Of a stretch of 64,000 nucleotides of DNA, positions 1 to 64,000 are shown one piece after another. Source of the DNA: Saccharothrix sp. HUAS TT1. GTDB lineage: Bacteria; Actinomycetota; Actinomycetes; Mycobacteriales; Pseudonocardiaceae. The DNA lies in contig NZ_CP160453.1 of assembly GCF_040744945.1 (NCBI RefSeq), positions 5,704,001-5,768,000 on the forward strand. Reading direction: 5' to 3'. Made by a program: the position numbers and the translations under genes. The notes beneath the pieces were generated by a model that saw only the letters and a list, made by a program, of their open reading frames with translations, was not told the origin of the DNA and did not search any database. The number at the start of each line of letters is the position of its first letter. Within the stretch, counting starts at the first letter, position 1.

Positions 1-778
1 GGGCGTCCCGGATGGACACCGGCGCCGGCTCCCACCCGGCCAGCTGCCCCAGCCGCACCACGGGCGGCGCGACCGGCGCGTCCGCCAGCACCGCGCCCGG
101 CTCGCCCACCACCGGCGGCCGGCCGCCGCCGGGCAGCCACACCACGCGGTCGGCGTACTGCGCGACCCGCTCCAGCCGGTGCTCGGCGATCAGCACGGTC
201 ATGCCCAGGTCGTGCACCAGCCGGTGCAGCGCGGCCAGCACGTCCTCCGCCGCGCCGGGGTCCAGCGCGGAGGTCGGCTCGTCCAGCACCAGCACCCGCG
301 GGTGGGCGGTCAGGGCCGCGCCGACCGCCACCCGCTGCTGCTGCCCGCCGGACAGCGTCGCCAGCGGCCTGCGCCGCAGGTCGGCCAGCCCCAGCAGGTC
401 CAGCGTCTCCTCGACCCGCTTGCGCATCACCGGGTTCGGCAGCGCCAGCGACTCCATCGAGTACGCCAGCTCCTCCTCGACCGAATCGGTGACGAACCCC
501 GCCTGCGGGTCCTGCCCCACCACGCCGACCACGTCGGCCAGCTCGCGCGGCGGGTGGTCGCGGGTGTCGCGGCCGGCCACCAGCACCCGGCCGGTGAGCA
601 CGCCGCCGGTGAAGTGCGGCACCAGGCCGTTCACCGCGCGCAGCAGCGTCGACTTGCCCGACCCGGTGCGCCCCACCACCAGGCACAGCTCGCCCTCCGG
701 CACGTGCAGGTCCACGCCGGCCAGCGCGGGCGCGCCGGCGTCGCGGTAGGTGACCGAGACGTCCTCGAACCGGATCAC
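1..778 (-). CDS. ECF-type ABC transporter ATP-binding protein (partial, C-terminus outside window)
   Basis: ATPase subunit that would power an energy-coupling-factor importer at the inner face of the membrane. Reading from the GTG at 778, the usual ABC motifs appear in order: Walker A GRTGSGKST, a Q-loop in VGQDPQAG, signature LSGGQQQRV, Walker B VLVLDEPTSALDP and the H-loop AEHRLERV. After one ATPase domain (about 230 residues) the frame stays open to the window edge, so a second fused ATPase domain is possible but not visible. The start overlaps the permease stop (GTGA), which shows translational coupling. The riboswitch-led operon context argues for a corrinoid substrate; the sequence alone would not give the substrate. 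Confidence 0.9.
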   Translation of the reverse strand, partial: MIRFEDVSVTYRDAGAPALAGVDLHVPEGELCLVVGRTGSGKSTLLRAVNGLVPHFTGGVLTGRVLVAGRDTRDHPPRELADVVGVVGQDPQAGFVTDSVEEELAYSMESLALPNPVMRKRVEETLDLLGLADLRRRPLATLSGGQQQRVAVGAALTAHPRVLVLDEPTSALDPGAAEDVLAALHRLVHDLGMTVLIAEHRLERVAQYADRVVWLPGGGRPPVVGEPGAVLADAPVAPPVVRLGQLAGWEPAPVSIRDA

Positions 779-1836
779 GCGTCCACCCCGTTCCTGGCGA
801 TCACGACGGGCGCCACCGCGCACAGCACGCCGAGCGCGGGCAGCAGCGGCAGTTCGGGCACCGTCAGCGGCACGGTGCCCGGTGTCAGCGCGGCGCCGCC
901 CAACGCCGTCGGCGCGAGGTAGGTCGCCAGTGCCGCGACCAGCCCCGACGCGACGACCAGCAGCTCGCGCGGACCCCACCGGTCCGGCCGGTAACGGCTG
1001 CGCCGCACCCGCCGCGACCCGGTCCACAGCCCCGCGACCGCCAGCACCGAGCCCGCCGCCAGCATCGGCACGCCCACCAGGCCCGGCGCGCTGCCGTCGA
1101 GCAGCCCGTACGCGCCGACGCACAGCCCGGACAGCCCGCCGAGCACCAGCGCGCCGGTCACCACCCTGGCCCGCTTCGGCAGCCCCGCGGTCCGGCCGTA
1201 CCCGCGCGAGTCCATCGCCGCCGCCAGCGCCAGGGACCGCTCGAACGCGTCCTCCAGCACCGGCACGAGCAGCACCCGCACCGCCTTCACCCCGCGCACC
1301 ACGTCACCGCGCAACGCCCTCGCCCGGCGCACCGCCCGCGCGCCCGCCACCAGCTGCGGCGCGACCGTCAACGCCACCACCACCGCCACGCTCACCTCGT
1401 ACAGCGCGGCCGGCAACGACCGCAGCAGCCGCTTGGCGTTGGCCAGCGCGTTCGCCGCGCCGACGCAGCACAGCAACGTCGCCAGCTGCAGCCCCTGGTA
1501 CACCGCGAAGGCGAGCCCTTCGGCGCTGACCGGGCCGCCGAGCCGGACACCCCTGGCCCAGTCCGGCAGCGGGATTTCGGGCAGGGTCACCAGCACCGTC
1601 GGCCCGCCGATGCCGCCCAGCAGCACGTGCAGCACCACCCGGATCGCGAGCACCACCAGGGCGAACTTGAGGAACACCCCGTACGCGCCGGCCCACGGGG
1701 TGTCCTCGCGGCACGACACGGCCACGTACCCGGCGACCGCGATCACCATCGTGAGCAGCACCGGGTTGGTGGTGCGGCTGGCGACGGCGGCCAAGCACAG
1801 CGCCCACAGCCACCACGCGCCGGGGTGCAGGCTCAC
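775..1836 (-). CDS. ECF transporter transmembrane (T) component, CbiQ/EcfT family
   Basis: Membrane coupling subunit of an ECF importer, 353 residues. The start is the GTG at 1836, overlapping the stop of the upstream secreted protein (GTGA). Several hydrophobic segments are clear, and the cytoplasmic coupling-helix signature appears as AAAMDSRGYGR, the Ser/Ala-Arg-Gly motif through which EcfT proteins contact their ATPases. The protein is longer than a typical CbiQ (about 250 residues): its last 100 or so residues add extra hydrophobic segments of unclear role. No S component is visible in the window; it may lie beyond the left edge. The family is secure. The substrate is inferred from the cobalamin riboswitch upstream. 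Confidence 0.85.
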   Translation of the reverse strand: MSLHPGAWWLWALCLAAVASRTTNPVLLTMVIAVAGYVAVSCREDTPWAGAYGVFLKFALVVLAIRVVLHVLLGGIGGPTVLVTLPEIPLPDWARGVRLGGPVSAEGLAFAVYQGLQLATLLCCVGAANALANAKRLLRSLPAALYEVSVAVVVALTVAPQLVAGARAVRRARALRGDVVRGVKAVRVLLVPVLEDAFERSLALAAAMDSRGYGRTAGLPKRARVVTGALVLGGLSGLCVGAYGLLDGSAPGLVGVPMLAAGSVLAVAGLWTGSRRVRRSRYRPDRWGPRELLVVASGLVAALATYLAPTALGGAALTPGTVPLTVPELPLLPALGVLCAVAPVVIARNGVDA

Positions 1837-2675
1837 CCGGCCGCCTTGGCCCGCCGACGCGCGGTCCACACGCCCAGACCGGCCAGCGCGGCGATCACCA
1901 CGACGCCGACGACCAGCCCGACCGCGCCGCCGGACGACGTGCCCGCCGTCGGCTGCACGGCGACCGACGTGGCACTCGTCGGCGCGGGGGAGCCCGACGT
2001 CGTCGCCGCGGAGGACGTCGACGGAGGCGGTGTCGTCGTCTCGGTGGTCGTCGTCGGCACGGGCTCCGACTGGGTGGTGGACTCCGTCGGCTGCGCGGGC
2101 CGGGTCGGTTGACCCGGCTGCGGCGCGGGCGGCGCGGGTTGACCCGGCTGGCCCGGCTGGCCCGGTTGGACCGGTTGCGCGGGTCGGCCCGGGTCGGGCG
2201 CGGGTGGTTGCGGCGCGGGCCGGGTCGGCTGCGGCGCCGGGGGCGCGATGCCGGGCTGCCCGCCGCCGCCGAACGCCCAACCGTCCACAGTGCCCGGCGC
2301 CGGGTCGTGCGCGGCGGCGCTGGTGTCGCTGTAGACCCACGACCCGCCGGGCCGGGCGTGCCAGTAGCCCCAGTAGGCCGTGGGCGGCGACGTGGTGACG
2401 CACGGGTCGCTGCCCGGCAGGCCGTTGATCCGGCAGACGAACCCCGGCTGCCGCGCGGCGAACGTGTAGCCGAACCCGGCGGCGGTCAGCGCGGCCGTCC
2501 CGCTGGCCGGGTCACCGGGCGCGCAGCCCGTCCGCACGCCGCCGCCCAACGGGCCGAAGTCCACCACCACGGTGACGCCCGCGCAGTCCGCGGCCTGGGC
2601 GCTCGGCGGGACGCCGATCAGCGCGAGCCCGACGACGGCCGCCGTCGCCAGGACCGCCCGCCACCGGCCCGTCAC
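1833..2675 (-). CDS. Secreted membrane-anchored protein with transcobalamin-C/DUF4430-like domain (SCO2322-type)
   Basis: Exported protein of 280 residues. An N-terminal signal peptide (to about residue 28, ending AQA) is followed by a compact domain (about 30-145) containing RINGLPG, YWGYWHARPGGSW and VDGWAFGGG. These spacings recall the beta domain of transcobalamin/intrinsic factor (PF14478, formerly DUF4430). Next come a Pro/Gln/Thr-rich linker (about 146-240) and one C-terminal hydrophobic helix with basic residues (WTARRRAK), so the domain would sit on a stalk outside the membrane. GTG start. It lies 46 bp after the alpha-barrel gene and overlaps the permease gene. The resemblance is by eye. 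The family appears to be the one named after Streptomyces SCO2322. A corrinoid-binding role is inference supported by the operon riboswitch. Confidence 0.7.
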   Translation of the reverse strand: MTGRWRAVLATAAVVGLALIGVPPSAQAADCAGVTVVVDFGPLGGGVRTGCAPGDPASGTAALTAAGFGYTFAARQPGFVCRINGLPGSDPCVTTSPPTAYWGYWHARPGGSWVYSDTSAAAHDPAPGTVDGWAFGGGGQPGIAPPAPQPTRPAPQPPAPDPGRPAQPVQPGQPGQPGQPAPPAPQPGQPTRPAQPTESTTQSEPVPTTTTETTTPPPSTSSAATTSGSPAPTSATSVAVQPTAGTSSGGAVGLVVGVVVIAALAGLGVWTARRRAKAAG

Positions 2676-2721
2676 GGCGCGGTGCGGTCGAGGGGGCCGG
2701 CCGCCGTCGTGCGCCGTGCCG

Positions 2722-4041
2722 TCACCTGCCCGCCCCCGCGTGCCGCTTGCGCGCCAGCACGACCGCGAGCACGCCGCCCACCAGCAGCAGCACGCCCATC
2801 CACAGCGCCGGGCCGACCGAGGCGCCGGTGCGGGCCAGGTTGCCGTGACCGGCCACCGCGACCACGACCGCCGTCGTGGTGCTCGTGGCCGTGCTCGTGT
2901 CGGCGGTGGTGGTCGTCGCCTCGGTCGTGGTCGTCGTGGCGGTGGTCGTCGTGGTCGTGGTCTCCGAGCTGGTCGACGTCGGCGGGACGTCCGCGCAGTC
3001 GAGCACCGGCGCGCCCGGCGTGCCGCCCTCCGCCGTCAGGTCCGCGAAGTTGACGCCGACCAGCCCGAGGACGCCCTGCGCGCTCGCGCGCAGCGACGTG
3101 GCCCGCTGGAAACCCGCCTTGTCGAACGCGATCGCGCCCCGGTCCGCCGCCGCGGCCGCGCAGCCGACCCGCACCGACGTCAGGAACCCCGCCGCCCGGT
3201 CCGCCTCGGCCGTCCGGCCGCCCGCGCGCAACGCCTGCGCCGCGAGGCCGGTGCTGTTGGCGTTGCCCTCGTCGGTCGCGCCCTGGTCGCGGAACCCGCC
3301 GCCGGGCTGCTGCACGCCGGCCAGCCAGTCGAGGGCCCGGTCCGCCTCGGCGGTCCGGTCGACCGCCAGCAGCGCCTGCGCGACCATCGCGGTGGCGTCC
3401 ACGTGGGACGCGCAGGTCTCGGCCTCCAGGATCAGCGGGAAGCCGCCGTCCGCGCACTGCTCGCCGACGAGGTAGTCGACCGCGGCCCGCGGCGCGCCGT
3501 CCCACCGGTCCAGCGCCAGCACCGCGAACGCCTGGGTGAAGCCGTTGGAGTAGTCGGTGTACCGCGTCTTGTCGCGGAACCGGCCGGACGGGTCCTGCAA
3601 CGCCGTCAGGTCGGCGATCAGGTCGACGCCGCCGAAGCTCGTCGGGTCCTGCCCGTGCACCTGCACGCCGAGCGCGAGCTTGGCGTGCGCGCCCGCGAAC
3701 GACTCGGCCGGGTCGCCGAAGTGCAGGTAGTTGTCCATGATGGCCGGTTCGGCGAGCCAGGCGGCGATGCCGTCGGCGTTGTCGGACGCCACGCCGGCGG
3801 CGGTCAGCGCGAACAGCGCGTCCAGCGTCAGGCCCTGGTCGGGGTAGGCGGTGCCGTCCAGGACGATCTCCAGGTGGTCGCCGTCGACGAGCTGGCGGGC
3901 CAGCCACCCGGCGGCGGCGTCGCTCACGTCCGCCGTCGGCGCGGGCGCGCCCTGCGCGGCCTGGCCCTGCGCGGTGGCCACCGACGCGAGGGCGGCGACA
4001 GCGGCGGCGGCGATGGCGGCGGCGGTCCGTCTCAACGGCAT
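2722..4041 (-). CDS. Secreted prenyltransferase/squalene-oxidase-repeat (alpha6/alpha6 barrel) protein with LAxTG wall-sorting tail
   Basis: 439-residue exported protein and first gene of the riboswitch-led operon. It has a signal peptide (about 1-31), then a run of alpha-helical repeats with QDPSGRFRD, CADGGFPL and QQPGGGFRD, the glycine-rich turns of terpene-cyclase/transcobalamin-like barrels. A Thr-rich spacer (about 355-395) leads to LARTG, a hydrophobic helix and a basic tail (ARKRHAGAGR). LAxTG is the class E sortase motif of actinobacteria, so attachment to peptidoglycan is likely. Human transcobalamin joins an alpha6 barrel to a small beta domain; here the two parts would be separate proteins. 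It is unlikely to be a cyclase because it is secreted and I see no DDxxD or DxDD motif. Confidence 0.8.
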   Translation of the reverse strand: MPLRRTAAAIAAAAVAALASVATAQGQAAQGAPAPTADVSDAAAGWLARQLVDGDHLEIVLDGTAYPDQGLTLDALFALTAAGVASDNADGIAAWLAEPAIMDNYLHFGDPAESFAGAHAKLALGVQVHGQDPTSFGGVDLIADLTALQDPSGRFRDKTRYTDYSNGFTQAFAVLALDRWDGAPRAAVDYLVGEQCADGGFPLILEAETCASHVDATAMVAQALLAVDRTAEADRALDWLAGVQQPGGGFRDQGATDEGNANSTGLAAQALRAGGRTAEADRAAGFLTSVRVGCAAAAADRGAIAFDKAGFQRATSLRASAQGVLGLVGVNFADLTAEGGTPGAPVLDCADVPPTSTSSETTTTTTTATTTTTEATTTTADTSTATSTTTAVVVAVAGHGNLARTGASVGPALWMGVLLLVGGVLAVVLARKRHAGAGR

Positions 4042-4084
4042 GTTCGGCCTTTCCGGGCGCTGGGCGCGAGCGGACCCCGGACAG

Positions 4085-4245
4085 CCGTCACCGACTTCCC
4101 CCGGGCTCCGACCCGTGACCTCGACGGTGTCTGGAGCGTGGCGCGCGCGACGGGTGTTCGGGCTCGTCCCGGTCGGGACCTACCGTTGCGGGTCAGCGCC
4201 GGACTTCGACCGGCTTCCCCCGATTCTCACGCGCGATTGCCGATC
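4085..4245 (-). promoter_or_regulatory. Cobalamin (B12) riboswitch
   Basis: On the minus strand, GGGGGAAGCCGGTC (about 4207-4220), then GAAGTCCGG, then CGCTGACCCGCAACGGTAGG (4179-4198) follow the conserved core of cobalamin riboswitches (GGGAA..GGT..A..CC and GCTG.CCCGCAAC.GT). A candidate 3' box, GGGTCGGAGCCC, lies near 4100-4112. It sits about 50-200 nt upstream of the ATG at 4041, within the leader of the four-gene operon, so adenosylcobalamin would be expected to repress it. The core is a direct sequence match; the outer boundaries are approximate. The element lies in the spacer shared with the divergent P450 gene. Confidence 0.88.
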
Positions 4246-4252
4246 GTCTGTC

Positions 4253-4316
4253 ACGGTTACCGGTGTGTCAATCCGCCTCTGGCGCGATGCTGCTCACCCC
4301 TACGTACGGTTACCGT
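4253..4316. promoter_or_regulatory. Repeated ACGGTTACCG box upstream of the P450 gene
   Basis: ACGGTTACCG occurs at 4253-4262 and again at 4306-4315. The second copy extends to ACGGTTACCGT, a perfect 5-bp-arm palindrome about a central T. The pair lies 33-96 bp before the P450 start, outside the riboswitch core, so it could be an operator for the divergent P450 gene. No regulator gene is adjacent. Chance recurrence cannot be excluded. Confidence 0.3.
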
Positions 4317-4348
4317 CCAACATTCGACCTGGGGAAGAGGGGTGTTCG

Positions 4349-5608
4349 ATGACGACTTTGGCGTCCGTGCGCGACGGCTTGGTGGCGTGGGTCGCTCGGC
4401 GTTCGGCGACGCGGTGGGTGTTGGGCAAGATCGGTTCGCGGGCGTTGTCGCTGCTCCCGGACCGCGCGCTGGTCCCGCTGAAGCGGGACGGGGTGGTCCC
4501 GGTCGCCGAGCTGGAGCGGATGCGCGAGACCGCGGCGGTGCACCGCATCCCGGTGCCGTTCGGCTTGCGCGTGTGGTTGGTCACGGGCCAGGACGAAGCG
4601 AAGAAGGTGCTCTCCGACACAGGTGCGTTCAGCAACGACTACGCCCGGCTCGGCGAGGCGGTGGGGCGGCTGGAGCAGTCGCCCGGCGGCCTCGGGTTCG
4701 CCGACCCGCCCGACCACACCCGGCTGCGCAAGCTGCTCACGCCGGAGTTCACCATGCGCAGGCTGTCCCGCCTCGTGCCGCGCATCGACGCGATCGTGAC
4801 CGAGCGGCTGGACGCGATGGAGGCCGCCGACGGGCCGGTCGACCTGGTGCAGGAGTTCGCGCTGCCGATCCCGTCGTTGACGATCTGCGAGCTGCTGGGC
4901 GTGCCCTACGAGGACCGCGACCGGTTCCAGGAGCTGGCGGCGGCCCGGTTCGACCTGTTCGGGGGCGCGGGGCAGGCGTTGGGCGCGATCTCGGAGTCGC
5001 TGTCCTACATGGAGGAGATCGTGCGCCGCGAGCGCCGGTCGCCGGGTGACGGCCTGATCGGCTCGATCATCCGCCAGCACGGCGACGACGTCAGCGACAT
5101 CGAGCTGGCCGGCCTGGCCGACGGCGTGCTGACCGGCGGGTTCGACACCACGGCGTCGATGCTCGCGCTGGGCGCGATCGTGCTGCTGCGCGACGACGCG
5201 GCGCGGACGGCGATGCGCGACGACGACGCGGCCACCGCGCCGCTGGTCGAGGAGCTGCTGCGGCACCTGAGCGTGGTGCAGGTGGCGTTCCCGCGGTTCG
5301 CCCGGCACCCGCTGCGGGTCGGCGACCAGCAGGTCGAGGAGGGTGACGTGGTCGTGGTGTCGCTGTCGGCGGCCAACCGCGAGGGCACGCCGCAGTTCGA
5401 CGCCGGCCGTCCGGCCTCGTCGCACCTGGCGTTCGGCCACGGCGCGCACCGCTGCGTGGGCGCCGAGCTGGCCCGGATGGAGCTGCGCGCCGCCTACCCG
5501 GCCCTGCTGCGCCGCTTCCCGAACCTGCGCCTGGCCGCCGAGCGCCCGGCGTTCCGCGCCGCGTCCATCGTGCACGGCGTCGACAAGCTGCTCGTGCACA
5601 CCCGCTGA
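4349..5608 (+). CDS. Cytochrome P450
   Basis: Soluble bacterial P450 monooxygenase, 419 residues. Key motifs are the I-helix GGFDTTAS (about residue 263), which replaces the usual AGxxT with Gly-Phe-Asp; ExxR in EELLRH (about 301); and the heme loop FGHGAHRCVGAE with the proximal Cys near 368. The start is the ATG at 4349, preceded by GGGGAAGAGGGG. The open frame runs further upstream but lacks a comparable ribosome site there. No ferredoxin, reductase or biosynthetic partner is adjacent, so the substrate is unknown. It is divergent from the cobalamin operon and followed by a nested palindrome. Confidence 0.95.
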   Translation: MTTLASVRDGLVAWVARRSATRWVLGKIGSRALSLLPDRALVPLKRDGVVPVAELERMRETAAVHRIPVPFGLRVWLVTGQDEAKKVLSDTGAFSNDYARLGEAVGRLEQSPGGLGFADPPDHTRLRKLLTPEFTMRRLSRLVPRIDAIVTERLDAMEAADGPVDLVQEFALPIPSLTICELLGVPYEDRDRFQELAAARFDLFGGAGQALGAISESLSYMEEIVRRERRSPGDGLIGSIIRQHGDDVSDIELAGLADGVLTGGFDTTASMLALGAIVLLRDDAARTAMRDDDAATAPLVEELLRHLSVVQVAFPRFARHPLRVGDQQVEEGDVVVVSLSAANREGTPQFDAGRPASSHLAFGHGAHRCVGAELARMELRAAYPALLRRFPNLRLAAERPAFRAASIVHGVDKLLVHTR

Positions 5609-5613
5609 GCGTT

Positions 5614-5719
5614 GAACTCGGGGGCCCCGACCGCAGGACTCTCGCGCCCTGGATGTAGGACTCTCGCGAGAGTCCTACATCCAGGACCCGCGTGTCGAAC
5701 GTTCAGGACCCCCGAGTTC
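5614..5719. repeat. Nested intergenic inverted-repeat element with a 38-bp perfect palindrome
   Basis: The core at 5648-5685 is a perfect palindrome with no loop, centred on TCTCGCGAGA. A partial copy of its arm, AGGACTCTCGCG, lies at 5635-5646. Outer arms GAACTCGGGGG (5614-5624) and CCCCCGAGTTC (5709-5719) enclose the whole element. It follows the P450 stop by 5 bp, so it can act as a terminator. The nested arms also look like one palindromic element inserted into another. No coding potential is seen. Confidence 0.75.
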
Positions 5720-5813
5720 ACCATTCAGGTACTGGATGACGTTGTAGCGTTGCTTAAAGCTGTGTCATGAGGTTTCACTTTTCTTGAAGTTCGGCGTGCG
5801 CGACGGTGATCCC

Positions 5814-6773
5814 ATGACCGGACGAGGCGTGCTGCGGGTGGCGGCGCTGGCCCTGCTGTGGGGCTCGTGCTTCCTGTGGATCGAGCTGGCCCTGACCGGC
5901 CTGTCACCCGCGCAGATCACCGTGACCCGCTGCGCCCTGGGCGCCGCCACCCTGCTCGTCCTGGCCCGCGCGAGCGGTCAGCGGCTGCCCCGCGGGCTCT
6001 GGGGGCACCTGGCGGTCGCCGCGTTCTTCTGCAACGCCCTGCCGTTCCTGCTCTTCGCCATCGGCCAGCGGACCGTCGACTCCGGGGTGGCGGGCGTCCT
6101 CAACGCGACCACCCCGCTGTTCTCGCTCCTGATCGGACTCGCCGTCGGCACGGACCGCGGCGTCACGCCGGTCCGGGTCGCCGGCCTGGCCCTCGGCTTC
6201 GCCGGCGTCCTGCTCATCTTCGCCCCGTGGCAGCACGGCGGCGCCGGTCCCGGCGTGCTCGCCCTCCTCGGCGCGGCGGCCGGTTACGCGGTCGCGTTCG
6301 CCTACATGGGGCGCAAGCTGGTCGGCAGGGGAGGCCCGGTGGCGATGTCCGCCGCCCAGCTCACCGCCGCCACCGTCCTGGCCGCCGTCACGCTCCCGTT
6401 CGACCGCACCCCGGCGACGCCCAACGCCACGGCCGTCGTCGCTGTGGTGGTGCTCGGCGTCTTCGGCACCGGCGTCACGTTCATCCTCAACTACCGGATC
6501 ATCGAGGACGAGGGCCCCACCAGCGCCGCCACCGTCGGCTACCTGCTGCCCGTCGTCTCCGTCGCCCTGGGCGCGGTCGTGCTGGACGAGCCGCTGACGC
6601 CGCGCGTCCTCGCGGGCATGGCCGTGGTCCTGGTCGGCGTCGCCCTCACCCGGCTCGCGGTGCGCCGGTCGACACCGGACAAGCGCCCGGCCGAGCGACC
6701 TGGGCATTACCAGTTGTCCGTTATGTCCACCGAGGGTGACGAGCCGCGCGGCCGTTCGGCCGACCACCGTTGA
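5814..6773 (+). CDS. EamA/DMT-superfamily transporter
   Basis: Polytopic inner-membrane protein of 319 residues with about ten hydrophobic segments arranged as two five-helix EamA halves. Characteristic stretches are LLWGSCFLWIELAL in helix 1, VLNATTPLFSLLIG at the end of the first repeat and YLLPVVSVALGAVVLDEPL in the second. EamA proteins export small metabolites or amino acids; this substrate cannot be read from sequence. I chose the ATG at 5814, where the hydrophobic N-terminus begins. A TTG at 5784 would add ten residues. The last 35 or so residues are hydrophilic and cytoplasmic. It is a single gene, with 115 bp to the next start. Confidence 0.9.
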   Translation: MTGRGVLRVAALALLWGSCFLWIELALTGLSPAQITVTRCALGAATLLVLARASGQRLPRGLWGHLAVAAFFCNALPFLLFAIGQRTVDSGVAGVLNATTPLFSLLIGLAVGTDRGVTPVRVAGLALGFAGVLLIFAPWQHGGAGPGVLALLGAAAGYAVAFAYMGRKLVGRGGPVAMSAAQLTAATVLAAVTLPFDRTPATPNATAVVAVVVLGVFGTGVTFILNYRIIEDEGPTSAATVGYLLPVVSVALGAVVLDEPLTPRVLAGMAVVLVGVALTRLAVRRSTPDKRPAERPGHYQLSVMSTEGDEPRGRSADHR

Positions 6774-6888
6774 CCACGGCATAACCGCTGGTCAGGCTGC
6801 TGGTCTGGACCACGGACGAGTGAGCAGCGGACCCCGCGAACCCTGCCGCGGGGCGCACTCGTCCGGGTTCACCCGAAGGAGCCAACCC

Positions 6889-8070
6889 GTGCGTCCTCTT
6901 CACCGAACGCTCGTCGTCCTGGCCGTCTCCACCACCGCCGTCGGCCTCACCACCGACGCCGCCATGGCCGAGCCCCCGCACCAGGCCGACGTCGTCACCG
7001 CGACGGCGTCCGCCACCGTCCACCCCATCAAGGACTCCTACATCGTCGCGCTGAACCCGACCGCGCGCAGCGGCGTGAGCGTGGCCGCCGCGGCGGGCGT
7101 CACGCCGACCCACGTCTGGGACGCCGCCTTCCACGGCTTCGCCGCCAAGCTCACCCCGGCCCAGCTGCGCAGGCTCAGCCGCGACCCGGCGGTCACCACG
7201 ATCGAGCAGGACGTGCTGGTCACCGACGCGCTCGACGCCACCCAGGCCAACCCGCCGTCGTGGGGCATCGACCGGGTCGACCAGAGCGCCCTGCCGCTGT
7301 CCAAGAGCTACACCTACAACCAGACCGGTGCGGGCGTGCACGCCTACATCATCGACACCGGCATCACGCCCGGCCACGCGGACTTCGGCGGCCGGGCCAC
7401 GTTCGACTACAACGGCTACGACACCAACAACACCGACTGCCACGGCCACGGCACGCACGTCGCCGGCACGATCGGCTCCACCACGTACGGCATCGCCAAG
7501 GGCGTGCGGCTGCACGGCGTGAAGATGATGAACTGCTCCGGCAGCGCCACCACCACGTCCGCGATCAACTCGATCAACTGGGTCACCGCGAACCACACCA
7601 AGCCTGCCGTGGCCAACACGTCGTGGAACTTCACCGCGTCGGCGAGCCTGGAGACCGCGATCCGCAACATGATCGCCGCGGGCGTCTTCCTGGCCACCTC
7701 GGCGGGCAACACCGGCGGCAACTCGTGCGACCGCCTGCCGCGCAAGGTCGAGACCGCCAGCGTGGTGGCCTCGACCACCAACACCGACGCCCGCTCGTCG
7801 TTCTCCAGCACCGGCGCGTGCGTCGACCTCTACGCGCCGGGCAGCTCGATCATCTCGACCCTCCGCACCGGCGGCTCGGGCGCGATGAGCGGGACGTCGA
7901 TGGCGACGCCCCACGTGGCGGGTGTGGCCGCGCTGTACAAGCAGCGGTTCGGCGACCAGTCGTCGGCCACCGTGCACAACTGGCTGAACTCCTCCGCCAC
8001 GCCGAACGTCGTCGGCGGCGGCACCACCGGCGGCACGGTCAACCGCCTGCTGTTCACCAACGGCCTGTGA
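6889..8070 (+). CDS. Secreted subtilisin-family (S8, proteinase K-like) serine protease
   Basis: Extracellular endopeptidase precursor, 393 residues. It has a signal peptide (about 1-27, ending AMA), an I9-type inhibitor propeptide (about 45-115, with DSYIVALN and HGFAAKL) and an S8 catalytic domain. Catalytic residues are Asp in IIDTG (about 156), His in HGHGTHVAG (about 187) and Ser in GTSMATPHVAG (about 337). The GTG start at 6889 has AAGGAG eight bases upstream. It lacks the C-terminal domains of its relative at 12381-14315, which shares NPPSWG-DR-DQ and SYTY around the mature N-terminus. A GC-rich stem-loop follows the stop. Confidence 0.95.
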   Translation: MRPLHRTLVVLAVSTTAVGLTTDAAMAEPPHQADVVTATASATVHPIKDSYIVALNPTARSGVSVAAAAGVTPTHVWDAAFHGFAAKLTPAQLRRLSRDPAVTTIEQDVLVTDALDATQANPPSWGIDRVDQSALPLSKSYTYNQTGAGVHAYIIDTGITPGHADFGGRATFDYNGYDTNNTDCHGHGTHVAGTIGSTTYGIAKGVRLHGVKMMNCSGSATTTSAINSINWVTANHTKPAVANTSWNFTASASLETAIRNMIAAGVFLATSAGNTGGNSCDRLPRKVETASVVASTTNTDARSSFSSTGACVDLYAPGSSIISTLRTGGSGAMSGTSMATPHVAGVAALYKQRFGDQSSATVHNWLNSSATPNVVGGGTTGGTVNRLLFTNGL

Positions 8071-8074
8071 TCGT

Positions 8075-8114
8075 CCCCGGCGCGCGGCGTCCGTCCTCAC
8101 GCCGCGCGCCGGGG
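8075..8114 (+). terminator. Strong stem-loop terminator after the S8 protease
   Basis: Sixteen-base arms at 8075-8090 (CCCCGGCGCGCGGCGT) and 8099-8114 pair perfectly around an 8-nt loop, starting 5 bp after the stop codon. There is no T tract, as is usual for actinobacterial terminators. Confidence 0.8.
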
Positions 8115-8197
8115 CACCCTGCCCCGTGGGTGTTCGACGGGCGTGAGGTCTTCCCGTTCCCCCGACAGACGGCCGTCGCCGGTGCGAGGATCGACCG

Positions 8198-10579
8198 ATG
8201 GGGACCACCGCGCTGGTGCTGCCGCTCGCCGACCCCGCCGCCGACCTGGAGGCGGTCGGCGGGAAGGGCGCCTCGCTGGCCGGGCTCGCCGCCGCCGGGC
8301 TGCCCGTCCCGACCGGCTTCCACCTGACCACGCACGCCTACCGCCGGTTCACCGCCGGCCTCGACGCCGAGATCCGGGACGCGCTGCGCGGCGACGACCC
8401 GGCCACCGCGATCGCCGCCGCCTTCGCCCGCCGGGACGTGCCCGAGGACGTCGCCGAGGCGGTCCGCGCGGCCCTGCCGACCGGTCCGGTCGCGGTGCGC
8501 TCGTCGGCCACCGCCGAGGACCTGCCGGACCTGTCGTTCGCCGGGCAGCACGACACCGTCCTCGACGTCACCGGCGCCGACGCCGTGCTGGCCGCGGTCA
8601 AGCGCTGCTGGGCCTCGCTGTGGACGGAGCGCGCCATCGCCTACCGCGCCCGGCACGGCGTCACCGACGTGGCGATGGCCGTGGTGGTGCAGGAGCTGGT
8701 GCCCGCCGACGCGGCCGGGGTGCTGTTCACCGCCAACCCGGTCACCGGCGCGCGGACCGAGACCGTGGTCAACGCCGCGCCCGGCCTGGGGGAGGCGCTG
8801 GTCGGCGGCTCCGTCACCCCCGACGAGTACGTGGTGACCGACGACGAGGTGCGCCGGACCGGCTCGCTGCTGTCCGACGAGCGGGTGCGGGAACTGGCCC
8901 GGCTCGGCGCGCGCGTCCAGGACCTGCACGGCGGGCCGGTCGACGTCGAGTGGGCCGTGGCCGGCGGCCGGGTCGCGGTGCTCCAGGCCCGGCCGATCAC
9001 GGCCATCGCCGAGGTCTGGAACGACACCCTGCGCGGCGACTACCTGTGGACGTGCGCGAACCTGCGGGAAGCCGTCCCGAGCGTGATGTCACCCGCGACC
9101 TGGTCGTTCGCGAAGGCGCTCGCCCAGCCGGCGATCGCCGGGCACCCCACGTCGGGCAACATCGGCGGCCGGTTCTACCTCAACCTCAGCGCCGTGCTCG
9201 CCGTCGGGCAGGCCCTCGGCCTGAGCCGGGAGTTCCTGGGCCGGACGGTCGAGCAGCACTTCGGGCGCCTCCCGCCCGGCGTGGACGTGCCCCGGCTGCC
9301 GATGTCGCGCCTCGCCGTCCTGCGCGCGGCGGTCGGCGCGGCGCTGCCGTTCCTCCGGCAGGGCCGCGAGTACCGGGCGAGGATCGACGGGCTGCTGGCG
9401 TCCGCGCCCGCTCGGGCCGAACGGCTGCACGCCGCCTTCCGCGCCGCCTCCACGCCCGCCGAACTGCTCGCGCTGTGGCGGTCCGACGTGGACGACGTGC
9501 TGCACGTCGACGCCAAGGTGTTCGACGCCGGCGCGCGCAACGGCGTGATGTCCTCGCACAGGGTCCGCCGCCGGCTGGTGGAGCTGGTGGGGGAGGACGA
9601 CGCCACCGCGTTGCTGACCGGCGCGCACGGCGCGGCCGGTGAGCTGGAGAGCCTGGGACCGCTGCTCGGCCTGGCCCGGCTCCGGCGCGGCGAGATCACC
9701 AGGGAGGTTTACGCCCGGCAGTGCGGGCACCGGTTCGCCGACGAGTTCGAGGTGTCCGCGCCCCGACCGGCCGAGGACCCGCGGTGGCCGCACCTCGACG
9801 ACAGCGGCGTCGACCCCGAAGAGCTGCTGGCTCGGCAGGAGGCCGTGCGCGAGGCGGCGTGGGAACGGCTGCGCGCCGCGCACCCCGGCAAGGTGGCGCG
9901 GCTGCGCCGCCGGGTGGCCGGGCTCGCCGCGCTGGCCCGCGAACGGGAGCGGGCCCGCTCGGAGTTCTCCCGCGCGTTCGCCGTGCTGCGGGCGTTCCTG
10001 GTGCGGGCGGGCGAGGTCACCGGGCACGGCGACGCCCTGTTCTTCCTGCCGATCGAGGAGACCCTGCGCGTCCTCGACGGCGACGAGGCGCCGCTGGCGT
10101 CCGTGCCCGCCCGCCGCGCCGCCTACCACCGCTACCGCGCGCTGCCGCCGTACCCGACGGTGATCCGGGGCAGGTTCGACCCCGAGTCGTGGGCCGCCGA
10201 CCCGGACCGCAGGTCCGACGTCCACGACGCCTCCGCCGCGCCCCTCGGCGACGGGGTGTCCGGCTTCCCCGGCGCGGCCGGCGTGGTGGAGGGCGTGGCG
10301 CGCGTGATCCACGACGTCGCGGACGGCGGCGCACTGGAACCCGGCGAGGTCTTGGTGACCACGGTGACGAACATCGGCTGGACCCCGCTGTTCCCCCGCG
10401 CCGCCGCCGTGGTGACCGACGTCGGCGCACCGCTCTCGCACGCCGCGATCGTCGCCCGCGAGCTGGGCGTCCCCGCCGTCGTCGGCTGCGGCAACGCCAC
10501 CACCCGCATCCGGACCGGTGACCGCGTCCGGGTCGACGGATCGCGCGGCACGGTGACCGTGCTGGAAGTCGGACCGTGA
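8198..10579 (+). CDS. PEP-synthase-like phosphotransferase (ATP-grasp plus swivelling His domain; Rph-like fold)
   Basis: Large cytosolic protein, 793 residues. The N-terminal PEP/pyruvate-binding ATP-grasp domain (about 1-275) shows [40 protein letters not shown] and LQARPIT. The C-terminal swivelling domain (about 690-790) has [17 protein letters not shown] with the phosphoacceptor His. This layout is shared with PEP synthase and rifamycin phosphotransferase Rph, but the middle 400 residues do not look like the PEP-synthase TIM barrel and differ from the Rph sequences I recall. The phosphate acceptor is therefore unknown. ATG start after GAGGATCG. It overlaps the NUDIX gene (GTGA). No rifamycin-associated inverted repeat is seen upstream. 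Confidence 0.85.
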
Positions 10580-11055
10580 AGCCGCGCCACTCGGTCCGCG
10601 CGATCGTCCTGGACGAGGACGACCGCGTCCTGCTCTGCCGCCTCGCCATCCCCGAGCCGGACGGCACGACAGTCGTGTGGGTCGCGCCCGGCGGCGGCGT
10701 CGAACCCGGCGAGACCGAGCACGAAGCCCTGCGCCGCGAGCTGTACGAGGAGGTCGGGCTGACGGCCTTCGACGTCGGACCGCGACCGGTGTGGCGGCAG
10801 GAGGTCGTCAGGCCGGACCACGGCGGCGTGGTGAACGACTACTTCCTCGTCCGCGCCAACTCGTTCACACCACGCGGCGGCTTGACCGACGAGGAACTGG
10901 CCGCCGAGCACATCAGCGGCCTGCGCTGGTGGACGCTGTCGGAGATCGCCGACCACCGGGGCCCGGACCTGTTCTCACCCCGCGACCTCGCCACACCGCT
11001 GGCGGCGCTGATCGCGGACGGCGCGCCCGCCGACCCGGTGGTGCTCGGCCTCTGA
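10576..11055 (+). CDS. NUDIX hydrolase
   Basis: 159-residue cytosolic hydrolase of nucleoside-diphosphate-linked compounds. The NUDIX box is complete: the glycine of [18 protein letters not shown] is followed by YEEVGL, fitting GX5EX7REUXEEXGU at about residues 36-60. Hydrophobic beta strands flank it ([16 protein letters not shown]). The GTG start overlaps the stop of the PEP-synthase-like gene, so the two are co-translated and probably act in one pathway. The substrate cannot be told from sequence; nucleotide-sugar, ADP-ribose and oxidised nucleotides are all possible. Confidence 0.92.
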
Positions 11056-11144
11056 GCCACACCCTCCGGCACGCCTTCGTTCGAGTGACCGTTGCGGCAG
11101 GCGGAGTATTCCATTGCGGTGACGGGATCGTTACAGTCAGTTTC

Positions 11145-11158
11145 TGGGAACGCTCCCA
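11145..11158. promoter_or_regulatory. CebR-type operator (cellulose-utilisation box)
   Basis: TGGGAACGCTCCCA differs at one central base from TGGGAGCGCTCCCA, the operator of the LacI-family cellobiose/cellotriose repressor CebR of Streptomyces. It lies 23 bp before the GTG of the cellulose-binding protein gene. The flanking bases extend the symmetry (TC..GA). Repression relieved by cello-oligosaccharides is inferred. Confidence 0.8.
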
Positions 11159-11181
11159 GAGACGACAACGAAGGGGTTGTT

Positions 11182-12327
<1,146 letters not shown>

Positions 12328-12334
12328 CGTGACG

Positions 12335-12374
12335 GTGTGGGGAGGGTCGGTGCGCGCACCCACCCTCCCCACAC
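12335..12374. terminator. Bidirectional stem-loop terminator between convergent genes
   Basis: Thirteen-base arms GTGTGGGGAGGGT (12335-12347) and its exact complement at 12362-12374 enclose a 14-nt loop. The structure sits 7 bp after the Cip1-like gene and 6 bp before the convergent protease stop, so it can serve both strands. Confidence 0.8.
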
Positions 12375-12380
12375 CCGCGA

Positions 12381-14315
12381 TCAGGCCGCCGAGACCGAGA
12401 CGTCGTCCAGCACGAACGAGGTCTGGTAGGACCAGTCCTCCGTGCCGGTGAAGCTCAGCGTGACGCTCTGGCCCGCGTACGCGCCCAGGTTGAAGGTGCG
12501 CACCGCGTAGCCGGACGGGTTGAGGTTGGTGTAGGTCGCCAGGGTGGTGCCGGCCACCGACACGGTGAGGGTGTCGAACACGTCGGGCTCGTACTCCGCC
12601 GTGCTGATCTTCAGCCACAGCGAGAGCGTGGTGCTCGTGCAGCCCGCCGGGATGGTGACGCTCTGGGTCAGCGTCTCGGTGTTGGTGTAGCCGTAGCCGC
12701 TGATCCAGGCGGAGCGGGAGCCGGAGCGCGGCGCGCCCTCGCCGGTCCACGCGCCGATCGTCCAGGTGCCGTTCGACCAGCCGGTGGCGCCGCTCTCGAA
12801 GCCGCCGTTGACGACCTTCTCACCGGGCGCGGAGCACGAGCCGCCGGGCGGGTTGATGGTCCAGGTGAACGTGGCGCCCGCGGACTTGCCCGCGCTGTCG
12901 GTCGCCGTGGCCGTCACGGTGTAGGCGCCCGCGGTGGTAGGAGTGCCGGAGATCAGGCCGGTGGCCGCGGAGATCGACAGGCCGGGCGGCAGGCCGGTGG
13001 CCGACCAGGTGTACGGCGGGGTGCCGCCGGACGCCTTCAGCTGCAGGCTGGTGGCCGTGCCGACGTTGCCGGTCTGGTTGCCCGGGGGAGTGACCGACGG
13101 GTTGCCGGGGCCGGGGCCGCCGCCGGTGTTGACGAAAAGCAGCCGGTTCGGCGAGCCGGAACCCGGACTGGTGATCTTGTTCGGGGTGGAGTTGGCGATC
13201 ATCGCACTGGCCACCTGCGCGGGCGTCAGGCCCGGCGTGGCGCCCAGCAGGACGGCCGCGCCGCCGGCGACGTGCGGCGCCGCCATCGACGTGCCGCTGA
13301 TGGTGTTGGTGGAGGTGTCGTTGGTCATCCACGCCGAGGTGATGTTCTGGCCCGGCGCGAAGATGTCGGTGCAGGTGCCGTAGTTGGAGAACGAGGCGCG
13401 CGCGTCGGTGTTGGTGGAGGCGTTCACGGTGATCGCCTCGGCGACGCGGGCCGGGGTGAAGTTGCACGCGTCGGAGTTGGAGTTGCCCGACGCGATGGCG
13501 TAGGTCACGCCGTCGGCGATCGAGTTGCGGACCGCGGCCTCGCCGGTCGGGTCGCTGCCCTGGCCCCCGAGGCTCATGTTCGCCACGGCCGGGCCGGAGG
13601 TGTGGTGGCCGGTGACCCAGTCGATGCCCGCGGCGACACCGGCGAACGAGCCGGAGCCGGCGCAGTTGAGCACCTTGACCGCGATCAGCCGGACGCCCTT
13701 GGCGACGCCGTGCGCGGTGCCGCCGACGGTGCCGGCGACGTGCGTGCCGTGGCCGTTGCAGTCGGTGTTGTTGCTGTCGACGGTGTTGGTGCCCCACGAC
13801 GCCCGGCCGCCGAAGTCCTGGTGCGTGGTCCGGATGCCGGTGTCGATGATGTAGGCGGTGACGCCGGTGCCGTCGTTGGGGTAGGTGTAGGACGAGTCCA
13901 GCGGCAGGTCCCGCTGGTCGATCCGGTCCAGGCCCCAGGACGGCGGGTTGGGCTGCGTCGCGGTCGCCTTCACCTCGCCGTTCTGCTGGACGTAGGCGAC
14001 GCCGGGTTCGGCGGCGAGCCGGCGTGCGTCCCGTTCGGACAGCGTGCCCGCGAAGCCCTTGAGCGCGTGCCGGTAGGTGAAGTCGACCCGGGCGTCGTAC
14101 TTGGCGCTGAGGTCTGCGGTGAGCGCGTCGACGCTCTGGGTGGACAGCTGGTTGTAGACGACGATGTAGCTGTCCGCGATGGCGGTCGGGTTGTTCGCGC
14201 CGAGGATGTCGCCTTCCGCGGCGGCGGGTGTGGCGCCGGTGGCCAGCGCGGCGGCGGTCACCGCGGCGGCGGCCAGGGCTATCAGGGGTCGTCTGGATCC
14301 GCGAACGTCTCCCAT
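12381..14315 (-). CDS. Secreted S8 serine protease with Ig-like (He_PIG) and C-terminal beta-sandwich domains
   Basis: 644-residue extracellular protease precursor. It has a signal peptide (about 1-34), an I9 propeptide (about 47-115) and an S8 domain with IIDTG, NGHGTHVAG and GTSMAAPHVAG. A putative Ig domain of the He_PIG type follows (about 400-485: PPYTWSATGLPPGLSIS, GLISGTPTTAGAYTVT). The C-terminal jelly-roll-like module (about 495-644) has VNGGFESGATGW and YQTSFVLDDVSV. The extra modules probably bind carbohydrate or protein surfaces. I chose the ATG at 14315 because GAGGGAG lies just upstream and the signal peptide begins there; the open frame continues 44 codons further. It is a paralogue of the protease at 6889-8070. 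Confidence 0.93.
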   Translation of the reverse strand: MGDVRGSRRPLIALAAAAVTAAALATGATPAAAEGDILGANNPTAIADSYIVVYNQLSTQSVDALTADLSAKYDARVDFTYRHALKGFAGTLSERDARRLAAEPGVAYVQQNGEVKATATQPNPPSWGLDRIDQRDLPLDSSYTYPNDGTGVTAYIIDTGIRTTHQDFGGRASWGTNTVDSNNTDCNGHGTHVAGTVGGTAHGVAKGVRLIAVKVLNCAGSGSFAGVAAGIDWVTGHHTSGPAVANMSLGGQGSDPTGEAAVRNSIADGVTYAIASGNSNSDACNFTPARVAEAITVNASTNTDARASFSNYGTCTDIFAPGQNITSAWMTNDTSTNTISGTSMAAPHVAGGAAVLLGATPGLTPAQVASAMIANSTPNKITSPGSGSPNRLLFVNTGGGPGPGNPSVTPPGNQTGNVGTATSLQLKASGGTPPYTWSATGLPPGLSISAATGLISGTPTTAGAYTVTATATDSAGKSAGATFTWTINPPGGSCSAPGEKVVNGGFESGATGWSNGTWTIGAWTGEGAPRSGSRSAWISGYGYTNTETLTQSVTIPAGCTSTTLSLWLKISTAEYEPDVFDTLTVSVAGTTLATYTNLNPSGYAVRTFNLGAYAGQSVTLSFTGTEDWSYQTSFVLDDVSVSAA

Positions 14316-14734
14316 TGCAGGGTTCTCCCTCGTGCAGGGGCTCCGGCAGACCCATGCGGAGCGGGTCGGCCGGAGGAGTGGAGGTTCTGCGATCACGTTC
14401 GCGCGGACGTGCTCGGGAACGTTAGAGGAGCGGGTGGGGCCGGACAATCGACCGGCCGTGGGAACGACCTGCGGCGTTCCGAACCGCTTAATCTACTCGA
14501 TGACTTCAGTGTAGATCATAATAAATCCTCTCCCGATATAAGTTTAGCGAGGAGGAATCCCAATCCAAAAGCCGCCTGGGCGATAGGAACTCGATCATGG
14601 GGGTGGGTTAGGGTGTGCGGGTTCGTGCGGCTGAGGGAGGTGGGACCCATTAGCGCTGTGGTGGATCGGGTCGCTCCCGGCCGCGTTGTGGCGGTCTGAG
14701 GGCGCCCGCGGGTTCTCGCGAGAGGCGTTCGGCT
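14316..14734. other. Intergenic region with an AT-rich island (about 14490-14600)
   Basis: This is the spacer between the divergent protease and methyltransferase genes. About 110 bp are markedly AT-rich, for example CATAATAAATCCTC and CGATATAAGTTTAGCG. On the minus strand the island can be read as a short hydrophobic peptide ending LISGEDLL-stop that uses TTA, ATA and TTT codons foreign to this DNA. That suggests a relic of transferred DNA or simply a promoter-rich patch. No convincing gene, tRNA or riboswitch is seen here. Confidence 0.5.
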
Positions 14735-15505
14735 GTGTCTGTTGTCCCTGATGGTGTTGTCGCGCGGTTGCGCGCGGCCGGTTGTGTGTTCGCCGAGGAC
14801 GAGGCCCGGGTGCTGGTGGCCGCGGCCGGCAGCGCGGCGGAGTTGGAGCTGTTGACGGCTCGGCGGGTGTCGGGGCTGCCGCTGGAGCACGTGGTGGGCT
14901 GGGCGGAGTTCTGCGGGTCGCGGGTGGTGGTGGAGCCGGGGGTGTTCGTGCCGCGTCGGCGCACGGAGTTCCTGGTGCGGGTCGCGGCGGAGCTGGTGGG
15001 GCCGGGTTCGGTGGTGGTGGACCTGTGCTGCGGGTCGGGCGCGGTCGGCGCCGCGATCGTGGATCGGGTGCCGGGGGTGGAGGTGCACGCGGCGGACGTC
15101 GATCCGGTGGCGGTGCGGTGCGCTCGGCGCAACCTGGGCGCTGACCGGGTGTACGAGGGTGATCTGTACGAGGCGTTGCCGGTGTCGTTGCTGGGGCGGG
15201 TCGACGTGGTGGTGGCGAACGCGCCTTACGTGCCGTCGGGTGCGATCGGGTTGATGCCGCCGGAGGCGCGTGAGCACGAGCCGCTGGTGGCGTTGGACGG
15301 CGGCGTGGACGGTCTGGACGTGCAGCGGCGGGTGGTCGCGGGCGCGGCGCGGTGGTTGGCGCCGGGTGGGCGTTTGTTGGTGGAGACGGGCGCCGCGCAG
15401 GCGGTGTGGTCGGTGGCGGAGTTCGTGCGGCACGGGTGGGGTGCGGGGGTGGCGTCGGACGAGGAGCTGTCGGCGACGGTGGTGGTGGGCCGCCGGGTCG
15501 GCTAG
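14735..15505 (+). CDS. HemK/PrmC-like N5-glutamine methyltransferase family protein
   Basis: 256-residue class I SAM-dependent methyltransferase. The SAM-binding loop is VVDLCCGSGAVGAAI (about 92-106), followed by an acidic strand (VHAADVDPVAVRCARRN). The HemK active-site motif NPPY appears as NAPYVPS (about 153-159). An N-terminal helical domain (about 1-70) matches the substrate-recognition part of PrmC. HemK enzymes methylate the GGQ glutamine of peptide release factors; with the altered NAPY motif and small size this may be a paralogue with another target. GTG start at 14735. Its stop overlaps the convergent GNAT stop by 4 bp (CTAG). Confidence 0.85.
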   Translation: MSVVPDGVVARLRAAGCVFAEDEARVLVAAAGSAAELELLTARRVSGLPLEHVVGWAEFCGSRVVVEPGVFVPRRRTEFLVRVAAELVGPGSVVVDLCCGSGAVGAAIVDRVPGVEVHAADVDPVAVRCARRNLGADRVYEGDLYEALPVSLLGRVDVVVANAPYVPSGAIGLMPPEAREHEPLVALDGGVDGLDVQRRVVAGAARWLAPGGRLLVETGAAQAVWSVAEFVRHGWGAGVASDEELSATVVVGRRVG

Positions 15506-15936
15506 GGCGGTGGGACGGGGAGCCTCGCGGTGACCCGGTCGCCGTCGACGTCGAGCGCCGCGCCGGCTTTCCGGAGCACGGTGAGGGCGGCGGTGTTGTC
15601 GGTGGTGGTGTCGGCGACGATCGTGGTGATGCCGCGTCGGGGTGCTTCGGCGACGACGTGGCGCAGTGCGGCGAGGCCGACGCCGCCGCCGCGGGCGTGC
15701 CGGGCGATCCACATGCCGGTTTCGCCGTCGGCGGTGAGCCGGGCCATCCCGACGGTGCGGCCGTCGCGGACGATCTCGTAGGCGTCGGTGAGGAAGCCGC
15801 GGTAGAAGTCGCGGAACGCGTCGCGCCGGTCGGTGGTCCAGCCCGGTGGCATGACGTCGGCGGGGTCGGCGTCGGCGACGGCCAGGTCGAGCAGGCGCTC
15901 GATCCCGTCGTCGTCCAGGGCGCGCAGCAGGATCAC
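15502..15936 (-). CDS. GNAT-family N-acetyltransferase
   Basis: 144-residue acetyl-CoA-dependent acyltransferase. The core shows VRDGRTVGMARLTADGETGMW, the acetyl-CoA loop region RHARGGGVGLAALRHVV (a variant of the Q/RxxGxG/A loop) and TTTDNTAALTVLRKAGA near the C-terminus. The GTG start at 15936 overlaps the stop of the winged-helix gene (GTGA), so both are in one unit. The acceptor is unknown. The start is set by this overlap; the longer open frame upstream is antisense to nothing credible and is not used. Confidence 0.85.
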   Translation of the reverse strand: MILLRALDDDGIERLLDLAVADADPADVMPPGWTTDRRDAFRDFYRGFLTDAYEIVRDGRTVGMARLTADGETGMWIARHARGGGVGLAALRHVVAEAPRRGITTIVADTTTDNTAALTVLRKAGAALDVDGDRVTARLPVPPP

Positions 15937-17090
15937 CTGGCCAGCTCCTTCTCCAGTGGGGTGCGGAAGCGGGGGATGACGCGGGCGCCGGCCAGCCAGG
16001 CGGTCAGCCGGTCGGCTTCCCGGGTGATGGTGGCGACGGCGTCCGCGCCGACGTCGTCGAGGAGTTGCCAGACGACTTCGCCGTCGGGGCGTTGTGCCCA
16101 GCCGCCGACGACGGCGCCATCGACCCAGACGGTCGGGCCGACGTTGCCGACCGGGTCGAACAGGCGTGGTCGGTGGTGGGCGGGCAGGTACCAGTCGCGG
16201 GCCTGCCAGCCCATCGGGGTGGGGTCGAGGGCGGGCAGCAGGGCCGCCCACGGTCGGGGGCGGGTGACCGGTTCCAGGTCGTCGGGCAGGACGTGGCCGG
16301 TGCCGTCGGTCAGCGCGACTTCGACCGCGCCGACGGCGGTGAGGGCTTTGCGGACGGCGCCGAGGTTCCAGCCGGTCCACCACTTGAGGTCGGCTTCGGT
16401 GCCGGGGCCGTAGGCGGCGAGCCAGCGGCGGACCAGGTCGGCGCGGGCGGCGGCGGGGTCGAGGTCGGGTCGAGGTGTGGCGGGGGCCCAGCGGAACTGG
16501 CTGCTCAGCCAGGAGCCGAGGGGGCGGGTGCGGCGGATGCGGCCTTCGGCGGCGAGGACGCGGATGATGCGGCTGGACACGTTCTGCCGGGTCTCGTAGG
16601 GCTTGCCGGGGGCGACGACGACCTGTTCGAGCAGTGCCGGGACGTCGCGGGTCAGTTCGGTGGTGGTGGCCTCGCCGCGCAGTCGCAGTGCTTCCAGGGT
16701 GGCCTGCTCGACTTCGGTGAGGCGGTCGGCGGTCCAGCCGACGCCTTCGGCGAGGTACGCGAGCAGTTTGCGCCGTTCCTTCACGGCGATGTCGACGCCT
16801 GCGGCGGTCTGCACGACCGGGGCGGTGTCGGCGGTGACGGCGAACATGGTGCGGCGCATGCAGAGCAGCCGCACCAGCGACCGGCGGTCGTAGAGCGCGG
16901 CTTCGACCGCGGCGACCGAGGGTTGTTCGAGGCGGGCGCACGCGGACAGGAACACGGTGGCCGGGTCGGTGGCGTGCAGCGCGACCACGGCGTCGGCGAC
17001 TTCCTCGACCGTCGCGGCGCGGGCGGAGAGCAGGTGGCGGGCGCCCAGGCGGGCGCGCCGCTGGGCGTCGTCGATCGCGGCGGGCGTCAC
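15933..17090 (-). CDS. Winged-helix DNA-binding domain protein (HTH_42, AlkX/YcaQ-like)
   Basis: 385-residue cytosolic protein of the HTH_42 family, related to the AlkX/YcaQ DNA glycosylases. Landmarks are RHLLSARAATVEEVADAVVALHATDP near the N-terminus, RRTMFAVTAD (about 79-88), the winged-helix part around residues 200-250 (RWLAAYGPGTEADLKWWTGW) and WYLPAHHRPRLFDPVGNVGPTVWVDG. A role in repair of alkylated or cross-linked DNA is known for some relatives and is only inferred here. GTG start at 17090. It shares a 57-bp spacer with the divergent padR gene and is coupled to the downstream GNAT gene. Confidence 0.82.
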   Translation of the reverse strand: MTPAAIDDAQRRARLGARHLLSARAATVEEVADAVVALHATDPATVFLSACARLEQPSVAAVEAALYDRRSLVRLLCMRRTMFAVTADTAPVVQTAAGVDIAVKERRKLLAYLAEGVGWTADRLTEVEQATLEALRLRGEATTTELTRDVPALLEQVVVAPGKPYETRQNVSSRIIRVLAAEGRIRRTRPLGSWLSSQFRWAPATPRPDLDPAAARADLVRRWLAAYGPGTEADLKWWTGWNLGAVRKALTAVGAVEVALTDGTGHVLPDDLEPVTRPRPWAALLPALDPTPMGWQARDWYLPAHHRPRLFDPVGNVGPTVWVDGAVVGGWAQRPDGEVVWQLLDDVGADAVATITREADRLTAWLAGARVIPRFRTPLEKELAR

Positions 17091-17147
17091 CGGGTCATCC
17101 TCGGCGATCTACCCTGATCACCCCAACCCGGAATTGACAGGGACGCG

Positions 17148-17729
17148 ATGTCGGCTACACGGCTGCTGGTGCTCGGGGTGGTGCGCGGGTACGGGCGTGC
17201 TCACGGTTACCTGATCGGCAACGACCTGATGTCGTGGGGCGCGGGGGAGTGGGCCAACGTCAAGTGGGGCTCGATCTACCACGCGTTGAAGCAGTTGACC
17301 AAGGACGGCTGCCTGGTCGACCACAGCGTGCCGCCGGGTCGCACGGATTACGAGATCACCGACCGGGGTGAGGCGGAGTTCCGCAGGTTGGTGCGGGACG
17401 CGTTGCGCCGGCCCGAGACCCGGCCGGACCTGCTCGCGGCGGGGTTGGCGCTGCTGCCGTCGTTGTCGCGGGCGGAGGCGGTGGGGCTGCTCGGCGAGCG
17501 GTTGGCGGCGTTGGAGGCGCGTCGTGACGCGGCGCGGGTGCAGGCGGAGCGGTGGCGCGAGCCGTCGCACGTGAGGGAGCTGTACGGGTTGTGGGAGCAC
17601 ACCGCGGCCGGTGGGGCGGAGTGGACGCGGGGGTTGGTGGAGCGCTTGGAGGGCGGCGCCTACCCGATGGCGGGTGAGCCGGGTTCGCCCGGTGAGCCGG
17701 GCAGTTGGGGTATGCTCAAACTTGAGTAG
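17148..17729 (+). CDS. PadR-family transcriptional regulator
   Basis: 193-residue DNA-binding regulator. The N-terminal winged helix (about 1-85) has LVLGVVRGYGRAHGYLIGNDL, WGSIYHALKQLTKDG and the wing DYEITDRGEAEFRRLV, all typical of PadR. A C-terminal helical dimerisation region follows (about 90-175: ALEARRDAARVQAERW). ATG start after AGGGA. The last five codons and the stop form a CTCAA-AC-TTGAG palindrome, and the SNF2 gene starts 12 bp later in the same frame, so this regulator probably controls the helicase pair. The ligand is unknown. Confidence 0.9.
   Translation: MSATRLLVLGVVRGYGRAHGYLIGNDLMSWGAGEWANVKWGSIYHALKQLTKDGCLVDHSVPPGRTDYEITDRGEAEFRRLVRDALRRPETRPDLLAAGLALLPSLSRAEAVGLLGERLAALEARRDAARVQAERWREPSHVRELYGLWEHTAAGGAEWTRGLVERLEGGAYPMAGEPGSPGEPGSWGMLKLE
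17715..17726. promoter_or_regulatory. Candidate PadR operator inside the 3' end of padR
   Basis: CTCAA (17715-17719) and TTGAG (17722-17726) form a perfect inverted repeat with a 2-bp spacer. It coincides with the codons for the last residues of PadR, and TATGCT just upstream could be a -10 box. Its place immediately before the SNF2 gene suggests an internal promoter/operator for the helicase genes. Confidence 0.5.
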
Positions 17730-17741
17730 CGAGGGGGAGCG

Positions 17742-20429
17742 CTGAGCACAGGTCTGGAGCGGTACGCGGCCGTCTTCGAGGCAGCCGACCCGCCACGCAC
17801 GTCCACCGTCGCCTTCTACCCCGCCCGGGACCCGGACGAGTCGCCGGAGGGTTTCGGCGACTCGCTCGCCGTCGCCGGTCCCGACGGCGTCCGCCGTGAC
17901 GTCGCCGCCCTGCGGATGCCGGTGTCCGACGCCGTCCCGCTGCTCAGCCGCGCTCGCCGCACGTCGCAGGCCCACCCGGCCACCGCGTTCTGGGGCGCGG
18001 CCGTGGTGGTGGCGTTGCAGCTCGTCGCGCGCGGCCGGGTGCGGCCCGCGGTCACCGACGGCGACTTCGACGCGTGGCTGCTGGGTCCGCTGGACGACGC
18101 CGACCAGGCCCGCGTGCGGGACCTGGCCGCCGCGATGCCCGCGCACGCCAGGGCCGTGCCGCTGCCGGGGCGCGACCCGGTGGAGCTGCCCGACGCGGAG
18201 CCGCTGCTGCGGGCGTTCCTGGACGCCGTCGCCGACACCATGCCGCGTGGCGCGGCGGCCGTGCGCGCCGCGGGCGCGCCCGCGTTCGCCGCCGTGCGGC
18301 CGCAGCGGGTGCCGCACCTGCGGGACTGGGCCGACCAGGGCGTGCGGATCTCGTTGCGGATCGAGGGCTTCGGCCCGTTCCGGGCGGTCGTGCAGGTGCA
18401 CAGCCTGGCCGACGCGGGCCGCGTGGTGGACGCCGCCGAGCTGTGGGCGTCGGCCAACCAGCGCTCCCGCGCCGACGCCACGGTCGCCCTGCGCCGCGCG
18501 GCCCGCGCCTGGTCGCCGCTGGAGCGGCTGCTCGACCAGCCGGTGCCCGACGAGGTCGAGCTGTCCGACGCCGACGTGGAGCACCTGCTGACCACCGGCG
18601 CGGTCCGCCTGGCCGGCGCGGGCGTGGACGTGCACTGGCCGCGGGAACTGGTGCGCGACCTGTCGGCGAAGGTCGTCATCGGGGAGCGCCCGGCCGACCG
18701 GCCCGCGTTCTTCGGGCCCGACCAGCTGACCTCGGTGGACTGGCGGCTCGCCCTGGGCGACGACCCGCTCACCCCCGACGAGCTGGACGTGCTCGCCGAG
18801 GCCACCCGGCCCGTCGTGCGGCTGCGCGACCGCTGGACGCTGGTGGACCCCGAACTGGCCCGCCGCGCCCGTGAGCGCGCCCTCAAGCCCGTCACCGCGA
18901 TCGACGCGCTCGGCGCGGCCCTCACCGGCGCCACCCGGGTCGACGGCGTGGACGTCGAGGTCGCGGCCACCGGTTGGCTGGACGAGCTGAAGTCCCGGCT
19001 CGCCGACCTCGACACCGACCCGATCGCGCAGCCGGCCGCGTTGCGCGCCACCCTGCGCGACTACCAGCTGCACGGCCTGCGCTGGCTGGACCGGATGACC
19101 TCGCTCGGCCTGGGCGCGTGCCTGGCCGACGACATGGGGCTGGGCAAGACCATCACCCTCATCGCGCTGCACCTGCACCGCGGCGACGGGCCGACGCTCG
19201 TGGTCTGCCCCGCGTCGCTGATGGGCAACTGGCAGCGCGAGGTCGAGCGGTTCGCGCCCGGCGTGCCGGTGCGCCGCTTCCACGGCCCGCGCCGCGACGT
19301 CGCGCACGAGGGGTTCGTGCTCACCACCTACGGCACGATGCGGTTGGACGCCGACAGGCTCGCCGACGTCGACTGGGGCCTGGTCGTCGCCGACGAGGCG
19401 CAGCACGTGAAGAACCCGTCCTCCGAGACGGCGAAGGCGTTGCGCCGCATCCCCGCCCGCGCCCGGGTCGCGCTCACCGGCACGCCCGTGGAGAACACGC
19501 TGTCGGAGCTGTGGGCGGTCCTGGACTGGACCACCCCGGGCCTGCTGGGCACGATGGCGCAGTTCAAGGCGCGCTGGGCCGGGCCCATCGAGGGCGACCG
19601 GGACCAGGAGGCCGCGGCGCGGTTCGCCCGGCTGGTGCGGCCGTTCCTGCTGCGCCGCCGCAAGACCGATCCCGGCATCGCGCCCGAGCTGCCGCCCAAG
19701 ACCGAGACCGACCAGCCGGTCGCCCTCACCCGCGAGCAGGCCGCGCTCTACGAGGCGGTGGTGCGGGAGCTGATGGCCGAGGTCCGGGCCGCCGACGGCA
19801 TCGCCCGCCGCGGCCGGATCGTCAAGCTCCTCACCGGGCTCAAGCAGGTGTGCAACCACCCCGCCCAGTACCTCAAGGAGGCGTCGCCGAAGCTCGCGGG
19901 CCGCTCCGGCAAGCTGGAACTGCTGGACGAACTGCTCGACACCATCCTGGCCGAGGACGGCGCGGTGCTCGTGTTCACCCAGTACGTCGCCATGGCGCGG
20001 CTGATCGAGAAGCACCTCGCCGGTCGCGGCGTCCCGTCCCAGCTGCTGCACGGCGGCACGCCCGTCCCGGCCCGCGAGGAGCTGGTGCGCCGCTTCCAGG
20101 ACGGGGAGTGCCCGGTGTTCCTGCTGTCCCTCAAGGCCGCGGGCACCGGTCTCAACCTGACCCGCGCCGACCACGTCGTGCACTACGACCGGTGGTGGAA
20201 CCCGGCCGTGGAGGACCAGGCCACCGACCGCGCGCACCGCATCGGACAGACCCGGCCCGTGCAGGTGCACCGGCTCATCGCCGAGGGCACCATCGAGGAC
20301 CGCATCGCCGCGATGCTGCGCGCCAAGCGCGACCTCGCCGACGCCGTCCTGTCCCGCGGCGAGGCCGCGCTCACCGAGCTGTCCGACGACGAGCTGGGCA
20401 ACCTGGTCGAACTGCGGAGCGGCACATGA
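17742..20429 (+). CDS. SNF2-family DEAD/DEAH-box helicase (probable CTG start)
   Basis: Double-stranded-DNA translocase of the SNF2 superfamily, about 895 residues. An N-terminal SNF2-associated region (about 1-420) precedes the ATPase core: ADDMGLGKT (Walker A), VVADEAQHVKN (motif II, DEAQ), LTGTPVEN (motif III), VFTQYVAMARLIEKHL and DRAHRIGQTRPVQVHRLI (motif VI). In-frame coding with normal codon use extends back from the ATG at 17916 to just after the padR stop at 17727-17729. The only start there is CTG at 17742, with GAGG seven bases upstream; if CTG is not used, translation begins later. The stop overlaps the SWIM gene (ATGA). A role in DNA repair, transcription or defence is not decided by sequence. 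Confidence 0.88.
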   Translation: MSTGLERYAAVFEAADPPRTSTVAFYPARDPDESPEGFGDSLAVAGPDGVRRDVAALRMPVSDAVPLLSRARRTSQAHPATAFWGAAVVVALQLVARGRVRPAVTDGDFDAWLLGPLDDADQARVRDLAAAMPAHARAVPLPGRDPVELPDAEPLLRAFLDAVADTMPRGAAAVRAAGAPAFAAVRPQRVPHLRDWADQGVRISLRIEGFGPFRAVVQVHSLADAGRVVDAAELWASANQRSRADATVALRRAARAWSPLERLLDQPVPDEVELSDADVEHLLTTGAVRLAGAGVDVHWPRELVRDLSAKVVIGERPADRPAFFGPDQLTSVDWRLALGDDPLTPDELDVLAEATRPVVRLRDRWTLVDPELARRARERALKPVTAIDALGAALTGATRVDGVDVEVAATGWLDELKSRLADLDTDPIAQPAALRATLRDYQLHGLRWLDRMTSLGLGACLADDMGLGKTITLIALHLHRGDGPTLVVCPASLMGNWQREVERFAPGVPVRRFHGPRRDVAHEGFVLTTYGTMRLDADRLADVDWGLVVADEAQHVKNPSSETAKALRRIPARARVALTGTPVENTLSELWAVLDWTTPGLLGTMAQFKARWAGPIEGDRDQEAAARFARLVRPFLLRRRKTDPGIAPELPPKTETDQPVALTREQAALYEAVVRELMAEVRAADGIARRGRIVKLLTGLKQVCNHPAQYLKEASPKLAGRSGKLELLDELLDTILAEDGAVLVFTQYVAMARLIEKHLAGRGVPSQLLHGGTPVPAREELVRRFQDGECPVFLLSLKAAGTGLNLTRADHVVHYDRWWNPAVEDQATDRAHRIGQTRPVQVHRLIAEGTIEDRIAAMLRAKRDLADAVLSRGEAALTELSDDELGNLVELRSGT

Positions 20430-21538
20430 GCGATCGCGTGAAGGGCTTCCCCGCGTTCGGCAAGGGCGTGCGCCGCGCCGGTTCCTGGTGGGGCAAGGCG
20501 TGGCTGCAGGCCCTGGAGGACACCTCGCTGGACCAGAAGCCCCTGAAGCAGGGCCGCAAGTACGCCCACGCGGGGCTGGTCGGCACCATCACCGTCAGCC
20601 CCGGCCGCCTCGACGCCACCGTCTACGACGTCGAGGACACCTACCGCACCTCGGTGCGCCTCACCCCGCTCACCGACGCCGAGTGGGACCGGTTCCTCGG
20701 CCAGATCGCCGCGAAGGCGGGCCACCTGGCCGCGCTGCTGGACCGGGAGATGCCCCGCGAGCTGGCCGACGCCGCCGCCGACGCGGGCGTGCCGCTGCTG
20801 CCCGGCATCGGCGACCTCGACCCCGAGTGCACCTGTCCGGGCTGGGAACTGCCCTGCAAGCACGCCGCCGCGCTGTGCCACCAGGCGTCCTGGCTGCTCG
20901 ACGCCGACCCGTGGGTGCTGCTGCTCCTGCGGGGCCGGGCCCAGGACGAGGTCGTCGCGGGCGCCCGACCGGCCACCGGCAAGTCCGCCGCGGGGGAGCG
21001 CGCGGTGGACGCCTACGCCCGGCCCGTCCGCGACCTGCCCGAGGACCCGCCACCCGGAGAACTCGGCCCGCTGCCGGAGTTCGAGCCCGTGCCGGGCCTG
21101 GACGTCGAGGTGCTGCGGCTGCTGGTCGCCGACGCCGCCGCCAAGGCCCGCGACGTCCTCGCCACCGGCGAGTGGCCCGCGCCCGACGACCGCCGCGACG
21201 TCATCCGGATGGCCGCCTGCCACCCCGCGCTGCGCGACCGCCTCGACGCCGACCCCCGTGCCGTGCGCGCCTGGCAGCAGGGCGGCCACGTCGCGCTCGA
21301 CGTCCTGGAGCAACCCTGGACCCCGGACCGCGCCGCCACCGCCCGCGCCCGTGCCGCCTGGGACAGCGGCGAACTCCCCGAACCCTCGGTGTGGCGCAAC
21401 CGCTGGACCGTCCACACCCGACAGGTGCGCTACGGCCGCGACGGCCGCTGGTACCCCTACCGGTCCGCCGACGGCGACTGGTGGCCGACCGGCGCCCCGC
21501 ACCGCGACCCGACCGCCGCCTTGGGCGACACCGACTGA
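20426..21538 (+). CDS. SWIM zinc-finger protein, partner of the SNF2 helicase
   Basis: 370-residue protein. The SWIM zinc finger CxCx(n)CxH is seen as CTCPGWELPCKHAAAL (about 135-150). The N-terminal part (WWGKAWLQALEDTS, KYAHAGLVGTITVSPG) and the C-terminal Trp-rich stretches (WYPYRSADGDWWP) recur in the actinobacterial proteins encoded next to SNF2 helicases. SWIM domains bind DNA or protein. The ATGA overlap with the SNF2 stop implies a 1:1 partnership. The convergent DUF5703 gene lies beyond a large palindrome. The molecular task of the pair is unknown. Confidence 0.88.
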   Translation: MSDRVKGFPAFGKGVRRAGSWWGKAWLQALEDTSLDQKPLKQGRKYAHAGLVGTITVSPGRLDATVYDVEDTYRTSVRLTPLTDAEWDRFLGQIAAKAGHLAALLDREMPRELADAAADAGVPLLPGIGDLDPECTCPGWELPCKHAAALCHQASWLLDADPWVLLLLRGRAQDEVVAGARPATGKSAAGERAVDAYARPVRDLPEDPPPGELGPLPEFEPVPGLDVEVLRLLVADAAAKARDVLATGEWPAPDDRRDVIRMAACHPALRDRLDADPRAVRAWQQGGHVALDVLEQPWTPDRAATARARAAWDSGELPEPSVWRNRWTVHTRQVRYGRDGRWYPYRSADGDWWPTGAPHRDPTAALGDTD

Positions 21539-21645
21539 GGCGATCGCGCGCTCGTCGGCCCATCCGATCCGGCCGACCCGGATCACGGGGCGCCCCAGTG
21601 ACCTCCGACAGCCCGATCGGTCGAGGAGTTCGCCCAGGAGCGATC

Positions 21646-21679
21646 ACTACCACAGGTGTGGTACCACACCTGTGGTAGT
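21646..21679. terminator. 34-bp perfect palindrome, probable bidirectional terminator
   Basis: ACTACCACAGGTGTGGT (21646-21662) is followed directly by its exact complement (21663-21679), with no loop. It lies between the convergent SWIM and DUF5703 genes. A terminator is the simplest reading. The lack of a loop would also fit a dimeric protein-binding site or a cruciform. Confidence 0.65.
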
Positions 21680-21696
21680 CGGGCGGATGCCGCGTT

Positions 21697-21912
21697 CTAG
21701 GTGATCACGCCCGGCACCACGGCGGCCGTCCGCTTGCGGCGCAGCCAGATCTTGCGCGAGCCGTCCCCGAACAGCAGCGTGCGCGACAGCTCCCACCCGG
21801 CGAACTCCGCGTGGATCGCCAGCTGCGTCGTCGCCGTGCGGCGGGAGACGCCGGCCGGCAGCCGCAGCGGCCGGTACTCCCAGTCCCCGTCGACCACCCC
21901 GTCGACCGTCAT
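21697..21912 (-). CDS. DUF5703-family small protein
   Basis: 71-residue protein of the actinobacterial DUF5703 type. WEYRPLRLPAGVSRRTATTQL and the closing SRKIWLRRKR are the hallmark of the family. It appears soluble, with no signal peptide or membrane helix, and is basic at the C-terminus. The ATG start overlaps the stop of the lipoprotein gene (ATGA), so the two are co-translated. The function of the family is unknown. A role linked to the lipoprotein partner is inference from the overlap only. Confidence 0.85.
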   Translation of the reverse strand: MTVDGVVDGDWEYRPLRLPAGVSRRTATTQLAIHAEFAGWELSRTLLFGDGSRKIWLRRKRTAAVVPGVIT

Positions 21913-22871
21913 CCGATCACCTGCATCCCTGCGCCGTCCCCGGACGCGACGTACACGCGCCCGCTGCCTGGGTCAACCGCCACCGAGTCCGGCTGCCGGA
22001 CGGTGGCGTGCCGGCGCCTCTCCACCGGCTCGCCCCCGGCGACGTCGAACGCCACCACCTCGTTGCGCTCGGTGAGCGTGATCCACAGCAGGTCGCGCTC
22101 ACCGTCGTAGGCCATCCCGTACGGCGCGCCCGGCACCGGGTAGCGCAGCCGCATGATCAGCGGGCCGGTGGAGAACGCCATCAGCTCGCCGCCGCGGGTG
22201 TCCACCACCAGCACCCGGCCGAACCGGTCGGCCACCGCGTTGGTCGCGCCCTCGCCCGCGCGCAGCCCCGCGCCGGGGCCGTCCGCCGCCGGGTCGAGGT
22301 CGAACACCGCGCTGCGCGGCCGGTCCAGCACCACCGCCGCGCCGCCCACCGCGACCAGCCGGTCCGGGCTGGAGATGCCGCCGACCACGTGCCCGTCCAC
22401 CGACACCTGCCGCAGGTCGCGCTGCGCGACCAGGGTCCGGCCGCCGACCGCGGCCACGTCCACCGGCGCGCCGTCCACCGCGCGCTGCGACGTCGTGCCG
22501 TCCGGCCGGATCGTCACCACCGCGCCGGCGGGCACCACGGCCTCCACCGCGTCGCCCGCGGCCACCAGCCGTTCCGCCGGGCCGGGCAGCGGCACCACCA
22601 GCGGCTCGCCCAGGGCGTCGGCGGGGTAGAGGGCCACCGAGGGCGGGTCGGCCACGGCCACCGCCACCCGGCCGCCGGCCACCGCGACGGCCGTCGCCCG
22701 GCCCAGCGGCAGCACCCGGCCCTCCGGCTGCGCGGACTGCGCCGGCGCCACCGCGGGCCGCGCGGGCTCCAGCGTGGTGGCCACCTGCAACGGGTCGCCC
22801 GGGTTGTCCCCGTTCGCGCAGGCGGAGACCAGAGCGGCCCCGGTGAGCACTACCGCCGCCAGTCGGCGCAA
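21909..22871 (-). CDS. Beta-propeller lipoprotein
   Basis: 320-residue exported lipoprotein. A short signal sequence ends in the lipobox LVSAC (Cys near 18), followed by repeated strand-turn units of a YVTN/NHL-like propeller (AYDGERDLLWITLTERNEV, PDSVAVDPGSGRVYVASGD). I chose the TTG at 22871 because GGGAGG lies eight bases upstream and it gives a normal-length lipoprotein signal; an ATG at 22913 would add 14 residues. It is followed by the overlapping DUF5703 gene and is divergent from the HExxH protease. It probably binds a ligand or partner at the outer face of the membrane, but which one is unknown. Confidence 0.85.
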   Translation of the reverse strand: MRRLAAVVLTGAALVSACANGDNPGDPLQVATTLEPARPAVAPAQSAQPEGRVLPLGRATAVAVAGGRVAVAVADPPSVALYPADALGEPLVVPLPGPAERLVAAGDAVEAVVPAGAVVTIRPDGTTSQRAVDGAPVDVAAVGGRTLVAQRDLRQVSVDGHVVGGISSPDRLVAVGGAAVVLDRPRSAVFDLDPAADGPGAGLRAGEGATNAVADRFGRVLVVDTRGGELMAFSTGPLIMRLRYPVPGAPYGMAYDGERDLLWITLTERNEVVAFDVAGGEPVERRRHATVRQPDSVAVDPGSGRVYVASGDGAGMQVIG

Positions 22872-23040
22872 CGTCGGACCTCCCGAATCGACCCCGTTCA
22901 GCCCTCCCAGCATCCATCACCGAACCGCCATCGTCACGCAGGGGGCGGGTGTTGTCGTTGGTCTGGGAAGGTGATAGTCGCGCCGCGGCCGTACCCCCGG
23001 ACCACTCAGGACGACTATCCCGGTGGAGGGAGGCGTCGCG

Positions 23041-24135
23041 ATGACCGTGGAGGACCTGCGCTGCCGGCACGTGCGGCTGCTGCGCGACCGGCGGGTGGTC
23101 GACGACCTCGGCCACCCGGACCACACCGACCCGCGGGCGGGTCCCGCCGACGTCGGCGAGCGGTACCACACGTGGAACCGGGTGGCCGCCGAGCCGCCCG
23201 CCGACCTGCTCGCCCGGCTGGTCGAGGTGCGGGTGCGGCCCGCCGCCTACCGGCGCCGGCACCTGCTCGACCGGCAGCGGACGCTGGACGCCGTCCAGCC
23301 GGAGGTGCTGCACCTGGCCCGCACCGCCGGGCGCGAACCGGCCACCCCGGTGCTCGCGGGCGTGTTCCCCACCGGCACGCTGGACGGCATCAGCGTCCCG
23401 GTGCCGGGCAGCGGCGTGCTGGTGCTGGTCAACGCCTCGCTGCTGGACCTGGTCGACGGCGTGCTGACGATCATGACCGCGGCGTCGCCGAACTACGGCG
23501 CGCCGCCGCTGCTGACCGGCGAGCAGGCGTCCTACGCGCTGGCCGAAGTCCTCAACGCCCACCTCTTCGGCAACGGCGCGGTCCGGGCCAGGCGGCTGCC
23601 CGAGCTGACCGGGCAGCGCGCCGCGCTCGTCTCGCTCATGGCCCGGCGCGCCACCCAGTTCGTGCTCGCCCACGAGATCGGCCACGTGCACGCCGGGCAC
23701 CTGGTGCACGCCCGCCGGCACACCGACGTCGACACCCCTGTGGGCGCGCTCGACGCCCGCGCCGTGGGCTGGCCGCGCGAGCACGAGGCCGACCGCGCCG
23801 CCGCCACGATCATGCTGCACAGCCTGGACGACCTCGGCGCCCGCGAGCTGGAGGCGCACGAGCCGTGCCTGGTCGGCGCGCTGCTGCTGGTGCTGTTCCT
23901 GCACGAGGTCACCGACCGGCTCGCCGACGAGCTGGGCCTCGCCGTCCCGTTCGCCGGTCTGCACCCGCCGCCCGTGCGGCGCATCCAGACCCTGGTCGAG
24001 CACGTCGCCGGCCGGGTCCGCACACCCCGCGCGCTGGACCTCGCCGCCGACGTGGCGACCTGGTTGGAGGACCGGCTCGACGGGGTGCGCGGTTGGCTGT
24101 GGCCGGCCGCGGGCGAACTCAGGTCAGGCGGGTGA
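23041..24135 (+). CDS. HExxH zinc-metalloprotease-like protein of unknown family
   Basis: 364-residue protein. HEIGHVHAGH (about 211-220) supplies the HExxH zinc site, and EHEADRAAA about 35 residues later supplies the third-ligand glutamate with a following Asp, as in gluzincins such as M48 or ImmA-type proteases. A hydrophobic stretch follows (LVGALLLVLFLHEV, about 278-291), then HPPPVRRIQTLV, reminiscent of HPP motifs after M48-type sites. There is no signal peptide. ATG start at 23041 after GGAGGGAGG. The last 17 bp overlap the convergent carbonic anhydrase gene. The substrate is unknown. I do not recognise a named family for the N-terminal 200 residues. Confidence 0.75.
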   Translation: MTVEDLRCRHVRLLRDRRVVDDLGHPDHTDPRAGPADVGERYHTWNRVAAEPPADLLARLVEVRVRPAAYRRRHLLDRQRTLDAVQPEVLHLARTAGREPATPVLAGVFPTGTLDGISVPVPGSGVLVLVNASLLDLVDGVLTIMTAASPNYGAPPLLTGEQASYALAEVLNAHLFGNGAVRARRLPELTGQRAALVSLMARRATQFVLAHEIGHVHAGHLVHARRHTDVDTPVGALDARAVGWPREHEADRAAATIMLHSLDDLGARELEAHEPCLVGALLLVLFLHEVTDRLADELGLAVPFAGLHPPPVRRIQTLVEHVAGRVRTPRALDLAADVATWLEDRLDGVRGWLWPAAGELRSGG

Positions 24136-24850
24136 CCGCGCCGGTGTCGAGCTGGTAGCTGGCCGCCACGACCTTCACGCCGTGGTGCTCCACCGCGGTG
24201 CGGATCGTCACCGAGCGCTCCAGCATCAGCGACGCCACCCGCTTGGCCTGGTTGTCCACGGCCGCGGCCAGGAACTTCGCCTCGTCGGCGTTCGGCCGGG
24301 TCGACAGCACGGCCGGTTCGATCGACCGCACCAGCACGCTGACGTCACCGGAGACCTGCGCCCGGCCGCGCACCACGTCCACCGCCGCCGACACCGCGCC
24401 GCACTTGGCGTGGCCGACCACGGCGATCAGCGGCACGCCCAGGTGCTCCACCGCGTACTCGATGCTGCCCAGCACGCTGTTGTCCAGCACCTCGCCCGCG
24501 GCGCGGATGGTGAACAGGTCGCCCAGCCCGGTGTCGAACACCAGCTCCGGCGGCACCCGCGAGTCCGCGCAGCCCAGGACGACGGCGAACGGGTGCTGGC
24601 CCTGCACCAGCGACTCGCGCCAGCGCAGCGACTCGTGGGGGTGGGTCTGTCGGCCGGTGACGAACCGGTGGTTGCCGTCCGCGAGCTTCCGCCACGCGCC
24701 CTCCGCGTCCAGGCTCGTGGCCTGGGGTGACGCGGGGGCCTGGGCCGATGCGGGCGCCCCGGCGGCCACGAAGGTCGCCGCGGTCCCGGCCGTGATGCCG
24801 AACATCCGACGCCGCGTCACCGCGGTCGGCTCAACGCTCAATTCACGCAC
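24119..24850 (-). CDS. Tat-exported beta-carbonic anhydrase
   Basis: 243-residue enzyme interconverting CO2 and bicarbonate. The zinc ligands and dyad are in CADSRVPPE (Cys, Asp-Arg) and GHAKCGAV (His, Cys); AAGEVLDNSVLGSIEYAV is typical of the beta class. The N-terminus carries a twin-arginine signal (TRRRMFG, a hydrophobic run, then APASAQA), so the folded enzyme is predicted to be exported. I chose the GTG at 24850, which places the twin-arginine motif near residue 13; the open frame continues 36 codons upstream without need. It is a single gene, convergent with the metalloprotease. Confidence 0.92.
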   Translation of the reverse strand: MRELSVEPTAVTRRRMFGITAGTAATFVAAGAPASAQAPASPQATSLDAEGAWRKLADGNHRFVTGRQTHPHESLRWRESLVQGQHPFAVVLGCADSRVPPELVFDTGLGDLFTIRAAGEVLDNSVLGSIEYAVEHLGVPLIAVVGHAKCGAVSAAVDVVRGRAQVSGDVSVLVRSIEPAVLSTRPNADEAKFLAAAVDNQAKRVASLMLERSVTIRTAVEHHGVKVVAASYQLDTGAVTRLT

Positions 24851-24968
24851 GCGGCAGAACCTAGACCCGGTTCGGCCTTTCGAGTGACGATGGGTTACGG
24901 AGATCACATGATCGGCCACGCACAGTGACAATACGCCCATGCGGGGCCTTTCGGACACACCGCGCGAA

Positions 24969-25934
24969 TCAGCCCATCGGCCGTTCGGGGTAGCCGAACT
25001 CGATCGCGCTGACGTCGTCCAGCGCCGCCCGGATCGCCGACGGCAGGGTCAGCTCCTCGGCCGCGAGCGAACCCAGCAGCTGGCCCGTGTCCCGCGCGCC
25101 GACCACCGGCGCCACCACGCCCGGCCGGTCCCGCACCCACGCCAGCGCCACGCACAGCGCGTTCGTGCCCAGCCCGTCCGCCGCCGTCGCCACCGCCTGC
25201 ACGATCCGCGCCGCCCGCTCCGTGCGGTGCTGCTCCACGTACCCGGCGAAGTGCGCCGACGCGCCGCGCGAGTCCGACGGCGTGCCGTTGCGGTACTTGC
25301 CGGTCAGCACGCCCCGCCCCAGCGGCGCCCACGGCAGCAGCCCGACCCCGTGGTGCTGCGCGGCCGGCACCACCTCACGCTCCACGCCGCGCTCCAGCAG
25401 CGAGTACTCCACCTGCGTCGACACCAGCGGCGTGTGCCCCGGCAGCGCCGCCGCCGTGCCCAGCTGCCAGCCCGAGTAGTTCGACACGCCCGCGTACCGC
25501 ACCCGGCCGGAGGTCACCGCCGCGTCCAGCGCCGACAGCGTCTCCTCCAGCGGCACCCCCGCGTCCCACGCGTGCAGCTGCCACAGGTCGACGTGCTCCA
25601 CGCCCAGCCTGCGCAGCGACCCGTCCAGCGCGTGCAGCAGCGCGCCGCGCGACGCGCCGCCGCCGAACGGGCCGTCGTTGCGCCTGGCCACCGCCTTGGT
25701 CGCGATCACCAGTTCGTCGCGCGGCACGACCTCGCCGAGCAGGCCGCCCAGGATGCGCTCGCTCTCGCCCTCCACGTACACGTCGGCGGTGTCCACCAGC
25801 GTGCCGCCGGCCTCGGCGAAGGCCAGCAACTGGGTGGCCGCCTCGTCCGCGTCGGTGTCCCGCCCCCAGGTCATCGTGCCCAGGGCCATCCGGGAGACCC
25901 GCAGTCCGCTGCGCCCGAGGTATCGCTGTTCCAC
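24969..25934 (-). CDS. Aldo/keto reductase
   Basis: 321-residue NADPH-dependent oxidoreductase with a TIM-barrel fold. The catalytic tetrad is visible: Asp and Tyr in VDTADVYVEGESE, Lys in IATKAV and His in LWQLHAWD. The cofactor-binding end has VVAPVVGARDTGQL. The N-terminus RYLGRSGLRVSRMALGTMTWG is the usual family start, so the GTG at 25934 is chosen over the open frame 41 codons longer. It is divergent from the LLM oxidoreductase with a 128-bp spacer. The substrate is not specified by sequence. Confidence 0.93.
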   Translation of the reverse strand: MEQRYLGRSGLRVSRMALGTMTWGRDTDADEAATQLLAFAEAGGTLVDTADVYVEGESERILGGLLGEVVPRDELVIATKAVARRNDGPFGGGASRGALLHALDGSLRRLGVEHVDLWQLHAWDAGVPLEETLSALDAAVTSGRVRYAGVSNYSGWQLGTAAALPGHTPLVSTQVEYSLLERGVEREVVPAAQHHGVGLLPWAPLGRGVLTGKYRNGTPSDSRGASAHFAGYVEQHRTERAARIVQAVATAADGLGTNALCVALAWVRDRPGVVAPVVGARDTGQLLGSLAAEELTLPSAIRAALDDVSAIEFGYPERPMG

Positions 25935-26062
25935 GCGGGGGAGCCTAAGGGTTGATCGACTTTCCGGCGGCCCGTGGCACGCACCTGTCAAGGCCGGATC
26001 GCGCCACGATCGGGGCACGCCGCCCTGGCGCCGCAGGTTACCGACCGGTACGGTCATCGCTC

Positions 26063-27112
26063 GTGCGACTGGGACTGAACCTCGGGTACTGGGGCGCGGG
26101 CAACGACGCCGCGAACCTCGAACTGGCCAGGGAAGCCGACCGACTGGGCTACTCGGTGGTGTGGGCCGCCGAGGCCTACGGCTCCGACGCGCCCACGGTC
26201 CTGGCCTGGGTGGCCGCGCAGACCGAGCGGGTCGACGTCGGCAGCGCCATCCTGCAGATCCCGGCGCGGACGCCGGCGATGACCGCGATGACCGCCGCCA
26301 CCCTCGACTCGCTGTCGGGCGGCCGGTTCCGGCTCGGCCTCGGCGTGTCCGGGCCGCAGGTGTCGGAGGGCTGGCACGGCGTGCGGTTCGACAAGCCGCT
26401 GGGCCGCACCCGCGAGTACGTCGACATCGTCCGCTCCGCCCTGCGCCGCGACCGCGTGCGCTACGACGGTGAGCACTACACGCTGCCGCTGCCCGACGGC
26501 CCCGGCAAGTCGCTCACCCTGACCGTGCACCCGGTGCGCGAGCACATCCCGGTCTACCTGGCCGCCGTCGGGCCCAGGAACGTGGAGCTGGCCGGCGAGA
26601 TCGCCGACGGCTGGCTCGCGCTGTTCCTGTCGCCCGAGCACTCCGGCGACGCCCTGGCCTCGCTCAAGGCCGGCCGCGAGAAGGCGGGCCGCACCCTGGA
26701 CGGGTTCGACGTCGCGGCCACCGTGCCCATGGTCGTCGGCGACGACTGGCGCGCCTGCGCCGACCGCATCCGCCCCTACGCCGCGCTCTACGTCGGCGGC
26801 ATGGGCAGCAGGCAGAAGAACTTCTACAACGACAACGCCGCGCGGATGGGCTTCGCCGCCGAAGCCGCCGAGGTGCAGGACCGCTACCTGGCCAAGGACT
26901 ACGAGGGCGCCATGGCCGCCCTGCCGGTCGACTTCCTCGACGGCACCTCCCTGCTCGGCGCCAAGGAGCGCATCGCCGACAAGATGCGCGCCTACGCCGA
27001 CGCGGGGGTCACCACGCTCACCCTTTCGCCCATGCTGCAAGATCTCGAGCAGGGGATCGCCGCGCTCCGCACGGCGACCGAAGCTCTGGATCTGGCAGGA
27101 GTGGGTAGTTGA
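26063..27112 (+). CDS. LLM-class, probably F420-dependent oxidoreductase
   Basis: 349-residue luciferase-like TIM-barrel enzyme. The N-terminus [29 protein letters not shown], the loop [27 protein letters not shown] and [23 protein letters not shown] match the F420-dependent branch common in mycobacteria and relatives. F420 use is inferred from family, not from a decisive residue. I take the GTG at 26063 because the family N-terminus begins there. The stop overlaps the TTG start of uppP (TTGA), making a three-gene operon with uppP and the phosphatase. Confidence 0.9.
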
Positions 27113-27933
27113 GCTGGTTGCAGGCCCTTGTCCTCGGACTCGTCCAGGGACTCACGGAATTCCTGCCCATTTCCTCGTCGGCGCACGTCAGGATCGTCTC
27201 CACGCTGTTCTTCGGCAACGACGCGGGCGCGTCGTTCACCGCGGTCATCCAGCTGGGCACCGAGGTCGCGGTGCTGATCTACTTCGCCAAGGACATCGGC
27301 AACTTCGTCTCGGCCTGGTTCCGCGGCCTGTTCAGCAAGGCCGCGCGCAAGACCGAGGACTACCGGATGGCCTGGTACGTGATCATCGGGTCGATCCCGA
27401 TCAGCGTGCTGGGCTACCTGTTCAAGGACGAGATCCGCTCCTCGTTCCGCAACCTGTGGATCACCGCCACCACGCTGGTCGTCTTCGGCCTGCTGCTCGG
27501 CGTGGCCGACCAGTTCGCCCGGCACGTGCGCGACAAGCTCCAGCTCAAGGACGCCGTCGGCATGGGCCTGGCGCAGGCGATGGCGCTGATCCCCGGCGTG
27601 TCCCGCTCCGGCGGCACCCTCACCGCCGGCCTGTTCCTCGGCCTCGACCGCGCCGCCGCCGCCCGCTACTCGTTCCTGCTGGCGCTGCCCGCCGTGTTCG
27701 GCGCGGGCATCTTCAGCATCCCCGACGTGCTGGACCGCACCGAGCCCAACGCCGCGTCCGTGCCCCAGATGATCGTGGCCACGATCGTCGCGTTCGCCGT
27801 CGGCTACGCCACCATCGCCTGGTTGCTGCGCTACGTCTCCAAGCACAGCTACTCGGCGTTCGTGTGGTACCGGCTGCTGCTGGGCATCGTCCTGATGGGG
27901 CTGCTGTCGATGGGACTGCTCAACCCGACATAG
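27109..27933 (+). CDS. uppP: Undecaprenyl-diphosphatase UppP (BacA)
   Basis: 274-residue integral membrane phosphatase that recycles undecaprenyl diphosphate to the monophosphate carrier for peptidoglycan and other wall glycans. Both signature motifs are present: [17 protein letters not shown] (about 13-29) and [13 protein letters not shown] (about 163-175), with about eight hydrophobic helices. Its length is normal for the family. The TTG start overlaps the upstream stop. It also confers basal bacitracin tolerance in many species, which is family knowledge. Confidence 0.97.
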
Positions 27934-27942
27934 GCTGACCGC

Positions 27943-28653
27943 GTGGCTACCGTGATCTTGCTGCGACACGCCCGCTCCACCGCCAACGGGGCGGGCGTCC
28001 TCGCGGGCCGTCAGGCGGGCGTTCAGCTGTCCGAGCGGGGCGAGGAGCAGGCGAAGGCGCTGGTCGACCGGCTCGCCGACGTGCCGCTGAGCGCCGTGGT
28101 GACCTCGCCGCTGGAACGCTGCCGGCGCACCCTCGCGCCCCTGCTCGCCGAACGCGGCCTCGACGCCGTCGAGGAACCCGACCTCGCCGAGGTCGACTAC
28201 GGGCAGTGGACCGGCCGCGAGATCAAGGACCTGCTGGCCGAACCGCTGTGGTCGGTCGTGCAGCAGCACCCGTCCGCCGCGGTGTTCCCCGAGGGCGAGG
28301 GGCTGGCCGGGGTGCAGGCCCGCGCCGTGGCCGCCATCAGGGCGCACGACGCCCGCGTCACCGCCGAGCACGGCCCGCGCGCCGTGTGGCTGGCGTGCAG
28401 CCACGGCGACGTCATCAAAGCCGTGCTGGCCGACGCGCTCGGCGTCCACCTCGACGGGTTCCAGCGCATCGTGGTCGACCCCGCGTCGGTGTCGGTCGTC
28501 CAGTACACCGAGACCCGGCCGTTCGTGCTGCGGGTCAACGACAACGGCGGCGACCTGTCCGGCGTCGTCCCCGTGCCGGCGAAGAACCCCACCGAGAGCC
28601 CGGGCGAAGCGCCGTCCTCCGACGCGGTCGTGGGCGGCGCCACCGGCGCCTGA
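27943..28653 (+). CDS. Histidine phosphatase superfamily protein (MSMEG_4193-type phosphomutase)
   Basis: 236-residue cytosolic phosphatase/mutase. The catalytic RHG motif appears as LLRHARSTANG (His about 9), with VTSPLERCRRT, the second His in ACSHGDVIKAVLAD, and the general acid in DLAEVDYGQWTG. The full length and C-terminal tail resemble the MSMEG_4193 family that usually neighbours mshC/DUF3090 genes; here the expected DUF3090 gene is absent and a terminator follows. GTG start 9 bp after uppP. The substrate is unknown. Confidence 0.9.
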   Translation: MATVILLRHARSTANGAGVLAGRQAGVQLSERGEEQAKALVDRLADVPLSAVVTSPLERCRRTLAPLLAERGLDAVEEPDLAEVDYGQWTGREIKDLLAEPLWSVVQQHPSAAVFPEGEGLAGVQARAVAAIRAHDARVTAEHGPRAVWLACSHGDVIKAVLADALGVHLDGFQRIVVDPASVSVVQYTETRPFVLRVNDNGGDLSGVVPVPAKNPTESPGEAPSSDAVVGGATGA

Positions 28654-28670
28654 CCCGGTGCGAGCAGCGC

Positions 28671-28707
28671 GTGGCCCCCGGACAGTGCAGGGTAGTCCGG
28701 GGGCCAC
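28671..28707 (+). terminator. Stem-loop terminator of the uppP operon
   Basis: GTGGCCCCCGGAC (28671-28683) and its perfect complement (28695-28707) enclose an 11-nt loop, 18 bp after the phosphatase stop. Confidence 0.85.
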
Positions 28708-29065
28708 GGTGCGCTTGGCCGGGGCGGGCGGCCTCGTGCAGACGATCGTATTGCCGTTAATGCGCCGATAAATGCCCTCCTAAGGGCTGAAACTCCCGCG
28801 CGTTCGCCGCAGTCGCGCAGGTCAGCCCGCCCGCCAAGTGCTCGGCAGCGATCAAAACCGCAGCTCAGCCGGTGTGGAAACGCGCTGGAAACAAACCGCG
28901 CAAGCAGTCGCCCGCGCCAATCTCCTAGACCGTTCGGTTCAGGCCGGAAGAACCGGACCTGTTAGAAGTTAACGACCCGCGGTGCGCTGTCGATCACACT
29001 GCGCCGCAGGTCTCCCCCGGACGTGCAGCTATTTCGCCAAGCGCAATATCTTCAGTGTGGACTAA
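28708..29065. other. Non-coding spacer upstream of the ArsR gene
   Basis: 358 bp with no credible reading frame. It holds small stem-loops, such as CGGTTC/GAACCG at 28935-28955 and GCCC/GGGC near 28773-28786, and the palindrome GTTAAC near 28967. No known riboswitch or tRNA core is recognised. Confidence 0.4.
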
Positions 29066-29093
29066 TTGACCCCTTGACCAGGGTGACTACTAT
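29066..29093 (+). promoter_or_regulatory. Sigma-70-type promoter, probably leaderless
   Basis: TTGACC (29066-29071) and TACTAT (29088-29093) are separated by 16 bp. Transcription would begin 6-9 bases after the -10 box, at or next to the GTG start of the ArsR gene (29102), and no ribosome-binding site lies between. This is the usual layout of leaderless mRNAs in actinobacteria. Confidence 0.6.
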
Positions 29094-29101
29094 GCGAAAC
29101 C

Positions 29102-29419
29102 GTGCGCGCTCTACAACACCCGGATGTGGGAGACCTGCAACTCGCGGTCGTGCTGAGCGCGCTCGCGGACCCCGTGCGGCTGCACATCGTGGCCGAACTC
29201 GCCCGATCGGGCGGAATCGTCTGCGGGCAGTTCGACGTGCCGGTCAGCATGTCGACGCTGTCGCACCACCTGAAGGTCCTCCGCGAGGCGGGGGTGCTGA
29301 GGGTGACGCCCCAGGGCAGCTACCGCACCCACGAACTGCGGCGCGAAGAGATGGAGGACCGCTTCCCCGGCGTCCTGGACTCCATCACCCGCGCCATCGG
29401 GGATCAGCCCTCGACGTAG
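29102..29419 (+). CDS. ArsR-family winged-helix regulator
   Basis: 105-residue dimeric transcription regulator. ALADPVRLHIVAELA opens the ArsR winged helix, MSTLSHHLKVLREAGVL is the recognition helix, and GSYRTHELRREEM is the wing. A Cys in IVCGQFD lies where metal-sensing members have theirs, but no full CxC metal site is present, so sensing may be of another kind. The GTG start directly follows the promoter. The 3' end overlaps the convergent VOC gene by 16 bp. No obvious divergent target gene is adjacent. Confidence 0.9.
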   Translation: MRALQHPDVGDLQLAVVLSALADPVRLHIVAELARSGGIVCGQFDVPVSMSTLSHHLKVLREAGVLRVTPQGSYRTHELRREEMEDRFPGVLDSITRAIGDQPST

Positions 29420-29766
29420 AGGCAGAACGGGTGGCCCGCCGGGTCGAGGTGCACGCGCACGTGCTCCTGCGGCTGGTGCTCGGCCAGGGTGGCGCCCAGC
29501 TCGGCGGCCCGCGTGCACGCCGCGTCCAGGTCGTCCACCTCGATGTCCAGGTGCGCCATCATCCGCTGGTCGCCGCCGTGGCCGGGCCACACCGGCCGAC
29601 GGTGGTCCGGCTCGGTCTGGAACGACAGGCCCGCGCCGCCGCCGGGCGCGCGCAGGGTGGCCCAGCCCGGCTCGTCGACGCCGAACGACCAGCCGAGCAG
29701 GTCGCGGTAGAAGCGGGCGAGGGCCTGGGCGTCGGGGGCGTCGAGAACGGTCGCGGTCAGCCTCAT
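29404..29766 (-). CDS. VOC-family (glyoxalase/bleomycin-resistance-like) protein
   Basis: 120-residue vicinal-oxygen-chelate fold protein. The paired beta-alpha-beta modules are visible: LDAPDAQALARFYRDLLGW and MAHLDIEVDDLDAACTRAAELGATL, ending VHLDPAGHPFCLYVEG. The C-terminal DPAGHPFCL is typical of the lactoylglutathione-lyase-like branch. Candidate metal ligands are the His residues in the second module and the final Glu. ATG start at 29766. The substrate is unknown; such proteins often modify or bind small toxic molecules. Confidence 0.88.
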   Translation of the reverse strand: MRLTATVLDAPDAQALARFYRDLLGWSFGVDEPGWATLRAPGGGAGLSFQTEPDHRRPVWPGHGGDQRMMAHLDIEVDDLDAACTRAAELGATLAEHQPQEHVRVHLDPAGHPFCLYVEG

Positions 29767-29874
29767 CGCCCGATCTTCACCTGACCGGGTGGAATTCGCA
29801 TCCGGTCGGACAGGCGGCGGGGGTGGTCGGAAACCCGACCACCCCCGCCGTCGTCCACGCGCGTCCCGCGCCGG

Positions 29875-31554
29875 TCAGCCCCCGGGCTGCTGGTGGGGCA
29901 GTTCGCCGCGCCGCGGGCCGACGTCCACCAGTTCGCCCATCACCGCGAAGAACGTCATGTCCTTCTGCTCGAAGCAGCCCCGGTTCAGCGTGGCCGCGTA
30001 GGCCGAGCACCGGCCGTCGAGCTGGCGGGCCAGCTGCGCGGCGGTCGCCAGCGACCCGAGCGAGTTGTCGGTGCGCGGCATGTAGCGGTCCCCGGTGGCG
30101 GAGCCGGCGGAGGCGATGAGCAGCATCAGCGCCGCCAGGGCGCCGATGGCGGGCGACGGCGAGGCCAGCCGCTCCCGGACGGCCGCCACCCCGTCGAAGC
30201 GGCGCACGCCGTAGAAGACGGCGAACCCGGCCAGCAGCAGCAGGCAGTACAGCAGCTCGGCCGAACTGCGCGGGTAGAGCTGCACGGTGTTGGTGGCGTA
30301 CATCTGCGAGCTGAACCAGAACCGCAGCAGCCACGCGCCGGCGAACATCGAGGTCAGCGTGATCACCACGGTGTGCTTGCGGCCCAGTGCGATGGCGGCG
30401 GCCATGCCGGCGATGGCGAGCACGGTGAACAGGCCGACCCCGCCGAGTTCGCCGAGCGGCGGCCAGGGGCCGGTCTCGCCGGGCAGGTCGTTCTTCCACA
30501 TGGCGATGTAGGTGGGCTCGATCCAGGTGTCGAGGTAGAAGAAGCTGTCGTCGCCCGATCCCTGGGAGGCGCGCAGCAGGCCGAGGACGTGGCGGAAGCT
30601 GACGGCGAAGAAGACGGCGGCGGTGACGCCGACCAGGACCAGGCCCTGCTTCCAGCCCCTGCGCCAGGGGAACAGCACCAGGGCGGCGACGATGACGCCG
30701 GGCGCGGACCAGACGAACCAGCCGGAGTAGACGAGGAACACCACGCCGAGGCCGAGGCCGAACGCGACGCCTTGGAGCACCAGGCTGCGCCAGGGGGCTT
30801 CGGGGGAGCGGCGCAGCCGGCGCAGCAGTGCGATCATCACCGGCACCATCACGACGAGCATGATGTTGGTGTAGGGCTTGTAGGGGTCGATGAGCGCCAT
30901 GGCGGGCACGACGCCCAGGCCGAGTGCCCACATCGGGGACAGCAGCAGTCGCCAGGACAGGTAGGCGATCGGGCCGTACAGCGCGGTGAAGACGATCCCC
31001 AGGGTCTTCTGGGCGTACTCCGGTGGCGTGTCGGTGAGCTGGGAGTACCAGGCCAGCACGTGGGGCCAGCCGGGCGGGTAGTTGTCCTGCATGGCGCCGG
31101 TGTCGATGAGCTTGTGCACCCAGCTGGTGATGACGCCGACGTCGCCGTAGCTGGCGAACAGGCCCCATGAGGTGCCGCGCAGGGCGATGACGACGGCGCC
31201 GGCGACGAGGCCGCCGAACAGGCCGGCGGTGGTGGCGGCGCCGAGCCTGCGGATCAGGGGCGCGTGCGCGGCCCAGCGGGTGCGGGCGGTGATCACGGCG
31301 AGCGCGAGCACGACGACGGCGATGAGCGCGTACCGGAGCTGGAGCGCGGCGAGTCCGCTGACCTGGCCGATGCGGTCGAGCGGGTTGACGTCGACGCGGC
31401 GGGCGAGGAGCACCATGAGCGCGGCGGCGGCCACGGACACGGCGGCTTCAGCGGCGAAGAGCGCGCCTCGGCGGTGCGGTGGAGCGGGGGTGGCCGGCGG
31501 CGGAGGGCTCTCGGGGCTGGTCCGCGGCGGTTGTTCTGGCGCGGTCGACAGCAC
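29875..31554 (-). CDS. Integral-membrane GT-C glycosyltransferase, AftA-like (candidate arabinofuranosyltransferase)
   Basis: 559-residue polytopic protein with about twelve hydrophobic segments after a Pro-rich cytoplasmic N-terminus (about 1-30). ASYGDVGVITSWVHKLIDTG supplies the acidic residue expected in the first large outer loop of GT-C enzymes, and NYPPGWPHVLAW recalls the YPPG loop of AftA, the enzyme that primes the galactan of arabinogalactan with arabinose. The C-terminus (from about 490) is hydrophilic and outside (ASAGSATGDRYMPR). The GTG start lies 6 bp after the glycosyltransferase 2 gene, so both form a unit. The GT-C assignment is firm; the AftA assignment is by resemblance. 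Confidence 0.6.
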   Translation of the reverse strand: MLSTAPEQPPRTSPESPPPPATPAPPHRRGALFAAEAAVSVAAAALMVLLARRVDVNPLDRIGQVSGLAALQLRYALIAVVVLALAVITARTRWAAHAPLIRRLGAATTAGLFGGLVAGAVVIALRGTSWGLFASYGDVGVITSWVHKLIDTGAMQDNYPPGWPHVLAWYSQLTDTPPEYAQKTLGIVFTALYGPIAYLSWRLLLSPMWALGLGVVPAMALIDPYKPYTNIMLVVMVPVMIALLRRLRRSPEAPWRSLVLQGVAFGLGLGVVFLVYSGWFVWSAPGVIVAALVLFPWRRGWKQGLVLVGVTAAVFFAVSFRHVLGLLRASQGSGDDSFFYLDTWIEPTYIAMWKNDLPGETGPWPPLGELGGVGLFTVLAIAGMAAAIALGRKHTVVITLTSMFAGAWLLRFWFSSQMYATNTVQLYPRSSAELLYCLLLLAGFAVFYGVRRFDGVAAVRERLASPSPAIGALAALMLLIASAGSATGDRYMPRTDNSLGSLATAAQLARQLDGRCSAYAATLNRGCFEQKDMTFFAVMGELVDVGPRRGELPHQQPGG

Positions 31555-31560
31555 CGTTGA

Positions 31561-32472
31561 TCACTTCCTCACTGGTTTGGTGGTTCCGAAGGCGTGTCGG
31601 GCGAGCACTTTGGCGCTGCCGGTCTGGCGCGCGGTGACGGCGCCGGGCAGCAGCAGGAGGGCGTGCAGCCGGGAGGACAGGTGCAGGCGCGCGGCCTTGG
31701 CGGCGCGGTGCCAGCCGATGCGGTCCATGCGGTCGGCGACGTCGAGGAAGAAGTCGCGCTCCTCGGTGAAGCGGCCGCCGACGGAGGCCAGGGCGGAGGA
31801 GACGCTGGCGTCGTGGCGGCGGTACTGGAAGCAGGTGTCGGGCACGACGACGAGCTGCCCGCCGCGTTCGATGAGGTCCAGCATGAGGGCCAGGTCGAGC
31901 ACGACGCTCAGGCCGGGGCGGAAGCCGAGCCCGCTGAGGGCTTCGCGGCGCCAGCACAGCGACGGGAAGTAGGTCCAGTTGCCGCGCAGCAGGCTGACGA
32001 CGAGGTCTTCGCCGCCCAGCAGGCGGGGGGTGGTGGTGTCGGGGGCGTAGACCTTGCGCTTGACGCGGTCCACGAGGGGGCGCACGACCTGGCCGGAGTC
32101 GTCGATGACTTCGACGCCCGCCTGGATGACGTCGGCTGCCGGGTGGGCTTCGATGGTGCGGCGGATGGTGCTGACGTAGTCGGGCAGCATGGCGTCGTCG
32201 GAGCCCATGACCACGAGGAAGTCGCGTTCGACCAGGTCGAGGCACCGCTGGAAGTTGCCGTTGATGCCGAGGTTGCGCTCGTTGCGCCGGTAGTGGACGC
32301 GGTCGTGGTCGAGGGAGTCGAACCACTCGGCGAGGCTGGTGTCGGCGATCGCGGTGTCGTCCACGACGGTGAGGTGCCAGTTGTCGTCGTCCTGGGCGAT
32401 GATGCTGCGCACCGCGGTTTTCAGGTACGAGACGTCCCCGTAGTGGGGGAGCATGATGTCGATGGCGGTCAT
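31561..32472 (-). CDS. Family 2 glycosyltransferase
   Basis: Cytosolic or membrane-associated GT-A transferase, 303 residues. IDIMLPHYGDVSYLKTAVRSI is the family N-terminus, VVDDTAIADTS the first acidic site, and VVMGSDDAMLPDYV contains the DxD-like nucleotide-sugar motif SDD. CFQYRRHDASVS near residue 220 resembles the C-terminal acceptor loop. I chose the ATG at 32472, with GAGG just upstream; a GTG six bases earlier is possible. It is paired with the AftA-like gene, consistent with wall arabinogalactan or another envelope glycan. The sugar donor is unknown. Confidence 0.88.
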   Translation of the reverse strand: MTAIDIMLPHYGDVSYLKTAVRSIIAQDDDNWHLTVVDDTAIADTSLAEWFDSLDHDRVHYRRNERNLGINGNFQRCLDLVERDFLVVMGSDDAMLPDYVSTIRRTIEAHPAADVIQAGVEVIDDSGQVVRPLVDRVKRKVYAPDTTTPRLLGGEDLVVSLLRGNWTYFPSLCWRREALSGLGFRPGLSVVLDLALMLDLIERGGQLVVVPDTCFQYRRHDASVSSALASVGGRFTEERDFFLDVADRMDRIGWHRAAKAARLHLSSRLHALLLLPGAVTARQTGSAKVLARHAFGTTKPVRK

Positions 32473-32621
32473 CGTCACCTCGTGGGACCGGCGATCACGC
32501 TGCGGTGTGGGACACCCATCCGATTGCCACGACCCTTCCCTGCGCTCTTTGCCGTCGGAGCCGCCCGCGCGCCAGGACAGGGCTAGCGGAGGCGGTGAAG
32601 CCGCAGCCTACTGTGTGGGCG

Positions 32622-33050
32622 GTGAGCGCAGGCATCTCGCCCCCACGTCCGACGAATCCCGCAGTCGTGGTGGTGTCGGGCGCATTGGTGCTGGGTGCGT
32701 CGGGTTAGGCGTTCGCGGTGATGGCCGGACATTCGCCGTCGGCGGTGGGAGCGGCGGTGGTGGCGTCGTTTTACCTTTTGGTGAACATCGTGGGTCGGGG
32801 TGCTTTCCCGGCGGTCGGGCGGCGGGCGGGTCGTGCCACGTCGCGCGTGTTGGCGCGGGGTGGGGGCGGGACGGGTGGCGGGTGGAGCCGTGGCGCCGGT
32901 GCTCGTCGTGGTGGGCGTGTCGGTGTCGGTGTCGCGGGGTGTTGGTGGAACGGTCGTGGAAAAGCTCGGGTCGTTGTTCGCCGTCGTGGTTGTGGGCGTG
33001 ATCACTTCGACGGGGATTTACCCGATGCGCGGTGTGTCGGGTGGAATGCG
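32622..33050 (+). pseudogene. Possible decayed small membrane-protein gene
   Basis: One frame reads a hydrophobic stretch (PAVVVVSGALVLGASG), meets TAG at 32706-32708, and continues in the same frame as AFAVMAGHSPSAVGAAVVASFYLLVNIVGRG. Hydrophobic coding then seems to move to another frame from about 32875 (VAPVLVVVGVSVSVS, then GSLFAVVVVGVITSTG). One stop and one frameshift in an otherwise coding-like region suggest a broken multi-helix gene. The rest of the 32479-33123 spacer shows no gene. The parent family is not recognised, and chance hydrophobic reading in GTG-rich DNA is possible. Confidence 0.3.
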
Positions 33051-33123
33051 GCGGTTCACCGGTTATCCGCTGACATTGGCCGGTGGGTTTCGCACAGTTG
33101 TTCGGCGCGGTGGCCAGTCGGGG

Positions 33124-33840
33124 TCAGCGGAGCGTGATGGTGTCGCCCGGTCGGGCGACGGGTGCGTTGGCGCGCTCGGCGGCTTCGGCGGGGTCGGTGG
33201 TGTGGCCGACGTGGGTGAGCAGGAGGCGGTCGGCGGTCCGGGCCGCGGCGGCGGCGTCCTCGGGGGAGCAGTGGTGGGGTCCGGCGCTGTCGGCTTCGCA
33301 CAGGAACAGGTCGGCGCCGTCGGCGAGGTCGTCCAGGGCGGGGCAGGGTCCGGTGTCGCCGGAGTAGGCGAACACGGTGTCGCCGCGGGTGGCGCGCAGG
33401 CCGAAGGCGGGCAGCCCGTGCCGGACGGCGCGGGTGGTGAGGGTGAGGTCGCCGACCTCGGCGTGGTGCCCGTCGTGCAGTTCGTGCACGTCGAACGCGG
33501 CGGCGGCCGGGTTGGGGGCGGCGCCCGCGAGGAAGGTCTCGAGTCGGGCGGCGAGGCCGGGCGGGCCGTAGAGGGGGATGGGCGCGTGGGGCTCCTGGTC
33601 GGCGAACAGCAGCGCGTAGTAGTAGGGCAGCAGGTCGGCGGCGTGGTCGGCGTGGGTGTGGGAGATCCACACGGCGTCGAGCCGGTCGGGCCGGTGGTGG
33701 CGTTGCAGCTCGGCGAGGGTGCCGGTGCCGGCGTCGACCCACACGGTGGTGTCGTCGGTGCGCAGCAGGTAGCCCGAGCAGGGGTTGTCGGGGCGCGGGT
33801 AGGGCGTCGCGGTGCCGAGGACGGTCAGGCGCAAGGTCAC
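33124..33840 (-). CDS. MBL-fold metallo-hydrolase (RNase Z-like branch)
   Basis: 238-residue metal-dependent hydrolase. The zinc motif HxHxDH is seen as SHTHADHAADL (about 59-69), with further ligands in AVRHGLPAF, YSGDTGPCP (Asp) and LTHVGHTTD (final His). The N-terminus LRLTVLGTATPYPRPDNPCSGYL matches RNase Z/phosphodiesterase-like MBL proteins. The GTG start overlaps the stop of the beta-propeller gene (GTGA). The substrate could be a phosphodiester or a lactone; the tRNA-processing exosite arm of true RNase Z is not evident. Confidence 0.9.
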   Translation of the reverse strand: MTLRLTVLGTATPYPRPDNPCSGYLLRTDDTTVWVDAGTGTLAELQRHHRPDRLDAVWISHTHADHAADLLPYYYALLFADQEPHAPIPLYGPPGLAARLETFLAGAAPNPAAAAFDVHELHDGHHAEVGDLTLTTRAVRHGLPAFGLRATRGDTVFAYSGDTGPCPALDDLADGADLFLCEADSAGPHHCSPEDAAAAARTADRLLLTHVGHTTDPAEAAERANAPVARPGDTITLR

Positions 33841-34811
33841 GCGACAGTGTGGCGCAGCACGTGCACGCCCGCTGCGGTTTTCAGGTAGGCCCAGGTGGTG
33901 GCGCCGGCGGTGGCCAGGCCGACGTGCGAGGCGGAGGTGCGGGCGAGGTCGTCGGGCAGTGCCACGGCGGTCCAGCGGTCGTCGGCCCAGCGGTGGAAGG
34001 CGGGCCTGGTCTCGAAGGAGCCGCGGGTGGCGCGCACGCCCCAGGTCCAGCCGGCGGCGACGCCGTGCAGGCTGAGGCGGTCGACGTCGTCGGGCGGCGG
34101 GACGGCGTTCCACTGCGCGCCGTCCCAGCGGTGCACGCGCAGGCCCTCGGTGTCGCGGGCGTGGCCGAGCCAGACGTCGTCGGGCGCGGTGGCGGCGAGC
34201 CGGGTGATGTGGCCGCGCTCCAGGCGTGGCCGGGCCGGTTCGGTCCAGGCGCGACCGTCCCAGCGGACGAGCACGGGGTAGTCGTAGGTGGCCGGTCCGG
34301 CCCCGGCCAGGCCGCCGCCGGCCGCCCAGACGTCGTGCGGTCCGGTGGCGGTGATGGTCTGGAGCCCTTCGCGGGCCGAGGACAGGGTGGCGCGGCGCTG
34401 CCAGGACGTGCCGTCGAAGTGCAGGGTGTCGCGGTCGGCGCCGACCACGTGCACGTCGCCGTCGCCCACCGCGGCCACGGCTTTGGCCCAGGCGATGGGC
34501 GGTGTCGCGACGACGTGCCAGGACGTGCCGTCGTAGTGCAGCACGAGGGGGCGGCCGGCGCTGTTGCCGACGACCCAGACGTCGTCGGGCGCGGCGGCCG
34601 ACACCCCGGACAGGCTCGCCGCGGCGGGCAGCTCGGGCAGCGGTTCGACCCGCCAGGTCTCGCCGGTCCAGCTCAGCACCAGGGGCGCCGACGGGCGGCT
34701 GGTGAACACGCCGGTGGTGCCCGCGAGCCACGCGTGGCGCTCGCCCGCGGTGGCCAGGTCGGCCAGTGCGGTGCTGGGCGGCAGCACGGGCACCGGCACG
34801 GGTCGGAACAA
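33837..34811 (-). CDS. Beta-propeller (Kelch/tectonin-like repeat) protein
   Basis: 324-residue protein built of about six repeats of the pattern APDDVWVVG...LHYDGTSWHVV, recurring as GPHDVWAAGG...VRWDGRAWTE and APDDVWLGHA...HRWDGAQWNAV. These Trp-bracketed blades form a propeller. No signal peptide is evident. I chose the TTG at 34811, which has GAGGGGGAG five bases upstream; an ATG at 34844 would add eleven residues. It is coupled by overlap to the MBL hydrolase gene. The ligand and role are unknown. Confidence 0.8.
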   Translation of the reverse strand: MFRPVPVPVLPPSTALADLATAGERHAWLAGTTGVFTSRPSAPLVLSWTGETWRVEPLPELPAAASLSGVSAAAPDDVWVVGNSAGRPLVLHYDGTSWHVVATPPIAWAKAVAAVGDGDVHVVGADRDTLHFDGTSWQRRATLSSAREGLQTITATGPHDVWAAGGGLAGAGPATYDYPVLVRWDGRAWTEPARPRLERGHITRLAATAPDDVWLGHARDTEGLRVHRWDGAQWNAVPPPDDVDRLSLHGVAAGWTWGVRATRGSFETRPAFHRWADDRWTAVALPDDLARTSASHVGLATAGATTWAYLKTAAGVHVLRHTVA

Positions 34812-35095
34812 GCGAACTCCCCCTCGATAAGTCCCCCGACTCATCGCACGATCCAGCTCATCGGCCGCGGGACCGCTCCGCCAGCCGCCGAACGGCGGCT
34901 TGTCGTTGCCGCGTCGGGTGGTCGGGCCGCCGCGAATGACCGAGCGGGTCGGGCCGCCGCGGACAACCGGGCAGGTGATCGAGCCGCTGCGGCCGGCCGA
35001 GCCGGCACGGGTGGCGGGGCGAGCCGAGGGCGCCGAGCCGCCGCGGTGGTCGGGCGGGCGGGTCTTCCCGCGACCACCGATCGAGATCGGACCGG

Positions 35096-36399
<1,304 letters not shown>

Positions 36400-36403
<4 letters not shown>

Positions 36404-36774
36404 CGCAGGAAGTCGTCCAGCGACGGCCGCACCGGCCGCACCTCGACCAGCCCGAGGTGGGCCTCGGGGATCCGGGCGGCGATCTCCACGGCCCGTTCCG
36501 GGGTCGGCACGTCGACCAGGTAGAACCCGGCCAGCAGCTCCTTGGCCTCGGCGAACGGCCCGTCGGTGGTCAGCGCCCGGCCGTCGCGGACGGTGACCCG
36601 GGTGGTCCGCGCCGGTTCGGCCAGGGCCTCCGACACCACCAGCTCGCCGGAGGCGGCCAGCTCCTCGTCCAGCGCCGCGTAGGCGTCCAGGCCGGCGGAC
36701 CGGTCGTCGTCGCCCAGCCGGTCCCAGACCGCGCGGGACTCGGGGTTGCTGTAGATCAGGACCAGGTACTTCAC
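36400..36774 (-). CDS. YCII-related DGPF-domain protein, partner of the ECF42 sigma factor
   Basis: 124-residue ferredoxin-like alpha/beta protein. The signature TDGPFAEAKELLAGFYLVDV (about 69-88) gives the family its DGPF name, and the N-terminus MKYLVLIYSNPE is typical. ATG start. It is encoded directly upstream of, and translationally coupled to, the ECF42 gene. Reports on ECF42 systems describe DGPF genes as partners or targets; whether they sense a ligand is not known. Confidence 0.93.
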
Positions 36775-36882
36775 CGAACCTCCGAAAAAACCCGTCCGGG
36801 GGATGTCGAGAACGCGCGCCCAGCTTCTACGTCCCCTGCGGAAGGCGCCCGACCGGGGCGCTCACCGGAGAGGAGCACCACC

Positions 36883-37317
36883 ATGAGCCGGCACACCGAC
36901 ATCCGCGACCTGCTCGACGGGCGCGCCGCCGCGATGCGCGCGGGCGACGCCGACCGCCTCGTCGCCGACTACCTGCCCGACGCGGTCACCTTCACCCTCG
37001 CCCCGCCGCTGGCGCGCACCGCGCCCGAGGTGACCGACCCGGACGCGCTGCGGGCCTGGTTCGCGGGCTTCGACTCGGCGGTGGACTACGAGATCCGCGA
37101 CCTGGAGGTCACCGCCGAGGGCGACCTGGCGTTCTGCCGCAGCCTCAACCGGATGTCGGCCGTGCCGCGCGGCCACGGTGAGGCGTTCGACCTGTGGTTC
37201 CGCTCCACGGTGTGCCTGCGGCGGGTCGACGGCGCGTGGCGCATCGCCCACGAGCACACCTCGACGCCGTTCCACATGGACGGCAGCTTCGGCGCGGCCC
37301 TGGACCTGGAGCCGTAG
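36883..37317 (+). CDS. SnoaL/NTF2-like fold protein (YybH-type)
   Basis: 144-residue cone-shaped NTF2-like protein. It opens with IRDLLDGRAAAMRAGDADRLVADY, has the strand CRSLNRMSAV in its middle, and ends RRVDGAWRIAHEHTSTPFHMD, the usual SgcJ/YybH/SnoaL-like layout. The C-terminal His-Glu-His may be a metal or active site. ATG start at 36883 after GGAGAGGAG. It is divergent from the ECF42/DGPF unit with 108 bp between starts, so it may be a target of that sigma factor. That link is inference from position. Confidence 0.85.
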   Translation: MSRHTDIRDLLDGRAAAMRAGDADRLVADYLPDAVTFTLAPPLARTAPEVTDPDALRAWFAGFDSAVDYEIRDLEVTAEGDLAFCRSLNRMSAVPRGHGEAFDLWFRSTVCLRRVDGAWRIAHEHTSTPFHMDGSFGAALDLEP

Positions 37318-37381
37318 TCCCGACGGGGATGCCGCTCGCGGTGAGCGGCATCCCCCTACCTGCCGCCGTGGCGGCGCGGCC

Positions 37382-38107
37382 TCACTTCAGGTGCCGGGCG
37401 AAGAACCGGTTCGCGTCGTCGCCCTCGAAGCGCGGGACGCCGGTGTGCCCGCCCGTGTTGGCGTGCAGCGTCTTCTCCCGGGAGCCCAGGGCGTCGAACA
37501 GGTCCAGGGCCACCTGCCGGTCGTTCCCCTCGTCGTCCCACTGCAGCAGGACCAGCAGCGGGATGGCGACCTGCCGGGCCTCCGCGACCACGGCGCGGGG
37601 CACGTAGCTCCCGGCGAACAGGACGGCGGCCGCGATGCGCGGCTCGACCGCCGCCAGCCGGACGCCGATGGAGATCACCCCGCCCGAGAAGCCGACCGGG
37701 CCGGTGATGCCGGGCAGGTCGAGCAGGGCGTCCAGGGCGGCCCGCCACTCCGGGACGGCTTGGTCGACCAGCGGGAGGACGAGCCGGTCCACGACCTCGT
37801 CGTCGACCCGTTCACCGGCCTCCAGCGCCCGGCGCAGGTCGGCGCGGGCCTGGTCGGCGGCGGCGGACGGGGGCCGGTCGCCGCTCCAGGGCAGTTCGAT
37901 GGTGGCCGAGGCGAAGCCCTCGGCGGCCGCGTGCCGGGCCCGGGCCGCCAACCGGGGGTGCATCGCGGACAGGCCGCCGGGGTGGCCGAGCAGGATCAGC
38001 GGGGCCGGCGCGGGTCCGGGCGTCCACAGGACGCCGGGAATCCCGTCGAGGGTGAACCGGCGTTCGAGGACGCCGGCGTCGAGGCGTTGTTCGGAGGTGA
38101 ATCGCAT
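37382..38107 (-). CDS. Alpha/beta hydrolase (dienelactone-hydrolase-like)
   Basis: 241-residue serine hydrolase. The nucleophile elbow is GFSGGVIS (Ser about 143), the acid is in LQWDDEGNDRQV and the catalytic His in NTGGHTGVP (about 222). LILLGHPGG (about 38-46) forms the oxyanion-hole region. The overall length and order fit dienelactone-hydrolase relatives, although these usually have Cys as nucleophile. ATG start at 38107. No pathway neighbours are present, so the ester substrate is unknown. Confidence 0.88.
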   Translation of the reverse strand: MRFTSEQRLDAGVLERRFTLDGIPGVLWTPGPAPAPLILLGHPGGLSAMHPRLAARARHAAAEGFASATIELPWSGDRPPSAAADQARADLRRALEAGERVDDEVVDRLVLPLVDQAVPEWRAALDALLDLPGITGPVGFSGGVISIGVRLAAVEPRIAAAVLFAGSYVPRAVVAEARQVAIPLLVLLQWDDEGNDRQVALDLFDALGSREKTLHANTGGHTGVPRFEGDDANRFFARHLK

Positions 38108-38426
38108 GGTCTTGCCCTTCGGGAGTGCTCGTGGACGGCGCTCCCGGACGACCTATCGCCCGACCATGACCCCCGAGGGGAGCACCCATGTCGTTGCGCT
38201 CACGGGTACCACCTCCTCGTCCTCCGGCACGGCCTCCGGGAAGCTAGCAGCGGCCGTCGCGGCCCGCCACGGGTTTTCCGCGGACCACGGCGGGATCACG
38301 CCTCCGGCGCGGCGCGGTCGCGAACCCCGGCGACGGGCCGGTGCCGGCGCGTAGTGTCCGGATCTTCACGCAACCGACACCCCGAGCCGTCGCACGGCCG
38401 CGGCCCCAGTTGTCACGGGAGCAGAT
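38108..38426. other. Divergent spacer between hydrolase and PEP-mutase-like genes
   Basis: 319 bp. It contains GAGGGGAGCACC near 38174-38185, but no promoter is convincing on either strand and no structured RNA is recognised. I see no gene in it. Confidence 0.4.
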
Positions 38427-39191
38427 GTGAGCAGGATCGGATCCGACCTGAGCGGCGCGGCGAAGGCGCTGCGCGCGCTGCACGTGCCCGGCGCGCCGGT
38501 GGTGCTGCCCAACGCGTGGGACGTGTCCTCCGCGCGGGTCCTGGCCGAGGCCGGCTACCCGGCGGTGGCCACCGCCAGCGCCGCGGTCACCGCTGCCCTC
38601 GGCTACCGCGACGGGCACGGCATGCCCGCCGACGAGGCGTTCGCCGCCGTGCGCCGGATCGCCTCCGCCGTCGACGTGCCGGTGACCGCCGACATCGAGC
38701 GCGGCTACGACCTGCCGCCGGCGCGGATCGCGGCCCGGCTGGCCGAGGCGGGCGCGGTCGGCTGCAACCTGGAGGACTCCGACCCCGCCGCCCGGACCAT
38801 GGTCGGGCTGGCCGAGCAGGTCGACTTCCTGGCCGCCGTGCGCGCCGCCGACCCCGACCTGGTGATCAACGCCCGGATCGACGTGCACGTCAACGGCGAC
38901 GGGAACTTCGACGAGACCGTCCGCCGCGCCCTGGCCTACTTCGAGGCGGGCGCCGACTGCGTCTTCCCGCTGTTCCTGCCCGCCGATAAGGTCGCCGCGT
39001 TCGTCCAGGCGGTCGGCGGGCGCCCGGTCAACATCGGGCACGGCCCCGGCTCGCCCTCGCCCGCCCGGCTGACCGAGCTGGGCGTGGCCCGCGTCAGCTT
39101 CGGGCCCGGCCTGCACAACCTGCTCATGAGGCAGCTCAGGTCGATCGTCGGCGACATCAAGCGTGACGGCGGCAGCCCCTACGGCGGCTGA
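38427..39191 (+). CDS. Isocitrate lyase/PEP mutase superfamily protein
   Basis: 254-residue TIM-barrel enzyme that would make or break C-C or C-P bonds next to a carboxylate. VVLPNAWDVSSARVLAEAGYPAVATAS is the family opening; VPVTADIERGYDL holds the metal-binding Asp; AVGCNLEDSD and LVINARIDVHV follow in the usual order. It lacks the KKCGH motif of true isocitrate lyases, so a carboxyvinyl-carboxyphosphonate mutase-like or oxaloacetase-like activity is more likely. GTG start after GGGAG. Followed 35 bp later by the thioesterase gene. Confidence 0.92.
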   Translation: MSRIGSDLSGAAKALRALHVPGAPVVLPNAWDVSSARVLAEAGYPAVATASAAVTAALGYRDGHGMPADEAFAAVRRIASAVDVPVTADIERGYDLPPARIAARLAEAGAVGCNLEDSDPAARTMVGLAEQVDFLAAVRAADPDLVINARIDVHVNGDGNFDETVRRALAYFEAGADCVFPLFLPADKVAAFVQAVGGRPVNIGHGPGSPSPARLTELGVARVSFGPGLHNLLMRQLRSIVGDIKRDGGSPYGG

Positions 39192-39226
39192 ACTACCCGC
39201 CAGTAGCGCCCATTAGGGTGACCCGC

Positions 39227-40018
39227 ATGCACGAGTGGGACACCGACACGCGGGTGGACGCGACGGGGGACGGGCGGTTCGCCGCCCACCTCACCGACCG
39301 GTGGGGCAGCGCCGGCGGCCGGCCCAACGGCGGCTACCTCGTCGCGTTCTGCCTGCGCGCGCTCGGCGAGGTGCTGCCCCACCCCGACCCGCTCGTCGTC
39401 GGCGCCCACTACCTGCGCCCCGGCGTCGTCGGCCCGGCCCGCGTCGACACCGAACCGGTGCGCGCCGGCCGCCGGATCTCCACCGGGGAGGCCCGCCTGA
39501 CCTGCGGCGACCGCGAAGTGCTGCGGGTGGTCGCCTCCTACGCCGACCTCGGCGCGAGCTCCGGCCGCACCCTCGTGCTCGGCGAGGCGCCCGACCTGCC
39601 GCCGCCCGACGAGTGCGTCGACGCCTACGGCGGCCTGCGGCTGCCCGGCGTCACCGTCGCCGACCGCGTCGAGCTGCGCGCGCCCGAGCCGCACGGCTGG
39701 ACCCGGGGCAAACCGACCGGCGCCCCGCGCACCGAGTTCTGGCTCCGCTTCGCCGACGGCCGCCCCGCCGACACCGCGAGCCTGGCCACGCTGGTCGACG
39801 CCGCTGCGCCCGCCGTGCTCGAACTCGGCGAGACCGACTCCGCCACCGTCGAGCTGACCGTGCACATCAGGGCCCGGCCCGCCGCCGGGTGGCTGGCCGC
39901 CCGCGTCACCACCCGGCACCTGGCCGGCGGCTACCACGAGGAGGACGTCGAGCTGTGGGACGCCACCGGTCGGCTCGTCGCCCAGTCCCGCCAACTCGCC
40001 CTGCTGGCCGACCAGTGA
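39227..40018 (+). CDS. Double-hotdog thioesterase-family protein
   Basis: 263-residue acyl-CoA thioesterase-like protein with two hotdog halves. GGRPNGGYLVAFCLRAL (about 31-47) is the first-half signature helix, HYLRPGVVGPARVDTEPVRAGRRISTGEA a central strand set, and LATLVDAAAPAVLELG the second-half helix. ATG start at 39227, with AGGG upstream; a GTG nine bases earlier is possible. It may hydrolyse medium or long acyl-CoA, but no active-site residue is decisive. It is followed by hrpA on the same strand. Confidence 0.88.
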   Translation: MHEWDTDTRVDATGDGRFAAHLTDRWGSAGGRPNGGYLVAFCLRALGEVLPHPDPLVVGAHYLRPGVVGPARVDTEPVRAGRRISTGEARLTCGDREVLRVVASYADLGASSGRTLVLGEAPDLPPPDECVDAYGGLRLPGVTVADRVELRAPEPHGWTRGKPTGAPRTEFWLRFADGRPADTASLATLVDAAAPAVLELGETDSATVELTVHIRARPAAGWLAARVTTRHLAGGYHEEDVELWDATGRLVAQSRQLALLADQ

Positions 40019-40076
40019 CCCCCGCCGGCCGATAATCGGCGGCCCCACCGGCCCTCCCTGGATATCCTTGACCCAA

Positions 40077-43000
40077 ATGAACCAGATGTCGCACCCCGAC
40101 CTGCGCGAACGCCTGTCCGACCTGATGTCGCGGGACCAGCGCAGGCTGGCACGCAGGCTCGAGGGCGCGCGCAAGGTCCGCGACGGCGCGGCCCGCGCGG
40201 CCGTCCTCGCCGAGATCGAAGCCGAGGTCGAGGCCGCCGAGCTGCGCGTGGCCCTGCGCCGCGAGGCCGTGCCGAAGATCACCTACCCGGCCGAGCTGCC
40301 CGTCAGCACCCGCAAGGACGACATCGCCGCGCTCATCCGCGACCACCAGGTCGTGATCGTGGCCGGCGAGACCGGCTCCGGCAAGACCACCCAGCTGCCC
40401 AAGATCTGCCTCGAACTCGGTCGCGGCGTGCTCGGCCAGATCGGCCACACCCAGCCGCGCCGCCTCGCCGCGCGCACCGTCGCCGAGCGCGTCGCGCAGG
40501 AGCTGGACACCCCGCTGGGCAGCGCCGTGGGCTACAAGGTCAGGTTCACCGACCAGTCCGGCGAGGACACCCTGGTCAAGCTGATGACCGACGGCATCCT
40601 GCTGGCCGAGGTCCAGACCGACCGGCTGCTGTCGCGCTACGACACGATCATCATCGACGAGGCGCACGAGCGCAGCCTCAACGTCGACTTCCTGCTCGGC
40701 TACCTCAAGCAGCTGCTGCCGAAGCGGCCCGACCTCAAGGTCGTCATCACCTCGGCCACCATCGACCCGCAGCGCTTCTCCCGCCACTTCGGCGACGCGC
40801 CGGTCATCGAGGTCTCCGGCCGCACCTACCCCGTCGAGGTCCGCTACCGGCCCGTGGTCGACCCGGAGGACCCCGACGCCGACCCCGAGCGCGACCAGAC
40901 GCAGGCCATCTGCGACGCCGTGCGCGAGCTGCAGGCCGAGGGGCCCGGCGACGTGCTGGTGTTCCTGTCCGGCGAACGCGAGATCCGCGACACCGCCGAC
41001 GCCCTGGCCGCCCTGGAGCTGCGCGACACCGAGGTCCTGCCGCTGTACGCGCGGCTGTCGTTCGGCGAGCAGCACCGCGTGTTCCAGCCGCACCGCGGCC
41101 GCCGCGTCGTGCTGGCCACCAACGTCGCCGAGACGTCGCTGACCGTGCCCGGCATCAAGTACGTGGTCGACCCGGGCACCGCCCGCGTCTCCCGCTACAG
41201 CCACCGGCTCAAGGTGCAGCGGCTGCCCATCGAACCGGTCTCCCAAGCCTCGGCCAACCAGCGCAAGGGCCGCTGCGGCCGGGTGTCGGAGGGCATCTGC
41301 GTCCGGCTCTACAGCGAGGACGACTTCGACGCCCGCCCGGAGTTCACCGACCCGGAGATCCTGCGCACCAACCTCGCCTCGGTGATCCTGCAGATGACCG
41401 CCATCGGGCTGGGCGACATCGCCGCGTTCCCGTTCATCGACCCGCCCGAGGCCCGCAACATCAACGACGGCGTGCAGCTGCTGCAGGAGCTGGGCGCGAT
41501 CCTGCCCGCCGAGCAGAAGCTGACCCCGCTGGGCCGCAAGCTCGCCCAGCTGCCCGTCGACCCCCGGCTGGCCCGGATGGTCATCGAGGCCGACCGCAAC
41601 GGCTGCGTCCGCGAGGTCATGGTCATCGCCGCCGCGCTGTCGATCCAGGACCCGCGCGAGCGCCCGTCGGACAAGCAGCAGGCCGCCGACGAGTTCCACG
41701 CCCGGTTCAAGGACCCGGAGTCGGACTTCACCGCGTTCCTCAACCTGTGGCAGCACGTGCGCGAGAAGCAGAAGGAGCTGTCGTCCAACCAGTTCCGCAG
41801 GCTGTGCCGCAGCGAATTCCTGAACTACCTGCGGGTGCGCGAGTGGCAGGACATCTACCAGCAGCTGCGGCAGGTCGCCAAGACCCTCGGCGTGCACGTC
41901 AACGACCAGCCCGCCGACCCGCGCAACGTGCACCTGTCGCTGCTGTCCGGGCTGCTGTCGCACATCGGCGTCAAGGACGTGCCCAAGCGTGACCCGGGCA
42001 AGCGCGCCGCCACCGAGTACCTGGGCGCCCGCAACGCGAAGTTCGCGATCTTCCCCGGCTCCGCGCTGTTCCGCAAACCACCCCAGTGGGTGATGGCCGC
42101 CGAACTCGTGGAGACCTCCCGGCTGTGGGGCCGGATCGTGGCCAGGATCGAGCCCGAGTGGGCCGAGAAGCTGGCCGAGCACCTGGTCAAGCGCACCTAC
42201 AGCGAGCCGCACTGGGAGGCCAGGCGCGGCGCCGTCGTCGCGCTGGAGAAGGTCACCCTCTACGGCGTGCCGATCGTGGCCTCCCGCAAGGTCAACTACG
42301 GGCGCATCGACCCCGAGCTGTCCCGCGACCTGTTCATCCGGCACGCCCTGGTGCAGGGGGAGTGGACCACCCACCACAAGTTCTTCCACCGCAACCGCGA
42401 GCTACGGGCCGAGGTCGAGGAGCTGGAGACCCGGGCCCGCCGCCGCGACATCGTCGTGGACGACGACACCCTCCACGACTTCTACGACCAGCGCGTGCCC
42501 GCCGACGTCGTGTCCGCCCGGCACTTCGACACGTGGTGGAAGAAGGCCCGGCACGCCCAGCCCGAGCTGCTGACGTTCGACAAGGCGATGCTGGTCAACG
42601 AGCGCGCCCGGGTCACCCCCGACGCCTACCCCGACGAGCTGCGCCGCGGCGGCCTCACCCTGCCGCTGACCTACCGGTTCGAGCCCGGCGCCGCCGTCGA
42701 CGGCATCACCGTCGACCTGCCCCTGCCCGCGCTGACCACCCTGCCCGACGACTCGCTGTCCTGGCAGGTGCCCGGCCTGCGCACCGAGCTCGTCGTCGCG
42801 CTGATCCGCTCGCTGCCCAAGCCGGTGCGCCGCAACTTCGTGCCGGTGCCCGACGTCGCCGCCGCCGCGCTGACCGGCATCACCGACGACGAGCCGCTGC
42901 TGCCCGCGCTGGAACGCCGGCTGCGCGAGCTGACCGGCGTCGTGGTGGCGCGCGAGCAGTGGCAGCTCGACCAGGTGCCCGAACACCTCAAGCTCACCTT

Positions 43001-43979
43001 CCGCGTCGTGGACGAGGACGACCGCGAGCTGGCCCAGGGCAAGGACCTCGCCGCGCTCAAGCGCAAGCTGCAGGGCGAGCTGCGGCAGACCCTGGCCGCC
43101 GCCGCGGGCAACCTCGCCCGCACCGGCCTGACCACGTGGGACGTCGGCGACCTGCCCCGCACCGTGCAGCGGCAGCGGTCCGGCATCGTCGTCACCGCCT
43201 ACCCGACCCTGGTCGACAAGGGCGACACCGTCGCGGTCGAGATCATGGACACGCCCGGGCGCCAGCGGCAGGCCATGTGGCGCGGCACCCGCCGCCTGCT
43301 GCTGCTCAACACCCCCTCCCCGGTCAAGACCCTGCAGCGCGGGCTGAACAACGCCGAGAAGCTGGCGCTGACCCGCAACCCGCACGGCGGCGTGGCGCCC
43401 CTGCTGGCCGACTGCATCTCCGCCGCCGTGGACGAGCTGCTGCGCGACGCGGGCGGCCCGGTGTGGGACCAGGCGGCGTTCGCCAAGCTCACCGAGCACG
43501 TCCGACGCGGCCTCGGCGAGACCACGTTCGACGTCGTGCACAAGGTCCGCCGGGTGCTGGAGGCCGCCCAGGACGTCGAGCTGCGGATCAACGGCGTGCG
43601 CGGCGCGGTGTTCGAGGAGTCGCTGGCCGACGTCCGGGCCCAGTTCGCCGGCCTGGTGCACAAGGGCTTCGTCACCGGGGCGGGCGCCGGCCGGCTGGTC
43701 GACGTGCACCGCTACCTGCAGGGCATCGCCCGCAGGCTGGAGAAGCTGACCGAGAACGTCCGCCGCGACCAGGAGTGGATGGACCGGGTGCACGCCGTGC
43801 ACGCCGAGTACCGGGAACTGCGCGCCGCCCTGCCCGCCGACGAGCCCCACGAGGAGCTGGACGAGGTCCGGTGGATGATCGAGGAGCTGCGGCTGAGCTA
43901 CTTCGCCCAGACCATCGGCACCCGCTACACCGTCTCCGACAAGCGGATCTTCAAGGCACTGGACGCCGTGCCGCGCTGA
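40077..43979 (+). CDS. hrpA: ATP-dependent RNA helicase HrpA
   Basis: Large DEAH-box RNA helicase, about 1300 residues, normal for HrpA. Motifs are GETGSGKTTQ (I), TQPRRLAA (Ia), DEAHERSLN (II), TSATID (III), ATNVAETSLTVPGI (V) and QRKGRCGR (VI) within the first 420 residues. Next come the helicase-associated and OB-fold regions and the long DUF3418 C-terminus found in HrpA. It unwinds structured RNA and assists ribosomes or mRNA processing. I use the ATG at 40077; ATG 40086 or TTG 40068 are alternatives differing by three residues. A monocistronic unit, followed by a gene remnant. Confidence 0.96.
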   Translation: MNQMSHPDLRERLSDLMSRDQRRLARRLEGARKVRDGAARAAVLAEIEAEVEAAELRVALRREAVPKITYPAELPVSTRKDDIAALIRDHQVVIVAGETGSGKTTQLPKICLELGRGVLGQIGHTQPRRLAARTVAERVAQELDTPLGSAVGYKVRFTDQSGEDTLVKLMTDGILLAEVQTDRLLSRYDTIIIDEAHERSLNVDFLLGYLKQLLPKRPDLKVVITSATIDPQRFSRHFGDAPVIEVSGRTYPVEVRYRPVVDPEDPDADPERDQTQAICDAVRELQAEGPGDVLVFLSGEREIRDTADALAALELRDTEVLPLYARLSFGEQHRVFQPHRGRRVVLATNVAETSLTVPGIKYVVDPGTARVSRYSHRLKVQRLPIEPVSQASANQRKGRCGRVSEGICVRLYSEDDFDARPEFTDPEILRTNLASVILQMTAIGLGDIAAFPFIDPPEARNINDGVQLLQELGAILPAEQKLTPLGRKLAQLPVDPRLARMVIEADRNGCVREVMVIAAALSIQDPRERPSDKQQAADEFHARFKDPESDFTAFLNLWQHVREKQKELSSNQFRRLCRSEFLNYLRVREWQDIYQQLRQVAKTLGVHVNDQPADPRNVHLSLLSGLLSHIGVKDVPKRDPGKRAATEYLGARNAKFAIFPGSALFRKPPQWVMAAELVETSRLWGRIVARIEPEWAEKLAEHLVKRTYSEPHWEARRGAVVALEKVTLYGVPIVASRKVNYGRIDPELSRDLFIRHALVQGEWTTHHKFFHRNRELRAEVEELETRARRRDIVVDDDTLHDFYDQRVPADVVSARHFDTWWKKARHAQPELLTFDKAMLVNERARVTPDAYPDELRRGGLTLPLTYRFEPGAAVDGITVDLPLPALTTLPDDSLSWQVPGLRTELVVALIRSLPKPVRRNFVPVPDVAAAALTGITDDEPLLPALERRLRELTGVVVAREQWQLDQVPEHLKLTFRVVDEDDRELAQGKDLAALKRKLQGELRQTLAAAAGNLARTGLTTWDVGDLPRTVQRQRSGIVVTAYPTLVDKGDTVAVEIMDTPGRQRQAMWRGTRRLLLLNTPSPVKTLQRGLNNAEKLALTRNPHGGVAPLLADCISAAVDELLRDAGGPVWDQAAFAKLTEHVRRGLGETTFDVVHKVRRVLEAAQDVELRINGVRGAVFEESLADVRAQFAGLVHKGFVTGAGAGRLVDVHRYLQGIARRLEKLTENVRRDQEWMDRVHAVHAEYRELRAALPADEPHEELDEVRWMIEELRLSYFAQTIGTRYTVSDKRIFKALDAVPR

Positions 43980-43980
43980 C

Positions 43981-44172
43981 CTGCCCGCGACGGCGGCGCT
44001 CAGCGGCTACGACACCGGCACCTTCGCGACCTACGCCGGCGGCATCGAGGTCTACGGTGCGGCGGGCAAGTGCGTGTTCTTCTACGGACTGGTGGCGGTG
44101 AACGGGGTGAACTACGAGACCAGGTTCGGTCTGACCGGCAGCACCAGCGCCCCGGTCTGCTGGCTGCCGTAG
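43981..44172 (+). pseudogene. 3' remnant of a small secreted-type protein gene
   Basis: Starting just after the hrpA stop, the frame reads GYDTGTFATYAGGIEVYGAAGKC, then VNGVNYETRFGLTG and ends APVCWLP-stop at 44172. Glycine/tyrosine-rich strands with two Cys look like the C-terminal half of a small secreted beta protein. There is no start codon or signal peptide in a sensible place, because the frame runs into hrpA coding sequence upstream. It is best read as the tail of a gene whose 5' part was deleted. The family is not recognised. Confidence 0.4.
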
Positions 44173-44224
44173 CTCCCCCGACGGCCGGTGAAACGGATCA
44201 CCCGGCCGCCCCGATAGGCCGGGG

Positions 44225-45069
44225 GTGAGCGCGGACTACTGCGACTGCGGCCAAGCGGCGACGGCCCGCTGCGTCCGCGACCGCACGACCACCTGCCACC
44301 GCCACCGCCGCCGCTACCCCGACCCGGTGGGCTGGTGGCTGGAGTGGGGCCTGATCGGCGCGCGACGCCTGGAGCGGTCCTCCGGGAACGCGTTGGAGGT
44401 GCGGACGGCGGCGGACGCGAAGGACCTGTCGCTGTGCCCGGACTGCTACGAGCACGTCCTCGCCGAGGCCGTCGCGGCACTGGCCGTCTCGCTGCGCGCC
44501 GCCGAGGGCGGCGCCCCCGACCGCGCGGCGGTCCGGTGCGCCCTCCTGGCCGCGTGGAGGGACAACGCCAACATGAGTCGCCCGGTCGGGCCCCGGGCCG
44601 TGGAGGCGGTGGCGGGCCGACGCCCGCCGTGGTTGGCCGATGGCCACGACCGGACGCTGGCGAACCTGTTCCTCCTCCTCGCCGGACAGCGCGGCGAGGA
44701 GGCGCCCCCGATCCGCGTGCGGCACCGAGGCGGGGCGACCCGCCGCACCTGGCTCGGCTCACGCCGGATCGAGCAGGTCACCACCCCGCTGCTGGAAACC
44801 CGCGGCTGGGCCTTCCCCTACCAGGACGCGGAACACGGTGACCGGGTGCTGTTCCTGGGCGAACGCGGCGCGGTCGTGCGCGACTTCACCCCTGAATGGC
44901 TCCCTGACGACGGCGTGATCACCCTCGGCGGCCCGCTCCAGGTCCGCCGCGAGGACGCCGTCGGCTTCCACCGCGCTGTCACCGGTCCCGCCAACGTCAC
45001 CGCCGACCACGTCAACGTCACGTCCGAGCTGGTCAGGGGGATCGAGAGGATGCTGGGCGACAAGCGCAC

Positions 45070-45073
<4 letters not shown>
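44225..45073 (+). CDS. Hypothetical protein with N-terminal Cys/His zinc-binding motif
   Basis: 282-residue protein I do not recognise. The first 30 residues hold CDCG, CVRD and CHRHRRR, spaced like a B-box or zinc knuckle, and a further CPDCYEH lies near residue 71, so zinc binding is likely. The middle is helical (residues 75-150). The C-terminus (about 155-282) has basic then mixed strands (RRIEQVTTPLLETRGWAFPYQD) and ends in a helix. ATG or GTG start at 44225, 53 bp after the remnant. The stop overlaps the convergent PP2C stop by 4 bp (CTAG). DNA or protein binding is a guess. Confidence 0.75.
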
Positions 45074-49569
<4,496 letters not shown>

Positions 49570-49573
<4 letters not shown>

Positions 49574-50853
49574 AGGTACTCCTTCAGCCGCTGCCACAGC
49601 CCGAGCGTGGAGGCCACCGCCGCCAGCAGCGCCAGCACCACCACCGCGGACTCGGCCCCGCCCAGCCCGGCCCGCGCCCGCCCGATCGCGTCGGTCAGCT
49701 CGGCCCGCGCCGCGTCGATGGCCTCCACCAGGTCCGAGTCCAGCGCGTCGAACGCCGTGGCCGCACCGGCCGCGTCCTGCCCCAGGGCCAGCGCCACCGC
49801 CGACGTGTGGTCGCCGTCCTCGTCGGCGGCGCGGACCTCGCGGTGCGCCTGCTGCCACTGCGCGTGGTGCTCGACCGCCTCGACCACCGCCGGCGTGCCG
49901 TTCAGCGCCCGCACCCGGCCCAGCAGGTCCTCCAGCACCCCGTCGGCCTCGACGTACTCCCGGTCGTAGTCCTCGCCGCTGCCCCGCGCCACCAGCGTCA
50001 GCGTCTCGCCGCCGCGCGCGGTCAACGTCGCGATCCTGGCCCGGGCCAGCAGGTCGACCACCGTCGCGCGGTCCTTGCTGGCGGAGGCGTTGACGACGAC
50101 CACCACGCTCGCCACCAGCACCCACAGCAGCGAGACCGCGGTCAACGCGGTCGCCACCACCAGACCGGGGTTGAGCAGCCGGTTCGTCCGGCGGGTCAGG
50201 TACCGCTGGGCGAGCACCAGCACCACCAGCGCGAGCACGCCGAGCAGGACCTCCAGCCACGGCAGCGACCCGGCGTCCTCCAGGTCGCGCACCACCTTGC
50301 CGGTCTCCACCCCGTACAGCTCGCGCGCGGCGGGCAGCATCCGCTCCCGCATCAACGCCGACGCCTCGCGCAGGTACGCCGCGCCCACCGGGTTGCCCTG
50401 CCGGTTGTGCGCGCGTGCCGTCTCGACCAGGCCCGTGTACACCGGCAGCTGGCCCGACAGCGTCGACAGCGCCTCGGCCAGCTCGGGTGAGCGGGTCAGC
50501 TCGCTCGTCGCCGCCGACAACGCCGCTGCGGCCTTGGCCACGTCCGCCTCGTACCGGCTGCGCAGCCTCGACGACTCCACCCCGCCGGACAGGAACGCGC
50601 TGGCGGCGGTGGCGTCCGCGTCGGCCATCGCCCGGTAGACCTCCTGGGCGGCGAACGCCAGCGGCTCGCTGCGGTCGGCCAACGCCTCCAGCGCGGCCGT
50701 CCGGCGCTGCACGGCGGTCGCGGTCAGCGCGCCGACCAGCAGGCCGACCACGATCAGCACCAGCGCGAGCAGGCTCAACCGGCCGGGCGTGCTGTGGGCA
50801 AGGCCGGTCACCCGGCGCAGGGCGCCGCCGTTCCGCCGGGCCTCGACCAGCAC
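49570..50853 (-). CDS. glnX: GlnX-like transmembrane signalling protein
   Basis: 427-residue inner-membrane protein. A first helix (about 22-45: LSLLALVLIVVGLLVGALTATAV) is followed by a long helical extracytoplasmic domain, a central helix pair (about 195-265: WLEVLLGVLALVVLVLAQRYL and SLLWVLVASVVVVVN), a second outer region and a last helix near the C-terminus (VVVLALLAAVASTLGLW). This matches the four-helix GlnX of mycobacteria, thought to pass the GlnH signal to PknG. I chose the GTG at 50853, after GGAAGGGGG; a GTG at 50892 is possible. First gene of the operon. Confidence 0.88.
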
Positions 50854-51005
50854 GACCGCCCCCTTCCCGAGGTGATCGGCGCCACACGCCACTCGGGACA
50901 GCGTAGATCGAAGTCCGGCCGACCGGGTCGTGATCGTCGCCGCCCGGCGCGCCGGTGGCAGCCGTTCGGGTGACCGCTCACCCGCTCCTCTGCGCGGCCG
51001 GCCGC

Positions 51006-51509
51006 TCAGCCCCGCCCGAGCCGGTCCCGCGCCTGCATCAGCGCCTGGCCGAGCAGGTTCAGGCCCCGCCAGGTGGCCGGGTCCGCGGCGCGCGGGTCGT
51101 CGGCGGCCAGCCCGATGCCCCAGATCCGGTCCATCGGGCTGGCCTCGACCAGCACCCGGTCGCCGGTGCCCAGCAGGAACCCGCGCAGGTCGTCACGCGC
51201 GCCGAACTTCGCCACGTTCCCGCGCACCACGAGGTCCAGCCGGTTGGCCACCCACGTGTCCTCGTCGAACCCGCGCACCTGGCGGCCCAACGTCCGCGCC
51301 TCGCGCGGCGTGGTCGCGGCGAGCACCGCCGCGGCGGTCTCGTCGTCGCCGAACAGCACCGCCTTGCCGTGCATCATGAAGTGCTCGGCCGTCCGGAAGG
51401 TGCGGCCGTCCACCGCGAACGACCCCTCCCACCACTGGCTCAGGCACTCCTCGCCGATCGGCGCGCCGGGCCGGGCGTCGGGCCTCCAGAAGAACAGGTA
51501 CTCGGTCAT
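51006..51509 (-). CDS. NADAR-family (YbiA-like) N-glycosidase
   Basis: 167-residue protein of the NADAR superfamily. Landmarks are LSQWWEGSFAVDGRTFRTAEHFMMHGKAVLFGD (about 24-56) and the C-terminal MDRIWGIGLAADDP (about 127-140), matching YbiA, which cleaves the glycosidic bond of early riboflavin intermediates; other NADAR proteins act on ADP-ribose derivatives. I use the ATG at 51509 (MTEYLFFW); a GTG at 51527 is possible. It sits alone between glnX and the PNPOx-like gene on the same strand. Damage control of riboflavin precursors is the most likely role. Confidence 0.92.
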   Translation of the reverse strand: MTEYLFFWRPDARPGAPIGEECLSQWWEGSFAVDGRTFRTAEHFMMHGKAVLFGDDETAAAVLAATTPREARTLGRQVRGFDEDTWVANRLDLVVRGNVAKFGARDDLRGFLLGTGDRVLVEASPMDRIWGIGLAADDPRAADPATWRGLNLLGQALMQARDRLGRG

Positions 51510-51563
51510 GGGCGCGAACGGTGTCACACGACCCCGCCGCCGCACGACACCGTTTCCGCGGCG

Positions 51564-52139
51564 CTAGCGCGGCGGCAGGGGCAGCGGGATGGAGGGCAAC
51601 CCGTCCATGCTGACCGCGTTGAACTCCTTCTTCTCGCAGTACGCGGCGAACTCCTCGTCCGTCTTGCGGCCGAAGTACTCCGCGTGCAGCCCCCGCTCCT
51701 CGCGGTAGTCCATGAACGGCACGGCGAACCCGCAGGTGTCGCTGATCAGCTTCGCGGTCACCACCACGACCGCGCGCAGCGCGGGACCGTCCGCGTCGCC
51801 GAACCCGGCCACCAGCTCGGCGAACCTCGGGTCGTCGCGGAACACCGGCTCGCCCGTGCCGTGCACCCGCACGATGTTCGGCGGACCGTCGAACGCGCAC
51901 CACATGAGCGTGATCCGGCCGTTCTCCCGCAGGTGGGCGATGGTCTCGGCGTGGCTGCCGCCGAAGTCCAGGTACGCCACCCGCTGCTCGTCCAGCACCC
52001 GCCACGTGCCCTTGCGGCCCTTGGGCGAGAGGTTCACGTGCCCGTCCGCCGACAGCGGCGCGGTCGCCGTGAAGAACACCGGCTGGTCCTCGATGAACTC
52101 GCGCAGGCGGCCGTCGATCCGCTCGTAGGTCTTCCCCAT
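51564..52139 (-). CDS. Pyridoxamine 5'-phosphate oxidase-family (split beta-barrel) flavoprotein
   Basis: 191-residue flavin- or F420-binding split-barrel protein. FIEDQPVFFTATAPLSADGHVNLSPKG (about 14-40) is the family N-terminus, AYLDFGGSHAETIAHLRENGRITLMW the middle barrel strand, and GFAVPFMDYREERGLHAEYFGRK the C-terminal helix. It resembles the branch annotated as pyridoxamine 5'-phosphate oxidase-related. Whether it is an oxidase or a reductase is not fixed by sequence. ATG start at 52139. Confidence 0.92.
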   Translation of the reverse strand: MGKTYERIDGRLREFIEDQPVFFTATAPLSADGHVNLSPKGRKGTWRVLDEQRVAYLDFGGSHAETIAHLRENGRITLMWCAFDGPPNIVRVHGTGEPVFRDDPRFAELVAGFGDADGPALRAVVVVTAKLISDTCGFAVPFMDYREERGLHAEYFGRKTDEEFAAYCEKKEFNAVSMDGLPSIPLPLPPR

Positions 52140-52445
52140 GCCGCCAGTATCGCCGCACGTGAGCCGTCCACGGCTTCCGACCGGCTCCCGGGCGTGGCCA
52201 GTCTCCCAGCTCATGGGACGTGGCACCGGGGCAGGCCGGCTCGTCCGGGCGGCGCCGGTCGATGGACGACCCCTCGGCGCTGTGCCGCGCACTCGACTTC
52301 TCGCCCCTGGTGGGTGACACGGGCGGCGGCGGGGGAGCGGCTGTCCGGTGGGTGAGACCGGCGGTCCTCGCCGATCGGGCGGTCGGTGTTCGTGGCCGGC
52401 GGAACCCCGTTGCCCCTCGCGGCGCAGTGGCACCAGACTCCGGCC
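52140..52445. other. Divergent spacer without a recognised gene
   Basis: 306 bp between the PNPOx-like and threonine-aldolase-like genes. Short reading frames exist on the plus strand (MDDPSALCRALDFSPL), but they lack a ribosome site and merge into the shadow frame of the aldolase gene. Nothing is assigned. Confidence 0.4.
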
Positions 52446-53489
52446 ATGACCCCCGAGATCCGCCGCTCCCTGGTCCAGCACTCGCGGTTGCGCCAGGACC
52501 CGAACGCGGTGCTGCGCCGCGTGCTCGACCGCGTCCCGCCCGGCACCCCGCCGGACGAGCCGGTCCGGGAGCTGGAGCGGCGGATCGCCGACCTGCTCGG
52601 CAAGCCGGCGGCGTTGTTCTTCCCGACCGGCACGATGGCCCAGCAGACCGCGCTGCGGGTGCACGCCGAGCGCACCGGCCGCCGCACGTTCGCCGCCCAC
52701 CCGCAGTGCCACCTCGCGGTGTGGGAGGACGAGGGCCACCACGCGGTGCACGGCCTGCGCCTGAAAGCCGTCGGCGACCGCCACGACCTGATCTCGCTGG
52801 ACGACCTGGCCGAGGTCCGCGAGCCGATCGCCGCCCTGCTGCTGGAACTGCCGCAGCGCGAGATCGGCGGCCTCCTGCCCACCTGGGACGACCTGGTCGC
52901 GCAGACGGGGTGGGCCCGGGAGCGCGGCGCGGCGGCGCACATGGACGGCGCCCGGCTGTGGGAGGCGCAGACCTGCTACGAACGGCCGTTCGCCGAGATC
53001 GCGGGCCTGTTCGACACCGTCTACGTGTCCCTCTACAAGGGCCTCGAAGGCGTGCGCGGCGCGGTCCTGGCGGGCGACCGGGAGACGATCGACGCCGCGT
53101 CGGTGTGGCGGCGCAGGCTCGGCGGCGCCACCCCGGACTCGTGGCCGGCCGCCGTCACCGCCCTGATGGGACTGGACGAGGTGCTGCCGAGGATGGCCGA
53201 GTTCCGCGACCACGCCCGCGCCATCGCCGCCGCGATCAACGCCGACGGCTACGCCCGCACCCGCCCCGAGGTGCCGCAGACGCCGCTGTTCCACGTCCAC
53301 CTGCCCGCGTCGAAGGACGCCGTCGCCGCCGCGGCGAAGCGGATCCTGGAGGAGACCGGCGTCGAGCTGCCGCAGCGGCCCAGGTCGTCGCCGGACCCGG
53401 CGCGGTGCAGCATCGAGCTGACCATCGGCGTGGTGTCGCTGGAGTTCACCCCGCAGGAGGTGGCCGACCTCATCCGCCGACTGCGGTGA
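52446..53489 (+). CDS. Threonine-aldolase-family PLP-dependent beta-eliminating lyase
   Basis: 347-residue fold-type I aminotransferase-like enzyme that would split beta-hydroxy amino acids into glycine and an aldehyde. [22 protein letters not shown] (about 59-80) forms the PLP phosphate loop, [12 protein letters not shown] holds the ring-contacting Asp, and [17 protein letters not shown] carries the Schiff-base Lys (about 198). The usual motif S-x-S-K reads S-L-Y-K here, as in some low-specificity members. ATG start at 52446. The last 20 bp overlap the convergent sigma factor gene. Confidence 0.9.
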
Positions 53490-54675
53490 GCCGGTCGCGC
53501 AGCAGGTCGCGCTCGGCGTCGTTGCCGGCCAGGTCCAGTGCCCGCCGGTAGTCCGCGGCCGCCTCCGCGTCCCGGCCCAGCCGGTGCAGCAGGTCGGCGC
53601 GCACGGCGTGCAGCAGGTGGTAGCGCGCCATCGAACCGCCCGACGCCAGCGCGTCGACCAGCGCCAACGCCGCCTCCGGACCTTCGACCTCGGCCACCGC
53701 GACGGCCCGGTTCAACGCGACCACCGGGCTCGGCGTCAACGCCAGCAGGTGGTCGTACAGCAGCACGACCTGCCGCCAGTCGGTGGGCGGCGGGTCGCTG
53801 TGCACCGCGTTGATCGCCGCCTGCACCTGGTACGGGCCGGGCCGGCCGCGGCGCAGGCACCACCGCACCAGCTCCCGGCCCTCGGCCACCAGCGCCCGGT
53901 CCCAGCGCGAGCGGTCCTGCTCGGCCAGCCGCACCAGCCCGCCGTCCGGGCCGGTGCGAGCCGGGCCGCGGGCGTGCAGCAGCAGCATCAGCGCCAGCAG
54001 CCCGACGACCTCCGGCTCGTCGGGCACCAGCTCGACCAGCACCCGGCCGAGGCGCACCGCCTCCGCGCACAGGTCCGCGCGCACCAACGCGCCCGAGCTG
54101 GCCGAGTAACCCTCGTTGAACACCAGGTAGACCACGGCGAGCACGGCGCGCAGCCGGTCGGGCAGCTCGGCCTCGGCGGGCACCCGGTAGGGGATGCGCG
54201 CGTCCCGGATCTTCGCCTTGGCCCGCACCAGCCGCTGCGCCATCGTCGCTTCGGGCACCAGGAACGCCCGCGCGATCTCCGCCGTGGACAGCCCGCCCAG
54301 CAGCCGCAGCGTCAACGCCACCCGGGCCGCCGGGTTCAGCGCCGGGTGGCAGCAGGTGAAGATCAACCGCAGCCGGTCGTCGCCCACCGCGTCCACCTCC
54401 ACCCGCTCCCCGTGGGCGTGCAGCAGCGCGGACTGCGCCTGCCGGTCGTCGCGCTTGGCCTCCCGGCGCAGCCGGTCGACCGCCCGGTTGCGGGCCGTGG
54501 TGATGATCCAGCCCGCCGGGCTCGGCGGCACGCCGCTGCCCGGCCAGCGCCGCGCGGCCTCGGCGAACGCGTCCTGGACCGCCTCCTCGGCGATGTCGAT
54601 GTCGCCGAAGACGCGGACCAGGACGGCCACCGACCGGCCGTACTCGGCCCGGAAGACCTGTTCGACCGCGGTCAC
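53470..54675 (-). CDS. ECF sigma factor with C-terminal extension (second ECF42-type)
   Basis: 401-residue sigma factor. Region 2: [21 protein letters not shown] and [19 protein letters not shown]. Region 4: [32 protein letters not shown]. The C-terminal extension repeats the helical pattern of ECF42 ([39 protein letters not shown]) and ends [17 protein letters not shown]. It is a clear paralogue of the gene at 35096-36403. It starts four bases after the stop of its DGPF partner, so both are in one unit. No anti-sigma gene is present. Confidence 0.93.
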
Positions 54676-54679
54676 GCCG

Positions 54680-55036
54680 TCAGCCCGCGAACTCCTGGAA
54701 CGGCCGCACCTCCACCGGCAGCGTGCACGCCACGCTCAGCCGGCGGCCCCACTCCAGCGCGGCGTCCAGGTCCGGCACGTCGATGATGTTGAACCCGCCG
54801 ATGTACTCCTTGCTCTCGGTGAACGGGCCGTCGGTCACGACCAGCTCGCCGTCCTCCCGCGGCCGCAGCGTGGTCGCCGTCTCCGGGGCGTGCAGCCCGC
54901 CGGCGAACACCCACACGCCCGCCTCGCGCATGTCGGCGTCCACCGCCTGCACGTCCTTCATGATCCGCTCCAGCACCTCCTGGTCGGGGATGCCGTAGCC
55001 GGCGGGCTCGATCACGCTGATCAGGTACTGGGTCAT
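54680..55036 (-). CDS. YCII-related DGPF-domain protein (second)
   Basis: 118-residue alpha/beta protein. [22 protein letters not shown] (about 70-91) is the DGPF signature, and [28 protein letters not shown] the N-terminal strand-helix. I chose the ATG at 55036, which follows GAGGAG, over a longer frame. It lies upstream of the ECF42 sigma gene with a 4-bp gap. The role would be the same as for the protein at 36400-36774; the two are only moderately alike, so they probably serve separate signals. Confidence 0.93.
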
Positions 55037-55126
55037 CTCGTGCTCCTCGGGTCGGGGGTTTCCGCACCACCTACACGAACGGCCGGCCACCACATCGACA
55101 CGACGCCGGAAGAAATTTCGAACCGC

Positions 55127-55567
55127 TCACCCGTGGTGCTCCAGGACGGCGGTCAACAGCCGCGCCAACTCCTCCCGCTCGGCCGTCGACAGCGGCTCCA
55201 GCAGCGCTTCCTGGGCCTGCCCCAGCACCCGGTCCAGGTGCCGCAGGTGGGCCAGCCCCGCCGGGGTGGCGGTCACGGTGTTGCGCCGCTTGTCGCCGGG
55301 GTCGGGCCTGCGCTCCACGAACCCCTTGTCGGCCAGCTCGTTGACGGTCGCCACCACGTCGCTGCGGTCCACTCCGCCCCGCCGCCCGAGGTCCGCCTGG
55401 CTGGCCGGGCCGAACTCGTCCAGGGCGGCCAGCAACGAGTAGTGGTACCGCCGCGCGTCGGCCGTGCCCAACGCCTCCGACACGAGCCGGTGCGCGTGGG
55501 TCGTGGTCTGACCGAGCAACCAGCTCACCGTGCCGCGCAGCCGCTGGGGCGCGCCCGAGGTCTCCAT
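55127..55567 (-). CDS. MarR-family transcriptional regulator
   Basis: 146-residue dimeric winged-helix regulator. HYSLLAALDEFGPASQADLGRRGGVDRSDVVATVNELADKGFVERRPDPGDKRRNTVTATPAG covers helix-turn-helix and wing (about 42-105), including the conserved D-x-R-x3 of the wing. Helices at both ends form the dimer. ATG start at 55567. It is divergent from a dihydrofolate-reductase-like gene across a 126-bp spacer that holds an inverted repeat, so it probably represses that gene and itself. The effector is unknown. Confidence 0.93.
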   Translation of the reverse strand: METSGAPQRLRGTVSWLLGQTTTHAHRLVSEALGTADARRYHYSLLAALDEFGPASQADLGRRGGVDRSDVVATVNELADKGFVERRPDPGDKRRNTVTATPAGLAHLRHLDRVLGQAQEALLEPLSTAEREELARLLTAVLEHHG

Positions 55568-55586
55568 GCGACCGCAGTCTACCCAC

Positions 55587-55605
55587 TTGTTGGTTCCCCC
55601 AACGA
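55587..55605. promoter_or_regulatory. Candidate MarR operator
   Basis: TTGTTGG (55587-55593) and CCAACGA (55599-55605) form an inverted repeat with one mismatch and a 5-bp spacer. It lies 20 bp before the marR start and 89 bp before the divergent gene, where an autoregulatory operator would be expected. Confidence 0.45.
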
Positions 55606-55693
55606 TTGGAGTGACCGCTGTGCCGGAAGACCGATCAGTTTCCGCGCCGCGCCCGTCTGTACGTGTGGAACCAACTCACGGAAGGCCGGCACG

Positions 55694-56257
55694 ATGCGAA
55701 AATTGATCTTCGGCATGAACGTGTCCCTGGACGGCTACACCGCCGCGCCCGGCGATGACATCGGCTGGAGCACGCCGAGCGACGAGCTGTTCCAGTGGTG
55801 GCTCGACCGGGAGCGGGAGATCGGCCTGTCGCTGTACGGGCGCAAGCTGTGGGAGACGATGAGCTCCCACTGGCCGACCGGCGACCAGCGGCCCGGCGCC
55901 ACCCCGGCGGAGGTCGAGTTCGCGCGGAACTGGCGGGACACGCCGAAGGTCGTGTTCTCCTCGACCGTCGACCGGGTCGACTGGAACACCCGCCTGGTCA
56001 CCGGCGACCCGATCGCCGAGATCACCCGGCTCAAGGCCGGGGACGGCGCCCCGATGGGCATCGGCGGCGCGACGCTCGCCGGGGCGGCCGCGCGGGCCGG
56101 GCTGGTCGACGAGTACCAGCTGGCGACCCACCCCGTCCTGGTCGGCGGCGGCACGCCGTTCTTCACCGCGCTGGACAACCGGGTGGACCTGGACCTCGTG
56201 GAGGCGCGGACGCTCCCCGGCGGCGTGGTGCTGACCCGGTACGAGACGAGGCGCTGA
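55694..56257 (+). CDS. Dihydrofolate-reductase-family (RibD C-terminal-like) protein
   Basis: 187-residue NADPH-binding reductase-like protein. MNVSLDGYTAAPGDDIGW is the family N-terminus, LYGRKLWETM (about 50-59) the cofactor loop, and MGIGGATLAGAAARAGLVDEYQLATHPVLVGGGTPFF the conserved C-terminal strand set. This group (YwjB/YyaP-like) is related to the RibD reductase domain and only distantly to true folate DHFR; its substrate is unknown. ATG start at 55694. It is divergent from marR, which likely controls it. Confidence 0.92.
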   Translation: MRKLIFGMNVSLDGYTAAPGDDIGWSTPSDELFQWWLDREREIGLSLYGRKLWETMSSHWPTGDQRPGATPAEVEFARNWRDTPKVVFSSTVDRVDWNTRLVTGDPIAEITRLKAGDGAPMGIGGATLAGAAARAGLVDEYQLATHPVLVGGGTPFFTALDNRVDLDLVEARTLPGGVVLTRYETRR

Positions 56258-56301
56258 CCGCGGCCGTGCGCTGGACTCGTGGACGCTCGGGACACGGGCG
56301 A

Positions 56302-57306
56302 TCACAGCGTCGGGGGCAGGTCCAGCCACGGCTTGTCGGTGGCGTCGAACCCGGTGAGCTCGGCGATCCTCCCGTTGACGACGTGCAGCACCGCGATGGC
56401 GAACAGCCGGTGCTGCGGGTCGTCGGGGGTGCGGAGGTACAGCGCGGCGGCGGGCATCAGGTTGACCGTCGTGGTGATGCCGCGCCAGTCGTCGTGACCG
56501 CGCTGGAAGAGGCCGCCGGAGACCCAGCCGTCCACCGCGTCCTGGGCCGTCGTGGTCACGGTCCCCGGATCGGGCAGCATCGCGAAGCGCAGGTCGTCAC
56601 GCAGCAGGGAGGTCAGCCCGTCGAGGTCGTTGCGCTCGTGGGCGTCGATGTACGACCTCACCGCGCCGCGCTCGGCATCCGACAGCTCGTGGGTGGCAGG
56701 GCTCCTCCAGTCGAGGCGGCGGCCGGGCAGCCGCTCGCGCACGGTCACGCGCGCCCGCTGCAGTGCGCTGGTCACCGACGCGGTGGTCAGGTCGAGGGTG
56801 TCGGCGGCCTTCGACGCGGGCCAGCCGAGGACGTCGCGCAGGATGAACACCGCCCGCTGCCGCGGCGGCAGGTGCTGCACGGCGACGATGAACGCCAGCT
56901 CGATCGTCTCCCGCGCCACCACCGACTCCTGCGGGTCCTCGGGCAGCATCCGGTCGGGGTACGGCTGCAGGTGCGGCACCTCCGAGGCCACGTCCGGCAG
57001 CTCGGGTGCGCGGCGGTTGCGCTTCTCCAGGAAGTCGAGGCAGGCGTTCGTCGCGATCCGGTACAGCCAGGTCCGCAGCGCGGCGTGTCCCCTGAACGAC
57101 TCCCGCTTGTCCCACGCCCGCAGGAACGTCTCCTGCGTCAGGTCCTGGGCGTCCTCGTAGTTCGCGAGCATCCGGTAGCAGTGCACCTGCAGCTCACGCC
57201 GGTAGCGCTCCGTGAGGAGCGCGAACCGCGCCGTGTCGCCTGAGCGGACCGCCGAGACGAACGGGGAACCGTCCCCACCCGGCAGCCTGTCGTCGGTCAT
57301 GGTCAT
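56302..57306 (-). CDS. ECF sigma factor with C-terminal SnoaL-like domain (SigG/ECF56-type)
   Basis: 334-residue sigma factor. Region 2: HCYRMLANYEDAQDLTQETFLRAWDKRESF, with LRTWLYRIATNACLDFLEKR. Region 4 (about 150-200): LPPRQRAVFILRDVLGWPASKAADTLDLTTASVTSALQRAR. The last 120 residues form an NTF2/SnoaL_2-like domain (VRSYIDAHERNDLDGLTSLLRDDLRFAMLPDP), the mark of SigG-like ECFs, in which the fused domain is thought to modulate activity in place of an anti-sigma factor. I chose the ATG at 57306 after GGAAGGA; an ATG at 57300 is possible. It is a single gene. Confidence 0.93.
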   Translation of the reverse strand: MTMTDDRLPGGDGSPFVSAVRSGDTARFALLTERYRRELQVHCYRMLANYEDAQDLTQETFLRAWDKRESFRGHAALRTWLYRIATNACLDFLEKRNRRAPELPDVASEVPHLQPYPDRMLPEDPQESVVARETIELAFIVAVQHLPPRQRAVFILRDVLGWPASKAADTLDLTTASVTSALQRARVTVRERLPGRRLDWRSPATHELSDAERGAVRSYIDAHERNDLDGLTSLLRDDLRFAMLPDPGTVTTTAQDAVDGWVSGGLFQRGHDDWRGITTTVNLMPAAALYLRTPDDPQHRLFAIAVLHVVNGRIAELTGFDATDKPWLDLPPTL

Positions 57307-57462
57307 CAATCCTTCCACCGGTGCGAGGCGTCACCAGGACCGACGACGCGGCGGAGGACTTCTGATCGGTGACGCCGCTGACACCGGAGCCGGGGGTCTC
57401 AGGCGTGACCGCCGATGGTGACCTCGTCGATGGTCAGCTCCGGCCGTCCCTCCAGGAACTCC

Positions 57463-57912
57463 CTAGATCAGACCGGGGTGGCCGAACTGCGCGATCCGCA
57501 GCCCGCCCTCCACCACCACCGTGTCGACCAGCCGGAACCCCAGGCCCTCGTACAACTCGATGGCGGGCGCGTTCGCCGCACCCGTCGACACGATCGCCGG
57601 ACCGCCCTCCGCCATCACCTGCTCCACCAACCGCCGCGCGAACCCGAGCCGGAAGTGGCTCGGCGCGACGCCGAGCCGGTCGATGTCCAGCACGCCGTCG
57701 ACCTTCGCGAAGCCGACGAACGCCACCAGCTCGTTGTCGACGTACCCGCCGAGCCACCGCAGCGGCAGCAGCCTGATGTCGTCGACGGACTCGTGCAGCG
57801 CCGGGATGGCCGTGCTGCCGATCATCTCCGCCTCCACCGCGTAGGACTGCAACGCGATCCGGCGCACCGCCTCCACCGTCACGTCGTCGGTGAGGTCCAA
57901 GGGAACGATCAT
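57463..57912 (-). CDS. GNAT-family acetyltransferase
   Basis: 149-residue acetyl-CoA-dependent acyltransferase. DIDRLGVAPSHFRLGFARRLVEQVMAEGG (about 77-105) carries the acetyl-CoA loop, in which the usual RxxGxG is RLGFA, followed by STGAANAPAIELYEGLGFRLVDT, the C-terminal half of the fold. ATG start at 57912. The acceptor is unknown. The 156 bp between its stop and the sigma gene upstream contain only a short minus-strand fragment reading EFLEGRPELTIDEVTIGGHA-stop without a start. Confidence 0.88.
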   Translation of the reverse strand: MIVPLDLTDDVTVEAVRRIALQSYAVEAEMIGSTAIPALHESVDDIRLLPLRWLGGYVDNELVAFVGFAKVDGVLDIDRLGVAPSHFRLGFARRLVEQVMAEGGPAIVSTGAANAPAIELYEGLGFRLVDTVVVEGGLRIAQFGHPGLI

Positions 57913-57981
57913 GCGGCCACCCTTTCCACGATGGAACCGCCGGTTACCCCGCGGGAATCACCATGGAACACGACGGATGTC

Positions 57982-59073
57982 TCAGCTGGGGTGCTCGGTG
58001 TCGGGGCGGCTCGTCGCCAACGCTGCCACGGTGTGGAGGACCGCTGCGGCGGCCTGCGGATCGTCGGGGATCTCGGCGCGGCTCGCGTCGGCGATGCGGG
58101 TCAGGAGTCCTCGCAGTGCGCGCGCGTCGCGGTCGAGCCGGTCGGCGCGCTCGGTCTTCGCGCCCAGCTGCCGGTCGAGTTCGGCGATGCGCCCGTCCAG
58201 CTGCGCCCGGACGGCGGCGGTCTCGTCGCGGGCGGCGGTGAGGGCGCGTTCGGTGTCGGCGGTGATCCGGTCGACGCGCTCGGTCGCGTCGCGGCGGGCT
58301 AGCTCGACGTCGTGGGCCGCCTTCTGCGCGGCCCGTTCGGCTTCGGCCCGGTACTGGTCGGCGTGCTCCTGGGCGGCGGCGAGTCGGCCTCGGAGGGTCG
58401 CGGCGGTTTCGCGTGCCTCGGCGGCGGCGGTGTCGGCGCGCTGCACGCGGGCGTCGGCGGCGGTGACAGCGGCGGCGATCGCGGTCTCGGCACGCGTGGC
58501 GGCCTGCTCGGCTTCCCTCGCGGCGGCGTCGCGTTCGGCGGTCAGCCGTTGCTGGGCCAGGAGCGCGGCCTGCTGTTCGCGTTCGGCTCGCTCCTGGGCA
58601 CGCGCGGCCTGGTCACGTTCGGCGCGGGCCTTCCGGGCCTGGCGCAAGGCTTCATCCCGCGCCGCCTCGGCCGCTTCTCGCGCGGCAACCGCCCGGTCAC
58701 GTTCATCGACCGCCTCCGCGGCAGCGCGCTCAGCAGCTTCCACTCGATCCAGCAGCTCATCGCGCAGGGCGCCGATCAGCTCCCGCCCGGTCTGCAACGT
58801 CTCGGCGAGGTCCTGAACCGGCTCCCACACGTCGTCCAACTGCCCGGCGATGTCCAACACGGTCTGCCGCAACGCCGCCGCACCACCCGTGGCCTCCACC
58901 GCCCGCGCCGCGACCCGCTCCGCCCGCGCCCGGGCCTGGCAGTCGCGGACATCGGCGGGGCAGTAGCGGGGCGGCCTGCCGGTCGGTCGCCGCGCGACCA
59001 CCGGCCGACCGCAGTAGGCGCACTTCCTGCTCCGCGCCGCGTCCCCGACCTGCACTTCGACCTCTGTTGTCAC
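57982..59073 (-). CDS. Zinc-finger coiled-coil protein, KfrA-like (mobile-element type)
   Basis: 363-residue protein I cannot assign to a named family with certainty. The N-terminus (about 18-45) has KCAYCGRPV followed by PPRYCPADVRDC, a zinc-knuckle type seen in hypothetical proteins of actinobacterial integrative plasmids. From about residue 95 to 330 it is an almost unbroken Ala/Arg/Glu coiled coil (AERDQAARAQERAEREQQ), as in KfrA-type DNA-binding proteins. GTG start at 59073. TACGCT lies six bases before the start, so the mRNA may be leaderless, and a palindrome covers the upstream promoter. A role in DNA organisation or plasmid biology is inferred. Confidence 0.8.
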   Translation of the reverse strand: MTTEVEVQVGDAARSRKCAYCGRPVVARRPTGRPPRYCPADVRDCQARARAERVAARAVEATGGAAALRQTVLDIAGQLDDVWEPVQDLAETLQTGRELIGALRDELLDRVEAAERAAAEAVDERDRAVAAREAAEAARDEALRQARKARAERDQAARAQERAEREQQAALLAQQRLTAERDAAAREAEQAATRAETAIAAAVTAADARVQRADTAAAEARETAATLRGRLAAAQEHADQYRAEAERAAQKAAHDVELARRDATERVDRITADTERALTAARDETAAVRAQLDGRIAELDRQLGAKTERADRLDRDARALRGLLTRIADASRAEIPDDPQAAAAVLHTVAALATSRPDTEHPS

Positions 59074-59397
59074 CGGTTCAGCGTAGCAGGGTTTCCGTTT
59101 ACAGAAATCAGTATCATACGAGAGTTATCGACTCCAGAAACTTGATGGCTGAACTTACCGAGATAACTGGCCTTATGTCGGAAAGTTGATCCTAGGGTCG
59201 GACACTGGGCCGAACGGGCGTATGAGGCTCGCGAAAAACTAGAGTGTCGTCACCGTGACGAAACTCGGTGCTGTGACGGGATGGCCGGGAACGTCACTCT
59301 TCCGGCGGGCGAACCCTCGCCACGAGCGCATAGCGGTGCGGGCGGCGGGTAGGTCCGGGGCGGATCGCCACATCGTCACGGAGTTCGGAGCAGCGCG
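59074..59397. other. AT-rich regulatory spacer with inverted repeats
   Basis: 324 bp, richer in A/T than its surroundings up to about 59220. It contains AGTTATC (59123-59129) paired with GATAACT (59162-59168), and the near-perfect operator-like palindrome TCGTCACCGTGACGA (59247-59261, 7-bp arms). No reading frame is credible. The features suggest regulated promoters for the flanking divergent genes. Confidence 0.5.
59092..59107. promoter_or_regulatory. Operator-like palindrome over the coiled-coil gene promoter
   Basis: TTTCCGT (59092-59098) and ACAGAAA (59101-59107) form an inverted repeat with one mismatch and a 2-bp spacer. It lies 18-35 bp before the GTG at 59073, over the -35 zone of a putative leaderless promoter with -10 TACGCT (minus strand, about 59080-59085). 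A dimeric repressor site is inferred. Confidence 0.45.
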
Positions 59398-61199
<1,802 letters not shown>

Positions 61200-61201
61200 T
61201 C

Positions 61202-62527
61202 ATGACCCTCGACGTGGAGTCCCCGCACCCCGACGAAGCCCGGTTCGAACCGCTCGTCGGCGAGTGGCTGCTGGGGTACCGCTCGGAGGCGACCCGCATG
61301 TCCTACGCCGACGCGCTGGGGCTGCCCCGGGACTGGGTCCGGCGACTGACGGGGACGGCGGCGACGCCGGTCACTCCCGGGACGCGGCCGCCGGTGCGGG
61401 AGGGCAAGTACCGCGACCTGGCGTGGTTGCGCTGGTGCGCCGCGCACGGGCTGCACCCGCTGCGGGTGACGGGGCTGGAGGTCAAGCGGTGGCTGGCCGA
61501 GCTGGTGGCGGCCGGGATGCCGAAGTCCACCCGCGGGCACCGGTTGGCGGTGCTGGCGCAGTTCTACCGCTTCCTGCTGGAACGCGGCGCGGTCACGGCC
61601 AACCCGGCGGCGTTCGACCGGCGCGGCCTGGGGCTGGGCACCGGCGGTGACACCAGCAGCACGGTGGTGATCACGCCGGAGCAGGTCGACGCGCTGCTGG
61701 TCGCGGCGCACTCCGTGCGGCGGGGCGCGAACCCGGTGATGCGGCTGCGGGCCACGGCGGTCGTCGCGCTGTTCACCCTCGGTGTGCGGGTGTCGGAGCT
61801 GACCGGCGCCCGGCGCGAGGACCTGCACGTCACGCGCGGCCGGCGCGCGTTGCGGATCACCGGCAAGGGCGACAAGACCCGGATCGTGTACCTGTCGGGG
61901 CTGGCCGCCGACGCCCTGGACGCCTACCTGGCCGAACGGGACCGGCAGGCCGGGACCGCGCTCCCGGCGGCGCGCGGGCACGTCGCCGCCGGGAGCGCCC
62001 CGCTGATCGCCACCGGCTCCGGCGGTCCGGTGAACCCGCGCGACGTGTGGGCGTTGATCCGCAGGCTGGCGGTCGCCGCGGGGCCGGAGCTGGCCGAGGT
62101 GGCCGACCGGATCCGGCCGCACGCGCTGCGGCACTTCTACGTCACCGCGGCGGCCGAGGCCGGTGCGGACATGACCCACGTGCAGGCCGACGTCGGCCAC
62201 GCCTCGGTCGACACCACCAACCGCGTCTACAACCGGGCCGCCCGCCACCCCGACCGGTCCGCGGTCGACCTGGTGGAGCAGTCGTTGCTGCGGGCGCGGG
62301 CCGACCGCGCGGCACGGCAGGCGCCCGCCCGGGCGGAGCTGCGGGAGCTGCTGGCCGGCCTGCCCGCGGCCGACCCGCTGGACCAGCTGGTGGCGATCGG
62401 TCACCTCGAACGGCTGGTGGGGCGGCACCCGGAGCTGGCGCCGGCCGTCGCCGGCGCGCTCGCCGACCTGGACGGCCACCCCAAGGTCGCCGCCGAGGCG
62501 CGGGCCGCCCGCGCCCGGCTCAGCTGA
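61202..62527 (+). CDS. Tyrosine recombinase/integrase (XerC/D-like)
   Basis: 441-residue site-specific recombinase. An N-terminal SAM-like core-binding domain (about 15-140) includes RGHRLAVLAQFYRFLLERGAV. The catalytic domain has Arg in LGVRVSELTG, Lys in GKGDKTR, HALRHFYVT (HxxR), GHASVDTTNRVYNR (His and the nucleophile Tyr). A helical C-terminal tail of about 100 residues (AELRELLAGL...LVAIGHLERLV) is longer than in XerC/D. ATG start at 61202. No attachment-site repeats are recognised in the window. It is divergent from rox and ends 8 bp inside the convergent FAD gene. Confidence 0.93.
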   Translation: MTLDVESPHPDEARFEPLVGEWLLGYRSEATRMSYADALGLPRDWVRRLTGTAATPVTPGTRPPVREGKYRDLAWLRWCAAHGLHPLRVTGLEVKRWLAELVAAGMPKSTRGHRLAVLAQFYRFLLERGAVTANPAAFDRRGLGLGTGGDTSSTVVITPEQVDALLVAAHSVRRGANPVMRLRATAVVALFTLGVRVSELTGARREDLHVTRGRRALRITGKGDKTRIVYLSGLAADALDAYLAERDRQAGTALPAARGHVAAGSAPLIATGSGGPVNPRDVWALIRRLAVAAGPELAEVADRIRPHALRHFYVTAAAEAGADMTHVQADVGHASVDTTNRVYNRAARHPDRSAVDLVEQSLLRARADRAARQAPARAELRELLAGLPAADPLDQLVAIGHLERLVGRHPELAPAVAGALADLDGHPKVAAEARAARARLS

Positions 62528-63647
62528 TCGTCACCGGCTTGCCGACCAGGCTCGTCGCGACCACCCGGTCCACGCCGGGCAGGTTCGACAACCGCATCGC
62601 CACCCGCCGCGCCCGCAGCCGCCACGGCGACGCGGGCAGGAACCACCGCGCGCCCGACCGGGCCACCCGCTGCTTCTCCAGCACGACCGGCCGCCACGCG
62701 CGCTCGTACCCGGCCAGGTCGTCCAGGTGCTCGGCCAGCACGTACGCGCCGCCGATCCCCAGCGACGCGCCCTGCCCGGCCAGCAGCGACACCGCGCCGC
62801 ACGCGTCACCGACCAGCGCCACCCGCCCGGACGACCACCGCGGCAGCTCGACCTGCGCGACCTGGTCGTAGTAGACCTCCTCCGGGCACCGCGCCAGCGC
62901 CCGCGGCACGACCCACCCCAGCGACCCGTACACCCGCGCCACCTCGGCCCGCGGGTCGGCGGGCAGCTCCGGCGAGGGCGCCCGGTGCACGGTGAACGCC
63001 GCCACCCGCCCGCCGCGCAGCCCGTAGAACCCGACCTGGCGGCCGACGGTGTCGGTGACGTGAAACCGCCCGGACACCCGCGCGTGGATCTCCGGGTCCT
63101 CGAACGTGAACGCCGCCGTGTGGAACCCCAGGTACCGCACGTGCCCCTCGCCGAACACCAGCCGCCGCACCGCCGAGTGCACGCCGTCCGCGCCGACCAG
63201 CAGGTCGCCGGACACCGCGGAGCCGTCCGCCAGCCGCGCGGTCACGTCGGAACCGCCGTCCTCGACGCCGACGACGCCCGCGCCGTAGCGCAGCTCCACC
63301 CCGGCGGGCAGCTGCTCGCGCAGCCCGCGTTCGAGGTCGGGCCGCATGATGCTCAGCAGCCGCCCGCCCACGGCCCGCGCGAACCGGTCGAACCGCAGCC
63401 CGGCCACCCGGCGGCCGCGCGCGTCGACGTAGGCGGCCTCGTCCACCCGGTACCCCAGCTCCCGCAGTCGCGGCAGCACGCCCATCCGCTCGGCGGCGTC
63501 GTAGCCCGGCCCGAAGAAGTCGATCATGTAGCCGGAGGCGCGCGGCCCGGCGGACCGCTCGACCACGACGACCTCGTGCCCGAGCGAACCCAACCGGTGC
63601 GCCAACGCCAGTCCGGCGATCCCCGCCCCGCTGATCACGACCTTCAC
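62520..63647 (-). CDS. FAD-dependent monooxygenase/oxidoreductase
   Basis: 375-residue group A flavoprotein. VVISGAGIAGLALAHRLGSLGH is the FAD-binding motif, ASGYMIDFFGPGYDAAERMG follows, LLVGADGVHSAVRRLVFG is the DG motif and VALVGDACGAVSLLAGQGASLGIGGAYVLAEHL the GD motif. This resembles the TetX/PgaE-like hydroxylases found next to TetR genes. The GTG start at 63647 overlaps the stop of the TetR gene (GTGA), so the pair is likely co-transcribed and the TetR controls it. The substrate is unknown; drug modification is possible but not shown. Confidence 0.92.
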   Translation of the reverse strand: MKVVISGAGIAGLALAHRLGSLGHEVVVVERSAGPRASGYMIDFFGPGYDAAERMGVLPRLRELGYRVDEAAYVDARGRRVAGLRFDRFARAVGGRLLSIMRPDLERGLREQLPAGVELRYGAGVVGVEDGGSDVTARLADGSAVSGDLLVGADGVHSAVRRLVFGEGHVRYLGFHTAAFTFEDPEIHARVSGRFHVTDTVGRQVGFYGLRGGRVAAFTVHRAPSPELPADPRAEVARVYGSLGWVVPRALARCPEEVYYDQVAQVELPRWSSGRVALVGDACGAVSLLAGQGASLGIGGAYVLAEHLDDLAGYERAWRPVVLEKQRVARSGARWFLPASPWRLRARRVAMRLSNLPGVDRVVATSLVGKPVTIS

Positions 63648-64000
63648 CGCAGCACCCTCCCCAGCACCGGCACGACGGCTCCCGCGGTCAGGTCGGGCGA
63701 CAACGCCCGGTGCAGCAGCACGCCGTCCACGGCCGCGGCCAGCACCGCGGCGGTCGCCTCCGGCGTCGGCACGCCCCGCGAGGCCAGCCACTCGGCGAGC
63801 GTGCGGCGGAACTCCACCAGCACCTCGGCCACCGCGTGGCGCAGCTCGTCGTTGCGGGTCGCGGCGAGGAACGTCTCGGTGAACAGCTCCTGCCCGCCGT
63901 GGCCGTCCAAAGCCGCGAGCAGCAGCCGCAGCGCGTCCTCGGGCGTCGCGGCCCGGTCCAGCAGCCCGGTCAGGCCGGTCACGGCGTCGCGCAGCGCGCC
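63644..64000 (-). CDS. TetR-family regulator (partial; N-terminal DNA-binding part outside window)
   Basis: Only the C-terminal 118 residues are in the window. They form the helical ligand-binding and dimer domain of TetR/AcrR proteins: DALRLLLAALDGHGGQELFTETFLAATRNDELRHAVAEVL, then PEATAAVLAAAVDGVLLHRALSP. The frame is open to the right edge and carries GALRDA before residue VTGLTG, so the internal GTG at 63982 is not the real start. It is coupled to the flavoprotein gene by GTGA overlap. The family is assigned from the C-terminal pattern and context. Confidence 0.75.
   Translation of the reverse strand, partial: GALRDAVTGLTGLLDRAATPEDALRLLLAALDGHGGQELFTETFLAATRNDELRHAVAEVLVEFRRTLAEWLASRGVPTPEATAAVLAAAVDGVLLHRALSPDLTAGAVVPVLGRVLR

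Follow-up and report, generated by a model that had tools for sequence, protein, structure and literature searches.

Gene organization of the operon

The window, the whole 64-kb stretch of DNA analysed here (G000:C1:5704001-5768000), comes from an 8.7-Mb genome, and its closest protein relatives are found in Saccharothrix and Actinosynnema. Near its left end lies a minus-strand operon headed by a cobalamin riboswitch (4132..4270, minus strand; RF00174, E 1.7e-5, with a score of 36.0 bits where the gathering threshold is 31.5), which is the sole match at Rfam thresholds across the 64-kb window. The sequence-only reading had already placed a cobalamin riboswitch here, with an end at 4245 that proved 25 bases short. 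The 3' end of the riboswitch lies 90 bases upstream of the ATG of the first gene, and riboswitches occupy the equivalent position at related loci. The folded leader displayed neither a clear terminator nor a blocked ribosome site.

The first two genes encode a SCO2321-like secreted protein of 439 aa with a predicted alpha6/alpha6-toroid (barrel) fold (2722..4041, minus strand; ORF and fold model) and a SCO2322-like secreted beta protein of 280 aa (1833..2675, minus strand; ORF and fold), in which a transcobalamin-beta-like domain is predicted at 2256..2591 on the same strand. They are followed on the minus strand by a CbiQ-like ECF T subunit (775..1836; PF02361, 33.3 bits, cut-off 25) and an ECF double ATPase with two ABC_tran stretches, which starts at 778, is cut by the window edge (1..778) and in its complete form (G000:C1:5703177-5704778) is a 533-aa protein with two ABC domains (PF00005). 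These findings uphold the T component and ATPase named from the sequence. Directly after the ATPase gene and beyond the window lies the gene of the S subunit, a 275-aa membrane protein (G000:C1:5702353-5703180). With GTG starts assumed, the T, A and S genes each overlap the preceding gene by 4 bases. The locus thus encodes all components of an ECF transporter together with two surface proteins. On the opposite strand, some 80 bases away from the riboswitch, a cytochrome P450 gene (PF00067; 4349-5608, plus strand) begins; no connection between it and the operon was seen.

The two surface proteins

The beta protein contains a transcobalamin (TC)-beta-like beta-grasp domain, a proline/threonine-rich stretch and a C-terminal hydrophobic segment, the last of which occurs in 118 of 120 listed beta homologs. 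The TC-beta-like fold was detected by structure comparison of the predicted model, which matched structures of TC, haptocorrin (HC) and intrinsic factor (IF); wherever the titles of these structures name a ligand, it is a cobalamin. The structure 3u7z, titled 'putative metal binding protein', was also among the matches. The resemblance to the TC beta domain proposed from the sequence therefore stands at the level of the predicted fold, but not as a match to PF14478, which recognized neither the window's beta protein nor any of 64 domains of its family at E<=1. Likewise, PDB sequence searches with the beta protein or profiles A1 and A5 gave no useful match, and the best named family, NF040672 (SCO2322_fam), scored 24.1 bits, under its curated cut-off of 85. 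At the profile level, the wide beta family appears to be related to the transcobalamin-like SLBB/DUF4430 clade: hhalign aligned it with DUF4430 at 94.2% (P 1.1e-7), against just 24.0% (P 0.00083) for the close beta family alone and 0.2% and 0.1% for the controls. Precomputed matches to PF28005.1 exist for many beta relatives (P0003 and others), and our local Pfam copy reported none for the window's beta protein or its family.

The toroid protein has a hydrophobic N-terminus and a C-terminal LARTG-like motif followed by a hydrophobic stretch. LAxTG is the motif recognised by class E sortases, and an LxxTG-like motif is present in 78 of 120 listed toroid homologs. Its AlphaFold2 model (pLDDT 96.8 over residues 26-349) is an alpha/alpha toroid, while family matches were sub-threshold, both for PF00432 (20.8 bits, cut-off 26.5) and for the best named family, NF053823 (SCO2321_fam; 98.1 bits, curated cut-off 300). 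From the sequence, this protein had been taken for the alpha-barrel half of a transcobalamin-like binder. Among the 50 solved structures listed for the model, type II terpene cyclases come nearest; GH76 and epimerase barrels are also listed, and the TC alpha domain is absent from those 50. Sequence searches with the barrel profile (56 matches) and with a toroid belonging to a PF14478-type locus did not list TC alpha either. A DVDATA-like stretch in the toroid was weighed as a possible acid motif of a terpene cyclase; since similar D..TA stretches recur in fused toroids, we make no catalytic claim. The VDATAM stretch of the toroid resembles the signature of animal cobalamin binders.

An S subunit in the same operon

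The S subunit alone had no match in Pfam, and its assignment rests on homologs: among its family relatives, which are 52-82% identical to it, 19 of the 25 in the alignment match PF12822, the ECF substrate-specific component, at E<=1, the best at 5.3e-9. In NCBIfam the family most often matches TIGR04518, titled 'folate family ECF transporter S component' (E<=1 in 22 of 25 members, best 6.9e-7), which scored 11.8 bits on the operon's own protein against a cut-off of 60; for this reason, the substrate cannot be read from the S sequence. No S subunit was found when the S-family profile (A6) was searched against the PDB sequence set. With this gene in the operon, the two surface proteins would supplement an S component rather than take its place, a correction to the earlier reading. 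The T subunit, through PF02361 ('Cobalt transport protein'), could suggest a cobalt importer, but CbiQ-type T subunits work with many ECF substrates.

Conservation of the operon in Actinomycetota

A one-genome-per-species collection yielded 374 beta relatives, and the survey used the best 80. A covariance model, R1, was built from 22 operon riboswitches, all but one belonging to these loci. In 75 of the best 80 loci, R1 located a riboswitch on the same strand as the beta domain and no more than 3.2 kb upstream of it, a partly circular count, since R1 was trained on 21 of the same loci; Rfam was therefore run on 18 of the 59 remaining loci and at its cut-offs placed 13 RF00174 and one RF01689 in position (14/18), missing L022, L027, L028 and L036. 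The riboswitch co-occurrence expected of homologous operons was borne out for most of those examined. In L015 (Lentzea), the operon riboswitch is RF01689 (AdoCbl-II; 6221-6292) rather than RF00174. Five loci lacked an upstream R1 match (L031, L048, L051, L055 and L086), and in three of these the contig leaves little sequence ahead of the beta domain (1628 bases in L048, 21 in L051 and 43 in L086). Among the genomes of 48 loci searched for RF00174, 46 had a match somewhere at E<=0.001, 42 of them above the cut-off, with matches assigned to loci solely from their positions on the contigs; the L048 and L055 genomes had none despite carrying the operon genes. The RF00174 match at L049 was dropped, its sequence lacking the core, and that at L023 was left out of R1.

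Both a riboswitch and a barrel gene precede the beta gene in 72 of the 80 loci, and within the stretches examined the T subunit is present in 70/80, the ATPase in 67/80, and T, A and S together in 60/80. The surveyed taxa include Saccharothrix, Lentzea, Actinokineospora, Micromonospora, Streptomyces and Kitasatospora, as well as Phycicoccus, Frankiales, Microthrixaceae and Nitriliruptoraceae. Some loci have two units, tandem beta genes or divergent riboswitches. Divergent riboswitch pairs drive two units in L047, L059, L060, L062, L063, L073, L074, L079, L082, L085 and L087, one unit carrying ECF genes in each except L082, which lies on a short contig; the other unit of L087 has no barrel. The beta gene lacks an adjacent barrel in L052, L084 and L087, and the L052 genome has barrels elsewhere. 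In addition, single frames running from a beta domain through two toroids, beta first, occur in L040, L042, L043, L069, L073 and L083, the L042 frame crossing a masked run. These frames are fused relatives of the split pair. They end in a C-terminal hydrophobic stretch and lie in riboswitch-led clusters.

Linkage was examined in 296 Actinomycetota genomes, taken as identical across all four profile searches. The beta profile matched 47 of them (E<=1e-5), the barrel profile 52 (E<=1e-15) and the S profile 77 (E<=1e-15). The S family occurs in all 47 beta-positive genomes, within 12 kb of the beta gene in 41, and a barrel match occurs in 32 of the 47, within 12 kb in 31; the genomes are related, and Fisher values overstate their independence. 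Together with the shared operon, this linkage supports the earlier proposal that the secreted pair is tied to an ECF importer.

Proposed function and alternatives

Taken together, we consider it probable, at roughly 70%, that the operon is a riboswitch-controlled system for corrinoid capture and import. By analogy of fold and context, the two proteins could work in the manner of TC and transfer corrinoid to the S subunit. When the B12 coenzyme is low inside the cell, the leader would permit expression of the operon, and the two proteins would be exported, the TC-beta-type protein being anchored in the membrane and the toroid apparently sorted to the wall. When the human TC domains are supplied as separate chains, they assemble upon cobalamin addition according to the part of PMC5599065 consulted, and the consulted part of PMC11107200 has cobalamin binding TC beta first. 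As with the animal domains, the beta domain would take up the corrinoid first and the toroid would then close over it; the complex may concentrate corrinoid at the membrane and deliver it to the dedicated S subunit, and inward transport would then be powered by the T subunit together with the double ATPase. A bolder version, to which we give slightly less than even weight, is that the pair forms a naturally split transcobalamin, whose two anchored proteins clamp together only around a corrinoid, making a ligand-gated carrier that docks on the S subunit.

The host genome has the B12-synthesis genes CobN, CobK and CbiD, a gene content that suggests a B12 maker, and other riboswitch matches precede CobN (L007) and a chelatase-type protein (L008). 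A further riboswitch (L009:9750-9854; RF00174 26.4 bits, below the cut-off, and R1 87.8 bits) stands before FecCD permease and binding-protein genes (L009:9948-12762), a candidate second B12 importer. Synthesis genes and a second riboswitch-linked cluster make the need for the operon less evident, and they also raise the prospect that the two importers divide substrates. The operon might thus import a precursor or salvage product such as cobinamide, cobyric acid or another corrinoid, complementing the FecCD-type importer; TC-beta is indeed reported to bind cobinamide too (PMC5599065, in part). We regard this as unlikely, though the best of the alternatives, as the fold matches are cobalamin carriers and the sequence does not separate precursor from cobalamin.

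Somewhat less likely still, the toroid could share the operon by coincidence, acting as a secreted enzyme or in some other capacity, with the beta protein alone feeding the transporter. Against this, riboswitch and barrel precede the beta gene in most surveyed loci, beta-toroid-toroid fusions exist, and a toroid gene also stands beside PF14478-type beta domains in L149-L151. That the operon is a cobalt importer, in which a B12 riboswitch controls a CbiQ/CbiO-type module and the surface proteins bind metal, is highly improbable: B12 riboswitches do control some cobalt importers (PMC2667541 and PMC4285132, both in part), and the titles of PF02361 and 3u7z would suit the idea, but the S family matches PF12822 with no CbiM among its 8 listed families, and the ligands named for the TC, HC and IF structures are cobalamins.

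Relation to known systems

In animals, transcobalamin, haptocorrin and intrinsic factor each join alpha and beta domains in one soluble chain that is handed over to a receptor. In contrast, the operon has separate genes (4041-2722 and 2675-1833) and two predicted anchors, and hand-over would be to an ECF importer. In the part of PMC5997447 consulted, ECF-CbrT of Lactobacillus delbrueckii is a demonstrated transporter of cobalamin and cobinamide. The present system is likewise an ECF transporter with an S subunit, but differs in that its T, A and S genes share an operon with those of the surface proteins. Rodionov et al. 2009 is reportedly the source of the CbrT prediction, and the SEED/Rodionov naming CbrTUV is said to include an 'additional lipoprotein component'.

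The role itself, which the sequence-only reading held to be undescribed, has a precedent. In the portions consulted, Burroughs et al. 2007 (PMC1796856) described bacterial TC-like SLBB domains, their fusions with toroids and their CbiO-like/CbiQ-like operons, suggested surface complexes, and proposed the scavenging of B12 or a precursor. The clade was reported from low-GC Gram-positives and planctomycetes and, in fewer cases, from euryarchaea; toroid-SLBB fusion was common, and the hosts usually lacked key B12 enzymes. The word 'riboswitch' does not occur in the text of that paper at our disposal. The proteins described here would share with those of Burroughs et al. a TC-beta-type beta-grasp, an alpha/alpha toroid partner, secretion or anchoring, and an ECF-type operon; they differ in being separate proteins, in belonging to Actinomycetota, in being missed by PF14478 and in having a host with B12-synthesis genes. 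The two best named families, NF053823 and NF040672, bear names without a function, and within the CC-licensed PMC literature, with subscription papers outside its scope, we found no paper presenting both as a split transcobalamin. Our analysis adds an actinobacterial family that PF14478 fails to detect, an architecture of separate proteins, a riboswitch in most operons, a linked S family and the fusions.

With this, two actinobacterial families named after Streptomyces locus tags gain a testable function, and the operon pair would offer a natural split corrinoid binder. If the proposed function is correct, an ECF importer may employ extracellular capture proteins beside its S subunit. On the bolder version, the split pair would correspond in bacteria to the animal carrier with its fused domains, and a two-piece capture module would be widespread in Actinomycetota, even in a genome with B12-synthesis genes. 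Moreover, the occurrence of TC-type modules both separate and fused within one bacterial phylum bears on the origin of the animal carriers.

Loci of the PF14478 type

PF14478 matched 51 of the 296 genomes, only one of which overlaps the beta-profile set. The S family lies within 12 kb of PF14478 in 16 of the 51, a count for which one or two rows per genome were entered, the omitted rows being genomes without an S-family match; either beta type is nearby in 56 of the 77 S-positive genomes. Seven loci, L145 to L151, were scanned with Rfam. RF00174 was not matched in the PF14478-type loci L145, L146 and L148, where L146 has a weak R1 match (20.7 bits), L148 has no ECF match and the sole ECF match of L145 is an ATPase on the opposite strand about 6 kb away; the PF14478 type is therefore not invariably led by a B12 riboswitch or adjacent to ECF genes. 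In L147, which is of the window's class, RF00174 matched on the opposite strand and R1 scored 56.3 bits upstream of the beta gene. RF00174 scored 104-108 bits in L149, L150 and L151, whose beta domains are of the PF14478 type and whose operons contain the beta gene, an ECF ATPase, and S-like and toroid genes. In two of these, L149 (10378-12987) and L150 (4573-7254), the riboswitch leads directly into a gene for a large protein with a PQQ propeller and DUF5719, which is possibly another surface binder.
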